A stretch of DNA of 64,000 nucleotides, taken from the NCBI RefSeq assembly GCF_030403505.1, contig NZ_JAUEMJ010000008.1, positions 173,657-237,656 of the forward strand, written 5' to 3'. The stretch comes from Glycomyces tritici. Lineage in GTDB: Bacteria; Actinomycetota; Actinomycetes; Mycobacteriales; Micromonosporaceae. Position numbers and translations under genes: made by a program. Numbering within the stretch: position 1 is the stretch's first letter; every line of letters starts with the position of its first letter. Shown here piece after piece: positions 1-64,000 of this stretch. The notes under the pieces are model-generated. The model saw nothing but the letters and a program-made list of their open reading frames with translations, was not told where the DNA came from and made no database searches.

Positions 1-4338
<4,338 letters not shown>

Positions 4339-4340
4339 CG

Positions 4341-4377
4341 CTGAGGGCCGGCGCGCCATCGGCGCGCCGGCCCTCAG
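4341..4377. terminator. Bidirectional terminator between convergent genes
   Basis: A perfect 17-bp stem (4341-4357 with 4361-4377) closes on a 3-nt loop. It begins 3 nt after the beta-galactosidase stop and overlaps the last codons and stop of the leftward ABC ATPase. It can terminate both convergent transcripts. Confidence 0.85.
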
Positions 4378-5168
4378 CCCAGGTCCGCGTCCTCCGGCTC
4401 GGTCACGAGCGCCCCGGTCATGGCCGCGACCAGGTCGTCGGTGGTGGCGTCCGCCGCCCGGAAGCGGGCGGTGCGCCGGCCCAGCCGCATGACCTCGACC
4501 CGGTCGGCGATCTCCAGGACCTGCGGCATGTTGTGGCTGACCAGGACGACCGACATCCCGGCGTCGCGGGCCCGGTCGATGACCTCCAGCACGCGCTGGG
4601 TCTGGACCACGCCGAGCGCCGCGGTCGGCTCGTCGAGGATCACCACGCTCGTCGCCCAGATGACCGCCCGGGCGACGGCGACGCTCTGGCGCTGGCCGCC
4701 CGAGAGCATGGCGATCGGCGTCGTGACGCGCGGAATCCTGACCCCGAGCTGCGCCAGGGCTTCGGCCGCGCCGCGGCGCATCGCGCGCTTGTCGAGCAGG
4801 CCGAGCAGTCCCCCGAGTCCGCCGCGCATGATCTCGCGGCCGAGGTAGAGGTTGGCGGCGACGCTGAGGTCGTCGGCGACGGCGAGGTCCTGGTAGACCG
4901 TCTCCACGCCCGCCCGCCGGGCATCCACTGGGGAGCCGAAGCGCTCGGGGCTCCCGCCGATGAGGATCTCCCCCTCGTCGTGCGGCTGCGCCCCGGAGAG
5001 CACCTTGATCAAGGTGCTCTTCCCGGCGCCGTTGTCGCCGATCAGCGCGACCACCTCGCCCCGGTGGACGGCGAAGTCGGCGCCGCGCAGCGCTTCGACG
5101 TGGCCGAAGCGCTTGACGATGCCGCGCGCCTCCAGCACCGGCAGGTCGGCGTTCTCCTCCTCGCTCAC
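4374..5168 (-). CDS. Sugar ABC importer ATPase (CUT2-like, single domain)
   Basis: This 264-residue ATPase has Walker A GDNGAGKST (residues 44-52), an LSGGQRQ signature and Walker B VVILDEPTAALG. It has one ATPase domain, as in FrcA-type proteins, rather than the duplicated RbsA/XylG form. It energises the importer formed with the permease and binding protein encoded just upstream. The GTG start overlaps the binding-protein stop in GTGA, so translation is coupled. It is the last gene of the leftward operon. Confidence 0.9.
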   Translation of the reverse strand: MSEEENADLPVLEARGIVKRFGHVEALRGADFAVHRGEVVALIGDNGAGKSTLIKVLSGAQPHDEGEILIGGSPERFGSPVDARRAGVETVYQDLAVADDLSVAANLYLGREIMRGGLGGLLGLLDKRAMRRGAAEALAQLGVRIPRVTTPIAMLSGGQRQSVAVARAVIWATSVVILDEPTAALGVVQTQRVLEVIDRARDAGMSVVLVSHNMPQVLEIADRVEVMRLGRRTARFRAADATTDDLVAAMTGALVTEPEDADLG

Positions 5169-6199
5169 TGGTCCACCGGCGGGTTGTCGCAGCTGGGTTC
5201 GAGCACGGCCTTGACCTCCTCGGTGTCGATGTTCTCCGGGGTCACGAAGGTGACGCCCGTGTCGGCGGACGCCATCGGGGTGCCCTCCCGGAGGTGCTCC
5301 ACCATGTTCTGGACGCCGAAGAAGCCCATCCGGAACGGGTTCTGCACCACCAGCGCCGAGATCTGGCCCGCGCGCAGGCCGGCGATCTCGTCCGGGGCGG
5401 CGTCCCAGCCGATGATGACGACCTCGCCGGTCCGGCCCGCGGCTTCGACGGCCTGGACGGCGCCGAGGACGCTGGGTTCGTTGGCGGCGAAGATCCCGGC
5501 GAGGTCCGGGTTGGCGATGAGGAGGTCCTCGGTGACGCGGCGGGCCTCGTTGACGTCGCTGTGGCTGGGCTGCTGGCCCACCAGGGTCAGGTTGGCGTGC
5601 TGGGCGAGTCCTTCGGTGAAGCCCTCGACCCGCTCGGTGTTCGTCTGCGAGCCGGGCTGGAACTCGATGAGGGCCACGTCGTGGTCGCCTTCGCCCAGCG
5701 CTTCGGCGAGGAGGTTCGCGGCCTCGGCGGCGCCGGCGCGGTTGTCGGTGGCGTAGAGCGGGACCTCGTCGGGTTGCGGGTCGGTGCCGGAGTCGATCAT
5801 GGCGACGGGGACGCCGGAGTCGAGCGCCTGCTGGGTCGCGGGGGCGAGGGCCGCGGAGTCCGTTGCGGCGTAGACGATGCCGTCGACGTCCTGGGTGACG
5901 AAGTTCTGGATGAGGTTGACCTGGCCCTCGACGTCGGTCTCCGCGGCCACGCCGTCCCAGTTCACCGTGACGTCGCCGTCGAGTTCGGCGGCGCATTCGG
6001 CGCCGGCCTGGACGGTGCTCCAGAACTCGTGGCCGACCGCTTTGGGGACGACGGCGAGCTCCAGCGGGCCGTCGGTGGTCGTGTCGCCGCCGTCGCCGGA
6101 TTCGTCGCGGACCTGGACGCCGCCGCAGGCGCCGGCGGTCATGGCCGCCAGGGCCGCGAGTGCGGCGAGGCCTCTGCGGGTTCTCGTGCTGCTGGACAT
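5165..6199 (-). CDS. Sugar ABC importer substrate-binding lipoprotein (ribose/xylose type)
   Basis: The 344-residue product begins with a short basic and Ala-rich signal ending at a lipobox-like AGAC, so Cys25 is the probable lipidated residue. The rest matches the periplasmic-binding-protein family of pentose importers (LAVVPKAVGHEFW, VYAATDSAAL, GIFAANEPSVLGA, IIGWDAAPDE). It delivers sugar to the permease encoded 42 nt upstream. The family handles ribose, xylose, fructose or similar sugars, and the exact ligand cannot be read from sequence. Confidence 0.88.
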   Translation of the reverse strand: MSSSTRTRRGLAALAALAAMTAGACGGVQVRDESGDGGDTTTDGPLELAVVPKAVGHEFWSTVQAGAECAAELDGDVTVNWDGVAAETDVEGQVNLIQNFVTQDVDGIVYAATDSAALAPATQQALDSGVPVAMIDSGTDPQPDEVPLYATDNRAGAAEAANLLAEALGEGDHDVALIEFQPGSQTNTERVEGFTEGLAQHANLTLVGQQPSHSDVNEARRVTEDLLIANPDLAGIFAANEPSVLGAVQAVEAAGRTGEVVIIGWDAAPDEIAGLRAGQISALVVQNPFRMGFFGVQNMVEHLREGTPMASADTGVTFVTPENIDTEEVKAVLEPSCDNPPVDQ

Positions 6200-6241
6200 G
6201 GCGTGGTCCTTCCGTCGTGAGCGGTGGTCGGCGGTGGGGTC

Positions 6242-7285
6242 TCACCCGCGGGCTTCGAGGCGCCGCCGCCGGAACTGGTCGAAGTAGACGGCGGCCCAGA
6301 TGATGAGGCCGACGATGACCTGCTGGTAGTGGATGTTGATGCCGAGGAGCACGGAGCCGTTGCGGACCACGGCGATGAGGAACGCGCCGATGAGGGTGCC
6401 GGCGATGCGGCCCTGGCCGCCGAAGAGGCTGGCGCCGCCGATGACCGCGGCGGCGATGACGTCGAGTTCGAGGCCGATGCCGTAGTTCGGCTGGCCCGAG
6501 TTCACGCGGGAGGCCGCGACCATGCCGCCGAGGCCGACGAGCGCGCCGGCGAGCACGTAGACGGCGGTGAGGTTGCGGCGCACGGCGATCCCCGAGCGGC
6601 GGGCGGCCTCCATGTTGGAGCCCATGGCGTAGACGTACTGGCCGAAGCGGGACTGCGACAGGAGGTACGCGGCGCCGACGGCGACGACCGCCGTGATGAC
6701 GATGGCGAAGGGGATGCCGGCGATCTGGCCGTTGCCGAGGAGCTGGAACGATGCGGGCAGGCTGTAGACGCCGACGGCGCCGGTGATGATGAAGACGAGG
6801 CCGCGTCCGGCGGACATCATGCCGAGGGTGGCGATGAAGGGCGGGAGCCGCGCGCCGGCGATGAGCAGGCCGTTGGCGAGCCCTGCCGCGGCGCCGACGG
6901 CGATCGCGACGACGGTGGCCTCCCACACGGAGAAGCCGAGGTCGCGGACGACGATGGCGCCGACGACGCCGGCCAGCGCGGCGACGGAGCCGACCGAGAG
7001 GTCGATGCCCTTCGTGATGATGATCATCGTCTGGGCGACGGCGATGATCGCGATGACGGCGGTCTGGGATCCGATGTTGAACAGGTTGTCGGCGGTGAGG
7101 AAGTTGGGGCTGGCGAAGCTGAGGGCGATGAACAGGACGACGAGCGCGGTCGCGGCCGTGAACTCGGAGACGGCGTGGGCGAGGTGTTCCTGGAACCACT
7201 CGTGCAGGCGGCCGCGTGTCACCGGGGCCGGTTCGACGTCGGTCGCGGCGGTCTCCGGCTGTCCGGCGTGGGGTTTCCGACGCAT
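6242..7285 (-). CDS. Sugar ABC importer permease (RbsC/XylH-like)
   Basis: This 347-residue membrane protein has about eight to ten hydrophobic helices and the family block GIDLSVGSVAALAGVV. I chose ATG 7285 because it follows a strong AGGAGG site, although the frame stays open 16 codons further upstream. It forms the channel for the binding protein and ATPase downstream and is the first gene of the three-gene operon. No regulator lies adjacent, and the 185 bp upstream shows no operator I can defend. Confidence 0.9.
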   Translation of the reverse strand: MRRKPHAGQPETAATDVEPAPVTRGRLHEWFQEHLAHAVSEFTAATALVVLFIALSFASPNFLTADNLFNIGSQTAVIAIIAVAQTMIIITKGIDLSVGSVAALAGVVGAIVVRDLGFSVWEATVVAIAVGAAAGLANGLLIAGARLPPFIATLGMMSAGRGLVFIITGAVGVYSLPASFQLLGNGQIAGIPFAIVITAVVAVGAAYLLSQSRFGQYVYAMGSNMEAARRSGIAVRRNLTAVYVLAGALVGLGGMVAASRVNSGQPNYGIGLELDVIAAAVIGGASLFGGQGRIAGTLIGAFLIAVVRNGSVLLGINIHYQQVIVGLIIWAAVYFDQFRRRRLEARG

Positions 7286-7470
7286 GGGCAACGCTGCCTC
7301 CTCCTGACCGCGGTCCGCCGCACGGCGGCACAAAGGTCAGACGTATACACGAGCAGTCGTCATCATTTCATGTCGATATCCCTATGGCAAGCGTTCGAGT
7401 CCCGTTTCGGGAGGCCGGTCGCGGCGATACGTCGGACGACCTCGCGGGCCTCGCGAGTCCCAGTGGCCCT

Positions 7471-8691
7471 TCACTTTCCGATGCGGCTGAAGTTCACCGT
7501 GTTCATCCACGGCAGGTAGTCCTCGAACGCGGCCTCGACGCGTTCGGGGGTCAGGCCGTAGTCGCCCAGGGCGTACTCGTGCTTGCGGTCGCGGGCGGGG
7601 TTGCGCAGGATTCCGCTGAGCCGTTCGCCGTCCTTCTGCGTCCAGGTGAGACCGAGCCGGTCGTACAGCTCGGGGATGACCCGGGTCGGGTCGGAGACCA
7701 GCTGGAAGTACGGCACGTCGATCACGTCGCCCAGGTGCTGCTGCCGGAAGCGGCGTCCGGCGTCGACGGTCTTCGGCAGCACGTCGAGGACGAGGTTCCC
7801 GATCGCCTCCCGGTCGGGGCGGGTGACGAACAGCGACTGGCACAGGTCGGCGAGGGAGCAGGTGGACCCGATGACGGTGGCCGGGTCGCGGTGCGTCCAG
7901 ACGACGCGCGCGCCGGGGAAGACCTTCCGGATGGTCGGGAGCTGGCCGAGGTCCATGGGGTACTTGAGGACCCAGCGCCTGCGCTCCCGGCCGTACTGGA
8001 GGACCTGCAGGGCCATGCGAAGGTACTCGTAGTCGGGTGTGGTGTCGCGGGCGGCGAACCAGGCCTGGTAGTCGGGCATGGGTGCGTGGAAGAGGACGTG
8101 GTAGAGCCCGTGCGGGAGCAGGAACATGGACTCTTCGGGCCGCTCGGGGTCGACGGGGTGCACGTGCCCGAAGTCGGGGGCGTACTTCGTGGCCTGGAAC
8201 TGCTTCTTCGCGGACCTGACGATCCGCTCGGTGTCCTCCGCCGGCAGTTCGAGGTCGGTGTGGACCATCTCCCACAGGAGCGGGCCGCGGCATTCGGGTG
8301 CGGCCGCGAGGATCTGGTGGGCGAGGGTGGTCGCCGTGCGCGGCAGGCCGACGACGAAGACCGGCGATTCGATGCGCTCCCTGGCGATGGCGGGGTCGCG
8401 GCGGTGCAGCTCCCGGATGCGCAGCCGGTTCACCAGGCGCGCCTTGGCGTCGAGGATGGAGGTCAGCCAGCCGACCGGGGCCAGCCCGGGGACGCGGGCG
8501 GCGCAGGAGACGAGGTACTGGAAGTCGGCGATCCAGGCCTGGTCGTCGGCGTCCGCGCGCAGCCCGGTCGCGTCCTGCGCTTCGCGGACGGCTTTCGCCC
8601 ACGCGCGCTCGGGGTCGTTCGCGCTTCTGGTCATGGGCCGCAGTGCGGTGTTGATGAAGCGCAGGCGGGCAGTGGTGCGGGAACGGTGCAT
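7471..8691 (-). CDS. Sulfotransferase family protein
   Basis: The 406-residue protein has the 5'-phosphosulfate loop VVGLPRTATTLAHQIL and the 3'-phosphate-binding block VVWTHRDPATVIGSTCS. Both are diagnostic of PAPS-dependent sulfotransferases of the Sulfotransfer_3 type. It should move a sulfate group from PAPS to a small molecule or lipid. The start at 8691 follows GGAGG. It is the last gene of a leftward group with TetR, EthD-like, hydrolase and oxidoreductase genes, so its acceptor may relate to their substrate. The acceptor is unknown. Confidence 0.85.
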   Translation of the reverse strand: MHRSRTTARLRFINTALRPMTRSANDPERAWAKAVREAQDATGLRADADDQAWIADFQYLVSCAARVPGLAPVGWLTSILDAKARLVNRLRIRELHRRDPAIARERIESPVFVVGLPRTATTLAHQILAAAPECRGPLLWEMVHTDLELPAEDTERIVRSAKKQFQATKYAPDFGHVHPVDPERPEESMFLLPHGLYHVLFHAPMPDYQAWFAARDTTPDYEYLRMALQVLQYGRERRRWVLKYPMDLGQLPTIRKVFPGARVVWTHRDPATVIGSTCSLADLCQSLFVTRPDREAIGNLVLDVLPKTVDAGRRFRQQHLGDVIDVPYFQLVSDPTRVIPELYDRLGLTWTQKDGERLSGILRNPARDRKHEYALGDYGLTPERVEAAFEDYLPWMNTVNFSRIGK

Positions 8692-8811
8692 GGCAGAACC
8701 TCCAGGGTGGGGGCCGCCGTTGGTGCGTGCCGGCCGGCGGTCCCGAGGGGTTGGTACCGCGGCGGGCGGGGACGCCCGTTCATGCCGCTGCGGACATTCT
8801 GTCAGGTTTCG

Positions 8812-9414
8812 TCAGCGCGGCAGCAGGGCCCGGACCTGCTCGCGGACTTCGCCGATGATCTCGTCGACGGAGCGGTCGATGTTGACGGTGGCGGCCATGC
8901 TGATGAACATGATCGCGGAGACGATGTGCGCCAGGGTGGCGGCGGCGTCGGCGTCGATGCGCGGGTTCCGCTGCAGGACTTGGGCGACCGCGCTCTCGGT
9001 CTGGACGATGAGCGAGAGGGCCTCGCGGTGGTGGGGTTCGGCGGGGTCGCCGAAGACCATCTCGCGCAGGTAGGTGCGGCCGTTGTCGATCTGCTTGCGG
9101 TTGCACGCCACGACCGGGCCGAGGATCGCCATGACCGCTTCGAGGACGTCGGGGACGTCCTCGGCGGCGGCCTTGCCTTCGATGAGCGCTTCGGCGTAGG
9201 TGGAGTTCTGCACGAGCAGGAGCAGCTCGCCCTTGTTCTTGGCGTAGAGGAAGAGGGTGCCGGTGCCGATGTCGGCCTTCTCGGCGACCTGCTGGGTGGT
9301 GACCTCGTCGACGCCGTGTTCGGCGAAGAGCTCACTGGCGGCGGCCGTGATGCGGTCGAGCTTTTCCTGCTTGTTCCGCTCACGCCGCCCGATTCGCTGC
9401 GGGGCGGCTGTCAT
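8812..9414 (-). CDS. TetR-family transcriptional regulator
   Basis: The 200-residue protein has an N-terminal TetR DNA-binding domain (residues ~14-60: ITAAASELFAEHGVDEVTT, then IGTGTLFLYAKNKGELL) and a variable helical ligand domain. The ATG at 9414 sits 8 nt after GAAGGA. It lies between sulfotransferase and EthD-like genes, 119-120 nt from each. It is the best candidate to bind the palindrome at 12277-12304 upstream of the oxidoreductase that heads this group. No copy of that palindrome precedes this gene. Confidence 0.85.
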   Translation of the reverse strand: MTAAPQRIGRRERNKQEKLDRITAAASELFAEHGVDEVTTQQVAEKADIGTGTLFLYAKNKGELLLLVQNSTYAEALIEGKAAAEDVPDVLEAVMAILGPVVACNRKQIDNGRTYLREMVFGDPAEPHHREALSLIVQTESAVAQVLQRNPRIDADAAATLAHIVSAIMFISMAATVNIDRSVDEIIGEVREQVRALLPR

Positions 9415-9533
9415 GGGTGCGTCCTTCGGGATCTGGCTGGTCTCGGCCGCGAGTGCGGCCGCTTGCCGGGCGGGCCCGGGAGTGCCGCGGGGAATTCTCC
9501 CACGGCGGCCCGGGACCGCATGCGCGTGACCGC

Positions 9534-10328
9534 TCAGCCGTGAGGCTCGGGAAGCGCCCGGCCGTGCTCCACAAAGGTGAGTGCGGTCTCGACCTCGTAG
9601 GCGTGGACCGCCGATGCGAACGCGGGAAGCCGCGACGACAGCTCGGCGACCACACCGCCGGTGAAGAACGCCCGCAGCCCGTCCGCATCGGCGAACCCCA
9701 GGAGCAGCGAGGCGTGGAACTGCTGGTCGGCGGGGTTGTCGTGGGCGACGTTGGGCGAGTTCCAGAGGCCTCTGCGCCACGGCATGAACACCTGGGTCCG
9801 CAGCTCCTTCAGCGCGGCGCCGCGGGCGAGCGCGGGGACGAGCCGGTCGGTGACGACGTTCCGGAAGGCGCCGGTGCCGACGCCCTCCTTCCTCCTGAGG
9901 TAGACCAGCGCTCGGGCGCCCGCCCGCTCGCCGGGCTCCGCGACGTCGTACCAGCGGGCCGAGTACGGCGGTCCCGCGTAGAACACGGTGCGCCGGAACA
10001 GGTTCACCTCGTCCAGGTGGGCGAGCCTGGTCTGCTCGCGGCCCAGCAGCGGAGAGAGCAGCGACGTCATGGTGACCTCGGCGACCCCGTCGATCCTGCG
10101 GCCGGCGGGGATCGCCGTCTCGACGCCGTCGATCGCGGGCCACAGGCCGGGGTTGTCCTCGGCCAGGTGGATCTGGCGGTACTCCTCGAGTCCCGGTGTC
10201 GCGCTGATGATCTTGGAGTGCGGGCCCTTCCAGCGGTCCATGCCCTGCCGGCGGGGCCGGTCCTCGCGCATCCACAGCGGGATCGAGGAGACGAACGGCT
10301 TCCTGGTGTAACGCAGTGCGCGTGTCAT
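9534..10328 (-). CDS. EthD-like dimeric alpha/beta-barrel protein
   Basis: The 264-residue protein appears to contain two ferredoxin-like halves. The first (residues ~8-110) has an EthD-type pattern, GMDRWKGPHSKII followed by PGLEEYRQIHL. The second starts near RALVYLRRKEG. EthD-like proteins are small accessory or catalytic proteins in oxidative degradation and polyketide pathways. No active site is obvious here. It starts 9 nt after the hydrolase stop, so the two are translationally linked. The function is unknown beyond the fold. Confidence 0.6.
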   Translation of the reverse strand: MTRALRYTRKPFVSSIPLWMREDRPRRQGMDRWKGPHSKIISATPGLEEYRQIHLAEDNPGLWPAIDGVETAIPAGRRIDGVAEVTMTSLLSPLLGREQTRLAHLDEVNLFRRTVFYAGPPYSARWYDVAEPGERAGARALVYLRRKEGVGTGAFRNVVTDRLVPALARGAALKELRTQVFMPWRRGLWNSPNVAHDNPADQQFHASLLLGFADADGLRAFFTGGVVAELSSRLPAFASAVHAYEVETALTFVEHGRALPEPHG

Positions 10329-10337
10329 GGTCCGGCC

Positions 10338-11195
10338 TCATCGGTTCAGGAACTCGGCGGCGACGGGCGCGAAGTCCTGGTGGTACTGGAAGATCCCGCC
10401 GTGACCGGAGTTCGGGTAGATGACCAGTTCGGAGCCGCTGATGCGGCGGTGCAGGTCCTCCGAGAGGACCGAGGGCACCATGCGGTCGTGGTCGCCGTTG
10501 GCGATCAAGGTCGGCTGGGTGAACTTCGAGAGGTCGTGCGGTTCCCCGCGCCCGTACTGCTTGATGGCCTTCAGCTGCGTCTGGAAGCCCTTCGTCTTCA
10601 TCGGCGCGTCGCGCCCTTCGGTGCGCGCACCGGTGGTCCGCTCGACGTACGCCTTCGCGGCGAGCTTGCCGGCGGCGTCGCGGTTGAAGAACAGGAACTC
10701 CCGCGGATCCGACCTCGTCAGCGTCGCCCTCAGGATGTCGAGGTAGGTGACTCCGGCGACCTTGTCGATGTCCTTGCCGCCCTTGGGGCCCGTGCCGGTG
10801 AGGACCAGCCGGCGGACCAGGTCCGGGTGCTCGGCGATGAGCGCTTGGGCGATCATGCCGCCCAGTGAGAAGGAGAAGACGTTGATCTGGTCGAAGCCTA
10901 GCGCCGTGATGAACGCGTAGGCGTCGTCGGCCATCGCCTCGATGCTGTCCGGCACCTCCCCGGTGGAGGCGCCGACGCCGCGCTGGTCGAAGGTGATGAC
11001 ATGGCGGTCCTTCGCGATCGCGTCCACGATCCGCGGGTCCCAGTAGTCGAGGGTCGCGGCCAGGTGGACGAAGAAGACGACCGGGATGCCGCCCTTCGGC
11101 CCCAGCTCGCGGTAGACGAAGGTGACGCCGTTCGCGGTGACGGTGTTCGTCGGCGCCTCGATGTACGAAGCGACAGGCTTGTCGTGCATGTTCAT
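10338..11195 (-). CDS. Alpha/beta-fold hydrolase
   Basis: The 285-residue protein has the nucleophile elbow FSFSLGGM (Ser in SFSLG, with Ser replacing the first Gly of GxSxG), the acid turn NGDHDRMVP and the terminal His in NSGHGG. An oxyanion-type segment, VVFFVHLAATLDYWDP, replaces the usual HGxxG. The profile fits esterase, haloperoxidase-like or C-C hydrolases. ATG 11195 follows GGGGAG; a second ATG lies two codons in. It is 47 nt downstream of the oxidoreductase gene. Confidence 0.85.
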   Translation of the reverse strand: MNMHDKPVASYIEAPTNTVTANGVTFVYRELGPKGGIPVVFFVHLAATLDYWDPRIVDAIAKDRHVITFDQRGVGASTGEVPDSIEAMADDAYAFITALGFDQINVFSFSLGGMIAQALIAEHPDLVRRLVLTGTGPKGGKDIDKVAGVTYLDILRATLTRSDPREFLFFNRDAAGKLAAKAYVERTTGARTEGRDAPMKTKGFQTQLKAIKQYGRGEPHDLSKFTQPTLIANGDHDRMVPSVLSEDLHRRISGSELVIYPNSGHGGIFQYHQDFAPVAAEFLNR

Positions 11196-11242
11196 GGTTA
11201 CTCCCCGTAGATGGTTGAGCGTACTGTCGGTCTGCGGCCAGG

Positions 11243-12235
11243 TCAGGCGGTTGCGACGGCTTTGCCTCGGATGCCGCCCCGCTCCAGGGCGTCGAGGGCC
11301 TCCGGAAGCTGGTCGAAGGAGACCGACTTGCCGACGATCGGGCGCAGCGCGCCGCCGTCGATGAGGGCGGTGATCTCGCCGAGCTGCGCGCCGCTGGCGC
11401 GCATGAAGAGGAACTCGTAGGTCACGCCGAGCTTCTTGGCCTGGCGGCGGATCCCGGCGCTCATGGCGGTGACCGCCAGACGCACCACCGGGTTGGCGCC
11501 GAGCTCGCGCGCGGTGGCCGCATCCGGAGGACCTGCGATGCTGATCGCCTTGCCTCCGGGGCGCAGCACGCGCAGGGACTTCTCGAGGTTCTCGCCGCCG
11601 AGGCTGTCCAGCACCAGGTCGTACCCGCCCAGCAGCTGCTCGAAGTCCTGGGTGCGGTAGTCGATCACGATGTCGGCGCCGAGCTCGCGCACGAAGTCCG
11701 CGTTGGCGGCGCTGGCCGTGGTGGCGACCTGGGCGCCCAGGTGCTTGGCGAGCTGGATCGCGATCGACCCGACGCCGCCGGCGCCGGCGTGGACGAGGAC
11801 CTTCTGCCCCGCCTGCACGCGCCCCTTCTCGACGAGGGCCTGCCATGCGGTCAGCGCGACCAGCGGCAGCGAACCGGCTTCCTCCATGGTGACCGATCGC
11901 GGCTTGAGGGCCAGGTCGTCCTCGGCGACGGCGATGCGCTCGGCGAACGTTCCGATGCGGTCCTTGCCGGGCCGGGCGTAGACCTGGTCGCCGAGGTCGA
12001 AGCCGCGGACCTTGGAACCGACGCCGATGACGGTGCCGGCGAGGTCGTTGCCGAGGACGAGCGGCAGCCGGTACGGCAGGATCGCCTTGAGCTCGCCGAT
12101 CCGGATCTTCTCGTCGAGGGGATTGAGCCCGGCGGCCTGGACCTCGACGAGCACGTCGCGGTCACCGACCTGCGGCTCGGCGACCTCTGCGAGCCGCATC
12201 GGGTCCTTGTACTTGTCGACGACGAACGCTTTCAC
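11243..12235 (-). CDS. Zinc-independent NADP-dependent quinone oxidoreductase (MDR family)
   Basis: This 330-residue medium-chain dehydrogenase has the QOR pattern: AAGLNPLDEKIRIG, the cofactor loop HAGAGGVGSIAIQLAK and no catalytic or structural zinc cysteines. It probably reduces quinones or alpha,beta-unsaturated carbonyls with NADPH. I chose GTG 12235 because AGGAG precedes it and the N-terminus VKAFVVDKYKDP fits the family. It heads the leftward group ending at the sulfotransferase. A TetR-like palindrome lies 42 nt upstream. Confidence 0.85.
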   Translation of the reverse strand: MKAFVVDKYKDPMRLAEVAEPQVGDRDVLVEVQAAGLNPLDEKIRIGELKAILPYRLPLVLGNDLAGTVIGVGSKVRGFDLGDQVYARPGKDRIGTFAERIAVAEDDLALKPRSVTMEEAGSLPLVALTAWQALVEKGRVQAGQKVLVHAGAGGVGSIAIQLAKHLGAQVATTASAANADFVRELGADIVIDYRTQDFEQLLGGYDLVLDSLGGENLEKSLRVLRPGGKAISIAGPPDAATARELGANPVVRLAVTAMSAGIRRQAKKLGVTYEFLFMRASGAQLGEITALIDGGALRPIVGKSVSFDQLPEALDALERGGIRGKAVATA

Positions 12236-12276
12236 GATCCCTGCTCCTGTTCCGTTTCCCGGTCCACCCATTTTTA

Positions 12277-12304
12277 TGAGTGAACTCAAGTATGACTCCA
12301 CTCA
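12277..12304. promoter_or_regulatory. TetR-like operator upstream of the oxidoreductase group
   Basis: A 28-bp imperfect palindrome (10 of 14 pairs matched) begins with TGAGTGAACTCA and ends with CTCCACTCA. The surrounding DNA is AT-rich (TTTTTATGAG) and suits a promoter. The neighbouring TetR at 8812-9414 is the likely but unproven ligand. Confidence 0.55.
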
Positions 12305-12372
12305 GAAATTCTGTCAAGGGAATCGCAGTGTGAGCCACAAGGCCGTCCCGGCGCCTGAAACCCAGTGGATCG

Positions 12373-12876
12373 ATGACCGGGGGCGACGGCACACTGTTCG
12401 ACGTGATCGAAGTTCGTGCACTCGGCGCCGAGGACTGGCGGCTGTGGCGAGACCTGCGCCTGGCCGCGCTCGGTGAGGCGCCGTATGCGTTCGCCTCCCG
12501 CCTCGCCGACTGGCAGGGGCCCTCGGGCACCGAGGAGCGCTGGCGCGCGCGCCTGTCCGGGTCGAACACGCACGACCTCGTCGCCGAGGACCGCGGCACC
12601 CCGGTCGGCATGGCCAGCGGCATCGAGACCGCAGACCCGGCCGCCGTCGCACTCATCGCCATGTGGGTGGCGCCCCAGGCCCGCGGTCGCGGCGTCGGCG
12701 ACGCCCTGATCGCGGCGGTCGAGCAGTGGGCGCGCCGATCAGGGGCGCGCAGCCTGCTCCTGTCCGTGGCCGCGGGCAACACCGCCGCCGCGGCGCTCTA
12801 CCGGCGCAACGGGTTCCGCGACCTGCAGGGTACGCAGGACGCCGACGGGACCCGGCAGTTGGAGAAGGCCCTCTAG
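12373..12876 (+). CDS. GNAT-family N-acetyltransferase
   Basis: The 167-residue protein carries the GNAT acetyl-CoA motif: MWVAPQARGRGVGDALI, with the Q/RxxGxG/A loop at ARGRGVG, then NTAAAALYRRNGF near the end. It transfers acetyl from acetyl-CoA to an unknown amine. The start is uncertain: ATG 12373 lacks a clear ribosome site, and GTG 12403 would give the more usual N-terminus VIEVRALG. It is transcribed away from the oxidoreductase group and shares the promoter region at 12.24-12.37 kb. Confidence 0.82.
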   Translation: MTGGDGTLFDVIEVRALGAEDWRLWRDLRLAALGEAPYAFASRLADWQGPSGTEERWRARLSGSNTHDLVAEDRGTPVGMASGIETADPAAVALIAMWVAPQARGRGVGDALIAAVEQWARRSGARSLLLSVAAGNTAAAALYRRNGFRDLQGTQDADGTRQLEKAL

Positions 12877-13049
12877 ACCCGGCGCGGCACCGCGAATCGC
12901 GGGCCGCGGACGGTCACCGCCTCCGGCGCGAACGGTCCGTGCGGCGGTCCGGCGCGGGTTCCTGCGCGCCGGTCAGCGCGGCGAGTCGAGGGTCGCGCAG
13001 GTGCGCGAACCGTGTCGCCGCTTCGTGACCGAACTGGAATCCTTCCCGC

Positions 13050-13078
13050 TTGACAACCCCTCCAGCCCGAAGCACTAT
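13050..13078 (+). promoter_or_regulatory. Promoter of the beta-galactoside uptake operon
   Basis: A consensus TTGACA (13050-13055), a 17-nt spacer and CACTAT (13073-13078) place the transcription start near 13085. This is just upstream of the operator palindrome and about 48 nt before the first permease gene. Confidence 0.55.
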
Positions 13079-13091
13079 GGTTCGCGTTGAT

Positions 13092-13105
13092 TGTTTACGT
13101 AAACA
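13092..13105. promoter_or_regulatory. LacI-type operator, perfect 14-bp palindrome
   Basis: TGTTTACGTAAACA is a perfect palindrome with a central CG, the hallmark of LacI/GalR-family operators. It lies immediately downstream of the predicted transcription start, where a bound repressor would block elongation. The LacI gene at 18328-19368 closes the same gene group and is the likely partner. Confidence 0.8.
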
Positions 13106-13132
13106 TTTTGTTATCGGCTGAAGGAGTGCTCC

Positions 13133-14059
13133 GTGACCGCAATCGCCGAGACGCCCGCGTCGCCGGCGGCGAGCGCCCTCCCGCGCCGGCGCCGCAGAGG
13201 GCGGCGCTGGACCGGATGGCTGTTCGTCGGTCCGTTCATAGCCGTGTTCGCGCTGGTCTTCCTCGCCCCCATCGCCTACTCGATCTACCTCTCCGTGTTC
13301 CGCACCCAGATGGTGGGCGGCACCAGGTTCGTCGGCCTCGAGAACTACGCGCGGGCGCTCCAGGACGCCCAGTTCTGGGAGGGCCTCGGCAGGGTCAGCC
13401 TCTTCCTGGTCGTCCAGGTCCCGATCATGCTCGGCATCGCCCTGCTCGTTGCCCTCGCGATCGACAGCGGGCGCCTCTGGGGCCGCGACTTCTTCCGCGT
13501 CGCCGTCTTCATGCCCTACGCGGTCCCCGCCGTCGTGGCGACCCTCATGTGGGGCTTCATGTACGGCACGCGGTTCGGCCTCGTGGCCAACCTCAACGAC
13601 GCGTTCGGCACCGACCTGCCCGACCCCCTCTCCCCCGGCCTCGTGCTCGCCTCGATCGGCAACATCGTGACCTGGGAGTTCGTTGGCTACAACATGCTCA
13701 TCTTCTACGCCGCGCTGCGCGTCGTCCCGCACTCGCTCTACGAGGCCGCGGCGATCGACGGCGCCGGGGAGTGGCGCGTCATCACCGCGATCAAGCTGCC
13801 CGCGATCCGCGGCGCCATGGTCGTGGCCACCATCTTCTCGATCATCGGCAGCTACCAGCTGTTCAACGAGCCGACCATCCTGCAGTCACTGGCGCCCAAC
13901 GCCATCACGACCGCGTTCACGCCCAACCTGTACGCCTACTCGCTCTCGTTCTCCGGGCAGCAGTACAACTACTCCGCGACGGTCGCCATCATCATGGGCC
14001 TGGTCACCATGGCGGTCGCCTACGCGGTCCAGCTGCGCGGCATGCGCAAGGAGCAGTGA
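13133..14059 (+). CDS. Sugar ABC transporter permease, MalF type
   Basis: The 308-residue membrane protein has about six transmembrane helices after an Arg-rich cytoplasmic N-terminus. Its EAA loop is YEAAAIDGAGEWRVITAIKLP. It starts with GTG 13133 after AAGGAG. It is one of two channel subunits of a CUT1 oligosaccharide importer; no ATPase is encoded here, so a shared MsiK-type ATPase elsewhere is likely. The partner permease starts 1 nt after its stop. Confidence 0.92.
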   Translation: MTAIAETPASPAASALPRRRRRGRRWTGWLFVGPFIAVFALVFLAPIAYSIYLSVFRTQMVGGTRFVGLENYARALQDAQFWEGLGRVSLFLVVQVPIMLGIALLVALAIDSGRLWGRDFFRVAVFMPYAVPAVVATLMWGFMYGTRFGLVANLNDAFGTDLPDPLSPGLVLASIGNIVTWEFVGYNMLIFYAALRVVPHSLYEAAAIDGAGEWRVITAIKLPAIRGAMVVATIFSIIGSYQLFNEPTILQSLAPNAITTAFTPNLYAYSLSFSGQQYNYSATVAIIMGLVTMAVAYAVQLRGMRKEQ

Positions 14060-14060
14060 C

Positions 14061-14963
14061 ATGACGACCTCCACCGTGAAGCGCGCACCGCGCCTGCGCC
14101 CGCAGCGCCGCTCCCTCACCAAGCCCCGGCGCAGCCCGCTGCTGACGGCGCTGACCCTCATCGTGCTGGTGTACTCGCTGGCCCCGCTGGCCTGGCTGTT
14201 CATCAACGCCACCAAGACCCAGGCGGACCTGTTCGCCTCCTTCGGACTGTGGTTCGGCGGCGACTTCGCGCTGTGGGACAACATCCAGCAGACCCTCGCC
14301 TACGACGACGGCGTCTTCGGCCGCTGGTTCGCCAACACCGTGCTCTACGTGGTGGCCGGCGCGGGCGGCGCCACGTTCCTGGCCGTCCTCGGCGGGTACG
14401 CACTGGCGAAGTTCGACTTCCCGGGCAGGCGCGGCGTGTTCGCCCTCGTCATCGGGGCCGTGGCCGTGCCCGGCACGGCGCTGGCGGTCCCGACGTTCCT
14501 CATGTTCAGCCAGATGGGCCTGACGAACACACCGTGGGCCGTCATCATCCCGTCCCTGATCTCGCCGTTCGGGCTCTACCTCATGTGGGTGTTCGCCGCC
14601 GAGTCGATCCCGGCCGAGCTGCTCGAGGCCGCCCGCATGGACGGCGCCGGGGAGTTCCGCACCTTCTTCCAGATCAGCCTGCCGCTCCTGGCGCCCGGCA
14701 CCGTCACGGTGCTGCTGTTCACCACCGTCGCGACCTGGAACAACTACTTCCTGCCGCTGATCATGCTGCGCGACTCCGACTGGTACCCGCTCACGCTGGG
14801 CCTCAACGCCTGGAACGCGCAGGCCTCGACCGCCGGCGGCGAGGCGATCTTCAACCTCGTGATCACCGGCTCCCTGCTGACCATCCTGCCGCTCCTCGCG
14901 GCGTTCCTCCTGCTCCAGCGCTACTGGCAGTCGGGACTGACGCTCGGGAGCGTGAAGGAGTGA
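14061..14963 (+). CDS. Sugar ABC transporter permease, MalG type
   Basis: The 300-residue membrane protein has six predicted helices and the EAA loop LLEAARMDGAGEFRTFFQI. It begins 1 nt after the MalF-type stop. It pairs with that permease to form the channel of a CUT1 importer, and the binding lipoprotein is encoded 73 nt downstream. The GH35 enzyme in the same unit points to beta-galactosides as the cargo. Confidence 0.92.
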   Translation: MTTSTVKRAPRLRPQRRSLTKPRRSPLLTALTLIVLVYSLAPLAWLFINATKTQADLFASFGLWFGGDFALWDNIQQTLAYDDGVFGRWFANTVLYVVAGAGGATFLAVLGGYALAKFDFPGRRGVFALVIGAVAVPGTALAVPTFLMFSQMGLTNTPWAVIIPSLISPFGLYLMWVFAAESIPAELLEAARMDGAGEFRTFFQISLPLLAPGTVTVLLFTTVATWNNYFLPLIMLRDSDWYPLTLGLNAWNAQASTAGGEAIFNLVITGSLLTILPLLAAFLLLQRYWQSGLTLGSVKE

Positions 14964-15036
14964 ACGGCCGGCACCCACAGTCCACAGGCGGGGCCTCCGG
15001 CACCGCCCGACCATCACACGATGAAGTGAGAGACCA

Positions 15037-16356
15037 ATGAGCACACGACCGCGCCGCGCCCTGGCCGGCACCGCCGTCGCCGGGCTGCTGGCCCTGGGGC
15101 TGACCGCCTGCGGCGGCGGCCCCGAGGAGCAAGGGCCCGTCGACACCGCCTCGGCCCTCGAGAAGGGCGGCGAGATCACCGTCTGGGCCTGGGAGCCCAC
15201 ACTCGAGGCCGTCGTCGCCGACTTCGAGGCGAAGTACCCGAACGTCACGGTCAACCTCGAGAACGTCGGCACCGGCAACGACCAGTACACGGCGCTGCAG
15301 AACGCGATCTCCGCCGGCGACGGCGTGCCCGACGTCGCGCAGATCGAGTACTACGCCGTGCCGCAGTTCGCCATCTCCGAGTCGCTCACCGACCTCGGCC
15401 CGCTCGGCGCGTCCGAACTGGACGGCACCTTCAGCACCGGCCCGTGGGACTCGGTCCACAGCGGCGAGGGCCTCTACGGCCTGCCGATGGACTCGGGGCC
15501 GATGGCGCTGTTCTACAACCAGGAGGTCTTCGACCGCCTCGGCGTCGCCGTGCCGACCACCTGGGACGAGTACCTCGAAGCCGCCCGCGCGATCCACGCG
15601 GCCGACCCGAACGCGTACATCACCAACGACATCGGCGACGCGGGCTTCGCCACCAGCATGATCTGGCAGGCCGGCGGGCAGCCCTACCAGGTGGACGGCA
15701 CCGAGGTCGGCGTCGACTTCGCCGACGAGGGCACCAAGGCCTTCACCGCCATGTGGCAGCAGCTGATCGACGAGGAACTCCTCGCCCCGGTCGGCTCCTG
15801 GAGCGACGAGTGGTACCAGGGCCTCGGCGGCGGCACGATCGCCTCGCTCACCATCGGCGCCTGGATGCCCGCCAACCTCGAATCCGGTGTGCCGCAGGGC
15901 TCCGGCGCCTGGCGCGTGGCCGAGATGCCGCAGTGGGAGGCCGGCGCGCACGCCACCTCCGAGAACGGCGGATCCTCGCTGGCCGTCCCCGCGGCGAGCG
16001 CGAACAGCGCCCTGGCCTACGCGTTCACCGAGTACGCCACCACCGGCGAGGGCGCGCAGACCCGCGTCGACGGCGGCGCCTTCCCGGCGACCACCGAGCA
16101 GCTCGAGTCCGCCGACTTCCGCGGCAAGGAGTTCGAGTACTTCGGCGGGCAGAAGGTCAACGAGATCCTCGCCGACTCGGCGGCTAACGTCGTCGAGGGC
16201 TGGCAGTACCTGCCGTTCCAGGTCTACGCGAACTCGATCTTCAACGACACGGTCGGGCAGGCGTACGTCAGCGACACGACCCTCGACGAAGGCTTGGCCG
16301 CCTGGCAGGAGCAGTGCACCACGTACGGCTCCGACCAGGGCTTCACCATGGGCTAG
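15037..16356 (+). CDS. Extracellular sugar-binding lipoprotein of CUT1 importer
   Basis: The 439-residue protein opens with a signal peptide ending in the lipobox LTAC, so it should be anchored outside the membrane by Cys25. The body is a family-1 solute-binding protein (ITVWAWEPTLEAVVADFEAKYP, MDSGPMALFYNQEVFDRLG, PTTWDEYLEAA). It captures an oligosaccharide for the two permeases upstream. A strong hairpin follows the gene, which could keep its transcript more abundant than the GH35 transcript. Confidence 0.9.
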   Translation: MSTRPRRALAGTAVAGLLALGLTACGGGPEEQGPVDTASALEKGGEITVWAWEPTLEAVVADFEAKYPNVTVNLENVGTGNDQYTALQNAISAGDGVPDVAQIEYYAVPQFAISESLTDLGPLGASELDGTFSTGPWDSVHSGEGLYGLPMDSGPMALFYNQEVFDRLGVAVPTTWDEYLEAARAIHAADPNAYITNDIGDAGFATSMIWQAGGQPYQVDGTEVGVDFADEGTKAFTAMWQQLIDEELLAPVGSWSDEWYQGLGGGTIASLTIGAWMPANLESGVPQGSGAWRVAEMPQWEAGAHATSENGGSSLAVPAASANSALAYAFTEYATTGEGAQTRVDGGAFPATTEQLESADFRGKEFEYFGGQKVNEILADSAANVVEGWQYLPFQVYANSIFNDTVGQAYVSDTTLDEGLAAWQEQCTTYGSDQGFTMG

Positions 16357-16372
16357 ACCCCAGACCGAACCC

Positions 16373-16416
16373 GGCTCCGCCCGACCCCCCGCGAACCGGG
16401 GAGGCCGGGCGGAGCC
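16373..16416 (+). terminator. Intra-operon hairpin after the binding-protein gene
   Basis: An 11-bp perfect stem (16373-16383 with 16406-16416) encloses a second CCCC/GGGG stem. No T-run follows. It is probably a partial terminator or 3'-end stabiliser that raises binding-protein expression over the downstream GH35 gene. Confidence 0.5.
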
Positions 16417-16460
16417 GCGCCGACCGAGCCGAACCCTCCCACCACCGTTTGGAGACCTCC

Positions 16461-18236
16461 ATGCCGACATTCGAGATCGGCGAGCAGGACTTCCTGCTCG
16501 ACCACCGCCCCCACCAGGTGATCAGCGGCGCCCTGCACTACTTCCGGGTCCACCCCGACCTCTGGGCCGACCGCATCCGCAAGGCGAAGCTCATGGGCCT
16601 CAACACCATCGAGACCTACGTGCCGTGGAACTTCCACTCCCCCGAGCCCGAGGTCTTCGACCTGACCGGCCGGCGCGACCTCGGCCGGTTCCTCGACCTC
16701 GTCGCGGACGCGGGCCTGCACGCGATCGTGCGGCCCGGCCCTTACATCTGCGCGGAGTGGGACGGCGGCGGACTGCCGGCCTGGCTCTCCGCCGACGAGG
16801 GCGTGGGCATGCGCCGGTACGAGCCGCGGTTCATGGCGGCGGTCGGGTACTACCTCGAGCGGCTCCTGCCCGTGGTCGCCGAACGCCAGGTCACCCGCGG
16901 CGGGCCGGTCCTCATGGTCCAGATCGAGAACGAGTACGGCGCGTACGGCGACGACCCGGCGCCCGACCGGGAGCGCTACCTCCGCGCGCTGGTCGACCTC
17001 ACTCGCGCCCAGGGCATCGAGGTGCCGCTGTTCACGTGCGACCAGGCCGACGACGCGATGCTCACCCGCGGCGGCCTCCCCGAGCTGCACAAGACCGCGA
17101 CCTTCGGCTCCCGCAGCACCGAGCGGCTGGCGACGCTGCGCCGCCACCAGCCCACCGGGCCGCTGATGTGCATGGAGTTCTGGAACGGCTGGTTCGACTC
17201 CTGGGGCATGGAGCACCACCTCGCGCCGTCCGAGACGAACGCGCGCGACCTCGACGAGCTGCTCGCCGCGGGAGGATCGGTCAACCTCTACATGTTCCAC
17301 GGCGGCACCAACTTCGGTTTCACCAACGGCGCCAACGACAAAGGCCTGTACCGTCCGATCGCGACCTCGTACGACTACGACGCGCCCCTGGCCGAGCACG
17401 GCGCCGTCACCGAGAAGTACCACGCGATGCGGTCAGTGATCAACAAGCACGCCCCGGTGCCCGACGAGCTTCCCGAGCCGCCCGCACCCGCGCCGGCGTT
17501 CGACGTGGCGCTCACCGAGCACCTGCCCCTGGGCGAGGCGGCCGAGCTGCTGGAGCCGATGCGCTTCTTCGGCCCCGCACCGACCATGGACGCGATGCGG
17601 CAGTGGTCCGGGTTCGCGCTGTACCGGACGCGGGTGCGCGCCGACGACGCGGTGCTGGTGGTCGACGAGATCCGCGACCGCGCCGTCGTCATGCTCGACG
17701 GCGAACCCGTCGGGGTCCTGGACCGCGGCACCCACACCCGCGCGATCGCGCTGCCGGAACGCGACGGCCTGCTGGAACTCCTCATCGAGGACCAGGGCCG
17801 GGTCAACTACGGTCCGCGCATCGGGGAACCGAAGGGCCTCATCGGAAGCGCGCGCACGGCGACGCGCACCCTCACCGAGTGGGAGGCGGCGCCGCTCGCG
17901 CTCGAGCGCGCCCCCGAACGCCTGGCCGCCCGCCCCTGGCGGGAGGGGCCCGCGGGAGTTCCGCTGGCGGGGCCCGTCCTCGCGCGCGGCGTCTTCGACA
18001 CCGTCGCCGGCGCCGACCACCACCTGCGGCTCGTGGGCTGGACCAAGGGGCTCGCGTGGATCAACGGCGAGCTGCTCGGCCGCTTCTGGAGCGCGGGCCC
18101 GACCGGCACGCTGTACGTGCCCGGCCCGCTCCTGCGCGAGCGCGGCAACGAGCTCGTGGTCCTCGAACTCCACGGCGCGGCAACGCGGACGGCGAGCTTC
18201 ACCGAGGCCCCCGACCTCGGCGTCACATCGCTCTGA
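16461..18236 (+). CDS. Cytoplasmic GH35 beta-galactosidase
   Basis: The 591-residue enzyme starts at ATG 16461 after GGAG and has no signal peptide, so it should act in the cytoplasm on imported sugar. GH35 hallmarks are RPGPYICAEWDGGGLPAWL, acid/base Glu158 in VQIENEYGAYG, nucleophile Glu239 in MEFWNGWFDSWG and YMFHGGTNFGFTNG. C-terminal beta domains complete the usual ~590-residue bacterial length. It cleaves beta-galactosyl ends from oligosaccharides delivered by the importer and complements the secreted GH2 enzyme at 0.6-4.3 kb. Confidence 0.93.
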   Translation: MPTFEIGEQDFLLDHRPHQVISGALHYFRVHPDLWADRIRKAKLMGLNTIETYVPWNFHSPEPEVFDLTGRRDLGRFLDLVADAGLHAIVRPGPYICAEWDGGGLPAWLSADEGVGMRRYEPRFMAAVGYYLERLLPVVAERQVTRGGPVLMVQIENEYGAYGDDPAPDRERYLRALVDLTRAQGIEVPLFTCDQADDAMLTRGGLPELHKTATFGSRSTERLATLRRHQPTGPLMCMEFWNGWFDSWGMEHHLAPSETNARDLDELLAAGGSVNLYMFHGGTNFGFTNGANDKGLYRPIATSYDYDAPLAEHGAVTEKYHAMRSVINKHAPVPDELPEPPAPAPAFDVALTEHLPLGEAAELLEPMRFFGPAPTMDAMRQWSGFALYRTRVRADDAVLVVDEIRDRAVVMLDGEPVGVLDRGTHTRAIALPERDGLLELLIEDQGRVNYGPRIGEPKGLIGSARTATRTLTEWEAAPLALERAPERLAARPWREGPAGVPLAGPVLARGVFDTVAGADHHLRLVGWTKGLAWINGELLGRFWSAGPTGTLYVPGPLLRERGNELVVLELHGAATRTASFTEAPDLGVTSL

Positions 18237-18327
18237 CCCGGGCCCTGCCGGTGTGAGCGGCCGGCAGCGCCCGGGCGGCGGTATCCTCAAGGACGAATGG
18301 CCGGCGACAGCAAAAGTGAGCGTTCCC

Positions 18328-19368
18328 ATGGATGACGGTGAGGCTTCGGGGAAGCGCGCGCGGTCCAAGTCGAAGCCTTCGATGTTCGACGTGGCGGTCC
18401 TCGCGGGCGTCTCCGCCCAGACCGTCTCGCGGGTGTCGATGGGCGCCGAGAACGTGCGCCCCGCGACGCGGGACAAGGTCCTCGCCGCCATGTCAGAGCT
18501 GGGGTACTCCCCGAACTCGGCCGCCCGGGCGCTGCGCTACGGCACGTTCCAGACCATCGGGGTCATCACCCACAAGTTCAGCCGCACCGGCGAGTCCCGG
18601 ACCGTCGAGGCCATCGTCGAGGCGGCCCGGAGCGCGCAGTACACCGTCACGCTGGTCGACGTGGAGAGTCCGGTGTCGACGGAGGTCTCCGACGCCGTCA
18701 CCCGGCTCTCCAACCAGTCGATCGACGGGCTGGTGATCATCCGGGCCGAATCGGTGACTCCGGCGACGCTCTCCATACCGGCCGGGCTTCCGGTCGTCGT
18801 CTCGGACTCGCGCTTCGTCGGCCACCACCCCGCCGTCGGCGCCGACCAGTTCGCGGGCTCGCAGCGGGCCACCGAACTCCTGCTCGGACTCGGCCACCGC
18901 ACGGTCCATCACGTCGCCGGACCCGACAGCTCCGGCCCCTCGCAGCTGCGCATCGACGGATGGCGCGCCGCGCTCGACCGGGCCGGACGACCGGCGCCGC
19001 CGATCATCCGGGGCGACTGGACGGGCCGGTCCGGCTACGAGGCCGGGAAGCGGATCGCCCGCGACGGGGAGGCTACGGCGGTCTTCTGCGCGAACGACGA
19101 GACGGCGATCGGCGTCATGCACGCCCTCCACGAGGCCGGCCGCCGCGTCCCCGCCGACGTCTCAGTGGTGGGGTTCGACGACATCGCCCTCGCGGCCGAC
19201 GTCTGGCCCCCGCTCACCACGGTGCGCCAGGACTTCGCGCAGATCGGCGAGCGCCTGCTCGAACTGCTCCTGCGCCAGATCCGCAACGGCGAGCGGCTCG
19301 AAGACGTGCACGAGACCGTCCCGGTCGAACTCATCGTGCGCGAGAGCACCGCGCCCCCCGCCGCCTGA
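18328..19368 (+). CDS. LacI-family transcriptional repressor
   Basis: The 346-residue regulator has an N-terminal LacI headpiece (residues ~19-70: MFDVAVLAGVSAQTVSRV, then AARALRYG) and a sugar-binding domain (VFCANDETAIGVMHAL, VVGFDDIALAADV). The usual TVSRVLNG is TVSRVSMG here. ATG 18328 was chosen; an in-frame GTG four codons upstream and a longer frame from 18253 lack ribosome sites. It probably binds the 14-bp palindrome at 13092-13105 and releases it on binding a galactoside. Confidence 0.88.
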   Translation: MDDGEASGKRARSKSKPSMFDVAVLAGVSAQTVSRVSMGAENVRPATRDKVLAAMSELGYSPNSAARALRYGTFQTIGVITHKFSRTGESRTVEAIVEAARSAQYTVTLVDVESPVSTEVSDAVTRLSNQSIDGLVIIRAESVTPATLSIPAGLPVVVSDSRFVGHHPAVGADQFAGSQRATELLLGLGHRTVHHVAGPDSSGPSQLRIDGWRAALDRAGRPAPPIIRGDWTGRSGYEAGKRIARDGEATAVFCANDETAIGVMHALHEAGRRVPADVSVVGFDDIALAADVWPPLTTVRQDFAQIGERLLELLLRQIRNGERLEDVHETVPVELIVRESTAPPAA

Positions 19369-19452
19369 GGCAGCGGCTCACACGGTCCCGATGCCACTGC
19401 GCGGCAACGAACCCGGGACCAGCGTCCGGGCATTGGGGACCTCCCTTGGGGG

Positions 19453-19480
19453 TGTCCGGGATCGCGCGCGAACGTAGAAT
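19453..19480 (+). promoter_or_regulatory. Possible promoter for a leaderless XRE-NACHT transcript
   Basis: TAGAAT at 19475-19480 lies 7 nt before the GTG start at 19487, with a weak TGTCCG 16 nt upstream as the -35 box. Transcription would start at or next to the start codon. This fits the lack of any ribosome site and would give a leaderless mRNA. Confidence 0.4.
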
Positions 19481-19486
19481 CGTCCG

Positions 19487-21754
19487 GTGTCCACCCCCTT
19501 CGGCAAGCAGCTCCGAGACCTCCGGTCGCGCGCGGGGCTCTCACAGGACCGGCTGATGGAGCGGTCCGGCGTGTCCGTCCGCATGATCAGCAGGTACGAG
19601 AACACCGAGCACCTCCCGAAGCGCGACACCGCGGCACTGCTCGCCGAGGCACTGGAGCTGACGCCGGACGAGCAGGCGGACCTGCTGGCGGCCGCCGGGT
19701 ATCGCACCGGCCGGGCCCCCGAAGCGGACGGCGCGCCGCCGCGAGCCGAACCGCTGTTCAAGGCCCGGCTCGTGGAGGCCGCCGACAAGCTCGCGGCCGC
19801 GGTCGGCGGCCACTGGAAACGCGAGGTGGAGCATCGCCAGGTCCTCGACCCGGATCCGCTGTCCATCCGGTGGCTGACCGACGCGGACCTGAGCGACCAC
19901 TGGGAGAACGTGCTCGGACTGCAGACGCCCGGCGATCACACCCCGCCCGACCTGGACGGCGAGCTGGAGCAGATCGTGGAGGTCTACCGGCGCGTCCCCT
20001 CCGGACGGCTGGTGCTGCTCGGCAGGGCCGGGTCAGGCAAGACCGTGCTCGCCCTCCGGCTGGTGACCGGCCTGCTGGAGACCCGCCGCTCCGGCGAGCC
20101 CGTGCCGGTGGTCTTCAGCCTCGGCTCGTGGGACCCCGCGGTCGACCTGCGCGCCTGGCTCACCGCGCAGCTGCTGCGCGACCATCCCGGCCTCGGGCAG
20201 GTGCTGCCCGACGAGTCGACGCTGGCCGCCGCGCTCGTCGAGAACGACCTCATCCTGCCGGTCATGGACGGCTTCGACGAGATCGCCGGCGGCCTCGTCA
20301 GCGACCCTTTGGAGAAGCTCAACCGCACCGCCCGCATGCCGCTGGTCCTCACCAGCCGGGCTGCTGAATACCGTGCGGCCGTAGCCAAGTCGGACGTGCT
20401 GACGGCGGCGGCCTGCATCCGGCTCACCGACCTCACCGTCGACGACCTGGCCCGCTACCTGCCGCGCACGACCGTCCGCAAGTCCGGCGACGGCACCCCG
20501 CTCTGGCAGCCGCTCCTCGACGAACTCCGCAGCGAGCCGCGCACCGAGGCCGGCGAAACGCTCGCCGCCGTGTTCACCACCCCGCTCATGGTCGCCCTGG
20601 CCCGCACCATCTACAGCGACACGCCGACCCACGACCCGGCCGAGCTCCTGGACGAAACGGCGTTCCCCACCCCCGACGCCGTCGAAGCGCACCTCCTGGG
20701 GAACCTCGTCCCCACGGTCTACCGGGTGCGGACCGAGCAGCGGCGCTTCGAACCCGAGCGGGCGGAACGCTGGCTCGGCTACCTCGCCGACCACCTGAAC
20801 CGGCTCGGCGAGCACGACCTCGCCTGGTGGCGGTTGGGCACCTCGATGCCGCGGCCGACGCGCGTCCTCGCCATGGCGCTGGCGCTCGGCCTGGTCTTCG
20901 CCTTCGCCGACGGGGTCCTGGCGGGCCTCCTGTTGGGTTTCGACCCGATGCAGTTCACCGGCGGCGTCGTCATCGACCTCGCCGCCGGAGCGGCGGTCGG
21001 GATCGCGCACGGCCTCCTGGCCAAGCACCGGGGCGCCGCGTTCGAACCGTCGGGCATCCAGATGCGGCTGCGCGGCGCGCGGTCCGGCCCGCGACGGAAC
21101 TTCGCGCGCCGGTTCAGGATCGGATTCGCGGCCGGAGTCCTGCTCGGACTCGCCTACGGCGCCACACGCGAGATCATCCGCGGCCTCATCCTCGGCCTGG
21201 ACCCGAACACCGTCTTCGAACTCGTCATCGTGAACTCGCTGCTGCTCGCCCTCGTCTTCGGGTTCAGTGCGGGCGTCACCTACATGTTCCTGTCGCTGTG
21301 GGAGCGCCCGCTCGACCTGGCCTCCGTGCAGAGCCCGGCCGGCCTCATCCGCTCCAGCCGCAGAACGGTCGTCGTGCAGGCGCTGCTGTTCGCCCCCGCG
21401 CTCGCGGCCGTCGTCCCCGGAACCGTCTGGGGGCTGGTCGAACTCCTCCAGCTGCTCCCGCCCCGGTTCGGCGAATGGCACTGGAGCCCTTGGGAGGGCA
21501 TGATCCTGGGCCTGTACGCCGCCGGCTTCGGCGCCCTCGGTTACGTGCTGGGCCTGACGGCGTGGGGCCAGTGGGCCGTCTTCGGCCGCTTCTGGCTGCC
21601 GCTGACGGGTCGGCTGCCGTGGGCGGTGCCCGAATTCCTGGACGACGCGTACCGTCTCGGCATCCTGCGGCGGTCCGGCGTGGTCTACCAGTTCCGGCAC
21701 GCGCGGCTCCAGGACCACCTCGCCGCATCGTACCGAACCGCAGGTCGGCGCTGA
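19487..21754 (+). CDS. XRE helix-turn-helix, NACHT NTPase and multi-TM protein
   Basis: The 755-residue protein has three parts. Residues ~5-62 form an XRE/Cro-type helix-turn-helix (LSQDRLMERSGVSVRMISRYE). Residues ~150-450 form a NACHT-type STAND NTPase with Walker A GRAGSGKT (179-186) and Walker B LPVMDGFDE (D261-E265). Residues ~459-700 contain six or seven hydrophobic helices. A short soluble tail ends the protein. A DNA-binding-like head on a membrane-tethered signalling NTPase suggests a sensor. Bacterial NACHT proteins include antiphage effectors, but this architecture is also widespread in actinomycetes with no known role. The function is open. Confidence 0.82.
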   Translation: MSTPFGKQLRDLRSRAGLSQDRLMERSGVSVRMISRYENTEHLPKRDTAALLAEALELTPDEQADLLAAAGYRTGRAPEADGAPPRAEPLFKARLVEAADKLAAAVGGHWKREVEHRQVLDPDPLSIRWLTDADLSDHWENVLGLQTPGDHTPPDLDGELEQIVEVYRRVPSGRLVLLGRAGSGKTVLALRLVTGLLETRRSGEPVPVVFSLGSWDPAVDLRAWLTAQLLRDHPGLGQVLPDESTLAAALVENDLILPVMDGFDEIAGGLVSDPLEKLNRTARMPLVLTSRAAEYRAAVAKSDVLTAAACIRLTDLTVDDLARYLPRTTVRKSGDGTPLWQPLLDELRSEPRTEAGETLAAVFTTPLMVALARTIYSDTPTHDPAELLDETAFPTPDAVEAHLLGNLVPTVYRVRTEQRRFEPERAERWLGYLADHLNRLGEHDLAWWRLGTSMPRPTRVLAMALALGLVFAFADGVLAGLLLGFDPMQFTGGVVIDLAAGAAVGIAHGLLAKHRGAAFEPSGIQMRLRGARSGPRRNFARRFRIGFAAGVLLGLAYGATREIIRGLILGLDPNTVFELVIVNSLLLALVFGFSAGVTYMFLSLWERPLDLASVQSPAGLIRSSRRTVVVQALLFAPALAAVVPGTVWGLVELLQLLPPRFGEWHWSPWEGMILGLYAAGFGALGYVLGLTAWGQWAVFGRFWLPLTGRLPWAVPEFLDDAYRLGILRRSGVVYQFRHARLQDHLAASYRTAGRR

Positions 21755-21915
21755 TGTCCTGATTTTGTCGGGGTCGATGTCCTTCCGGTCCGACGCCGCC
21801 CCTTGAAGTATCGAAGGCGTCGATGCCGCCGACTTCCGTTCGGCGGCAGGAGGACAGCGGACACCCGGAGGCACGACCGCCCTGGTGCCCCGCTGTCATG
21901 AGCGAGGGGCAGACC

Positions 21916-23031
21916 ATGACGAGAACGATCAGGCAATGGCTCCCGGTGATCGCGTTCGCGGTCGCCGCGGTGCTTCCCGCCGCGCCGGCGCAGGCGGCCG
22001 ACCACGCCGCGACGCAGGCGCTGCTGAACCAGTACCAGGCGCAGGCGGGCCCCGGCGCGGGCCTCCACGCCGGCGAAGGCACCGAATCGTGGACGCTGAC
22101 CAGCGGGTCCGCGACCATCTTCGCCAACCGGCCGATCACCGCCGGCGACCACTTCCGCATCGCCAGCCAGACCAAGACGTTCACCGCCGCAGTGGTACTG
22201 CAGCTGGTCGACGAGGGCCTGGTGGAGCTGGACGCGCCGATCGAACGGTACCTGCCGGGCGTGCTGACCGGCGACTACGACGGGAACGCGATCTCGGTGC
22301 GGCAGATCCTCCAGCACACCAGCGGGATCGCCCGAGACGCGCTGAACGCCGCGCCCGAGCCCGACGGGTCCTACACGCTCACCGAGCTCGTGCGGGCGGG
22401 CCTGGCGCAGCCACCGCAGTTCGCCCCCGGCAGCGGCTGGGGCTACTCCAACATCAACTACCACCTCGCGGGCATGCTCATCGAGGAGCTCACCGGCGTG
22501 AGCGCCGCCGAGGCGATCACGCAGCGCATCATCGAGCCCCTGGGCCTGACCGGGACCTCGTTCCCCGTGCCCGACGACGGGACGCTGCCGAGCCCGTACC
22601 TTCCCGGGTACACGGGCGGCCGGCTCGGGCCGTTCTTCTACTGGTACGACGTCACGTTCATCGAGGACATGTCCTTCAACGCCACCGCCGGCGCCATGAC
22701 CTCCACGATGGAGGACCTGGTCGCCTTCTACGGGGCGCTCGCGGCCGGATCGGTCGTGTCCGCGGGCTCGCTCGCCGAGATGCGCACGGCCGTACCCTCC
22801 ACCGTGTACGGCGCGGACTACGGGCTCGGCCTCATGAGCTGGGATCTCTCGTGCGGCGGCGAGGCGTGGGGCCACGCCGGGAACCTCACCACCGGCGCCT
22901 CGTCGATCACGATGGTCACCGACGACGGCCGCTTCGCCTCGCTCGTCACCAACGCGTTCCTCAAGGACCCGCCCGCCCCGACCCGCGTCGCAGTCCTCGA
23001 CGCCGCGCTGTGCGAAGGGGAGGCGGCATGA
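21916..23031 (+). CDS. Secreted serine hydrolase, beta-lactamase/D-Ala-D-Ala carboxypeptidase family
   Basis: The 371-residue precursor starts at ATG 21916 after GAGGGG. A signal peptide (TIRQWLPVIAFAVAAVLP, cleavage near AQA) exports it. Class C-like active-site motifs are present: SxxK in ASQTKTF, YSN in GWGYSNINYH and HxG in GHAGN. Family members are DD-peptidases, esterases or peptide hydrolases. The following esterase gene overlaps by ATGA, so the two are co-translated. The frame is open 31 codons upstream but without a ribosome site. Confidence 0.87.
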   Translation: MTRTIRQWLPVIAFAVAAVLPAAPAQAADHAATQALLNQYQAQAGPGAGLHAGEGTESWTLTSGSATIFANRPITAGDHFRIASQTKTFTAAVVLQLVDEGLVELDAPIERYLPGVLTGDYDGNAISVRQILQHTSGIARDALNAAPEPDGSYTLTELVRAGLAQPPQFAPGSGWGYSNINYHLAGMLIEELTGVSAAEAITQRIIEPLGLTGTSFPVPDDGTLPSPYLPGYTGGRLGPFFYWYDVTFIEDMSFNATAGAMTSTMEDLVAFYGALAAGSVVSAGSLAEMRTAVPSTVYGADYGLGLMSWDLSCGGEAWGHAGNLTTGASSITMVTDDGRFASLVTNAFLKDPPAPTRVAVLDAALCEGEAA

Positions 23032-24098
23032 GGCGCTTGACTCGGGCACTAGGCCTGGTCACCGCGGTCGCGGCCGCGGCGGCAGGCGGCCTCGCCGCCC
23101 CCGCAGCGCACGCGGCGACCGCGCTGCCGCAGTTCAACGACGAGCACGGGCTCACCGTCCTTCAGCAGCCGGAGTGGTCCGAAGGCAGCGACCGCACGTT
23201 CACGTTCACCGTGGCCACCGCGGAGGTCCCGGAGTACGCGGTGATGCCGGGCCAGGTCTCGGGCGAGCACGTCGTGATGGTGACGCTGCCGGAGGGCTAC
23301 GACGAGAGCATCGAATACCCGGTGCACTACACGCTCCACGGCGGCGGCGACTACCCGAACAGCGCGCGGCTCAGGACGATCGTCGAGTCGTCCACTGCGG
23401 ATGAACCGGTTATCACCGTGTCCCCCAACGGCAGCGGCCGCGGCTGGTACACGAACTGGCGGTACCCGGGCGGGCTCGGCCTGCAGAACTGGGAGGACTT
23501 CCACCTCGAGCAGCTCATCCCGTTCATCGACGCGAACCTCTCGACCATCGCCGGCAAGGAGGGACGGGCCGTCTCCGGCCACTCCATGGGCGGTTTCGGC
23601 GCCCTCGGATACGCCGAACGCCGCCCCGACCTGTTCAGTTACGTCGGGTCGTTCTCCGGCGGGCTCGACCTGCTGAACCAGGAGATGCGCGCCGCCGTGC
23701 TCGGCTCGACCCAGCTGGCGGCCTTCGGGACCCCGACGGTCGCTCCGGACGCGATCTTCGGCCCGCCGTTCTGGCCGCTCGACGGCGGCTGGAACCGACT
23801 GAGCCCGGCGCAGCACGTCGAATCCCTGCGCGGCATGGGGATCGCACTGTACGCGGGGAACGGCGGCGACCTCACCGTCGATCCGATCCAGGCGATCGTG
23901 GAGCACCGCGCCCGCCAGACGGCCGTGGTGACCTCGGACTACCTCGACGCCGCGGGCATCGCGCACGAGTTCCTCGACTACGGCGACGGCAGCTCGTGGG
24001 CACCCGGATGCACCGGCAAGCACTCGCAGCAAGCCTGCCTCCAGGCCGACATGGACCACTTCGTCTCGCTGATCATGGCCGGTCTCGAGCACCCCTGA
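23028..24098 (+). CDS. Secreted esterase, alpha/beta fold (antigen 85/EsD-like)
   Basis: The 356-residue precursor begins with an Ala-rich signal peptide (cleavage near AHAAT). The mature protein has the nucleophile elbow SGHSMGGFGALGYA and a late acidic/His region near KHSQQACLQADMDHF, matching the esterase D/mycolyltransferase-like family. It should hydrolyse or transfer an ester outside the membrane. Its ATG overlaps the stop of the upstream serine hydrolase, so both are probably secreted together. The substrate is unknown. Confidence 0.83.
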   Translation: MRRLTRALGLVTAVAAAAAGGLAAPAAHAATALPQFNDEHGLTVLQQPEWSEGSDRTFTFTVATAEVPEYAVMPGQVSGEHVVMVTLPEGYDESIEYPVHYTLHGGGDYPNSARLRTIVESSTADEPVITVSPNGSGRGWYTNWRYPGGLGLQNWEDFHLEQLIPFIDANLSTIAGKEGRAVSGHSMGGFGALGYAERRPDLFSYVGSFSGGLDLLNQEMRAAVLGSTQLAAFGTPTVAPDAIFGPPFWPLDGGWNRLSPAQHVESLRGMGIALYAGNGGDLTVDPIQAIVEHRARQTAVVTSDYLDAAGIAHEFLDYGDGSSWAPGCTGKHSQQACLQADMDHFVSLIMAGLEHP

Positions 24099-24172
24099 CC
24101 CACCACCGAGGCGGCGCGGCGACCCACATCGCCGCGCCGCATACGCTCCCCCGCTGCGGAAAGGAGGCGAGC

Positions 24173-25096
24173 GTGACGAACCCCCACAACGGCCCTGACC
24201 AGGGCGACGATTCGCCCGGTTCCCGCCTGTTCGGCAAGGTGGGCATGGCGATCGTGATCGAGGTGCTGGCCGGACTCGTGATCGGGTTCCTGGCCCTCGG
24301 CGGCGAGGACGAGCCGATCTACGAACCGCCCGCCCCACGTGAGTCGACATACGAACCGGTGCTTCCCGATGAGGAGCCGTCGCAGTCCCCCTTCCCGACA
24401 GGACCGGAAGCCGAGGAGACGACGACCGACGCCGTCGCCGTCCCCGAAGCGGGCGACTGCTTCACGAACGAGGGCACGACCGACGTCTTCGCGCTGGAGT
24501 CCTCGAGCTGCGACCCGGGCGCTTTCGAAGTGGCCGACGTCTACAGCGGAGGCGACACGGACGACTGCGACGGCGTCCCCCGATCGTTGTTCAGCCACGA
24601 CCCCGGCGGCGGCGGCGCGATCCTCTGCCTCACCTACCTCCACCCTTGGGGCGAGGCCTACTACGCCGAGCCCGGCGAGTGCGTCACCCTCCTCGACGAC
24701 GGCGCCTACGCGATCACCGACTGCGACCCGGGCGACTACCAGGTGCTGGAGCGGATCTGGGGCGAGGAGGGCTCGTACGACTGCTCCGAGTGGGAGTACT
24801 ACAACGGCTCGGTCGACTTCCCCGGCTACATCGACGAACAGGACCTGCTGCTGTGCATGCGGATCGTGTACCCCGACGACATCGGCTTCGCCGGCGTCGA
24901 CACCTGCATGTACGCCACCGGCGCCGACGACGACATGCATTTCGCATTCGCCGACTGCTCGCAGTCGAACGTCTACGTCACCGGCCGCACCTCCGACTAC
25001 GAGGCCTACGACTTCTGCGACGGTTACGGCTGGTCCACCTGGCAGAGCACCGCCTTCCCCGACCACTCGTACACGGTCTGCTGGGCCTGGCTCTGA
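24173..25096 (+). CDS. Membrane-anchored Cys-repeat protein, LppU/SCO3897-like
   Basis: The 307-residue protein starts at GTG 24173 after AAAGGAGG. One transmembrane segment (VGMAIVIEVLAGLVIGFLAL, residues ~23-42) is followed by a Pro/Glu/Thr-rich linker. Three ~55-70-residue repeats follow, each with four Cys in the order GDC or DTC, DC, DC or FC, and LC or VC. Such repeats occur in actinobacterial LppU-like exported proteins, where the Cys probably form disulfides. The extracellular domain is strongly acidic. The function is unknown. Confidence 0.7.
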   Translation: MTNPHNGPDQGDDSPGSRLFGKVGMAIVIEVLAGLVIGFLALGGEDEPIYEPPAPRESTYEPVLPDEEPSQSPFPTGPEAEETTTDAVAVPEAGDCFTNEGTTDVFALESSSCDPGAFEVADVYSGGDTDDCDGVPRSLFSHDPGGGGAILCLTYLHPWGEAYYAEPGECVTLLDDGAYAITDCDPGDYQVLERIWGEEGSYDCSEWEYYNGSVDFPGYIDEQDLLLCMRIVYPDDIGFAGVDTCMYATGADDDMHFAFADCSQSNVYVTGRTSDYEAYDFCDGYGWSTWQSTAFPDHSYTVCWAWL

Positions 25097-25305
25097 CAAC
25101 CCCGTTGCGGGCAGCTGCGTCCGGCTCGCGATCGTCACCGCCGCACCGCATGCGCCCCGGAGGTCAGACCGTCCTGGACCCCGTGGCGAGGACGTCGCCG
25201 TCCTCGAGGCGTGCGATGCCAGGGGCGGGCGAGGGCGGTGACAGGGCAGTCTCGCAGGGGCGGTTCGTTCCCTGCCGAGGTTGTCCCGGTGAGGGGTAGC
25301 GCCAC

Positions 25306-25324
25306 AAACCGTCCAGTCGGTATG
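25306..25324. promoter_or_regulatory. Operator A of the catabolic-island TetR family
   Basis: AAACCGTCCAGTCGGTATG matches the island consensus AWACCGWCYRGWCGGTATG. Its right half overlaps a possible -10 box TATGCT (25321-25326), 41 nt before the alcohol dehydrogenase start. Repression would block this promoter. Confidence 0.72.
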
Positions 25325-25364
25325 CTGTCGTGGACTGAGCGGACGTGACGACGAGGAGGTCGCC

Positions 25365-26453
25365 GTGCGAATCACCGGAGCCGTGCTGGAGCGCTGCGGC
25401 GCGCCCGCGCCCTACGCCGAGTCGCGGCCGATCACGGTGGGGCCGTTGGAACTCGAAGCGCCCGGACCCGGGGAGCTGCTGGTCCGCGTCGAGGCCGCAG
25501 GGTTGTGCCACTCCGACCTCTCCGTCGTGGACGGCAGCCGGGTGCGGCCGGTGCCGATGCTCCTGGGCCATGAGGCCGCCGGGATCGTCGAGGCGGCCGG
25601 GCCCGGCACCGCTACCGCGGTCGGGCGGCGGGTCGTGCTCACGTTCCTGCCGCGCTGCGGAAGCTGCGAAGCGTGCGGCACCGGCGGGCGGCTCCCCTGC
25701 TCGGTCGGCAGTGCCGCGAACGCCGCCGGCACCCTCGTCGGCGGCGCCGTCAGGATCGGCCGCGAGGGCGAGCGCGTCAGCCACCACCTCGGCGTGAGCG
25801 CCTTCGCCACCCACGCCGTGGTCAGCGAGAGTTCCGTGGTCGCGGTCGATGCCGATGTGCCGCCGGACATCGCCGCGCTTCTGGGCTGTGCGGTGCTCAC
25901 GGGCGGCGGCGCGGTCGTCAACGCGGGCAGGCCGAACGCGGGCGAGACGGTGGTCGTCGTCGGCCTCGGCGGCGTCGGCATGGCGGCGCTGCTCGTGGCG
26001 CAGGCGTTGGGCCACCAGGTGGTCGGCGTCGACACCGTACCGGCGAAGCTCGACCTGGCCCGCTCGCTCGGCGCCGAAGCCTGCGCTCCCGACGAGGTCG
26101 GCGGTCTGCGGGCGCCCGTGGTCGTGGAGGCCGCCGGGTCGGCGCGGGCGTTCGAGACCGCGTTCGCGCTCACCGCGCCCGGCGGCACCACCGTCACTGT
26201 GGGCCTGCCGCATCCTGACGCGCGCGCTGAGGTCTCCCCGCTGCTCCTGACCGCCGAGGCCCGCACCGTCGTCGGCTCCTACCTCGGCTCGGCGGTGCCC
26301 GGCGACGACGTCCCCCGGTACGCCGACCTGTGGCGCGCCGGACGGCTCCCGCTCGACCGGCTCGTCTCCGACAGGATCGACCTGGACGGCCTCCCGGCCG
26401 CCCTGGACCGCCTCGCCTCGGGCGAGGCGCTGCGCCAGCTCATCGTGTTCTGA
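25365..26453 (+). CDS. Zinc-dependent alcohol dehydrogenase
   Basis: The 362-residue medium-chain dehydrogenase has catalytic-zinc ligands in AAGLCHSDLS and LLGHEAAGI, four structural-zinc Cys in RCGSCEACGTGGRLPC and a Rossmann loop VVGLGGVGMAALL. It oxidises an alcohol, or reduces an aldehyde, with NAD(P). GTG 25365 follows GAGGAGG. It heads the unit with an SDR and a MaoC hydratase. Its place behind operator A suggests a role in the same acid/alcohol catabolism as the acyl-CoA genes downstream. Confidence 0.9.
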   Translation: MRITGAVLERCGAPAPYAESRPITVGPLELEAPGPGELLVRVEAAGLCHSDLSVVDGSRVRPVPMLLGHEAAGIVEAAGPGTATAVGRRVVLTFLPRCGSCEACGTGGRLPCSVGSAANAAGTLVGGAVRIGREGERVSHHLGVSAFATHAVVSESSVVAVDADVPPDIAALLGCAVLTGGGAVVNAGRPNAGETVVVVGLGGVGMAALLVAQALGHQVVGVDTVPAKLDLARSLGAEACAPDEVGGLRAPVVVEAAGSARAFETAFALTAPGGTTVTVGLPHPDARAEVSPLLLTAEARTVVGSYLGSAVPGDDVPRYADLWRAGRLPLDRLVSDRIDLDGLPAALDRLASGEALRQLIVF

Positions 26454-26491
26454 CCTTCCTCCTACCGACCCTCCTATGAAAAAGGTGCTCA

Positions 26492-27244
26492 ATGACCTCT
26501 AGGACCGCCATCGTCACCGGTGCCGCGCGCGGCATCGGGGCCGCCACCGCCCGTCGGCTCGCCGCCGACGGGCATGCCGTCGCCGTGCTCGACCTCGCCG
26601 AGGAGCAGGCGGTCGCGACCGCCGAAGCGATCAACGCGAAGGGCGGCAAGGCCGTCGGTGTGGGCGCGGACGTCGCCGACGAGGCCGCCGCCGCGGCCGC
26701 GGTCGAGCGCGTCGCCGCCGAGCTGGGCCCGCCGCAGATCCTCGTCAACAACGCCGGGATCCTCCGCGACAACCTGCTGTTCAAGATGAGCGCCGGGGAC
26801 TGGGACGCGGTCCTCAACGTGCATCTGCGGGGCGCGTTCCTCATGAGCCGCGCCGTCCAGTCGTCCATGGTGGACGCCGGATGGGGCCGGATCGTCAACC
26901 TCTCCAGCACTTCCGCGCTCGGCAACCGCGGCCAGGCGAACTACGCCGCCGCGAAGGCCGGCATGCAGGGCCTCACCAAGACCCTCGCGATCGAACTGGG
27001 CCGCTTCGGGATCACGGCGAACGCCGTCGCGCCCGGGTTCATCGAGACCGAGATGACGAAGGCCACCGCCGACCGCATCGGCGTCCCGTTCGCGGACTTC
27101 CTCGCCCACGCCGCCAAGGAGGCCCCGGTCGGGCGCGTCGGGCAGCCCGAGGACGTGGCCGCCGCGGTCGCCTACTTCTGCTCCGAGGACGCCGGGTTCG
27201 TCTCGGGCCAGGTCCTGTACGTGGCGGGAGGACCCAAGGCATGA
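26492..27244 (+). CDS. SDR-family 3-oxoacyl reductase / 3-hydroxyacyl-CoA dehydrogenase (FabG-like)
   Basis: The 250-residue short-chain dehydrogenase has cofactor motif TGAARGIG, NNAG, a Ser-Tyr-Lys catalytic set (LSSTSALGNRGQANYAAAK) and APGFIETEM. It interconverts 3-hydroxyacyl and 3-oxoacyl thioesters. In this setting, next to MaoC and thiolase genes, the beta-oxidation direction is more likely than fatty-acid synthesis. ATG 26492 follows AAAAAGG. Its stop overlaps the MaoC start as ATGA. Confidence 0.9.
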   Translation: MTSRTAIVTGAARGIGAATARRLAADGHAVAVLDLAEEQAVATAEAINAKGGKAVGVGADVADEAAAAAAVERVAAELGPPQILVNNAGILRDNLLFKMSAGDWDAVLNVHLRGAFLMSRAVQSSMVDAGWGRIVNLSSTSALGNRGQANYAAAKAGMQGLTKTLAIELGRFGITANAVAPGFIETEMTKATADRIGVPFADFLAHAAKEAPVGRVGQPEDVAAAVAYFCSEDAGFVSGQVLYVAGGPKA

Positions 27245-27702
27245 GCGGCCCGATCACCGCGGCTTCGCCCGCGGACCTCCAGAACGCACTGGGCGCCGAG
27301 GCGACCGGCGAGTGGTTCGCGGTCGAGCAGGACCGCATCGACGCGTTCGCCGACGCCACCGGCGACCACCAGTGGATCCACACCGATCCCGGGCGCGCCG
27401 CCGCCGGGCCCTTCGGCGGCCCGATCGCCCACGGGTACCTCACGCTCTCGCTCCTCCCCCGGCTCCTCCAGGGCCTGGTCGCGATCGGCGGGCTCGCGAT
27501 GTCCGTCAACTACGGCCTCGACCGGCTCCGGTTCCTCCAGCCGGTCCCGGCCGGAGCCCGGGTCCGGGCGGTCGTGGCGCTCGCCTCCGCCGAGACCACC
27601 GGGCGCGGCGTGCGCGCCGGGTACGACGTGACCGTGGAGATCGAGGGCGCCGAGAAGCCCGCGCTCGTGGCCAGGACCATCACGCTCTACGTCCCCGAAT
27701 AG
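27241..27702 (+). CDS. MaoC-like (R)-specific enoyl-CoA hydratase
   Basis: The 153-residue hotdog-fold protein has the hydratase-2 signature DATGDHQWIHTDP followed by GPIAHGYLTLSLLP. Asp and His in DxxxxH are the expected catalytic pair. It hydrates an enoyl-CoA to (R)-3-hydroxyacyl-CoA, supplying the SDR encoded just upstream. It is translationally coupled to the SDR and is the last gene of the operator-A unit. Confidence 0.9.
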   Translation: MSGPITAASPADLQNALGAEATGEWFAVEQDRIDAFADATGDHQWIHTDPGRAAAGPFGGPIAHGYLTLSLLPRLLQGLVAIGGLAMSVNYGLDRLRFLQPVPAGARVRAVVALASAETTGRGVRAGYDVTVEIEGAEKPALVARTITLYVPE

Positions 27703-27709
27703 GACGCCG

Positions 27710-27742
27710 AAGCGGCGCAGGCCTCGTGAGCCTGCGCCGCTT
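27710..27742. terminator. Bidirectional terminator between MaoC and thiolase genes
   Basis: A perfect 13-bp stem (27710-27722 with 27730-27742) with a 7-nt loop lies between convergent stops at 27702 and 27758. TTT follows on the + side. Confidence 0.8.
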
Positions 27743-27757
27743 TCGCGTGGGAACGAG

Positions 27758-28978
27758 TCAGAGTCGTTCGAGCACCATCGCCATGCCCTGCCCGCCGCCG
27801 ACGCACATGGCCTCCAGGCCGTAGCGCCCGCCGGTGTCCTCCAAGGCGTTCAGGAGCGTCGAGGTGATCCGCGCGCCGGTCATCCCGAACGGGTGCCCGA
27901 CGGCGATCGCGCCGCCCTTGACGTTGAGCCGGTCCTCGTCGATGCCGAGGTCGCGCGCGGAGGGGATCACCTGGGCGGCGAACGCCTCGTTGATCTCGAC
28001 CAGGTCGATGTCCTCGATCCCCATGCCCGCCAGCGCGAGTGCGCGCCGTGAGGCCTCGACGGGCCCGAGTCCCATGATCTCCGGGGAGATGCCGCCGACG
28101 CCGGTCGAGACGATGCGGGCGAGCGGCTGGAGGCCGAGTTCGGCGACGACGCGGTCGGAGACGATGACGAGTGCGGCGGCGCCGTCGTTGAGCGGGCAGG
28201 CGTTCCCGGCGGTCACGGTCCCGTCGGGGCGGAACACCGGGTCGAGGTCGGCGAGTGCGGCGATGGTGGTACCGGGGCGGGGGCCGTCGTCGGCGGTGAC
28301 GACGGTGCCGTCGGCGAGGGTGACGGGGGTGATGTCCTTGGCCCAGAAGCCTTCGGCGGTGGCGCGGGTGGCGCGCTGCTGGCTGCGGGCGGCGTAGGCG
28401 TCCTGCTCTTCGCGGGTGATGCCGCGGAGGGCGGCGACGTTCTCGGCGGTCTGGCCCATGGCGATGTAGGGGTCGGGGAGGAGGCCCTCGTCGCGGGGGT
28501 CGGTCCAGTCGGCGGCGCCTCCGGCCCGCTTCAGAGTGCGGAGCATCGCATCGTTGAAGGCGGGGTTCTCGAGGTCGGTGCCGGGGATGGCGTCGGCGGA
28601 GCCGATGTCCATGCCGGAGACGGATTCGACGCCGGCGGAGACGAAGACGTCGCCTTCGCCGGCCTTGATGGCGTGGAAGGCCATGCGGGTGGTCTGGAGG
28701 CTGGAGGAGCAGTAGCGGGTGACGGTGGCGCCGGGGACGGTGTCCCAGCCGAGCATGACGGCGACGATGCGCGCCATGTTCATGCCCTGGCGTCCGCCGG
28801 GCAGGCCGCAGCCGAGGAGGAGGTCGTCGATGCGGGCCGGGTCGAGCCCGGGGACCTTGTCGACGGCGGCGCGGACCATCTGCGCGGCGAGGTCGTCGGC
28901 GCGGGTGTCCTTGAGGGAGCCTTTGTGGGCGCGCCCGATGGGCGAGCGGGCGGTGGCGGCGATGTAGGCCTCGGTCAT
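27758..28978 (-). CDS. Acetyl-CoA acyltransferase (thiolase)
   Basis: The 406-residue thiolase has the acylated Cys90 in TRYCSSSLQT, the His block AVGHPFGMTGAR and the second Cys in AMCVGGGQGMA. In catabolism it cleaves 3-oxoacyl-CoA with CoA to give acetyl- or propionyl-CoA. ATG 28978 follows AAAGGA, 11 nt after the acyl-CoA dehydrogenase stop, so the two genes form one unit behind operator B. Confidence 0.93.
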   Translation of the reverse strand: MTEAYIAATARSPIGRAHKGSLKDTRADDLAAQMVRAAVDKVPGLDPARIDDLLLGCGLPGGRQGMNMARIVAVMLGWDTVPGATVTRYCSSSLQTTRMAFHAIKAGEGDVFVSAGVESVSGMDIGSADAIPGTDLENPAFNDAMLRTLKRAGGAADWTDPRDEGLLPDPYIAMGQTAENVAALRGITREEQDAYAARSQQRATRATAEGFWAKDITPVTLADGTVVTADDGPRPGTTIAALADLDPVFRPDGTVTAGNACPLNDGAAALVIVSDRVVAELGLQPLARIVSTGVGGISPEIMGLGPVEASRRALALAGMGIEDIDLVEINEAFAAQVIPSARDLGIDEDRLNVKGGAIAVGHPFGMTGARITSTLLNALEDTGGRYGLEAMCVGGGQGMAMVLERL

Positions 28979-28989
28979 GTCGGTTCCTT

Positions 28990-30174
28990 TCAGACGAATG
29001 CCTGGTGTCCGGTGATCGCCCGGCCGACGATCAGGGTGTTCATGTCGTAGGTGCCTTCGTAGGAGTAGACGGCCTCGGCGTCGGCGAAGAAGCGGGCGAC
29101 GCCGTGGTCGAGTTGGATGCCGTTGCCGCCGAGGACTTCGCGGCAGCGGGCGACGGTGTCGCGCATGCGGGCGGTGCAGAAGGCCTTGGCCATGGCGGCG
29201 TGCTCGTCGCGGCGGGTGCCGGCGTCGTCCATCTGGGAGACGCGGACGCAGACGGCGAGGCCGGCGGTGACGTCGGCGAGGGATTCGGCGAGTTTCTGCT
29301 GGACGAGCTGGTAAGAGGCGATGGGGCGGCCGAACTGCTCGCGTTCCTTGGCGTAGCGGACGGCGGCCTCGTAGGCGCCGACGGCGATGCCCATGGCCTC
29401 CCAGGCGACGCCGATGCGGGTGGGGCCGAGGACGCCGGCGAGGTCTTTGAAGGAGTCGATGCGCTGCAGGCGGTCGGTCTCGGGGACTTCGACGCCTTCG
29501 AGGGTGATGTCGGCGTTCTGGACGCCGCGCAGGGACTGCTTGCGTTCGATCTTCGCAGGCGTGAAGCCCGGGGCGTCCTTGCGGACGATGAAGCCTTTGA
29601 CCTGGCCGTCGTCGATGTCCTTGGCCCAGATGAGGGTGATGTCGGCGAAGGTGGCGTTGCCGATCCAGCGTTTGGCGCCGTCGAGGATCCAGGTGTCGCC
29701 GCGGCGGGTGGCGGTGGTGCGCAGGCCGCGGGCGGTGTCGGAGCCCGCGAGGGGTTCGGTGAGGCCGAAGGCGCCGATGACCTCGCCGCGGCCCATGGCG
29801 GGGAGCCATTGGGCGCGCTGGGCGTCGGAGCCGCCGACGCCGATGGCGCCCATGGCGAGTCCGGAGGTGACGCCGACGAAGGTGGCGAAGGAGGCGTCGA
29901 CGCGGGCGATCTCGACGGCGGCCCAGCCGCGGAAGAGGGCGCTGTTCTCGAAGGTGCGGGATTCGGGCCACATGGTGCCGATGACGCCGGTGGCGGCGAT
30001 GCCGGGGATGAGGTGGTGGGGGAATTCGGCTCGTTCCCAGTAGTCGTCGGCGATGGGGCGGACTTCGCGTTCCATGAAGTCGCGGATGCGCAGGGCCGCT
30101 TCCTGCTCGACGGGGGTGAGGAGGTCTTGGAAGTGGTAGAAGTCGGCGTCGAGGCCGGTGGGCGCGGTGGTCAT
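28990..30174 (-). CDS. Acyl-CoA dehydrogenase, glutaryl-CoA dehydrogenase-like
   Basis: The 394-residue flavoenzyme has the FAD/acyl-CoA blocks GAFGLTEPLAGSD and KRWIGNATFADI, and ends EGTYDMNTLIVGRAITGHQAF. That C-terminus, with Glu in YEGTYD as catalytic base, resembles glutaryl-CoA dehydrogenases (YEGTHDIH...GRAITG). It forms the enoyl-CoA, possibly with decarboxylation if the substrate is a dicarboxylyl-CoA. ATG 30174 follows AGGAG. The specificity is inference. Confidence 0.88.
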   Translation of the reverse strand: MTTAPTGLDADFYHFQDLLTPVEQEAALRIRDFMEREVRPIADDYWERAEFPHHLIPGIAATGVIGTMWPESRTFENSALFRGWAAVEIARVDASFATFVGVTSGLAMGAIGVGGSDAQRAQWLPAMGRGEVIGAFGLTEPLAGSDTARGLRTTATRRGDTWILDGAKRWIGNATFADITLIWAKDIDDGQVKGFIVRKDAPGFTPAKIERKQSLRGVQNADITLEGVEVPETDRLQRIDSFKDLAGVLGPTRIGVAWEAMGIAVGAYEAAVRYAKEREQFGRPIASYQLVQQKLAESLADVTAGLAVCVRVSQMDDAGTRRDEHAAMAKAFCTARMRDTVARCREVLGGNGIQLDHGVARFFADAEAVYSYEGTYDMNTLIVGRAITGHQAFV

Positions 30175-30207
30175 GGTGTCTCCTGTGGGTTCCGGACCGA
30201 GCCGTCG

Positions 30208-30226
30208 AAACCGACCGGTCGGTATG
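30208..30226. promoter_or_regulatory. Operator B, divergent promoter region
   Basis: AAACCGACCGGTCGGTATG contains a perfect ACCGACCGGTCGGT palindrome. It lies between divergent acyl-CoA dehydrogenase (ATG 30174) and thioesterase (GTG 30268) genes, so one bound repressor could block both. Confidence 0.75.
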
Positions 30227-30267
30227 TTACTAGTATAGGTGCGAGACGTCCACTTTGAGGAGCGACC

Positions 30268-30693
30268 GTGACCAACCGCCATCTGTTCCCGCTGCGCTGG
30301 AACGACAACGACCAGTACGGCCACATGAACAACACCGTGTACTACGAGGCGATGGACTCGGCGGTGAACTCCTGGATGGTGCACCGCGCCGCCCTGGACC
30401 CGGCCGGGGACGTGATCGGGCTGGCCCGGGCCTCGTCGTGCGAGTTCCTGGCGCCCGCCTCCTTCCCCGAGGTCCTGGAGGTGGACATCGCGGTGGCCCG
30501 CCTCGGGACCACCTCGATCACGTGGGACCTGGCGATCCTGCGCGAGGGCGCCCCCGACCGGGACGCCCCGATCGCGCTGGGGCGGTTCACGCACGTGTTC
30601 GTGGACCGCGCCGGGCGGCGCCCGGTGCCGGTGCCCCCGCCGATCCGCGCCGCCGTCGAAGCGGAGCTGCGGATCGGCGAGGCGGCCGGTTAG
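30268..30693 (+). CDS. Hotdog-fold acyl-CoA thioesterase (4HBT family)
   Basis: The 141-residue protein carries the 4-hydroxybenzoyl-CoA-thioesterase-like motif WNDNDQYGHMNNTVYYE, with Asp16 and the GHMNN turn as the usual active-site neighbourhood. It should hydrolyse an acyl-CoA, perhaps to relieve trapped CoA during growth on the island's substrate. GTG 30268 follows GAGGAG. Its stop overlaps by 4 nt the stop of the convergent ligase gene. Confidence 0.87.
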   Translation: MTNRHLFPLRWNDNDQYGHMNNTVYYEAMDSAVNSWMVHRAALDPAGDVIGLARASSCEFLAPASFPEVLEVDIAVARLGTTSITWDLAILREGAPDRDAPIALGRFTHVFVDRAGRRPVPVPPPIRAAVEAELRIGEAAG

Positions 30694-32269
30694 GATCCGT
30701 ACTCCTCGACGAGCGCGCGCTTGAGGACCTTCCCGCTCGCCCCGAGCGGGAGCTCCTCGACCACGTGCACGACCCGGGGGTACTTGTACGCCGCGACCTT
30801 CTCCTTCATGTACGCCACGACCTCCGCCGCGTCGACGGCGGCGCCGTGGGCGGGGACGACCGCGGCGTGCACCTCCTGGCCGTGCGTCTCGTGCGGCACG
30901 CCGAAGACGGCCGCGATCGAGACGTGCGGGTGGCGGGCGAGGACGGCCTCCACCTCCGTGGGGTACACGTTGTAGCCGTTGCGGATGATCATGTCCTTCT
31001 TCCGGTCCACAATGGTGACGATGTGCTCGGCGCTGACGGTGCCGAGGTCGCCGGTGCGGAACCAGCCGTCCACGATGGTCTGCGCGGTGGCGTCGGCGCG
31101 CCCGAGGTAGCCCTTCATGAGGTTGTGGCCCCGCACGACGATCTCGCCGAGCTCCCCGGGGCCGAGGAGGTCGATCCGGTCCTCCGTGTCGGGATCGGCG
31201 ACCGCGACGTCCACGCCCCAGATCGGGGTGCCCACGGTGCCGGGCCGGATCGGCTCGTCCACCTTGTTGAACGTGCACGACGGCGCGGTCTCGGTGAGGC
31301 CGTAGCCTTCGTGGACCTGCGCGCCGAAGGCCCGCTCGAACGCCTCCAGGAGCGCCACCGGCAGCGCCGCGCCGCCGGAGACGGCGTACCGCAGCGGCGG
31401 CCGGTGCGCCGAGCGCCCGGCGGCCTCGACCATCCCGGCGAAGTTCGTCGGCACCGCGGTGAACACCGTCGCCCCGTACCGGTTGAGCAGCGCCAGCGCC
31501 TCGTCCGGGTCGAACTTCGGGAGCAGGATGATCGCGGCCCCGCGGCGGAACGCGATGTTGAGCACGGCCATCTGCCCGAAGGAGTGGAAGAACGGCAGGC
31601 CGCCGTAGACCACGTCGTCGGCGCGCAGGGGGAACGAGTCGATGAGCGAGACGTGGACCTGCTCGATCATCGCCAGGTGCGAGCCGACCGCGCCCTTCGG
31701 CGTGCCGGTGGTGCCGGAGGTGTACAGGATCGTTGCGGCGTCGAGCGGGTTGACCGAGGCGTACCGCTGGATCGGTTCGGCTTGCGCCGCTTCGGCTTCG
31801 AGTCGCGGCAGCGGGTGGCCGCCGACCTCGAGGCCTTCGGGGGCGAGCACGGAGACGAGGGGGACACCGGCGCGGGCGGCGGCCGGGGCGGCCTCGGCCA
31901 GGAGCGGCGCGGCGGCGACGAGGAGGTCGGCCTCGGCGTCCTCGAGCACGAACGCGATCTCCTCGGCCTTGAACAGGAGGTGGATCGGGACGATCACGGC
32001 GCCGAGCGCGAGCGCGGCGTAGTAGACGCGCGGGAAGTCGGGGACGTTGGGCACGAGCATGGCGACGCGGGAGCCGCGCCCGATGCCGCGGGCGGCGAGC
32101 GCCCCGGCGTAGGCGCGGGTCTGGTCCCACAGTTCGCCGTAGTGCACGGTGTGCCCCATGAAGTGCAGGGCGGGGGCGTCGGGCCGGCGGCGGGCGCTCT
32201 CGGCGAGGATGGCCGCGATCGAGAGGGTCCCGTGTCCGGGGCCGTCGACGGCGGGGTCGTTGCGGTGCG

Positions 32270-32273
<4 letters not shown>
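30690..32273 (-). CDS. AMP-dependent acyl-CoA synthetase/ligase
   Basis: The 527-residue enzyme has the AMP-binding P-loop ILYTSGTTGTPKGAV, the core VHEGYGLTETAP, GWFRTGDLG and the C-terminal Lys loop LPLGASGKVLKRAL. It activates a carboxylic acid with ATP to the acyl-CoA, the entry step before the dehydrogenases. ATG 32273 follows AAGGAG and overlaps the upstream dehydrogenase stop as ATGA. It is the last gene of the long Liv-kinase-dehydrogenase unit, so its substrate is probably the acid that the importer carries. Confidence 0.92.
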
Positions 32274-33495
<1,222 letters not shown>

Positions 33496-33499
<4 letters not shown>

Positions 33500-34545
33500 C
33501 TCGTCCGGTCGGAAATCCACAGGCCCTCCTCGGCCAGCGGCGCGACGATTGCGCCGATCGCATCGAATCCCTCGCCGACGGTCTGCCCCTTGGTGTACCG
33601 GTAGTGGACGCCTTCGAGGATGACGGCGAGCTTGTAGCAGGCGAAGGCCCGGTACCAGCGCAGGTCCGGGACGGGCGTCCCGGCGCGGGCGGCGTACGCG
33701 TCCGCGACTTCGTCGAACGCGGGGTATCCGGCCCCGGCGACGATCGGGCCGGCGGCCCGCTCCCCGCCGGGCAGTTCCCTGATGTGCCAGTACATGCCGA
33801 GCATGCCGAGGTCCACGAGCGGGTCGCCGAGGGTGGCCATCTCCCAGTCGAGGACCGCCGCGACGCGCGGCGCGTCCGGCGCCCCGGCCACGAGCATGTT
33901 GTCGAGCCGGTAGTCGCCGTGGACGATCCCCGACCGGCCCGAGTCCGGAACGGCCGCCGCGAGCCGCTCGCCGAGCGCGTCGAGCGCGGGCGCCTCGCGG
34001 GAGCGGGACGCGTCGAGCTGCCGCCGCCACGTGCGCATCTGCCGGTCGAGGTACCCGTCCGGCCTGCCGAAGCCGCCGAGCCCGAGCGGTTCGGGCTCGG
34101 CGGCGTGCAGGTCGGCGAGGATCTCGGCGACCTCGATGCCGAGGCGGTGCAGCCCTTCGGGAGTCCAGTCGGCGTTGCACCGCGGATGGTTCAGGACGGC
34201 GCCGTCGACGAACTCCATGACGAAGAAGACCGTGCCGGTGACCTCGCCGGCCCCGGTGTCGTCGACGACGTCCACTGTGGCCGGCACTGGGATGGTGCCG
34301 CGCAGCGCCGAGATCACCCGGTGCTCGCGCCGCATGTCGTGCGCGGTCGGCAGGGCGTGGCCCAGCGGGGGCCGGCGCACCACCAGCGGCGTCTTCGCGC
34401 CGTCGACCCGGTACGTCAGGTTCGAGCGGCCGCCGTCGATGAGCGCGGCCCGCAGCGGGCCGTCCCCGGCCAGCCCGGGGTGCTCTCGGGCCAGCCAGCG
34501 GGCCAGCCCCGCAGTGTCCAGCCCCGGCACGTCCACGTCGGTCAT
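33496..34545 (-). CDS. APH-family small-molecule kinase partnered with acyl-CoA dehydrogenase
   Basis: The 349-residue protein has the APH fold: nucleotide loop GGRSNLTYRV, Brenner motif VHGDYRLDNML and metal-binding VLDWEMATLGDP. It is not expected to be an antibiotic kinase. This subfamily is the N-terminal half of animal ACAD10/11, and bacterial LvaA phosphorylates 4-hydroxyacyl-CoA. Here it is translationally coupled to an ACAD10/11-like dehydrogenase and lies in an acyl-CoA operon, supporting that role. ATG 34545 lies 27 nt after the binding-protein stop. Confidence 0.85.
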
Positions 34546-34572
34546 CGGTCTCCTTCGCCTCGTTGCTGCGGG

Positions 34573-35850
34573 CTAGCTGCCCGGGATGCCCTCGTTCGCC
34601 AGCGGAACGGGGTTCGGTTCGACCGCGGACACGCTGCCCGCGCCGACCTCGTACGTGGTGCCCACGTAGTCCTGGACGCCCTCGTTCACGACGGTGATGC
34701 CCACGGACCGGTAGGCCGCGTGGTCGCCCTCCCCGAAGGAGAGCGGCACGATCCCGTTGCCCACCAGGTCTCCGGATTCGACCGCCGCCACCAGGGACTC
34801 GCGCGTCGGGTCGTCCCCGGCCGCGGCCAGCGCCTCGGCGAACAGGTAGCCCACGCTCATGCCGAACACCGTGTTCCCGGTGAACGGCGCGCCGTCGTTG
34901 TACTCGGCGTTGATCTCCTCGAACAGCGCCACCCACTCCCCGTCAGGGCTGAACGGCAGGTAGTTGACACTCACCATGCCCTGGAGGAGCTGCGGGGCGA
35001 GGTCCGCGCCGAGGTAGCCGGCGAGGGTCGGGTAGTCGGCGCCCGAGGAGGAGACGTACCACTTCGGGAACCACTCCATCTGCGCGGCCGTGCCCACCGC
35101 CATCGCGGTGAAGCCGTTGATGGTGCCGAGGACGTTCACCTCGCAGCCGGCGGCCATCATCGCGCCCGTCTGCGCGGTCAGGTCCTCGGCCGAGGTCGAG
35201 TAGACCTGGACGTCGGTGATCTCGTTGGAGCCCAGGACGGTCTCGACACCCTCGATGATCCCGTCGCCGTAGTCGTCGTCCTGGCCGAGCACGCAGATCT
35301 TCGCCCCGGGCTGCTGGTCGACGGCGTACTGCGCGAGGGCCGCGCCCTCGGTCACGTAGTCGGCGTTGAACGCGAAGGTGTTCTCGTAGACGTCCGGCTG
35401 GTTCCAGGTGAGCGATCCGGAGGAGACGAACAGGTCGGGGACGCCCTGCTGGTCGAGGTAGTCCAGGACGGCCGAGTGCGTGGGCGTGCCGAGCCCGTTG
35501 ACGATCGCGAAGACCTTCTCCTCGGTCACCAGCTCGCGCACGGCGGTCTGGGTCGCGGAGGGGTCGTACCCGTCGTCTTTGACGAGGTACTCGATCTCGC
35601 GGCCGTTGATGCCGCCGTTGGCGTTCACGTACTCGAAGTAGGCGGCCGTGGCGGCCGAGATGGTCGCGTAGCCGGCCGCGGCAGGGCCGGTCAGCGGCTG
35701 GTGGGTGCCGATCGTGACCGTGTCGTCGGTGACGCCCGGTACGGATTCGTCGCTGTCGGGCGTGCTGCACGCGGCGAGGCCGAGTGCCGCCGCCGCGGCC
35801 AGCGCGGCCGCGCTCTTCAAGGGTTTTTTGAACGACGTCGGGATTCGCAT
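34573..35850 (-). CDS. Liv-type ABC substrate-binding lipoprotein
   Basis: The 425-residue precursor has a basic signal region and lipobox LAAC. The body is a type-1 binding protein of the branched-chain amino-acid family (VTIGTHQPLTGPAA, FEYVNANGGINGREIEY). Such proteins also bind organic acids and aromatic or steroid-like acids, and the surrounding acyl-CoA genes make an organic acid more likely than leucine. ATG 35850 is 5 nt after the LivM-type stop. Confidence 0.88.
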   Translation of the reverse strand: MRIPTSFKKPLKSAAALAAAAALGLAACSTPDSDESVPGVTDDTVTIGTHQPLTGPAAAGYATISAATAAYFEYVNANGGINGREIEYLVKDDGYDPSATQTAVRELVTEEKVFAIVNGLGTPTHSAVLDYLDQQGVPDLFVSSGSLTWNQPDVYENTFAFNADYVTEGAALAQYAVDQQPGAKICVLGQDDDYGDGIIEGVETVLGSNEITDVQVYSTSAEDLTAQTGAMMAAGCEVNVLGTINGFTAMAVGTAAQMEWFPKWYVSSSGADYPTLAGYLGADLAPQLLQGMVSVNYLPFSPDGEWVALFEEINAEYNDGAPFTGNTVFGMSVGYLFAEALAAAGDDPTRESLVAAVESGDLVGNGIVPLSFGEGDHAAYRSVGITVVNEGVQDYVGTTYEVGAGSVSAVEPNPVPLANEGIPGS

Positions 35851-35855
35851 GACGA

Positions 35856-36869
35856 TCACCTCTCTGTGGTCGTGGAAGGGGTTGCGAAGCGGAGGGGCCG
35901 GGCGGCGCGGAGCCGGTCGAGCAGGCGGGCGGCGCCGCCCGGCCAGGCGGTGGTCAAGGCGATGAGACCGGCGCCGAAGAGGAGCAGCGCGAGGTTGCCG
36001 TCCAGGCGCCGGCCGAGGTCCTCGGGGGCGAATGCGGCGAGCTCGTCGATGAACCAGGGCAGGACGGTCACGAGGACGGACCCGATGGCCGCACCCCCGA
36101 TGCTGCCGAGGCCGCCTATGACGGCGGCGACGACGAGCAGGAGCGAGAACGCCAGGCCGTAGCCGCCGGGTGTGACCTGCTGCGTGGCGATGGCCAGGAC
36201 CGCGCCGCCGAGCCCGGCGGGGACGGCGCTGGCGGCGAACGCGCCGGTCTTCACCAAGCCAGGGTCCACTCCGGACAGTCGGGAGGCGGTCTCGTCGTCG
36301 AGGACCGCACGCATCCGCAGTCCGGCCCGGCCCGAGCGCAGGACCACCAGGGGTGCCACCGCGATGGCGGCGACGACGATGGCGAGCCAGGCGTGCCACT
36401 GCTCGACCGCGATGAGGGCCGAAAGTGCTTCAGGGACCGGGAAGAACGGTGCGGGAGCGCCCTGGTCGCCGCCGAGCGGCAGCGTGTTCGCGGCGGCGGG
36501 GAGGGCGATGACGAGGGCGAGCGTGAGCCCGGCGAGGTAGGGGCCGCGCAGCCGCGCCGCAGCCGCGCCGAGGAGCAGGCCGAGGAGGCCCGAGACGATC
36601 GCGGCTGCGGCGAGGCCTACCGCCAGGGCCCACGGCCAGGGGCCGTCGACCGCCGAGGCGGTGAAGGCGAAGCCGTAGCCGCCCGCGGCCATGAGGACGG
36701 CGTGGCCGAGCGAGAGCTGCCCGGTGAGTCCGACCAGGACGGTGAGGCCGGCGACGGCCGCGAAGCACGCCGCCGCGAGCGCGAGCTGGTAGTTGCGGAA
36801 CGGGTCGAGGGCGAACGTCCCGCCGATCGCCAGGAGCGTGATGATCAAGGCGCGCAAGGTGGTCCTCAT
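35856..36869 (-). CDS. Liv-type ABC permease, LivM-like
   Basis: The 337-residue membrane protein has about nine hydrophobic helices and the LivM block LTGQLSLGHAVLMAAGGYG. It forms half of the importer channel. Its ATG overlaps the LivH-like stop as ATGA. In this operon it probably imports the organic acid later activated by the ligase at 30.7-32.3 kb. Confidence 0.9.
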   Translation of the reverse strand: MRTTLRALIITLLAIGGTFALDPFRNYQLALAAACFAAVAGLTVLVGLTGQLSLGHAVLMAAGGYGFAFTASAVDGPWPWALAVGLAAAAIVSGLLGLLLGAAAARLRGPYLAGLTLALVIALPAAANTLPLGGDQGAPAPFFPVPEALSALIAVEQWHAWLAIVVAAIAVAPLVVLRSGRAGLRMRAVLDDETASRLSGVDPGLVKTGAFAASAVPAGLGGAVLAIATQQVTPGGYGLAFSLLLVVAAVIGGLGSIGGAAIGSVLVTVLPWFIDELAAFAPEDLGRRLDGNLALLLFGAGLIALTTAWPGGAARLLDRLRAARPLRFATPSTTTER

Positions 36870-37744
36870 GCGGTCCTCGCCTCCTTCGGGGCGAACAGGC
36901 CGCCGGGGCGGACGAGCAGGACGAGGGTCATGAGGGCGAGCACCGCGAGCGGCGCGGCCGAGGCCGAGGCGTACCCGGTGACGAGGCTGACGAGCAGGCC
37001 GACGCCGATCCCGGCGAGGAGCGCCCCGGCGGGCGAGTCGAGCCCGCCGATGACCGCGACGGCGAAGGCGTTCACGAAGAGGAGGTCGACGGCGTGCGGG
37101 TTGAGCCCGAGTTCGGTGGGGACCAGCAGGAGTGCGGCGAGTGAGGCGGCGGCGCACGAGAGCGCCCAGCCGAGTGTGACCATGCGCGGGACCCGGACGC
37201 CGAGGAGCCGGGCGGTCTCGGGGGCGAACGCGGCGGCCCGCAGCCGGAGGCCGAGGGAGGTGCGGTTGAACAGGAGCGCGAGCGCCGCCATGACCGCGGC
37301 GGCGGACCCGAGCGTGAACAGGTCGTAGGGCGAGAGCACCGGGATGCCGCCGATGATGAAGGGCCGCTGCGAGAACGGCGGCTGCATCGGCCGGTGCTCG
37401 GGCCCGAAGGCGATCGCGAGCCCGGCCTGGAGGACCATGACGAGCCCGATCGCGACGATGATGCCCGGCAGGGGCGCGTGCGCGGGGAGGCGGCGCATGA
37501 GGCCGCGTTCCACGCCCGCGCCGAGGAGCGCCCCGGCGGCGAGGCCGGTGAGCAGGCCGGCCCAGTAGGACCCGGTCGCGGCGGTGACGGCGAAGGCCGC
37601 GTAAACGGCCGCGACGGCCATGGCGGCCTGCGCGAAGTTCACGACTCGCGCAGTGCGCCAGACGATCACGAGGGAGAGCGCGAAGAGCGCGAGCACGGCC
37701 CCGCGGGCGAGCCCGGCGGAGAGGAGGAAGACGAACCGGTCCAT
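36866..37744 (-). CDS. Liv-type ABC permease, LivH-like
   Basis: The 292-residue membrane protein has the LivH pattern (TARVVNFAQAAMAVAAVYAAF, AVIGGLDSPAGALLAG). It is the second channel half. The ATG at 37744 overlaps the stop of a 150-codon open frame that occupies the 452-bp insert upstream. Without that insert the ATG would overlap the LivF-type stop directly. A ribosome site is weak. Confidence 0.88.
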   Translation of the reverse strand: MDRFVFLLSAGLARGAVLALFALSLVIVWRTARVVNFAQAAMAVAAVYAAFAVTAATGSYWAGLLTGLAAGALLGAGVERGLMRRLPAHAPLPGIIVAIGLVMVLQAGLAIAFGPEHRPMQPPFSQRPFIIGGIPVLSPYDLFTLGSAAAVMAALALLFNRTSLGLRLRAAAFAPETARLLGVRVPRMVTLGWALSCAAASLAALLLVPTELGLNPHAVDLLFVNAFAVAVIGGLDSPAGALLAGIGVGLLVSLVTGYASASAAPLAVLALMTLVLLVRPGGLFAPKEARTA

Positions 37745-38195
37745 CAGGACGACCCCGATCCGCCTGCGAGCGCCGCTCGACCAGTGCGCATCGCCGTCGG
37801 GCGCTGGCGGAGGCGTTCGGGAGCCAGGAGCGCCACCGTGCTGAACCGCTGCGGCGTATGGGGAGACGCGTCGCGTCGGCGCGACGGCGCCCCCGATCGG
37901 CCATGCGGCTGCGCGGCCATGGCGAGAGCGGACCGTCGGCGGACCGCGCAGACGGGCAGTCGGCGGTCGGAGGCGACCGACACCGGTCCCTCGGAGGACA
38001 CGCGGTGTCGGCACGGCCCTCCCGATCGGCCATGCGGCTGCGCGGCGACCGCGCGGACGGGCCGTGGGCGCGCCGGCGACCGGGTTCCGCGCCCCCGCGA
38101 GGCGGGCGAAGGGAACCGTGTCGTGGCGGCTCGTCGACGCGGTCGCGCCTCGGTTCGGCGGCCAGTGCGGGCGGAAATGGCGAGGAGTCGGTCCA

Positions 38196-38196
<1 letters not shown>
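37744..38196 (-). other. 452-bp insert in the Liv operon; doubtful 150-codon open frame
   Basis: This stretch separates livF-like and livH-like genes. Both ends carry CGGTCCATCAG (37737-37747 and 38189-38199), which is the livF stop/livH start junction itself. A 26-bp direct repeat lies inside at 37892-37917 and 38021-38046. The leftward frame starts on the livF stop (ATGA) and ends on the livH start (ATGA), but its product is an Arg/Pro/Ser-rich string with no recognisable fold. I read it as a small mobile or repeat insertion with target duplication rather than a gene. Confidence 0.55.
37892..38046 (+). repeat. 26-bp direct repeat, two copies 129 bp apart
   Basis: Identical 26-bp copies start CCCGATCGGCC and end GCTGCGCGGC, at 37892-37917 and 38021-38046. 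A degenerate ACCGCGC(A/G)GACGGGC follows each. They lie wholly inside the Liv-operon insert. Confidence 0.85.
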
Positions 38197-39637
<1,441 letters not shown>

Positions 39638-39685
39638 CGTGGTACTCGCACCTCTTCGTGTCGGAGTAGACTCACCATACCCCAG

Positions 39686-39704
39686 ATACCGACCGGACGG
39701 TATG
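39686..39704. promoter_or_regulatory. Operator C, upstream of the Liv-kinase-dehydrogenase unit
   Basis: ATACCGACCGGACGGTATG is close to a perfect palindrome (ATACCG...CGGTAT). It lies between the LivG-like start (39637) and the stop of the next upstream SDR (39754), marking a separate promoter for the 9-kb unit. Confidence 0.75.
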
Positions 39705-39753
39705 TGCTGTGGACAGTGAATCCATTTCGATATGTTGCGGGTCTTGCGGCAGC

Positions 39754-40488
39754 TCAGGTGTGGGGGATGCCGGCGGTCATGCCGCCGTCGACGACGATTT
39801 CGGTGCCCGTGACGTAGGCGGAGGCGTCCCCGGCGAGGAACACGACGGCCCCGGCCAGATCGCCTGGGGCGCCGGGGCGGCCGAGCGGGATGAGGAGCCG
39901 CGAGGGGTCGATGCGGGTGGTCATGTCGGTCTCGATGAAGCCGGGGTGGATCGAGTTGACGCGGATGCCGTCGCGGCCGAGCTCGACGGCGAGGGACTTC
40001 GTGAGGCCCCGGACGCCGAACTTCGAGGCGGTGTAGCCGTGGAGGCGCTCGCTGCCGCGCAGACCCTCCACTGAAGACACGTTGACGATCGAGCCGCGCC
40101 CGGCGGCCTTCATGGCCGGCACGACCGCGCGGCAGCCGAGGAACGTCCCGGTGAGGTTCACCGCCAGGACCGCGTTCCACTTCGCGAGGGTGAAGTGCTC
40201 GATCGGGGCCGCGTTCGCCATCCCCGCGTTGTTCACGAGCACGTCGACCGCGCCGAACCTCTCGAGCGTCTCGGCCACGACGCGATCCCAGGCCGCCTCG
40301 TCGGCGACGTCGAGTCTGCAGAAAGTGGCCCGGCCGCCGAGTGCTTCGGCCAGCGCGTTGCCCTGCTCCGCAAGGATGTCGGCGATCACGACGCGCGCGC
40401 CTTCGGCGTGGAGCGCGCGCACATAGGTCTCCCCGATGCCGCGCGCGCCGCCGGTCACGATCGCGACGCGCCCCTCGAGCCCGTTCAC
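39754..40488 (-). CDS. SDR-family dehydrogenase
   Basis: The 244-residue short-chain dehydrogenase has TGGARGIG, NNAG, SSVEGLRGSERLHGYTASK with the Tyr-Lys pair, and HPGFIETDM. It resembles 3-hydroxyacyl-CoA or hydroxysteroid dehydrogenases. GTG 40488 overlaps the oxidoreductase stop as GTGA. It is the last gene of the operator-D unit. The substrate is probably a hydroxyacyl intermediate, by context only. Confidence 0.87.
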   Translation of the reverse strand: MNGLEGRVAIVTGGARGIGETYVRALHAEGARVVIADILAEQGNALAEALGGRATFCRLDVADEAAWDRVVAETLERFGAVDVLVNNAGMANAAPIEHFTLAKWNAVLAVNLTGTFLGCRAVVPAMKAAGRGSIVNVSSVEGLRGSERLHGYTASKFGVRGLTKSLAVELGRDGIRVNSIHPGFIETDMTTRIDPSRLLIPLGRPGAPGDLAGAVVFLAGDASAYVTGTEIVVDGGMTAGIPHT

Positions 40489-41477
40489 TCCCCCACCGCC
40501 ACGACCAGCCGCCCTGTGGTGTTGCCGTCGGCGAGCCGCTGGACCGCCGCCGCCGCGTCCTCGAACGGCACGGTCTCGGACACGACCGGGCGCACCGCGC
40601 CGTCGGCGGCGAGCCGGGTGAGCGCGGCGTGCGCCTCGGCCACGAGGTCCGGGCGCTTGCGCTGGTACAGGGCCCAGTGCAGGCCGAGCACACTGTAGTT
40701 CTTGACCAGGGCGTGATCGGCGCGCACGGGCGGGACCTCGCCCGAGGCGAAACCCACCACGACAATGCGGCCCTCGAAGGCGATCACCTTCGTCGAACCC
40801 GCGAACGCCTTGCCGCCCACGGGATCGAAGACGACATCGGCCCCGCCTTCCGCCTTGACCGCACCGATCCAGTCGTCACCGCGAAGCAGGACCCGGGAGG
40901 CTCCGGCGGTCTCGGCGACCGGGGTCTTCGCCTTGTCGCCGACGATGCCGACCACGTTCGCTCCAGCGGCGGCCCCGAGCTGGCAGGCGGCCGTGCCGAC
41001 GCCGCCCGCGGCGGCGTGGACGAGCAGCGTCTCTCCACTCTGGAGACGGGCGCGCTGGTGGAGCCCGAACCAGGCGGTCTGGTAGGCGATGAGGAACGCC
41101 GCCGCGGCGGCGTCGTCCAGCGACTCGGGCGCCGGATGCACCGAGGTGGCGGGGACGACCGCGTACTCGGCCATGACGCCGATCGCGGTCGCGACCACGC
41201 GCTGCCCCACGGCGATCCCGTCGACGCCGCCATCGACACCGGGTCCGAGCGCGGCGACCTCGCCGCACAGCTCGATGCCGGGCGTGAACGGCAGCGGCGG
41301 CCGCTCCTGGTACATGCCGCGGGCCAGCAGCACGTCGGGGAAGTTCACGGCCACGGCCCGGTTGCGCACCAGGACCTCGCCGGGGCCCGGTTCGGGGACC
41401 GGGACCTCCTCGACCGACATGACGTCGGCGGGCTCGCCGTGGGCGGCGACCCGCCACGCGATCATGGGTTCAGCCAT
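40485..41477 (-). CDS. NADPH:quinone oxidoreductase-like MDR protein
   Basis: The 330-residue medium-chain reductase has AVAVNFPDVLLARGMYQ, the cofactor loop HAAAGGVGTAACQLG and no zinc ligands. Family members reduce quinones, enoyl-CoAs or acrylyl-CoA, and enoyl-CoA reduction would suit this island. Its ATG lies 8 nt inside the TetR gene's 3' end, so translation is coupled. Confidence 0.87.
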   Translation of the reverse strand: MAEPMIAWRVAAHGEPADVMSVEEVPVPEPGPGEVLVRNRAVAVNFPDVLLARGMYQERPPLPFTPGIELCGEVAALGPGVDGGVDGIAVGQRVVATAIGVMAEYAVVPATSVHPAPESLDDAAAAAFLIAYQTAWFGLHQRARLQSGETLLVHAAAGGVGTAACQLGAAAGANVVGIVGDKAKTPVAETAGASRVLLRGDDWIGAVKAEGGADVVFDPVGGKAFAGSTKVIAFEGRIVVVGFASGEVPPVRADHALVKNYSVLGLHWALYQRKRPDLVAEAHAALTRLAADGAVRPVVSETVPFEDAAAAVQRLADGNTTGRLVVAVGE

Positions 41478-42054
41478 CGGTCCTCCGCAGGCTCCGCAGG
41501 AACAGCTCGGTGATCTGGGCGGCCAGCTCGGCCTCGTTCTCGGGCCCGTCGTGGGAGTACCAGTGGGGCAGGTAGTGGATGTCGGAGAAGAAGTGCGCGA
41601 TGAGGACCGAGACCGGCACGTCGTCGCGGAAGCGCCCCTCCGCCTGGCCGCGCACGATGAGCTCGGCGAACTTGTCGTGGTACTCGCGCCTGCGGCGCTT
41701 GACCTCGGCCTGCCGCTCGGGGGTGAGCATGTGCTGGCTGCGGAAGAACACGGTGCCTTCCGGCAGGAAGTCGATCGAGGTCACGACCACGTCCTCGCAC
41801 ACGGCCCGCAGGACCGCCTCGGTGTCGCCGCCCTGGGCGGTGATCTCGTCGAGGCGGCGCTTCTGGAGCGAGAGCATCCGCTCGTAGATCGCGAAGAGCA
41901 GGTCGTCCTTGGACGTGAAGTAGTGGTACATCGCCCCCTTGGTGACACCGGCGGCCTGCACGATCTGCTGGACGCTGGTGTTGGCGTACCCCTGCTCGGC
42001 GAACAGTTCGAGTGCGGCTCTGAGGACCTCGTCGGCCACGTTCTTGGTCTTCAT
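41470..42054 (-). CDS. TetR-family repressor of the catabolic island
   Basis: The 194-residue protein has a TetR head (VLRAALELFAEQGYANTSV, then GVTKGAMYHYFTSKDDLL) and a C-terminal helical domain typical of regulators sensing acyl-CoAs. I prefer ATG 42054, 6-9 nt after GAAGGATGG, over ATG 42063. It lies inside the unit behind operator D, so it is probably autoregulated. It is the only TetR in the island and the natural partner of operators A-D. Confidence 0.88.
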   Translation of the reverse strand: MKTKNVADEVLRAALELFAEQGYANTSVQQIVQAAGVTKGAMYHYFTSKDDLLFAIYERMLSLQKRRLDEITAQGGDTEAVLRAVCEDVVVTSIDFLPEGTVFFRSQHMLTPERQAEVKRRRREYHDKFAELIVRGQAEGRFRDDVPVSVLIAHFFSDIHYLPHWYSHDGPENEAELAAQITELFLRSLRRTDG

Positions 42055-42066
42055 GGATCCCATCCT

Positions 42067-42807
42067 TCACCAGGAGCGGCGCGCGCTCGCGCCGCCGTCC
42101 ACGAGGATCGTCTGCCCGGTGACCCAGGCGGCGTCCTCGGAGAGCAGGAACGCGGCCGGTCCGGCCACGTCGTCGGGCGCGCCGAGGCGGGCGAGCGGGT
42201 ACGCGCCCGCGGCCTCCGCTTCGCGGCCCTCGTACAGCGCTTTCGAGAAGCGGGACTTGATCACCGCGGGCGCCAGCGCGTTCACGCGCACGGCCGGGGC
42301 CAGTTCCTCCGCGAGCTGCTCGGTCTGGTTGATCAAGGCGGCCTTGGAGATCCCGTAGAACCCGATGCCCGGGCTGGCGGCGGTGCCGGCGATGGAGGCG
42401 ATGTTCACGACCGCCTTGAGGCGGCCCGCGGCATGGGCCCGGCGGGTCCAGGACAGTGCGGCGATCACGTTGACCTCGAGGATCTTGCGGGCGGCGTCGA
42501 GGTCGATGCCGGTGAGGGGCCCGTAGGCGGGGTTGATGCCGGCGTTGTTGACGAGGTGGTCGAGGCCGCCGAAGCGTTCGGCGGCGTGCGCGACCGCGGC
42601 GGCCTGGTGGTCGGGGTCGTCGGCCTTGCCGGCGACGCCGGATGCGCGTTCCTCGCCGAGTTCGGCGACCGCGGCCTTCAGCGCGTCCTCGTCCCGGCCG
42701 GTGATGACCACCGACCCGCCTTCGCTGACGAGCCGGTGGGCGATGGCGAGGCCGATGCCCCTGCTCGCCCCGGTGATCAGGGCGACGCTGCCCTCGAACC
42801 TCTGCAT
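42067..42807 (-). CDS. SDR-family dehydrogenase
   Basis: The 246-residue short-chain dehydrogenase has TGASRGIGLA, NNAG, SIAGTAASPGIGFYGISKAA with Tyr-Lys and LAPAVIKSRF. ATG 42807 follows GGAG; a TTG four codons upstream would overlap operator D and is less likely. It is the first gene of the SDR-TetR-oxidoreductase-SDR unit. It probably oxidises a hydroxyl intermediate of the island's substrate. Confidence 0.88.
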   Translation of the reverse strand: MQRFEGSVALITGASRGIGLAIAHRLVSEGGSVVITGRDEDALKAAVAELGEERASGVAGKADDPDHQAAAVAHAAERFGGLDHLVNNAGINPAYGPLTGIDLDAARKILEVNVIAALSWTRRAHAAGRLKAVVNIASIAGTAASPGIGFYGISKAALINQTEQLAEELAPAVRVNALAPAVIKSRFSKALYEGREAEAAGAYPLARLGAPDDVAGPAAFLLSEDAAWVTGQTILVDGGASARRSW

Positions 42808-42817
42808 GCACGACTCC

Positions 42818-42836
42818 AAACCGTCTGGTCGGTATG
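42818..42836. promoter_or_regulatory. Operator D, upstream of SDR-TetR unit
   Basis: AAACCGTCTGGTCGGTATG matches the island consensus. It ends only 11 nt before the SDR start codon and abuts the ribosome site, so a bound repressor would act as a roadblock and the TetR gene would be autoregulated. Confidence 0.75.
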
Positions 42837-42924
42837 TGGGGACTCTACCACCGCTCGGGCCACTCGTAAACGGGCCGCGACCCGGGACTCATCGCCTCCG
42901 GGCCGCTCGATGCGCCCTGCGGGT

Positions 42925-43431
42925 CTACCGCGGACTCTGGCGGAAGCCTTGCGAGACATCGGGAACGAAGCGCTTGAGCGTGCGGGGTCCGGCATCGACC
43001 GTCACCCGGTAGACCACACCGCCGGCGACCGCGGTCAGGTCGGCCATCCCGCCGAGGTCGAACGTCCCCGAGACCGGGACGTAGAGGCGAGTGTCCGCCT
43101 CGGGGAAGCTCGACCAGACACCGGCCGCGAGCGCGCGCGGCGCCAGCGGCTCGTCGTGCGGGGCGATGCCCCCGCGGGGCACGGGCAGTGCCGTGCGGGC
43201 GCCGTCCGCCGCGAGGTACACCGCGCGATCGCCTTCGAGGCGAACGTTGCGCGCGACATCGCGGTACGGGTTGAGCCGGTCGCCGCCATTGGGCGTGCGT
43301 CCGATCGCCCACAGGTCGGTGAGCACCCGGTCGTCGGGAAGGTAGACGCCGGTCAGCCGCCCGCCGACCTCATCGACGAGGACCCGCGCGACGGCGGCGT
43401 GGAAGTCGGGGTGGAGGAAGGCACCGGTCAC
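42925..43431 (-). CDS. Hypothetical protein
   Basis: The ~168-residue product is rich in beta-strand-like segments (LTGVYLPDDRVLTDLW, DRAVYLAADGARTALP, TRLYVPVSGTFDLGGMADL) and has no signal peptide or membrane helix. I do not recognise the family. The start is uncertain: GTG 43431 or GTG 43452, neither with a good ribosome site. Codon use matches neighbouring genes, which supports it being real. It lies alone between the island and a serine hydrolase on the opposite strand. Confidence 0.5.
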   Translation of the reverse strand: MTGAFLHPDFHAAVARVLVDEVGGRLTGVYLPDDRVLTDLWAIGRTPNGGDRLNPYRDVARNVRLEGDRAVYLAADGARTALPVPRGGIAPHDEPLAPRALAAGVWSSFPEADTRLYVPVSGTFDLGGMADLTAVAGGVVYRVTVDAGPRTLKRFVPDVSQGFRQSPR

Positions 43432-43591
43432 CCTGCAACTATCCCCGATCACGCACCGCGCCCGAAAAGCCGTTCCACCTGCCGAATGACGCGACGCGCG
43501 CCTGGGCTCCCCGGCAGGCGGTCACATCCGCGCGCGCTGGTTCGTCATGCGTGTGCGTCAGCTTCCTTTGCCGAGCAACAGTGAGGAAACC

Positions 43592-44749
43592 ATGAACACC
43601 ACCCGCATCGAGGGCGCCGTCGCGCCCGGCTTCGAAACCGTCCGCGACGAGGTCGCCGCGTTCGTCCAGGAGACCGACGGTCAGACCGGCTCGCAGCTCG
43701 CGGCCTACCATCGGGGCCGGCTCGTCGTCGACCTGTGGACCGGCGACGCCGGCCCTGAGGATCTCACCGGCGTCCACTCGGTCACCAAGGGCGCCACCGG
43801 CCTGGTGATGGCGCTGCTGTTCCAGGACGGCCTGGTCGACCTCGACCTGCCCGTCGCCCGGTACTGGCCGGAATTCGGCCGGGCCGGAAAGAGCGCCATC
43901 ACCGTCCGGGACGTCATGGCCCACCGCAGCGGCGTGATCGGCATACCGGGCGGCTTCACCGTCGAGGAACTCGTCGACGAGCCCTTCGTCGCCGACCGCC
44001 TCGCCGCCGAAGCACCGCTCTGGCGCCCGGGCACCGCGCACGGCTACGCCGGGTTCACCGTCGGCGCGCTGCTGAACGAGGTCGTCCGCCGCACCACCGG
44101 CCAGACCGTCCAGGAGGTCTACGGCGAACGCGTCCGCGAACCGCTCGGGCTGGACTTCCATCTCGGACTGCCCGAAGCGCTCGAACCCCGATACCGGCCG
44201 ATCCGGCCGTGGACGGCGACCCCCGAGCAGGAAGCGGCGTTCGCCGCGTACTCGCCGAACCCCGACGGCATCGCCGGCATGGGCTACAACCTCGGCGAGC
44301 GCGGCTTCACCCCGCAGACCGTGATGACCTTCCCCAACGCCCGCATCGTCCGAGCGGCCGGGCCGGCCTCGGCCGGAGGGGTCGCCTCGGCCCGCGGCAT
44401 CGCGAAGCTGTACACCGCGATGATCGGCGAGGTCGACGGACGCGCGCCACTGCTCAAGAGCGAGACGCTCGCCGAGTTCACCGCGATCCACTCCACCGGC
44501 ACGAATCTCGTCACCGGTCCCGACTCCCCGTTCGCTCTGGGCTTCGAGGCCAAGGGCCTCATCCACCCGTTCCTGAGCGCCCGGGCCTTCGGGCACACCG
44601 GCTCGGCCGGTTCGGACGGCATCGCGGACCCGCTGCGCGGCATCGCGATCGGCTACACCCGCAGCCTCGCCGCGTTCGCCTTCGACGCCCCCGAACGCGG
44701 CCGCTTCGCCGCCGCCGTCACGGCCGCCGCCGCCAAGCTCGATGTCTAG
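43592..44749 (+). CDS. Serine hydrolase, beta-lactamase family (EstB-like)
   Basis: The 385-residue protein lacks a signal peptide, so it is probably cytoplasmic. Motifs are SxxK in HSVTKGATG, the Tyr block HGYAGFTVGALLN (YAG instead of YSN) and HTGSAGSDG. This is the esterase EstB/LacA-like branch of class C-type enzymes. It likely hydrolyses small esters. ATG 43592 follows GAGGAAACC. It stands as a single-gene unit. Confidence 0.86.
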   Translation: MNTTRIEGAVAPGFETVRDEVAAFVQETDGQTGSQLAAYHRGRLVVDLWTGDAGPEDLTGVHSVTKGATGLVMALLFQDGLVDLDLPVARYWPEFGRAGKSAITVRDVMAHRSGVIGIPGGFTVEELVDEPFVADRLAAEAPLWRPGTAHGYAGFTVGALLNEVVRRTTGQTVQEVYGERVREPLGLDFHLGLPEALEPRYRPIRPWTATPEQEAAFAAYSPNPDGIAGMGYNLGERGFTPQTVMTFPNARIVRAAGPASAGGVASARGIAKLYTAMIGEVDGRAPLLKSETLAEFTAIHSTGTNLVTGPDSPFALGFEAKGLIHPFLSARAFGHTGSAGSDGIADPLRGIAIGYTRSLAAFAFDAPERGRFAAAVTAAAAKLDV

Positions 44750-44817
44750 TCGAGTCCTGACCAGTGCGCCCCGCCCGGAGGGCCTGGCCGGCTTGGAGTG
44801 CTCGGCCGCTGCACGGC

Positions 44818-46029
44818 CTATCCGGGGCTGCCGCACAGCGCGCGGTCGACCAGGGCGCTGGCGGTCTGCTCCTGCCGGAGGAGGTCGTCGCCCAGGGCGG
44901 TGGACATGGAGACGGTGACGACGCGGCCGCCGTCCTCGGTGGCGCCGTTGAGGGTGATGAAGCCGCTCTCGCCGCCCTCGTGGCTCCAGTAGCCCCCTCC
45001 GCAGGAGAGGGGCCGGCCGACGAGGCCGAGCCCGTAGCCGGCGTCCGGCCAGAACGCCTGCATCTCCTCACCGACCGGGACGGTGTCCTGCATTTCGGCC
45101 AGCATCGGCGCGGAGAGGAGCTCGCCGCCGAGCAGGGCCTGGAAGAAGCGGTTGACGTCCGCGGTCGTGGAGACGTAGCCGCCGGGATCGGGAACGATCA
45201 CCTCGGTGACGTCCGCCCGCTCGCCCGAAGGGTAGACCTCGTAGCTCTGGGCGTGGGGGCTGCGGATCGCGGGGTCGTCCCCCGGCAGGTAGGTGTGCTC
45301 CATCCCGAGCGGATCCAGGATCCGCGCCGCTACCGCTTCGTGCCAGGGGCGGCCGGTGGCCTCCTCGATGATCAGGTCCAGCAGGGCGTACCCGGTGTTG
45401 GAGTAGCCCCAGGCGGTCCCGGGCTCGAAGTCGGGCCGGTGCCCCATCGCCCGCTCGACGATCTGCTGGGGCGTATAGGTGTCGTACCGGTGCTCCAGGT
45501 ACTCCTGGTGGTCGGCGTAGCCGGGGAGGTCGTCGTGGAGGCCGCCGGTGTGCTGGAGGAGGTGGCGGACGGTGATCAGGCGGCCGTCGTTGCCGTTGCC
45601 GGTCACGAGGCCCGGCAGCCACCGGTCCACTGTGTCGTCAAGGGAGAGGTCGCCCTCGTCGACCAGTTGCAGGACCGTGGCCGCCACGAGCGCCTTGCCG
45701 GTGCTGGCGATCCGGAAGTAGCCGTCGCCGTCCACCGGGCGGTCGGTGCCGGCCTCGGCGGTACCGCTGGTGGCCACCAGGTCCGGGCCGGAGCCGGTGG
45801 TCACCCGCGCCTGGACGCCGACGACGCCCAGCGCCTCGATCGCCTCGGCGTCCCGCTGGAGATCGTCCAGGCCGTAAGCGGGAGCGTCGGTTTCGGAGGT
45901 GTCGTCCGGCAGGTGGACGGCTGCGGCCGTGCCGCCGATGGCAAGGGCCAGGGCGGCGGCGGCGAGCCACCACTTGCCGCGGCGACGGGAGGTGCTCGGA
46001 CCGGAAGAGGTGGTACTGGTCGATTCCAT
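44818..46029 (-). CDS. Membrane-anchored serine hydrolase, DD-carboxypeptidase-like
   Basis: The 403-residue protein has an N-terminal anchor (WWLAAAALALAIGGTAAAV, residues ~20-38) and an outside catalytic domain with SxxK in ASTGKALVAA, YSN in WGYSNTGYALL and HEGG near residue 360. It fits the penicillin-binding-protein-like carboxypeptidase/esterase family and may edit peptidoglycan. It is divergent from the two-component genes, and the palindrome at 46089-46104 lies between them. Confidence 0.87.
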   Translation of the reverse strand: MESTSTTSSGPSTSRRRGKWWLAAAALALAIGGTAAAVHLPDDTSETDAPAYGLDDLQRDAEAIEALGVVGVQARVTTGSGPDLVATSGTAEAGTDRPVDGDGYFRIASTGKALVAATVLQLVDEGDLSLDDTVDRWLPGLVTGNGNDGRLITVRHLLQHTGGLHDDLPGYADHQEYLEHRYDTYTPQQIVERAMGHRPDFEPGTAWGYSNTGYALLDLIIEEATGRPWHEAVAARILDPLGMEHTYLPGDDPAIRSPHAQSYEVYPSGERADVTEVIVPDPGGYVSTTADVNRFFQALLGGELLSAPMLAEMQDTVPVGEEMQAFWPDAGYGLGLVGRPLSCGGGYWSHEGGESGFITLNGATEDGGRVVTVSMSTALGDDLLRQEQTASALVDRALCGSPG

Positions 46030-46088
46030 GCCCCCACGCTAGGAAGACACCGTACTGCGAGTCGCTACCCCGGACTCCCGTCCGCGAC

Positions 46089-46104
46089 CTACAGCCAGCT
46101 GTAG
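46089..46104. promoter_or_regulatory. Palindrome between serine hydrolase and two-component genes
   Basis: CTACAGC-CA-GCTGTAG has perfect 7-bp arms with a 2-nt centre, typical in size of NarL/LuxR-type response-regulator sites. It is 60 nt from the hydrolase start and 81 nt from the kinase start. Control by the adjacent response regulator is inferred. Confidence 0.5.
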
Positions 46105-46184
46105 TGCCAACGGACCGCCCGGCGATCTAGGGTGAACCGCCTGTCATAGGCGATCCCCCATCTACGACAAGGGAGGACGAGACC

Positions 46185-47336
46185 GTGTTCGATGCGCTCG
46201 CCGCGGCCCGCACCTGGGCGCTCAGGACGTGGCGCAGCGGTCGATACCTGCTGGAGACCTTCGCCGCCGCACTGGCCACACTCGCCGCGCTCCCCCTCTG
46301 GTGCGTTCCGGCGCTGGCGAGGCCGTGGGCGGAACGGCACCGCCGGCTTGCGAGCGCGCTACTGGGGCAGCGGGTCGAGCCGCGTCCGCGCGCCGCCTTC
46401 CGCAATTTCGCCTGGCTCGCAACGCAGGTCGTTCTCGGCCTGCCGGCCGGCGCCCTCGCCCTGCTGCTGTCGGGCTGCCTGCTGGTCACGCCGCTCATCG
46501 CCGGATTCTGGTGGGCGCTTCCGCGGGCGCCGTGGCTGCCCGTGGTCAGCGACCCGATCACCGGCTGGGGCGCGGCGCTGTCGCTCGGCACGGTGAACCT
46601 GGTCGTCCCGGCGGCGCTGGCCGCCGCCGTCCTCCCGCTGCTCGCCCGCGTGCACGCCCGGTGCTGCCTGGCGATCCTGGCGCCCTCACCCGCAGACCAG
46701 CTGGTCGAGCGCGTCACCGAACTCACGCGGACCCGCGTCGACGTCCTCCAGGCGCACAGCGCGGAGCTGCGCCGGATCGAGCGGGACCTGCACGACGGCA
46801 CGCAGGCCCGGCTCGTGGCCATCGCGATGCGGCTCGCGGTCGCCGGGGAGACCTACGCCGACGACCCCGAAGCGGCCGCGGCCCTGGTGCGCCACGCGCA
46901 GACCGAGACCGAGGACGCCATGACCGAACTGCGCTCGGTCATCCACACCATCTACCCGCCGGTGCTCGCGGACCAGGGCCTCTCCGGGGCGCTCACCACC
47001 GTGACCGCGCGGGCCGGGGTGCCGACCCGCCTCGATGTCGGCCCGCTCGGCGAGGTGCCCGCGGCGGTCGAGGCGGTCGCCTACTTCGCCGTCACGGAGG
47101 CCCTCGCCAACATCGCCCGGCACAGCGGCGCCACCGGCGCCTCGATCCGCGTCACCCGCGACGGCGCGCTGCTGCGCACCCGGATCACCGACGACGGGGC
47201 CGGCGGGGCGGACCCCTCCCGAGGCTCGGGCCTCGACGGCCTCCGCCGCCGCGCCGCCGCCCTCGACGGCGCCGTGGCCATCAGCAGTCCGCCGGGCGGA
47301 CCGACCATCATCGCTTTGGAGCTGCCGTGCGCGTAG
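46185..47336 (+). CDS. Sensor histidine kinase, DesK/NarX-type (HisKA_3)
   Basis: The 383-residue kinase has two or three hydrophobic pairs (residues ~20-45, 80-110, 130-160), then a HisKA_3 domain with His203 in RIERDLHDGTQARLVAIA. A HATPase domain follows (ALANIARHSGATGAS, DDGAGGADPSRGSGLDGL). It autophosphorylates and passes phosphate to the response regulator, whose GTG overlaps its end by 10 nt. GTG 46185 follows GGGAGG. It has no large extracellular domain, so the signal may be in the membrane. Confidence 0.92.
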   Translation: MFDALAAARTWALRTWRSGRYLLETFAAALATLAALPLWCVPALARPWAERHRRLASALLGQRVEPRPRAAFRNFAWLATQVVLGLPAGALALLLSGCLLVTPLIAGFWWALPRAPWLPVVSDPITGWGAALSLGTVNLVVPAALAAAVLPLLARVHARCCLAILAPSPADQLVERVTELTRTRVDVLQAHSAELRRIERDLHDGTQARLVAIAMRLAVAGETYADDPEAAAALVRHAQTETEDAMTELRSVIHTIYPPVLADQGLSGALTTVTARAGVPTRLDVGPLGEVPAAVEAVAYFAVTEALANIARHSGATGASIRVTRDGALLRTRITDDGAGGADPSRGSGLDGLRRRAAALDGAVAISSPPGGPTIIALELPCA

Positions 47337-48019
47337 TGATCGCCGAGGACAACGTCCTGCTCTCGTCCGGGCTCGAACTCCTGCTCGAGTCGAAGGGGTT
47401 CGACATCGTCGCCATCGCCGCCGACGCCCCGGATTTCCTTGCCGCCGTAAAGACCCATCGGCCCGATGTCACCATCGTGGACGTACGCCTGCCCCCGGGC
47501 TTTCGCGACGAGGGCATCCGGGCCGCGGTCCAGGCCCGCCGCGACCACCCCGGCCTGCCGATCCTGGTCCTGTCGCAGTACGTCGAGCAGGCGTACGCGA
47601 GCCGCCTCCTCGCCGACACCCGGGGCGGGATCGGGTACCTGCTCAAGGACCGGGTCAGCCGCGTCGCCGAGTTCACCGAGGCGCTGCGCCGCGTCGCCGA
47701 CGGCGGCACCGCCATGGACCCCGAGGTCATCGCCCAGCTGCTCGCGCAAGGCGATCCGGTGGACGCCCTGACCGCGCGCGAACGCGAGGTGCTCGCGCTG
47801 ATGGCCGAGGGGCACGACAACGCGACCATCGCCAGGCGGTTGTTCATCAGCGACAACGCCGTCCACAAGCACATCGGCAACGTCTTCCTCAAACTCGGCC
47901 TGTCGGTCGAGGACAGCGGCCACCGCCGGGTCCTCGCCGTGCTGGCCTACCTCCGCCGCCACGGCGACACCGGGAACGCGGGGACGGACCGCCGCACCGA
48001 GCTCATTCCTCCGAAGTAG
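47327..48019 (+). CDS. NarL/LuxR-family response regulator
   Basis: The 230-residue regulator has a receiver domain with acidic pocket AEDN, phospho-acceptor Asp52 in VTIVDVRLPPG and Lys in YLLKDRV. A C-terminal LuxR helix-turn-helix follows (LTAREREVLALMAEG, IARRLFISDNAVHKHIGNVF). It is the partner of the overlapping kinase. GTG 47327 follows GGAG. Its 3' end overlaps by 17 nt the convergent SARP gene. A plausible site is the palindrome at 46089-46104. Confidence 0.92.
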   Translation: MRVVIAEDNVLLSSGLELLLESKGFDIVAIAADAPDFLAAVKTHRPDVTIVDVRLPPGFRDEGIRAAVQARRDHPGLPILVLSQYVEQAYASRLLADTRGGIGYLLKDRVSRVAEFTEALRRVADGGTAMDPEVIAQLLAQGDPVDALTAREREVLALMAEGHDNATIARRLFISDNAVHKHIGNVFLKLGLSVEDSGHRRVLAVLAYLRRHGDTGNAGTDRRTELIPPK

Positions 48020-51000
48020 ACCGTTGCGGGCCGACGTCGTACCGGCTCGGCAAGGGCACCTCCGCCTGGGCGTACGCGTCCTCCACCTCGCGCTGGCACC
48101 GGCGGGCCGCGGCCTCGTCGCCTTCGGCGCGGGCGACCGCCCCGAGGAGCCACAGCGACCAGGTCCCGCCGGCGAAGTGCCCGATGGGACGCAGCAGATC
48201 CCTTGCGCGCTCGGCGTGTTCGCGCGCAAGAGCGGTCTCCTCAAGGCGCAGCGCCGCCTCCGCCAGTGCGTTGAGCGCCAGGCCCTCGCGGATGCGGTCG
48301 CCGACCTCGCGGGCCATGTCCAGCGCCGACGAGGCGTCCCTCCGCGCGGCCTCGACCTGCCCGAGCCCGAGGCGGCCGATGGCGCGCTCGATCAACGCGA
48401 GGATCTCGGTGCCCTTGAGGTCGGTCTTCACCGACGTCAGGGCCCGGTTCGCGGCCTCCACCGCCTCCGCATGGCGTTCGAGCCGGTTGAGCGAGAAGGC
48501 GACCGCCACCAGCCCGTCCGACTCGTGCCGCCGGTCGCAGCCCGCCACCCCCGCCCGCGCCACCGCCTCGGCGTACGGGAGCGCGTCCTCGTGCTTGCCG
48601 AGTCCTGAGTAGACCTCCGCAAGGCTGCCCGTCGCCAGCGGCGTGAGCTCGCCGCGCCCCGAGGCCGTCTCGATCCGCATGACCTCGTCCATGAGCCGCT
48701 CGGCGGTCGCCAAGTCCCCCAGCTCGACCGACGCCGACACGAGGCCGCACAGGTGCGACTCCCGCAGCCGCACGTCGCCGATCTCCTCGGCGATGCGCAG
48801 CCCCTCCCGGCGCAGCAGCACCTTCAGGCGCAGATCCCCGAGCATCCCGTAGACCGAACTGAGCGCACCGAGGTTGACGCTCTGGCCGCGCCGCCTCCCG
48901 TGCGCCCGGTTGATCTCGAGCGCCGCCGTCCCGTGCTCGAGCGCGACTTGGGGCCGCCCGATCAGCCAGCACGCCAGCGTCATGTTGTGGTGCGCCGAGG
49001 CCTGGCCCGCAACCCAGCCGATGCGGCGCGAGAGCTCGGCGGCCCTGCCGGCGTGCTCGACCACGCTCCCGAACTCGCGGGCCTTGGCGTACGCGGTGGA
49101 GAGGCACAGCTCGGCCACCGCCTCGCCCGGCCCGCTCCGCTCCTGGAGGGCACCGGTCAAGGCCGCGTCCGCGAGCGCCAGGAAGTCCACGCGGTCCATC
49201 GACGTCCAGGCGTGGGCCCTCAGGGCGTCCGCGAGGCGCCAGGCCACGGCCCCGCGGCCGTGTTCGGCGGCGTAGCGGGCGATCGCGATGAGCTGGTCGC
49301 GCTCCTCCTCGAGCCATCGCGTGGCCGCCTCGGGGGTGTCGAACCGCGGGGGGCCTTGAGCCGGTTCGGGATGCAGCAGCCGGGCGTTGGCGGGGTACCG
49401 GCTCGCGCTGGCCGCGTCGGCGGTCTCGAGGTACCACGCGAAGAGCCGTTCCAGGGCCTCGGCGCGCAGGGGGTCGTCGGCGCCGACGAGGCCGTTCGCG
49501 AAGTCGCGCACCAGGTCGTGCAGCAGCAGCCTGCCGCGGCCGTCCCGGTTGACCATGTTGGCGTTGACCAGTTGCGCCGCGGCGCGCTCGGCCGCCGCCC
49601 AGGTGGTGCCCGCGACCGCGGCGAGCGCGTCGACGGAGAGGGAGCCGACCGGCGCGAGGCCGAACATGCGGAACACCAGCCGGGCCTCGTCGGGCTGCGC
49701 GGCGTACGAGCGGTCGAACGTGGCCTTGACCGCCGTCTCGGGGCTGTCGCCGATCTGCAAGGCCGCCAGGAACTCGCCCGTTGAGAGCCGGTCGGTGTAC
49801 TCGCCGACGCCGTGCGGGCGGTCCGCGAGGTTCGCGGCCGCGATCCGCAGCGCGAGCGGCAGGTAGCCGCACCGGCGGGCGAGCTGGTCGATGTCGCGGT
49901 CCAGGGCCGAGCGGGGCAGCCGCAGCAGGGATTTGAGCAGCGAGATCGCGTCCTCCGACACGAGGGGGGCGAGGGCGAGGTGGACGCCGCCGTGGCGCGC
50001 GAGCAGGTCGCCGAGGCGGTTGCGGCTCGTCACGATCACCAGGGAGCCCGGGCCGCCGGGCAGCAGCGGGGCGACCTGCTCGGCCGATCGCGCGTTGTCG
50101 AGCAGGACGAGCATGCGCCGGTCCGCGGTCTCGGTGCGCAGCCGCGCGGCGGCCTGGTCCACGTCCACGGGGACCTGGTCGTCGGCGAGGCCGAGCGAGC
50201 GCAGCATCGCCGCGAGCGCTTCGATCGGGCGCAGCGCCGGCACCGCCGAGTAGCCGCGCAGGTCCAGGAACAGCTGCCCGTCCGGATAGTCGTGCGCGAT
50301 GCGGCGCGACCAGTGGACCGCCGAGGCGGTCTTGCCGACACCCGCCATGCCGGAGAGCACCACGATCGGGGCGGGCGGGATGCCCTCGGACTCGTCGCCG
50401 AGGCGGGCGGCCTCGAGTTCGCGGAACTCGCTCGCCCGCCCGGTGAACGCGGCGACCTCCGCGGGCAGCTCCCGGGGCGTCACCGCCGCCGCCGGAGCGA
50501 CCTCGATCCGCGCTTCGGCGGGCGGGGCCCACTCGCCCTCGATGCTGTCGGTCGAGACCGTGTCGAGCCGCTTGTCGCCGTTGAGGATCGCGTCGTGGAC
50601 GCGCTGGAGCAGCAGCCCCGGGTCGATGCCCAGCTCCTCGCGCAGCGCCTTGCGGCTCTCGCGGAACACCTGGAGCGCCTCGGCCTGGCGGCCGGACCGG
50701 TACAGCGCCACGGCCCGCAGGGCGGTGAGGCGCTCGCGGAACGGGTGGTCGCTCGCGAGGGCCTCGAACTCGCCGATCACGGAGGCGTGCAGCCCGAGGT
50801 CCAGACGCAGTTCGAGCGATTCCTGGTGCACGAGCGAGCGCAGCTCGCTCAACCGGAGGGCCTCGGCGGCGACCAGTCCGAGCGAGGGCACGTCCGCGTA
50901 CGGCTCGCCGTGCCACAACCCCAGGGCGCGCGAATACAGTGCGGCCGACTGCTCGAGGCGGCCCTCTTTGGACGCGTGCTTCGCCGCGGCCGACCATTCC

Positions 51001-51323
51001 TCGAAAGCCTTGGCGTCGAAGTCGTCCGCCGTCACGATCATGCGGTAACCGGTCGATTCGCGGACGATCCGGCCGTCGGATCCGAGCGCCCGCCGCAATC
51101 GATGCAGATAGACCATAAGGGCGTTTCGGGCGTTATCGGGTACGGTCTCGCCCCAGACCGCATCGGCCAGCGCTTCGAGCGTCACCACCTGGCCGGATCT
51201 GGCCAGCAGGGCCGCGAGGAGTCGGCGCTGGAGCGGCGCGCGGACGAGTAACGGATCGCCGTCGCGGGCGATCGACATGGGACCGAGGACTTTGAATTGG
51301 AGCGCATCCGACATTGCCTGCAC
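48003..51323 (-). CDS. AfsR-like SARP regulator: winged helix, BTAD, NB-ARC, TPR
   Basis: The 1,106-residue regulator has an OmpR-type winged helix (residues ~8-98), a BTAD domain (~105-245), an NB-ARC ATPase (~290-560, Walker A GMAGVGKT at 325-332, Walker B MLVLLDNA) and a long TPR-like array to the end. SARPs activate promoters through direct repeats with 11-bp period, often in secondary metabolism. Such a triple repeat lies at 51433-51462, in front of the divergent HTH gene. Start: GTG 51323 or ATG 51314, both with weak ribosome sites. Confidence 0.9.
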   Translation of the reverse strand: MQAMSDALQFKVLGPMSIARDGDPLLVRAPLQRRLLAALLARSGQVVTLEALADAVWGETVPDNARNALMVYLHRLRRALGSDGRIVRESTGYRMIVTADDFDAKAFEEWSAAAKHASKEGRLEQSAALYSRALGLWHGEPYADVPSLGLVAAEALRLSELRSLVHQESLELRLDLGLHASVIGEFEALASDHPFRERLTALRAVALYRSGRQAEALQVFRESRKALREELGIDPGLLLQRVHDAILNGDKRLDTVSTDSIEGEWAPPAEARIEVAPAAAVTPRELPAEVAAFTGRASEFRELEAARLGDESEGIPPAPIVVLSGMAGVGKTASAVHWSRRIAHDYPDGQLFLDLRGYSAVPALRPIEALAAMLRSLGLADDQVPVDVDQAAARLRTETADRRMLVLLDNARSAEQVAPLLPGGPGSLVIVTSRNRLGDLLARHGGVHLALAPLVSEDAISLLKSLLRLPRSALDRDIDQLARRCGYLPLALRIAAANLADRPHGVGEYTDRLSTGEFLAALQIGDSPETAVKATFDRSYAAQPDEARLVFRMFGLAPVGSLSVDALAAVAGTTWAAAERAAAQLVNANMVNRDGRGRLLLHDLVRDFANGLVGADDPLRAEALERLFAWYLETADAASASRYPANARLLHPEPAQGPPRFDTPEAATRWLEEERDQLIAIARYAAEHGRGAVAWRLADALRAHAWTSMDRVDFLALADAALTGALQERSGPGEAVAELCLSTAYAKAREFGSVVEHAGRAAELSRRIGWVAGQASAHHNMTLACWLIGRPQVALEHGTAALEINRAHGRRRGQSVNLGALSSVYGMLGDLRLKVLLRREGLRIAEEIGDVRLRESHLCGLVSASVELGDLATAERLMDEVMRIETASGRGELTPLATGSLAEVYSGLGKHEDALPYAEAVARAGVAGCDRRHESDGLVAVAFSLNRLERHAEAVEAANRALTSVKTDLKGTEILALIERAIGRLGLGQVEAARRDASSALDMAREVGDRIREGLALNALAEAALRLEETALAREHAERARDLLRPIGHFAGGTWSLWLLGAVARAEGDEAAARRCQREVEDAYAQAEVPLPSRYDVGPQRSTSEE

Positions 51324-51432
51324 GATTCACCAGCCTCGCAAGGAGTGCGTGTCTCGGACAGGATAGTACGAAGCCGCTTCCGCGGCCCCGGGGCGAAATC
51401 CGGTCCGCCGCGCCGGGTGCCGGGCGGGCGGC

Positions 51433-51462
51433 GCTGTAGGCCGGTTGTAAGGGAGTTGTAAG
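51433..51462 (+). promoter_or_regulatory. SARP-type operator: three 8-bp direct repeats, 11-bp period
   Basis: GCTGTAGG (51433-51440), GTTGTAAG (51444-51451) and GTTGTAAG (51455-51462) recur exactly every 11 bp. A possible -10 box, CATCAT (51473-51478), lies 10 nt after the last copy, the geometry SARP activators need. The 314-bp gap 51324-51637 holds nothing else I can identify. The target would be the rightward HTH gene at 51638. Confidence 0.65.
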
Positions 51463-51637
51463 CGGGGTTCGGCATCATGGGAGGCAGGTCAAGCTCCGGC
51501 TCGCCGACGTGACGTCCACGGTCCCGGACGGTCCGTCAGCCTCCCCACCGCCGCGGCGTCCGAGCGCAGTGGTCTGCGCGCGGGCGCCGCGGTCGCAGGC
51601 CGATCGCGAGCCGGTCGTGTAGAAGGGAACACTTCCT

Positions 51638-52090
51638 ATGCCCGGCAGCCGCTACCCCGATCTCGAGCCGATAGACCACATCACCCCGCGCCAGCGGCAG
51701 ATCCTCATACACCTGTTGCGCGGCAAGACCAGAGCGGTCATCGCCGACGACCTGTTCCTGTCGCGGAGCACCGTGAACCGGGACATCCGCGGCATGATCC
51801 GCACGCTCGGGGCATCGTCCCCTGAGGAGCTGGGTGCGCTCGCGTACCGGGCGGGGGTCGTGATCGAGGGCGATCTCGGTTTCAGCGGCGCTCGTGCGGT
51901 GCCGCACGAGCGCCCCGGAAACAGCGCCAGAGCGCCTGCCCGTCACCGAAGACGGGCAGGAGGAACGCCAGGTGGAGGAAGTACCACCAGGCCAGGTCGC
52001 GGTCGGTGCCGGTCAGCCAGAGGACGGCGCCGACCGCGGCGCAGGCGAGCGGCCCCGCCAGCGCGACGAGGGCGTTCCCACCGCGTGTGA
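51638..52090 (+). CDS. Short LuxR-type helix-turn-helix protein with long antisense overlap
   Basis: Residues ~12-72 form a LuxR-type helix-turn-helix (ITPRQRQILIHLLRGKTRAV, LSRSTVNRDIRGMIRTLG) with no sensory domain. The rest (~residues 82-150) is an Arg-rich readthrough antisense to the end of the HExxH gene. It also crosses a strong hairpin at 51887-51914. A real protein would probably end near residue 75-80; a one-base shift would use TGA at 51860. Either the frame lost its stop or the tail is natural. It is probably a regulator of the peptide locus. Confidence 0.65.
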   Translation: MPGSRYPDLEPIDHITPRQRQILIHLLRGKTRAVIADDLFLSRSTVNRDIRGMIRTLGASSPEELGALAYRAGVVIEGDLGFSGARAVPHERPGNSARAPARHRRRAGGTPGGGSTTRPGRGRCRSARGRRRPRRRRAAPPARRGRSHRV

Positions 52091-52406
52091 TGGTCCCTTC
52101 TGGAATGAGGGACGTCCGCCATGCGGTGGTCTCCACGGTGACACCGGTGATGCCCGGGAGGGTCTTGAGCACCATGGCGTGCGCCGACTCGTGCAGGGCG
52201 AACGAGGCGACGAGCCCGAGCATCCCGCTCTTGGCGCACAGGAGCGCCAGGAGGACCAGGCCGGAGTCGCCCGAGCGCGCCCACCAGGCCAGTGCGGCGA
52301 GGGTGAGGAGCCCGAGGAACGCGGCGAGCGGCCAGACCGAGGCGGCCACGGCCCAGGCCACTCGGAGGACCCGCAGTTCACCCGGCGGGTACGTTGTCCG
52401 CGCCAC
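51882..52406 (-). CDS. Membrane metalloprotease-like protein (HExxH, M50-like)
   Basis: The 174-residue protein has about four to five hydrophobic helices. HESAH (residues 72-76), inside a helix (SFALHESAHAMVLKTLPG), is an intramembrane HExxH zinc motif. LPVFGDGQALW near residue 155 could supply the third ligand, as the LDG motif does in site-2 proteases. It resembles small M50-like proteins such as YydH of peptide operons. It is the last gene of the operon with the peptide and ABC genes and could cut the peptide within the membrane. GTG 52406 overlaps the previous gene by 29 nt. Confidence 0.65.
   Translation of the reverse strand: MARTTYPPGELRVLRVAWAVAASVWPLAAFLGLLTLAALAWWARSGDSGLVLLALLCAKSGMLGLVASFALHESAHAMVLKTLPGITGVTVETTAWRTSLIPEGTITRGGNALVALAGPLACAAVGAVLWLTGTDRDLAWWYFLHLAFLLPVFGDGQALWRCFRGARAAPHERR
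51887..51914. terminator. Hairpin at the convergent end of the peptide operon
   Basis: Perfect 13-bp arms (51887-51899 and 51902-51914) meet at a 2-nt centre. It overlaps the last codons of the HExxH gene and lies inside the rightward HTH frame, so it could terminate both transcripts. Confidence 0.65.
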
Positions 52407-52725
52407 GGCCGCGCATTTCCTGGAGCAGGTGTTCGCGCCGCTGCTTCAGCCGCCGGAACATGACCTGGATGAGGGCGAGCTGGAGGGCCAGCACCGCGAA
52501 GATGATGATGATCGGCACGGGGTTCCCCACCCCGGCGGTGATGTCCACGACCCCGTCGGGGCGTTCGACGGCGTCGAACTTCAAGGCCCCGAACAGGCCC
52601 GTCCGGTGGACGTCACCGCTGTTGTCACCGGTGAACATCAGCACCAGCATGGCGCCGACCGTTATCACGAGGGTGAGCAGTCCCGCTCCGGCTACGGAGT
52701 TGATGACCAGCAGCGCCTTTCTCAT
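52378..52725 (-). CDS. Small two-helix membrane protein of the peptide operon
   Basis: The 115-residue protein has a first membrane helix at residues ~7-32 and a second at ~70-92, ending in a basic tail (FRRLKQRREHLLQEM). The loop between them is ~35 residues. I do not recognise the family. It starts at ATG 52725 after AAGGAGG, inside the last 101 nt of the ABC permease. Its position among export genes suggests an accessory or immunity role, which is inference only. Confidence 0.7.
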   Translation of the reverse strand: MRKALLVINSVAGAGLLTLVITVGAMLVLMFTGDNSGDVHRTGLFGALKFDAVERPDGVVDITAGVGNPVPIIIIFAVLALQLALIQVMFRRLKQRREHLLQEMRGRGADNVPAG

Positions 52726-54139
52726 TGCGCCTCCTTGATTCGTCGAGGTGGATGCCTTGGATTGCGTATGCGGCGAAGAGCGCGGTGGCGCCGGCCAGGA
52801 CGGCGCCCATCGCCCACGGGGAGAGGCTGAGCACGCCGAGCCCGATGACGACGAGGCCCGCGACGACGGCGACGGCCGAGAGGCCGAGGAACACCGAGAG
52901 CGGGTTGTCCTTCTCCGCCGGGAAGATCACGCCGATGCCGGTGGTGATGACCGCGCTCGCGGCGGCGGCCGCGATCATCTGCCAGCCGTCCGCGGCCCAG
53001 TCGGGGTCGACGACGGCCGCGGTGAGCGTGAACGGGACCGCGAACACACTGATGAGCACGCACTGGGCGCGCAGCAGGCGGGCGAACACCCGCCGGGCCG
53101 GGACCCGGGTGCCGGGGATCGCTCGCAGCACCGCGGTGGCCGTGAACTGGTACAGGCCGCCGACGGTGAGGAGCGAGAGCGCCCAGATCGGGTTGGCGGC
53201 GCCGGTCAGCAGCAGGTAGATGAACAGTGCGACGGCGAGCATCGCGGCGGTGGCGGTGTGGGAGCTGCGGATCAGGCACCAGTCGTAGGGCGAGAGGAGC
53301 CTGCGGCCCCATGAGCCGGCCCGGACGTTCAGGTACCGGGACTGTCGAATGTGGCGGTTCGGGGAGAGTGCGACGGCGAGGACGGCGAGGAGTGCGGCCG
53401 CGGTGACCGATGCGGTGAGCACCGGCACCAGGCCGTGGTCGTCCGCTGCGTCCGCGATCGCCGTGGCCCACAGGCGGGAGGGCTCCTCGTCGAGGAAGGC
53501 GGTGGTGATGCGGGTGATCATCGAGCCGGAGAGGGAGGCGTACACCGCCACGAGCACGAAGAGGACCAGGATGTTGAGGATGCTCGCGACCCGCTCGAGC
53601 CGCGCGAGTGTCCACAGTCGAGTCATGAGCTGGTGGAGCACGGACAGCACGAGGTAGGCGAGGACCGCGGGCAGGACCACCGAGACCGTGATCGGGCCGA
53701 ACGAGGCCGGCCCGAGGAGGATGACCGCATTGGCGACCAGTGCGAACACTCCCGCGGCGGCGACCACGCCGGTCATCGCGGCCTCGTAGAGGAGGAACGC
53801 CAGCGACCGCTCGCGGTTGGTCACCGGCATCTGGAAGCTCAGCTCCAGCAGCCCGTCCGCGTTCACGAAGAGCACCTTCACGGTGAGGAACGCGATCTGG
53901 ACCCACAGGAGCGCGGAGACCGTCGTGGTGTCGAACAGCAGGTCCCACACTTCGCGCCGCTCGGTCAGCTGCTCGAGGAAGAAGTACGCGGCTACGGTGA
54001 GGACGGCGACGAAGAGCACGCCCGCGGCGAGTGCGCCGATGCGCACCGGCACGGATTTGAGGACCCCGACGGACAGGACGCGGCGCCGGAAGAACACCAG
54101 CAGCATCCTGGCGAGGACGAGCGACTGTCGGAGGCGCAT
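52625..54139 (-). CDS. ABC-2-like exporter permease of the peptide operon
   Basis: The 504-residue membrane protein has about twelve hydrophobic segments (for example VLFVAVLTVAAYFFLEQL, ATAAMLAVALFIYLLLTG). It pairs with the ATPase encoded 2 nt upstream. No ATPase or peptidase domain is fused, unlike PCAT exporters. The C-terminal ~35 residues overlap the next gene in another frame and are rich in Arg/Gly, so the original stop may have been lost. By context it exports the 88-residue peptide or gives immunity to it. Confidence 0.78.
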   Translation of the reverse strand: MRLRQSLVLARMLLVFFRRRVLSVGVLKSVPVRIGALAAGVLFVAVLTVAAYFFLEQLTERREVWDLLFDTTTVSALLWVQIAFLTVKVLFVNADGLLELSFQMPVTNRERSLAFLLYEAAMTGVVAAAGVFALVANAVILLGPASFGPITVSVVLPAVLAYLVLSVLHQLMTRLWTLARLERVASILNILVLFVLVAVYASLSGSMITRITTAFLDEEPSRLWATAIADAADDHGLVPVLTASVTAAALLAVLAVALSPNRHIRQSRYLNVRAGSWGRRLLSPYDWCLIRSSHTATAAMLAVALFIYLLLTGAANPIWALSLLTVGGLYQFTATAVLRAIPGTRVPARRVFARLLRAQCVLISVFAVPFTLTAAVVDPDWAADGWQMIAAAAASAVITTGIGVIFPAEKDNPLSVFLGLSAVAVVAGLVVIGLGVLSLSPWAMGAVLAGATALFAAYAIQGIHLDESRRRNEKGAAGHQLRSRSGTAHPRDNGRRHAGADVHR

Positions 54140-54141
54140 CG

Positions 54142-54858
54142 CTATCGCGCGTCCGACTCGAGGTACTCGAAGACCATCGCGGCCAGCGAGCCGTGCTCCT
54201 CCACGAGGTCGCCGGCGGGGGCGTCGTAGATGACCTGCCCGAAGTCCAGGAGGACGATCCGGTCGGCCAGGCGCTCCAGGACGGCGAAGTCGTGCGTGCA
54301 GAGCAGTATGGACCGCCCCTCGTCGCGGGCGCGCGCGAACTCGGCCTCCGCGAGCCGCAGGGCCTCCAGGTCGATGCCGTTCAGCGTCTCGTCGATCACG
54401 GTGAGGGGGCGCCGCATGACCAGGGCCGAGACCAGCTGGGTCTTCTTTCGCATGCCGTGGGAGTAATCCTCGATCAAATGGTCGTACCGCTCGGCCATGG
54501 CGAACTGCCGGAACAGGTCCGCGGCCTCCCCGTGGTCGACCGCGACGCCGTAGAGGGACGCCGTCATGGCCACGTACTCGCGCGCGGTGAGGAACTCGGG
54601 GAGGTAGTCGTTGCTGGAGAGGTACATGCCGTGGGCCCTCGCGCGCGGGTGGTCGTGCCGGTGCCCGCCGATGAGGACGCTGCCCGACTGCAGCCGCAGC
54701 AGGTCGAAGACGTTCTTGATGAGCGTCGACTTGCCGGACCCGTTCGGGCCGATGAGGCCGACGATCGATCCGGCCTCCACTTCGAACGACACGTCCGCCA
54801 CGGCCTTGACGACGCCGTCGTACGAATAGGAGAGACCCTCGATTTCCAGGAGCGCCAT
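54142..54858 (-). CDS. ABC ATPase of the peptide operon
   Basis: The 238-residue ATPase has Walker A GPNGSGKSTLI and Walker B LTVIDETLNGID. The signature is degenerate, YSHGMRKKTQLVSAL, as in many ABC-2 drug and bacteriocin transport ATPases (SxGMxxR/K type). ATG 54858 follows GAAGG. It works with the permease encoded 2 nt downstream and is separated from the peptide gene by a hairpin, so it is probably expressed at a lower level than the peptide. Confidence 0.88.
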   Translation of the reverse strand: MALLEIEGLSYSYDGVVKAVADVSFEVEAGSIVGLIGPNGSGKSTLIKNVFDLLRLQSGSVLIGGHRHDHPRARAHGMYLSSNDYLPEFLTAREYVAMTASLYGVAVDHGEAADLFRQFAMAERYDHLIEDYSHGMRKKTQLVSALVMRRPLTVIDETLNGIDLEALRLAEAEFARARDEGRSILLCTHDFAVLERLADRIVLLDFGQVIYDAPAGDLVEEHGSLAAMVFEYLESDAR

Positions 54859-54892
54859 GGTGTCCTTCCCGCTGCGTTGCTCTATTGCGAAA

Positions 54893-54926
54893 GTGGCCCG
54901 GGAATGCGCGTGGCATCCCGGGCCAC
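54893..54926 (-). terminator. Attenuator-like hairpin between peptide and ABC genes
   Basis: A 14-bp stem with one bulged A (GTGGCCCGGGA paired with TCCCGGGCCAC, plus TGC/GCA) is followed on the minus strand by TTT. It lies between the peptide stop (54971) and ATPase start (54858). Partial termination here would give many peptide transcripts and fewer transporter transcripts, a usual pattern in bacteriocin operons. Confidence 0.65.
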
Positions 54927-54970
54927 CATGTTCGCTGTTTAAATCGCCGGTGATGTCGACTCTTTCGAGG

Positions 54971-55237
54971 CTACACACACTGGACGTTGATGGAAACGCC
55001 CGACCAGCTCCAGTTCCAGCTACCGGTGAATCGCTTCCCCTTGTAGACGACGCACCAGATCGAGAGACCTGCGAGAATCGTGACACCAAGGGCGAGGATC
55101 ACGGCGAGCAGCACCACGTACCAGGCGTCGTACCGAACGAGAGCGCTGTCGAGCTTCCCCTTCATGGTCTCGACGGCCTGGGCGGCACCGACCTGAGCCT
55201 TGACGACCGGCTTGATCGCCATAGTTGAGATAGACAT
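54971..55237 (-). CDS. 88-residue single-TM peptide, candidate secreted-peptide precursor
   Basis: The peptide starts at ATG 55237 behind a strong AAAGGAGG site. Residues 1-37 are polar, residues ~38-65 form one hydrophobic helix (AWYVVLLAVILALGVTIL) and the last 23 residues are KGKR followed by a Trp-rich segment, FTGSWNWSWSGV, and Cys87. Cys62 lies at the helix end. I find no similarity to a known bacteriocin. The strong ribosome site, following hairpin, ABC pair and HExxH membrane protein fit a precursor whose C-terminal part is released. A small structural membrane protein is the alternative. Confidence 0.7.
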   Translation of the reverse strand: MSISTMAIKPVVKAQVGAAQAVETMKGKLDSALVRYDAWYVVLLAVILALGVTILAGLSIWCVVYKGKRFTGSWNWSWSGVSINVQCV

Positions 55238-55238
55238 T

Positions 55239-55646
55239 TCATTGCCTCCTTTCGAGTGTCGAACTCGAAATCAATGATTCCGGTTCGGCGAGGATTTCGA
55301 AAGTGTCGGAAACGCCACTCTTCAAGCGGAGTGCGCGTTGTCGGTGAGAGGCGATGACGGCCGCTTCCGAACGCGATGCGATCGTCAGTTTCGCAAAGAT
55401 GCCGGCGATGTGCTTGCGCACTGTCCGCTCGGTGATGAACAGAGTCGATGCGATCTTCGCATTCGAGAGGCAGTCGCCGAGGGCGAGCATGATCTCGCAT
55501 TCACGGGAAGTCAAAGAGGACACATCCGCGGCGTGCGCCCACGGCGGGGCCTCACAGGCGTGCCGGTACTCGCACGGCGCCGGGGGTTCGGTGCGCAGTG
55601 CATCGGAAGGCGCCGCACGGCCTTCGGCAAGGCGTTGCAATGTCAT
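55239..55646 (-). CDS. LuxR-type helix-turn-helix regulator heading the peptide operon
   Basis: The 135-residue protein has a polar N-terminus and a LuxR helix-turn-helix at residues ~50-105 (LTSRECEIMLALGDCLSNAK, FITERTVRKHIAGIFAKL), with no receiver domain. ATG 55646 is my choice; the frame is open far upstream but with shadow-like composition. Its stop lies 1 nt before the peptide ATG, and its last codons carry the peptide's ribosome site. Regulator and peptide are therefore co-transcribed. It may read peptide levels, directly or indirectly. Confidence 0.75.
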   Translation of the reverse strand: MTLQRLAEGRAAPSDALRTEPPAPCEYRHACEAPPWAHAADVSSLTSRECEIMLALGDCLSNAKIASTLFITERTVRKHIAGIFAKLTIASRSEAAVIASHRQRALRLKSGVSDTFEILAEPESLISSSTLERRQ

Positions 55647-55778
55647 GGCTCCATTCGCGACCGGGGGCGGTGACCGTGGTCCAGCCGTCACAGCGTGGCG
55701 ACCGGCCCGAATCAATGTCGCAGCAACCCCGTGCGCGGCACAACCGCGACAGCGTGAATCGCCCCGGTCGGCGCGACT

Positions 55779-55795
55779 TTGCGTCGGCGACGCAA
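55779..55795. promoter_or_regulatory. Perfect palindrome upstream of the peptide operon
   Basis: TTGCGTCG-G-CGACGCAA has perfect 8-bp arms around one base. It lies 133 nt upstream of the LuxR start and may be an operator for the peptide operon. No matching copy was seen near the other HTH gene. Confidence 0.4.
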
Positions 55796-55812
55796 TGCCT
55801 GCGCCGCAAATC

Positions 55813-55842
55813 GGCCGGGCCGGGTGGCGACCCGGCCCGGCC
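55813..55842 (-). terminator. Terminator of the DUF5648-like gene
   Basis: A perfect 13-bp GC stem (55813-55825 with 55830-55842) with loop GGCG lies 20 nt after the leftward stop at 55862. It also insulates the peptide operon downstream. Confidence 0.8.
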
Positions 55843-55861
55843 CCCCTCCGTGCTCCTGGCC

Positions 55862-56890
55862 TCACCACCACTGGGCGACGGTCACCGGCGCGTATCCCCC
55901 GTTGTCGCCGAGGTTCGAGTCGTTGAAGCTCAACTGCAGCTTCCGGCTGGTGCCGCCGAGCGATTCGTACACCATGCAGGGCGTTCCGGTGTGCACCGTG
56001 CCGATCGCCGGGAACCACGCTCCGGCCTCGTACCAGCCCCAGCCGTGGACGTACATGGCGCCGACGTCGACCCTCCCGATGAGCGAGTAAGGCGCCAGCT
56101 CAGGTGCCGGCCCGCCCGGGTTGTGGCTGAACAGATCGCCGAACACCGACTCCTCGCGTCCCCAGTAGTCGACCCTGATGACGCTGCCGGGGGCCGCCGT
56201 GACCTTCAGCGCGTCGCCGTCCAGGAGGTTCGCCGAGCGCTGCCAGTCGGTCACCTGGTTGCCGTAGGCGTTCCACGCCGAAGGGTCCTCGTCGTCGGGC
56301 GAGACGTCGCTGGTGCACAGGACCAGCGGCGCTCCGGGCGGCGGCAGCAGGAAGCCCTCGGTGCGGTGCAGCGTCCAGCCGGACGGCACCGGCGTCCAGG
56401 GACGCCAGGTGGCCATCGCCGCGTTGTCTCCGAGCGCCGGGTTCCAGTAGCTGCGGAGCGGCTCTGCGCCGCTGGGCGACAAGGTCGAGACGTAGCCCTC
56501 GATCCGGAAGAGCACGTATTCGTCGCCCGAGGTCCGCCGGTCGCCGACCTCCCCGGCCCAGTTGGGATCGGTGGTGAGGAAGTTGTCGCCGCGGGCGGCG
56601 CTCCACCAGTGGTAGAGGGGGACTGAGTTCGCCGGCTGCGGGTTCGCCGGGTTGTAGACGAAACCCTGGATGCCGACGGCCCGGTAGCCGGGGTCCGCCG
56701 CGCAGGTGCGGAAGTACTTGCACGTCCATGTCGACTGGGTGGTGGTGAAGTGGTCGCCTCGGGTCGGGCTGAAGAAGGAGACGAGCGGCACCAGTGCGGG
56801 GCCGGTCGCCGCGGCGGGCAGGGCCGGGGTGGTCGCGATGACGGTCAGAGCCAGCGCGATGGCGAGCGCAACTCGCTTGAGCAGACGCAT
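55862..56890 (-). CDS. Secreted protein with DUF5648-like repeats
   Basis: The 342-residue precursor starts at ATG 56890 after AAAGGAG and has a signal peptide (LLKRVALAIALALTVIATTP, cleavage near AAATG). Three ~45-50-residue repeats carry GDHFTTT, GDNFLTT and GDNAAMA, each followed by a segment like GYRAVGIQGFVY, GDEYVLFRIEGYV or GWTLHRTEGFL. That is the DUF5648 pattern. A C-terminal ~140-residue domain has two Cys and many aromatics. These proteins are exported and may bind carbohydrate, but the function is unproven. Confidence 0.72.
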   Translation of the reverse strand: MRLLKRVALAIALALTVIATTPALPAAATGPALVPLVSFFSPTRGDHFTTTQSTWTCKYFRTCAADPGYRAVGIQGFVYNPANPQPANSVPLYHWWSAARGDNFLTTDPNWAGEVGDRRTSGDEYVLFRIEGYVSTLSPSGAEPLRSYWNPALGDNAAMATWRPWTPVPSGWTLHRTEGFLLPPPGAPLVLCTSDVSPDDEDPSAWNAYGNQVTDWQRSANLLDGDALKVTAAPGSVIRVDYWGREESVFGDLFSHNPGGPAPELAPYSLIGRVDVGAMYVHGWGWYEAGAWFPAIGTVHTGTPCMVYESLGGTSRKLQLSFNDSNLGDNGGYAPVTVAQWW

Positions 56891-57130
56891 GGGGCTCCTT
56901 TCGGGCTCGGTGTGCAAGCTCAGTATGAGCGCCCAACGTAGACCCATGGGTTCATGCGTGACGTGCGAAAACTCCGCTTTGTCTTGTCGCCGTCGGCGTT
57001 CGGACCACTTCACGGGACGAGGCGGGCGCGATTCGCCGAAAGGCTCGAATGCGGTTCGATGCCCGGGATCGAACACGCTCGTTCGGGTTTGTCACGCGCC
57101 GACGGCTTGGTGCGCGCCGATGACGAGGGT

Positions 57131-57159
57131 CGGGCCCGCAGGTGTCGCCTGCGGGCCCG
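57131..57159 (-). terminator. Terminator of the DNA ligase gene
   Basis: A perfect 12-bp stem (57131-57142 with 57148-57159) with loop TGTCG lies 18 nt past the ligase stop. Confidence 0.8.
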
Positions 57160-57177
57160 GCCGTGGCCTTCGGAGCG

Positions 57178-59259
57178 TCAGTCGAGGTGCGCGGCGATCC
57201 GCTCGGCGAACGCTTCGGGGGTGATGATCTCGACCCCGAGCGCTTCGGCCTTGGCCCGCTTGCTGCCGGCCTTCTCCCCCGCGACGACCAGGCTCGTCTT
57301 CGCGGACACGCTCGACGACGCCTTCCCGCCGGCGCGGGCGATCAGCTCGTTCATCTGCGTCCGCGAGTAGTCCGCGAGCAGCCCGCTCATCGAGCCGGTC
57401 ACGACGACGGCCATGCCCGCGAGCGGCAGCGCGCCGCCGGCGCCTTCACCCGTTTCACCGTCCGCCTGGGGTGCGACGAACCCGGGCTGGGCCAGGTTCA
57501 CGCCGGCGTCCTGGAGCTTCTCGACCACCACGGCCAACTCCGCGAGTTCGGCGACGATGACCGGCGCCTTCTCCGGGCCGATGCCGTCCACCTGCTCGAA
57601 CGCGGCGGCATCGGCGGCCTGGACGGCTGCCATCGATCCGAAGTGCGACGCGATCCGCAGGGACATCGATCGTCCGGTGCCGCGGATGCCCAAGGCGCAG
57701 AACACGCGGTTGAGCGGCTGCGCCTTGGCGGCCCCGATGGCCGCGAGGAGCTTGTCGGCGCTAGTGTCCCCCATCCGGTCGAGCGACAAGAGCTGCTCGC
57801 GCGTGAGCGTGAACAGGTCCGCGTAGTCCTCGATCATGCCGCGCTCGACCAGCTGCACGATGATCTTCTCCCCCATGCCGTCGACGTCGAGGCAGTCGCG
57901 GGCCACGGCGTACTGGACCGCTTCGATCCGGCCGCAGGCGCGTCCTCGGACGCAGCGCCAGCGCTCCTGGGACCGGTCGATGTCGGAGCCGCACCGGGGG
58001 CAGGTCTCGGGGAACGCGATCGGCTGCTCTGCGCCCGTGCGGGTGGCGGCGATGGCGCCTTCGACGCGGGGAATGACCTCGCCTGCGCGCAGCACGTAGA
58101 CGCGGTCGCCGATGCGAAGGTCGCGGCGGGTGATGTCGTTCGGGTTGTGGAGGGTCGCGTAAGTGATCGTGGTGCCGCCGACCTCGACGGGCTCGAGGAT
58201 GGCGCGAGGGGCGATGATGCCGGTCCGGCCGACGTTCCACTCCACGTCGCGAAGGACCGTGATCTTCTTGTCCGCCGGGAACTTGTACGCCGTCGCCCAG
58301 TGCGGGGTGCGCGAGCCGGTGCCGGCGTCGGCGCGGTCGGCCGGGGTGTTCGCCTTGATGACCGCGCCGTCGAGTTCGATGTCGAGGTCGGAGCGGATGG
58401 CGCCGATGTGCTCGATGCGCTCCTGGACTTCGTCGAGCGTGCCGCACACGAGCGCGGCGATGCGGCTGCCGATGGTGGTGCCGACCCCGAGCCGGTGAAG
58501 CCGGCCGATGAGGTCGATGTGGGTGAGGTCCGCGAGCTCCGGGTCGCTCGTGTGCGCGGCATCGGTGAGGGCGTCGTACGCGATGAAGGTCTGCTGCACC
58601 TTATAGGTGCGGTCCCTGGCGCGCAGTGACCCGCTGGAGGCGTTGCGGCGGTTCGCGAACGGCTGGCCGCCATGAGCGACACGGGCCTCGTTCGCAGCCA
58701 TGAACTGCTCCGAAGTCATGAGCACTTCACCGCGGATTTCAACGGTGACCGGTTCGGCGAGTTCGAGCGGCAGTCCGATGATGTGGCCGATCGCGTGCGA
58801 CACGTCCTCGCCCGTGGACCCATCGCCGCGGGTGACGAGTCGTGCAAGCTTTCCTCGCTCATACCTGGCCGCCAGGGCAACACCGTCGAGCTTCGGTTCG
58901 ACGACCCATCCGGCGACCTCCCGGCCGCCGATACGACGCTGGAGGGACGCCGCCCAGTCGGCCAGCTGCTCGGCCGAGAACACGTTCCCGAGGCTGAGCA
59001 TGCGCACCAGGTGCGGCACGTCGCCGGTCGCGACGCCGGCGGCGACCTCGCGCGTGGGCGAGTCGGCGGCGACCTCGTCGGGGTGCGCGTCCTCCCATGC
59101 GGTGATGCCGCGCAGCAGCCGGTCGTAGGCATCGTCGTCCATACCGGACTCGCCGGAGCCGTAGTAGGCCTCCGCGGCGGTACGGGCCGCAGCGACCGCA
59201 GCAAGGTAGTCGGATTCAGTGTCGATGGTGACGGCAGGAGCCACAGGGATCGTTGTCAT
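57178..59259 (-). CDS. ligA: NAD-dependent DNA ligase
   Basis: The 693-residue ligase has all LigA parts: an N-terminal Ia domain, nucleotidyltransferase with adenylated Lys123 in VEPKLDGVA, an OB fold and a Cys4 zinc finger (CPRC...C-x5-C). A helix-hairpin-helix region and a C-terminal BRCT domain ([14 protein letters not shown]) complete it. It seals nicks using NAD+. Some usual motifs drift (SLGNVFS for SLDNAFS), so it may be a second, divergent copy rather than the housekeeping ligase. It borders an accessory region. A TTGTCATGC direct repeat overlaps its start codon. Confidence 0.93.
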
Positions 59260-59277
59260 GCACTCATGTTGTCATGC
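59253..59277. repeat. Tandem TTGTCATGC repeat at the ligase start
   Basis: TTGTCATGC occurs at 59253-59261 and 59269-59277, a 16-bp period. The first copy contains the ligase start codon. It may be an operator or a chance repeat. Confidence 0.4.
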
Positions 59278-59372
59278 GAGTACGACAATTTCCTTCGCGC
59301 TGACCTGCACGAACACGTGATCCGCACCCAAATTGAACGGCGTTATGTCGGGGCCGGCCGCTACGCTGAGCC

Positions 59373-60368
59373 ATGCCCGAGCAGCAGAAACCAGCGCGAC
59401 GCCACCATGTGGTTTCGAAGTTCTACCTGCGCCGGTTTGCCAACCCCCGGAACCAGCTCATCCGGTGCCCGCTCGACGGGAAAGCGCACCTCCAATCAGT
59501 CAACGACGCCACGGTTCGCAAGGACTTCTACAGCGTTCTTGCGGAAGGCGTCGAACAGGATGCGTTCGAGACGGAGTTGGCCGAGGTCGAGACTGAGGCG
59601 GCGGCTGCGTTCACTGCGATCCTGCGTAACGGGGTCTGGCCGCCAACCCTCGAGCACCGGCTTGCAGTGTCCGCGTGGATTGGGCTGCAACACCTGCGTG
59701 GGGAGCACAACCGACGCATGGTCGAGCAGATGCACCGCATACTCACGAAGCTTGAAGTCGGCATGGCTACCGTCGAGCAAATTCGTGAACTCGTGAACGC
59801 TCCGTCCGATGCCCCGGACGACGAAGTCGAAGCGGCGCGGGCGTACATACTCTCGACCGCTGACTCCCTCCCCATCCATCACCATGCGCATCTGATGGCG
59901 ATCGGGCAAGTGCTCGAGCGAGCGATCATGTCGGTGTTCGACCGTCAGCCGTGGACGTTGGTCGAATTTTCTTGGGACGCGCTGGGCACCTCGGATACGC
60001 CGGTGGTTGTCGTTCCTGACGAGGACGCTCTCGCTGGGCTCCGTGCCGTCGGCATCGGCTCCGCCCCAGCGCTGTACGTGCCGTTGAGCACTCGTGCTGG
60101 TTTGTTCATGGATGAACTAGGTGCCACTGCTCCGGATGGGCGCATGTCAGGCAGCCCAGAACTCGCTCGTTCGCTGAACGAGTTCACGCTTCGCACTACA
60201 CGTCGAGCGCTCTACTACCACCCGGACACGGACCCGTTCGCCGGGTTCGAGATGCAGCCGCCACGCGAGCAGGAGGTTATGGTTTCGCACGATCAGCTCA
60301 GCAACTTCATCGACGAAGCAGCGCTTGAGCAAGGCCGTCCCTCTTGGTTGCAGGCATCAACTGAATAG
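59373..60368 (+). CDS. DUF4238-like protein
   Basis: The 331-residue protein opens with the DUF4238 signature RRHHVVSKFYLRRFANPRNQ. A helical middle follows (residues ~60-190), then a beta-rich part (TPVVVVPDEDALAG, SAPALYVPLSTRAG) and a short tail. DUF4238 proteins have no established activity and are common in mobile and accessory regions. Codon use is clearly less GC-biased than upstream genes, which supports recent acquisition. It is the first gene to the right of the ligase and is divergent from it. Confidence 0.78.
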   Translation: MPEQQKPARRHHVVSKFYLRRFANPRNQLIRCPLDGKAHLQSVNDATVRKDFYSVLAEGVEQDAFETELAEVETEAAAAFTAILRNGVWPPTLEHRLAVSAWIGLQHLRGEHNRRMVEQMHRILTKLEVGMATVEQIRELVNAPSDAPDDEVEAARAYILSTADSLPIHHHAHLMAIGQVLERAIMSVFDRQPWTLVEFSWDALGTSDTPVVVVPDEDALAGLRAVGIGSAPALYVPLSTRAGLFMDELGATAPDGRMSGSPELARSLNEFTLRTTRRALYYHPDTDPFAGFEMQPPREQEVMVSHDQLSNFIDEAALEQGRPSWLQASTE

Positions 60369-60448
60369 CCCGACAGCACACCAGAGTCGACCATTCCGCG
60401 AGCGCTGCTTCCGAGGCAGCCCATACGGCTGTACTAGCATGGCCGACT

Positions 60449-61078
60449 ATGGAACAGCAGGCGCGGGAGGCGCACGTCCGCAGCATCATCGAAGCGGTGC
60501 GCTGGACGGAATTCCCGGACGCCCTCGGCACCAGGGTCGACCTGACCGAACCGCTCGTCCGGATAACACTAGACCGGCGCCTTCCGAATGAGGAGCGCTA
60601 CTACTGCTCAGGCGCGATGTACAACCACATTTGCTGCCAAGGCAGCATGGGAGAGGTAACCCTTCCGGTGACGCGCGTGGTGCACCGGCTGCTCGAGGCT
60701 GATCTGGCCGTCAAGCCAGATCTCCTCTACGAACTACTTGAGGTCCACCGAACCTCTTGGACCGAACTTCCGATGACCGACCCCGATACCGGCGAGCAGG
60801 TGGTCATGTGGGAAGCGACCTTCCGCGAGCTCTACCGGCACAAGGACCTGTACCTGCGCGACCTTGATCGTCTGCAACCCTCCGAGTGTCCTGCGCTGCT
60901 GGATCTACTGTGGCTGCTGTCGCCCAAATATCCCGAGATCATCGACCATGCCGTCCAGAGGTCAGCCCAGCTTGAAGGCGACGAGCGAGCCGTCATTGAA
61001 GCAAAGATCGAGCAGATGCGAGCTGCTCTGGAAGATGACAAAGCCGACCACGATCATCGACTCGATATCGAACCGTAG
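60449..61078 (+). CDS. Hypothetical protein
   Basis: The 209-residue product is mostly helical and acidic, with a Cys-rich stretch near residues 52-65 (YYCSGAMYNHICCQGS) that could bind metal. No signal peptide or membrane segment is present. I do not recognise the family. It follows the DUF4238 gene by 80 nt on the same strand and shares its lower-GC codon use. The two may be an accessory pair. Confidence 0.65.
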   Translation: MEQQAREAHVRSIIEAVRWTEFPDALGTRVDLTEPLVRITLDRRLPNEERYYCSGAMYNHICCQGSMGEVTLPVTRVVHRLLEADLAVKPDLLYELLEVHRTSWTELPMTDPDTGEQVVMWEATFRELYRHKDLYLRDLDRLQPSECPALLDLLWLLSPKYPEIIDHAVQRSAQLEGDERAVIEAKIEQMRAALEDDKADHDHRLDIEP

Positions 61079-61178
61079 AGCTGATGCATCCGGGGCATTT
61101 CTGGCACCCCACGCCGGGAACGTACACGCCGAAGTGCATGGGTGTTCAGCCTCAGGGAGTCGCCTCGCCAGCTTGGTC

Positions 61179-61361
61179 TTAGACCAGCACAGTCGGCCGC
61201 GGCCAGTGTGCGCAAGCGGCGCAGAACGGCCGCGTGAGGGTTGCTTGGCCGGCGCAAAGCGTTTCGCCGGGGTGGTTGCGTTCGCAGTCGCACGCGCACG
61301 TCGGCACAGAGGATGCCACCGGGCCCGTGTCGGCCTCCGGGAGCGTCGTCAAACGGGTCAT
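61179..61361 (-). CDS. Small Cys-rich protein
   Basis: The 60-residue protein has six Cys in the order CACDC, C, then CAAC with a His (FCAACAHWP), suggesting a small zinc-binding module. It starts at ATG 61361, 7 nt after GAGAAGGA, and follows the previous small gene by 13 nt. Such tiny Cys proteins are common in actinomycete phages and integrative elements. The function is unknown. Confidence 0.55.
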   Translation of the reverse strand: MTRLTTLPEADTGPVASSVPTCACDCERNHPGETLCAGQATLTRPFCAACAHWPRPTVLV

Positions 61362-61374
61362 GCCAGGGTCCTTC

Positions 61375-61752
61375 TCAGTCGTCGTATCGGGTGTGGACGG
61401 CGAGGACGAGGCCTGCGCCGCCGGGAAGCCAGATCCGCCAGTCGTACGCGAACCCGCTGTTACGGTCGTTCAACGCGCGGGCGGCCGCGGCGAGGTCCGC
61501 GTCTATGTCAGGGAGACGCTGGCGGCGCGACCGGAGTTCATTCGATGCTTCGGTCATGTGATGCTGCAGCCACGCGAGCGCGGCCGCTTCGCTCGAGACG
61601 GGCTCAAGCTCGAAGTTGTGCCACGGCGGCTCGTGCCACACGAGCGGGTCACTGCCGGGAAACAGCGGCTTGCGCTGGCTCGACAGGTCATACACGGTCC
61701 GCTCAGGGTCACCGGTCAGGTATCGGAAACGGCGCCAGTGGTAGTGCCCCAT
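61375..61752 (-). CDS. Small hypothetical protein
   Basis: The 125-residue protein begins MGHYHWRRFRYLTGDPERTV and is rich in Trp, His and Arg, with a C-terminal helix and the segment DWRIWLPGGAGLVLAV. The start at 61752 overlaps the preceding stop as TAATG. No family recognised. It belongs to the overlapping small-gene run on this strand. Confidence 0.55.
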   Translation of the reverse strand: MGHYHWRRFRYLTGDPERTVYDLSSQRKPLFPGSDPLVWHEPPWHNFELEPVSSEAAALAWLQHHMTEASNELRSRRQRLPDIDADLAAAARALNDRNSGFAYDWRIWLPGGAGLVLAVHTRYDD

Positions 61753-61964
61753 TACGCGCCCACACCGAACACGGCGTTGTTCCCGACGCGCGCCCACTGC
61801 TGGTCTTGGGCAGCGTTTCTGGCGCGCATGTCGGCCTGGTAGTCCGCTTGGTAGCCCGCGCAGGGCCACGCTCGCGTGCAGCGGCCGCAGCGGGGGCCGT
61901 TCTCGAAGTGGCGGCTTCCGGCTCCTGGTGGTTGCGCGGCTTTCGGTTCGGGTCGTTCGGTCAC
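61752..61964 (-). CDS. Small Cys-containing protein
   Basis: The 70-residue product has three Cys within RCGRCTRAWPCAGY, a compact motif seen in phage or element zinc-knuckle proteins. GTG 61964 overlaps the upstream stop as GTGA, and its own stop overlaps the next start. The overlaps are the main evidence that it is a gene. Confidence 0.5.
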   Translation of the reverse strand: MTERPEPKAAQPPGAGSRHFENGPRCGRCTRAWPCAGYQADYQADMRARNAAQDQQWARVGNNAVFGVGA

Positions 61965-62332
61965 CGCGCGTCGCTCCAGAACGCGGCCGCGACCTCTTCA
62001 ACCGTGACCGCTTCGTGCCAGTCCGGGTCGAACACCAGCTCACGCTCGGATTCCACCTGGCTGAACACGGCGTGCTGCTTCGGCGTCACCAGGTCGAGGA
62101 CGGCGCCCACGGGCTGTCGGGCGTGCTCGCGCCGCCACGGGTGCATGTACACCCACACGTTCCGGTCACCCTGCCGGTACACGAGGTACCGGTGGTGGCC
62201 GTAGTCGAACGCGCCAATGAGGCCTTGAGCGGGCGGCACGACCGCGCGCTGCGGCTGCTCAGCAAATGTGGGCTCGGCCGGGGTGATCACAGCAAGGAGC
62301 TGCGTCTGGTCCTGCGTGGTGTACGCGGTCAT
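61961..62332 (-). CDS. Small hypothetical protein
   Basis: The 123-residue protein has a beta-rich core (GAFDYGHHRYLVYRQGDRN, VWVYMHPWRREHARQP) and an acidic C-terminus (EVAAAFWSDAR). No family recognised. ATG 62332 overlaps the upstream stop as ATGA. Confidence 0.55.
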   Translation of the reverse strand: MTAYTTQDQTQLLAVITPAEPTFAEQPQRAVVPPAQGLIGAFDYGHHRYLVYRQGDRNVWVYMHPWRREHARQPVGAVLDLVTPKQHAVFSQVESERELVFDPDWHEAVTVEEVAAAFWSDAR

Positions 62333-62631
62333 GAGGTGGTGGATCCAATCTGGAGGGCTTGGGCGAACACGAGGTCAGCGAGCGGCCAAACGGGGTCGAA
62401 GAGCACGCGCGCGCCTATGGCGACGCGTTCGAAGGAAGGCTCGGGGAACCCGGCCGTGATGCCGGCGATCCGGCCGATGGGGTGCAGCACCGGGTCGCCG
62501 GCGGCGGACACGGCAACCCACAGGTGGTGTTCACGGTCGCGGTGGACAGTGAACTTCAGGTCGGCGAGCGCGAACGAGCCGCAATGTTTCGCGCCGTACC
62601 GGAGGACTCGCAGCTCGAACGCGGAGGTCAT
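62329..62631 (-). CDS. Small hypothetical protein
   Basis: The 100-residue protein has alternating strands (FELRVLRYGAKHCGSFALAD, KFTVHRDREHHLWVAVS). No family recognised. ATG 62631 overlaps the stop of the gene before it as ATGA, and its own stop overlaps the next start. Confidence 0.55.
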   Translation of the reverse strand: MTSAFELRVLRYGAKHCGSFALADLKFTVHRDREHHLWVAVSAAGDPVLHPIGRIAGITAGFPEPSFERVAIGARVLFDPVWPLADLVFAQALQIGSTTS

Positions 62632-62909
62632 GACCGCTGCCGCACGACATTGAGATAGTCGGCCGCGCACGCAGCGATCCGGGCGCGGTTCCCACCGCGG
62701 GACGCCCACGCTTCCATGTCGGGGACGACGTGCACGGTCGGGTGGATCGAGTCGGCGCTGACCACCCATCCGATGCGCAGCCATTCCGCGCCGTTGTCAA
62801 TGTGCAGGATCACCTGCCCTGACCAGGGTTCAGCTTCCATGCGAACGAGGACGTCGTCCAGATAGAACACGTCGTCGCGCAGATCCGGTACTGCTTCTGC
62901 CACGCCCAT
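62628..62909 (-). CDS. Small hypothetical protein, first of the small-gene run
   Basis: The 93-residue protein (DVFYLDDVLVRMEAEPWSGQ, VILHIDNGAEWLRIGWVVS) starts at ATG 62909 after GGAGG. It heads six small leftward genes ending at 61179, four junctions of which overlap by a few bases. A hairpin with following T-rich DNA lies just upstream, which would insulate this operon. No family recognised. Confidence 0.6.
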   Translation of the reverse strand: MGVAEAVPDLRDDVFYLDDVLVRMEAEPWSGQVILHIDNGAEWLRIGWVVSADSIHPTVHVVPDMEAWASRGGNRARIAACAADYLNVVRQRS

Positions 62910-62934
62910 CCCCACCTCCGGGTATGTAAACGCA

Positions 62935-63299
62935 AAGCACTCAACAGGTTCGTGCTCCTGTTGAGTGCTTCGTTGTGCGAGATTGATGCGGCGCGGCCCC
63001 CTCCCAAGGACCGCGCCGCTCAGGCCGGTGCGCCTCTGGCGGACCCGTCCTGTGCTGGGCCGTCCGCCAAGGCTCGGTAATGACGGACGGCCGCAGAGCA
63101 ACGTTCAAGTTCGGGGCCGGGACGGAAGATCCCCCTACCGTCCCGGCCCGTGGCGGGCCTCGTGCGGCCGACAGGAGCACTCGGCCCGCCGTGTGCTGCA
63201 CGTTCTCGACTGCGCCCACCCCTCAGGAGCGCAGACGTCACGAAGCAGCGGATTGAAGTCAAGGTGTGGCTGGGGCTCAACGAGGGTCGAGCCCCAGCC
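62935..63299. other. Gene-free block with six strong hairpins
   Basis: Within ~365 bp I count six inverted repeats: 62935-62970 (14-bp perfect arms), 62988-63019 (9 bp), 63037-63069 (8 bp), 63114-63149 (12 bp), 63152-63190 (8 bp) and 63268-63299 (11 bp). Open frames here have no credible start or family. Several are too close together to be ordinary terminators. A structured RNA, a transfer or single-strand replication origin, or a terminator array are possible. The remainder, 63300-63553, shows only a weak inverted repeat near 63475-63494. Confidence 0.6.
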
Positions 63300-63553
63300 G
63301 TTCCCGGGGGCACCAGGTGTCGAAGCTGGGTCACCGGTGTGTGGCCACTATCGGCGCTCGCGCACCCCTCAAGCGTGAACGTCGACAGTGACCGGTCGGC
63401 ACGTCCGCGGTCAGCGCCAGCCGACCCGATGGACGCGCAAGCCTGATGCGCCGCAGAGAGAAGCGGGCTTCGACGGTCCAGTGACAACTGGTCCATGCCC
63501 ACACCTCCCCCTGAGACGAACGACGCCGCTCCAGTGAGGAGCGCTATGCATCA

Positions 63554-63583
63554 ATCCTAACATAAGACATCTTATTTTAGGAT
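63554..63583. promoter_or_regulatory. AT-rich 30-bp palindrome upstream of the XRE gene
   Basis: Two 14-bp arms (ATCCTAACATAAGA and TCTTATTTTAGGAT) pair at 13 of 14 positions around CA. It is strikingly AT-rich for this DNA and lies 59 nt before the XRE start. A phage-type operator for that regulator is likely. Confidence 0.6.
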
Positions 63584-63642
63584 GGCTAAACTTGAGGCTT
63601 CCTACTATCGGATGACAGGGCGAGAACCCCGAGGAGCCCGGC

Positions 63643-63880
63643 ATGGTACAGACTCAGGGCATGACAATGACTTCGCCGACAGTGCTGCGCCGCATCGCCG
63701 CGGCCGAACTGGTGCGCCACCGTGAAGCCGCCGGCATCGACCAGGTCGACGTCGATCAAGCCTGCGAACTCAGCCGAGGCTCAACGTCCCGCTACGAGAC
63801 CTGCTACTCGTCGATGAGCGCCCCCGTTGCGCGCCGGATCTTCTCGCATCTCGGGGTTGAAGGCGCCGAGCTAAGCGATG
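63643..63880 (+). pseudogene. XRE-family regulator, apparently cut by an insertion sequence
   Basis: ATG 63643 follows GAGGAG. The frame encodes ~79 residues with an XRE helix-turn-helix (LRRIAAAELVRHREAAGID, CELSRGSTSRYET) and then VARRIFSHLGVEGAELSD. From ~63881 the frame runs into DNA whose minus strand encodes a transposase end, so the ligand or dimer domain is missing. The regulator is therefore probably truncated. The exact junction cannot be set without the other end of the element. Confidence 0.6.
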
Positions 63881-64000
63881 TCCCGTTAGTTGCTCGTGGG
63901 TGCGCCCAGGCGCGGCGGTTTCGCGGGTGTCAGCCTGTAAGGGTGAGGTTGTGGAGGCGGGCGATGCCGGCCATTGCCTCGGCGGAGCCCTCGCCACGGA
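63881..64000 (-). mobile_element. Right end of an insertion sequence (partial)
   Basis: The end begins near GTCCCGTTAGTTGC and contains the 3' end of a leftward frame ending at 63930. The rest lies outside the window. It interrupts the XRE gene. The family is not determined. Confidence 0.5.
63930..64000 (-). CDS. C-terminal end of a probable transposase (partial)
   Basis: The last 22 residues, starting RGEGSAEAMAGIARLHNLT and ending LTG, lie on the minus strand before TGA at 63930-63932. The end of the reading frame 50 bp from an interrupted gene suggests an IS transposase. The identification rests on context and a short tail. Confidence 0.4.
   Translation of the reverse strand, partial: RGEGSAEAMAGIARLHNLTLTG

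Follow-up and report, generated by a model that had tools for sequence, protein, structure and literature searches.

The window, the whole 64,000-nt stretch of DNA analyzed, contains a run of six genes at positions 51882-55646, all on the minus strand and ordered luxR, then tmcA-B-C-E-P. The genes are real and form one unit, and the cluster is well conserved. The features are:

51882..52406, minus strand: tmcP, HExxH membrane protein, 174 aa (motif alignment; DUF3267 below cut-off)
52378..52725, minus strand: tmcE, two-helix membrane protein, 115 aa (profile homologues in 38 of 58 loci)
52625..54139, minus strand: tmcC, permease, 504 aa (last 101 nt overlap tmcE)
54142..54858, minus strand: tmcB, ABC ATPase, 238 aa (ABC_tran, E 9e-22)
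54887..54935, minus strand: stem-loop in the tmcA-tmcB interval (whole 112-nt interval: MFE -44.2, z -4.8)
54971..55237, minus strand: tmcA, 88-aa precursor with leader 1-37, TM helix at about 40-61 and tail 62-88 (family alignments, AlphaFold model)
54974..55126, minus strand: predicted mature peptide, residues 38-88 (51 aa), with a C62-C87 disulfide expected from the published class
55127..55237, minus strand: predicted leader, residues 1-37 (by position)
55239..55646, minus strand: receiver-less LuxR-type (GerE) regulator, 135 aa (Pfam GerE, E 2e-15)

A previous sequence-only reading had placed all six genes leftward at these positions, which is confirmed, and had described them as separated, apart from the 112-nt tmcA-tmcB interval, by gaps or overlaps of 1-2 nt. 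The latter holds for luxR and tmcA (1-nt gap) and for tmcB and tmcC (2-nt gap), but two overlaps are larger: the permease, with 504 aa and its end at 52625, shares 101 nt with tmcE, and tmcE shares 29 nt with tmcP. In close relatives the permease length is equal.

The hairpin noticed earlier in the 112-nt interval between tmcA and tmcB is present and strong. Among 24 relatives tested over the 130 nt following tmcA, a hairpin with z of -2 or lower was found in 18 and was absent in six; these hairpins occupy the equivalent place with different sequences. A search of 54800-55860 for promoter- or terminator-like consensus sites gave none. A phmmer neighbor search (E up to 1e-2, within 5 kb) placed a LuxR homologue just upstream of tmcA in all 11 Glycomyces and Streptomyces loci among L001-L056, while the other 45 gave only weak matches, 1.7-2.5 kb upstream, in L033 and L042. 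In three of 12 loci (L001, L004, and L008, the twelfth being the window), the luxR frame enters tmcA without a stop, a possible luxR-tmcA fusion.

The transporter, TmcE, and TmcP

TMcins are a class of bacteriocins published in 2025, described as antibacterial peptides that retain a membrane-spanning helix (PMC12328743), and their biosynthesis is the subject of a 2026 preprint (PMC13252029). The core operon is reported to encode the precursor TmcA, the ABC transporter TmcBC, the two-helix escort TmcE, and the site-2-type HExxH protease TmcP (PMC12328743, PMC13252029). By sequence, five of the six genes match this operon gene for gene, homologues of tmcA, tmcB, tmcC, tmcE, and tmcP all being present. 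The core-operon comparison used proteins of the Staphylococcus epidermidis plasmid pHOB2 (L101) in place of those of TMcin-G1905 itself. This plasmid has the TMcin layout of ABC, permease, small protein, and metalloprotease, followed by a 297-bp gene, the length published for tmcA (PMC12328743, PMC13252029). All five of its proteins hit the family profiles, with E from 5e-28 to 4e-94 for a seven-protein file, and they match the window proteins in BLAST at 2e-7 to 2e-52.

The window permease has no Pfam match, and only one of 25 permease family members gives a weak match to ABC2_membrane_3. The predicted TmcC model is confident overall (pLDDT 85, pTM 0.84), with residues 476-504 below pLDDT 50. 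Foldseek returned no significant fold for this model, and for this reason only a second look with VIA was used, in which the model appears to resemble ABC-2/type V permeases. Rows 1-12 of the VIA result are ABC exporters, mostly type V/ABC-2, among them NosDFY, a mycobacterial efflux pump, ABCG5/G8, Wzm-Wzt, and LptB2FGC. The two-helix protein corresponds to the escort TmcE of the TMcin class (PMC12328743, PMC13252029), and shows no detectable kinship to the peptide by profile comparison (hhalign probability 1).

TmcP carries the motifs HESAH and LPVFGDG, of which H72, E73, H76, P151, D155, and G156 are invariant in an alignment of 44 TmcP sequences. This is the DUF3267/site-2 protease signature of HExxH with distal Pro and Asp that has been published for TmcP (PMC12328743, PMC13252029). 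Pfam DUF3267 itself scores 18.2 bits on the window protein, below its cut-off of 27.1, and is matched by 16 of the 44 family members at E 0.05.

Two other peptide systems share parts of this layout. The Bacillus subtilis epipeptide locus yydFGHIJ has a small precursor together with a membrane protease and an ABC transporter; it also encodes a radical-SAM epimerase, and its precursor is not known to be related to TmcA. Daptides are hydrophobic helical peptides, for which NCBI model NF041824 names an HExxH intramembrane protease, comparable to the HExxH protein here. A RiPP of either type, with modification enzymes encoded elsewhere, is nevertheless extremely unlikely at this locus. TmcP is weakly similar to NF041824 (E 0.13 for the window protein and 0.003 for that of the Bacillus relative L040), but at 11.4 bits against a 300-bit cut-off the similarity is at noise level, and filing under daptides or epipeptides was rejected. 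The domain scan, which covered proteins of the cassette and its flanks and thus part of the window's open reading frames, contained no daptide modification enzymes and no radical-SAM epimerase near the precursor. The absence of radical-SAM and LanM-type domains noted earlier therefore stands for the scanned proteins, and the parallel then drawn with yyd is a loose one, limited to the precursor, protease, and ABC transporter. Families common to several neighborhoods appeared to be regulators, thioredoxins, transporters, and kinases (domain search on some), which also argues against a modified peptide of these kinds. The sole enzyme noticed that could suggest modification was a cysteine desulfurase next to L030 and L057.

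The precursor and its predicted product

TmcA has a single TM helix flanked by conserved Trp residues and two conserved Cys residues, as expected of a TMcin precursor. In a family alignment of 42 sequences, W39 and the two cysteines, C62 and C87, are invariant, and W61 is nearly so. F70 and G72 are likewise invariant, bearing out, together with C87, the expectation that the C-terminal part would be conserved. The AlphaFold model of TmcA (mean pLDDT 70) predicts a helix at residues 9-65 and strands at 70-77 and 80-87, a helix with a two-stranded hairpin being the published TMcin shape (PMC12328743, PMC13252029). The tail is Trp-rich, as had been remarked, and is additionally predicted to form a β-hairpin ending in C87, one of the two invariant cysteines.

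Mean conservation is 1.62 bits in the leader, 3.32 bits in the helix, and 2.77 bits in the tail, with a jump at A38/W39. TMcin-G1905 has its two cysteines at C25 and C50 (PMC12328743, PMC13252029), and the spacing of 25 is the same for C62/C87; with C62 aligned to C25, residue 1 would correspond to A38. By position, cleavage is thus probably at 37/38, in which case the helix would stay in the 51-residue product. Its predicted N-terminus is AWYVV and its predicted monoisotopic mass, with the disulfide, is 5623.0 Da, something that can be looked for.

The sequence-only reading had instead proposed cleavage near residue 60-66 and export of only the Trp-rich C-terminal part. Such a cut would find a suitable enzyme in a site-2-type protease and would agree with a conserved tail. 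It is probably wrong, and we consider it very improbable. Conservation is higher in the helix than in the tail, as would suit part of a product better than an anchor to be discarded. In the closest experimental precedent, processing takes off the leader ahead of the helix, and the helix remains in the secreted product (PMC12328743, PMC13252029). Cleavage near residue 60-66 would moreover fall at or beside C62, the counterpart of which forms a disulfide required for activity (PMC12328743, PMC13252029).

Distribution and relatives

The peptide family comprises 58 loci in Actinomycetota and Bacillota, and the ATPase, permease, and HExxH genes are all nearby in 50 of them, an association that the earlier reading had named as a check on its proposal. 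In a survey of 312 genomes (Streptomyces, Glycomyces, and Bacillus), peptide and permease occur together in 32 (the cassette being known beforehand in four of these), both are absent from 279, and a permease fragment is present in one. Peptide and permease counts are equal within each genus: 4/246 each in Streptomyces, plus the fragment; 4/22 each in Glycomyces; and 24/44 each in Bacillus. In the Streptomyces permease search, just six first-look candidates were scored for most of the genomes shown, making absences there a little softer than in the other groups. Peptide and permease hence travel together in three genera. The peptide of Glycomyces algeriensis DSM 44727 is 97% identical to that of the window. 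One relative lies on a viral contig (L056), and two were found on plasmids by the peptide. One of 120 listed family proteins, P0206, has the precomputed Pfam label PF20214.

Strict co-occurrence with the permease and strong helix conservation could also be expected of a structural subunit of the ABC transporter. This is most unlikely: Caldalkalibacillus L031 has two tandem peptide copies beside one cassette, easier to understand for a substrate, and TMcin-G1905, a homologue, has been purified in secreted and processed form (PMC12328743, PMC13252029). An unlikely, though less remote, reading accepts the TMcin homology and maturation route and gives the product a signaling or surface-active role instead of that of a pore-forming bacteriocin. 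It draws on the Gln that replaces the reported salt-bridge Glu49 of TMcin-G1905 and on the LuxR regulator attached in the window's branch. The peptide here, however, retains W39, A45, V46, C62, F70, G72, and C87, which are core residues of the pore-forming class, and a spread as patchy as 4/246 Streptomyces suits a weapon no less than a signal.

TMcin-type loci of Bacillus, Romboutsia, Paraclostridium, and Marininema (L038-L041, L043, L044, L046-L049, and L051-L055) have the homologous peptide, ABC ATPase, and permease in 15 of 15 cases and the HExxH domain in 14; L046 reaches a contig end. In this Bacillota branch TmcP carries an N-terminal PqqD domain (14/14 full-length proteins scanned), the leader has 19-22 residues (15/15), and, in six loci looked at, a small two-helix protein distantly similar to TmcE (hhalign probability 65) follows tmcP. 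Thioredoxin-like CxxC genes lie beside the cassettes of nine non-staphylococcal loci, an observation relevant to the preprint's account, in which tmcD is absent outside staphylococci (PMC13252029). Neither point was found in the main text of PMC12328743 or PMC13252029, and both are possibly new; either can be tested. It is tempting to speculate, at rather less than an even chance, that leaders are found in two ways, a PqqD-fused site-2 protease docking the short leader in the Bacillota branch and TmcE serving the longer leader without PqqD in the window's branch, and that oxidoreductase partners are general and replaceable rather than a staphylococcal speciality. As PqqD is a RiPP recognition domain, the fusion would then be a recognition-element-guided intramembrane protease.

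Proposed maturation and comparison with TMcin-G1905

The locus is very probably a TMcin biosynthetic operon of a Glycomyces-like actinomycete. The idea of a peptide production and export system, with an HExxH processing protease and an ABC exporter, was right; that of a new system was not borne out, because the locus matches a class published in 2025 and so adds a member rather than a new kind. A complete TMcin operon is thereby placed in a Glycomyces-like actinomycete.

By analogy with published work on TMcin-G1905, TmcA would be made as an 88-residue single-helix membrane protein, from which TmcP (an HExxH/PxxxDG site-2-type protease), helped by TmcE, would remove the 37-residue leader before the helix. 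A C62-C87 disulfide would close the β-hairpin, TmcBC would pull the 51-residue product out of the membrane and release it, and the product may insert into Gram-positive target membranes and oligomerize into a pore. Because there is no tmcD in the six-gene run, oxidation is probably performed by host DsbA/VKOR proteins; Thioredoxin_4 and VKOR genes are present in two Glycomyces genomes (G001 and G272). We further infer that control of the operon probably lies with the LuxR protein, and that the hairpin following tmcA probably reduces readthrough, which would leave precursor in excess over transporter.

The locus and TMcin-G1905, as described, have equal sets of five core gene types: a single-helix precursor with two Cys 25 residues apart, an ABC ATPase and permease, a two-helix protein, and a protease with HExxH and distal Pro and Asp. 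The order differs, tmcA-B-C-E-P here versus B-C-E-P-A in the pHOB2 plasmid type. Unlike the TMcin-G1905 cluster as reported, the six-gene run has no tmcD/DsbA gene, and it has a LuxR-type gene in contrast to the staphylococcal regulatory pair. The predicted leader has 37 residues, compared with 45 in TMcin-G1905.

A TMcin-type operon in the window

Six genes, all on the minus strand, span 51882–55646:

55239–55646, minus: receiver-less LuxR gene (GerE-domain regulator), first of the six
54971–55237, minus: tmcA, 88-residue peptide with a single helix
54142–54858, minus: tmcB, ABC ATPase
52625–54139, minus: tmcC, permease (504 aa)
52378–52725, minus: tmcE, two-helix protein
51882–52406, minus: tmcP, HExxH protein

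The five tmc genes correspond gene for gene to the cluster of the TMcins, a class of bacteriocins; TMcin-G1905 forms large pores and acts on Gram-positive bacteria (PMC12328743, PMC13252029). TmcP, a site-2-type protease with an HExxH motif and a member of the DUF3267 family, cleaves off the 45-residue leader of TMcin-G1905, cleavage requires the two-span membrane protein TmcE, and export is by TmcBC; the C25–C50 disulfide of TMcin-G1905 is required for activity, and the class is known from Bacillota and Actinomycetota in three gene arrangements (PMC12328743, PMC13252029). The cluster is a TMcin operon, and the genome that carries it is Glycomyces-like. The sequence-only reading had proposed a new precursor and export system; the locus of precursor, ABC transporter and HExxH protein stands, but not its novelty, the class having been published in August 2025.

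The tmcC and tmcE genes overlap by 101 nt in the window. Permeases of close relatives match it in length and resemble it in the tail, and the overlapping tail (52625–52725) is modelled with low confidence in the predicted TmcC structure. Loci of Glycomyces, Streptomyces and a number of further actinobacteria show overlaps of 101–107 nt; the overlap is at most 29 nt in most others, and 293 nt as called in L015 (L numbers denote loci with a TmcA-family peptide). The interval 3′ of tmcA holds a strong hairpin. Within 130 nt after tmcA, hairpins of differing sequence with z of −2 or lower, scored against simple shuffles, occur in 18 of 24 relatives tested, and none reaches this level in L009, L012, L018, L039, L046 and L048.

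A contig scan places the receiver-less LuxR gene ahead of tmcA in all 11 Glycomyces and Streptomyces loci. The luxR frame continues stop-free into tmcA in L001, L004 and L008, where a LuxR–TmcA fusion could be produced; a TGA lies between the two frames in the window. A second small GerE-domain ORF (51638–52090, plus strand) is convergent with tmcP and overlaps its 3′ end. Downstream of the cassette is a large BTAD/SARP-type regulator with TPRs (48003–51323, minus strand), and similar ORFs are found downstream in Glycomyces L001 and L002.

Family size and gene linkage

A first peptide search returned 15 relatives, and a search with an alignment query 183 at E 0.01, all named "hypothetical" or "uncharacterized" protein among the matches listed (120 of 183). 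The 58 loci comprise 55 on genome contigs, one on a viral contig and two on plasmids. In 50 of these, ATPase, permease and HExxH genes are all close to the peptide gene, and in 34 so are all four partners, two-helix profile included, which favors the sequence-only reading. Contig ends truncate five of the eight loci that lack at least one of ATPase, permease and HExxH gene (L013, L026, L036, L042, L046), and in L057 an annotated 472-aa protein adjoins the distant ATPase. The real exceptions are two: L058, a Peribacillus plasmid on which HExxH gave no match, and Kandleria vitulina L027, whose genome has no permease match and whose HExxH matches are all interrupted by stops. L027, which keeps the peptide and two-helix gene, is possibly a decayed cluster.

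Peptide and permease occur in the same four of 246 Streptomyces genomes (plus one permease fragment), the same four of 22 Glycomyces and the same 24 of 44 Bacillus. Together, 32 of 312 genomes have both, 279 neither and one the permease fragment alone; the cassette was known beforehand in four of the 32 (genomes G001, G002, G012, G013). In Caldalkalibacillus L031 a single cassette is accompanied by two precursor genes in tandem, and its permease is split into two ORFs. L056 is a complete cassette on a putatively viral 53-kb contig from a viral collection (IMG/VR).

Precursor, protease and predicted product

Among 56 TmcA-family peptides from the loci, the pre-helix region is variable and conservation jumps at A38/W39, mean information being 1.62 bits for the leader, 3.32 for the helix and 2.77 for the tail. 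Across 42 peptide sequences there is no variation at W39, A45, V46, C62, F70, G72 and C87. AlphaFold models TmcA, at a mean pLDDT of 70, as a single long helix plus a hairpin of two strands. In the alignment of 44 TmcP proteins, H72, E73, H76, P151, D155 and G156 are kept.

The first Cys of mature TMcin-G1905 is residue 25 (PMC12328743, PMC13252029); counting 24 residues back from C62, the window product would begin at A38. In 52 of 56 family rows the Cys that follows the AW motif comes 24 residues after its A or G; the four exceptions (L024, L030, L045, L050) carry an additional Cys within the helix. By position, the predicted product would comprise 51 residues from A38, 5623.0 Da with the disulfide. 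The earlier model of a cut near residues 60–66, with export of the tail alone, needs to be changed accordingly.

PF05402 (PqqD) matches the TmcP N-terminus in 14/14 full-length proteins scanned from a Bacillus, Romboutsia, Paraclostridium and Marininema branch (best E 2.5e-14; Bacillota loci L038–L041, L043, L044, L047–L049, L051–L055). It matches four of the 44 aligned TmcP proteins, which include four full-length branch members and three given without the N-terminus. Leaders are 19–22 residues in 15/15 branch peptides and 28–59 in 38/41 outside it; one of the three left over, L034, is truncated where its contig stops. A word search found neither PqqD nor RRE in the main text of the two TMcin papers (PMC12328743, PMC13252029), and the literature searched held no paper with both "PqqD" and "site-2 protease"; the PqqD domain on TmcP is possibly a new point.

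Comparison with published TMcins

No oxidoreductase gene lies within the six-gene run; Thioredoxin_4 and VKOR genes occur elsewhere in Glycomyces genomes G001 and G272. CxxC thioredoxin-fold proteins adjoin the cassette in L016, L023, L024, L030, L036 and L057, and Thioredoxin_4 genes in L039, L047 and L048. The CxxC proteins of these nine loci, all outside staphylococci, are thioredoxin-like or DsbA-like. Their presence is possibly a further new point: the TMcin preprint (PMC13252029) describes tmcD, the published oxidoreductase gene, as absent outside staphylococci, and such neighbors may do its job.

The published pore model has a Lys32–Glu49 bridge (PMC12328743, PMC13252029). The window peptide has Gln instead of Glu at position 49, so the bridge cannot form that way there; the 39 relatives in register have Glu (34), Gln (3), Ser (1) or His (1). 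The staphylococcal type is represented here by a stand-in, S. epidermidis plasmid pHOB2, whose cassette has a last gene of 297 bp and whose proteins match the family profiles built in this analysis, although its peptide cysteines are 24 residues apart rather than 25. Set against the TMcin types, the window's branch has the gene order A-B-C-E-P.
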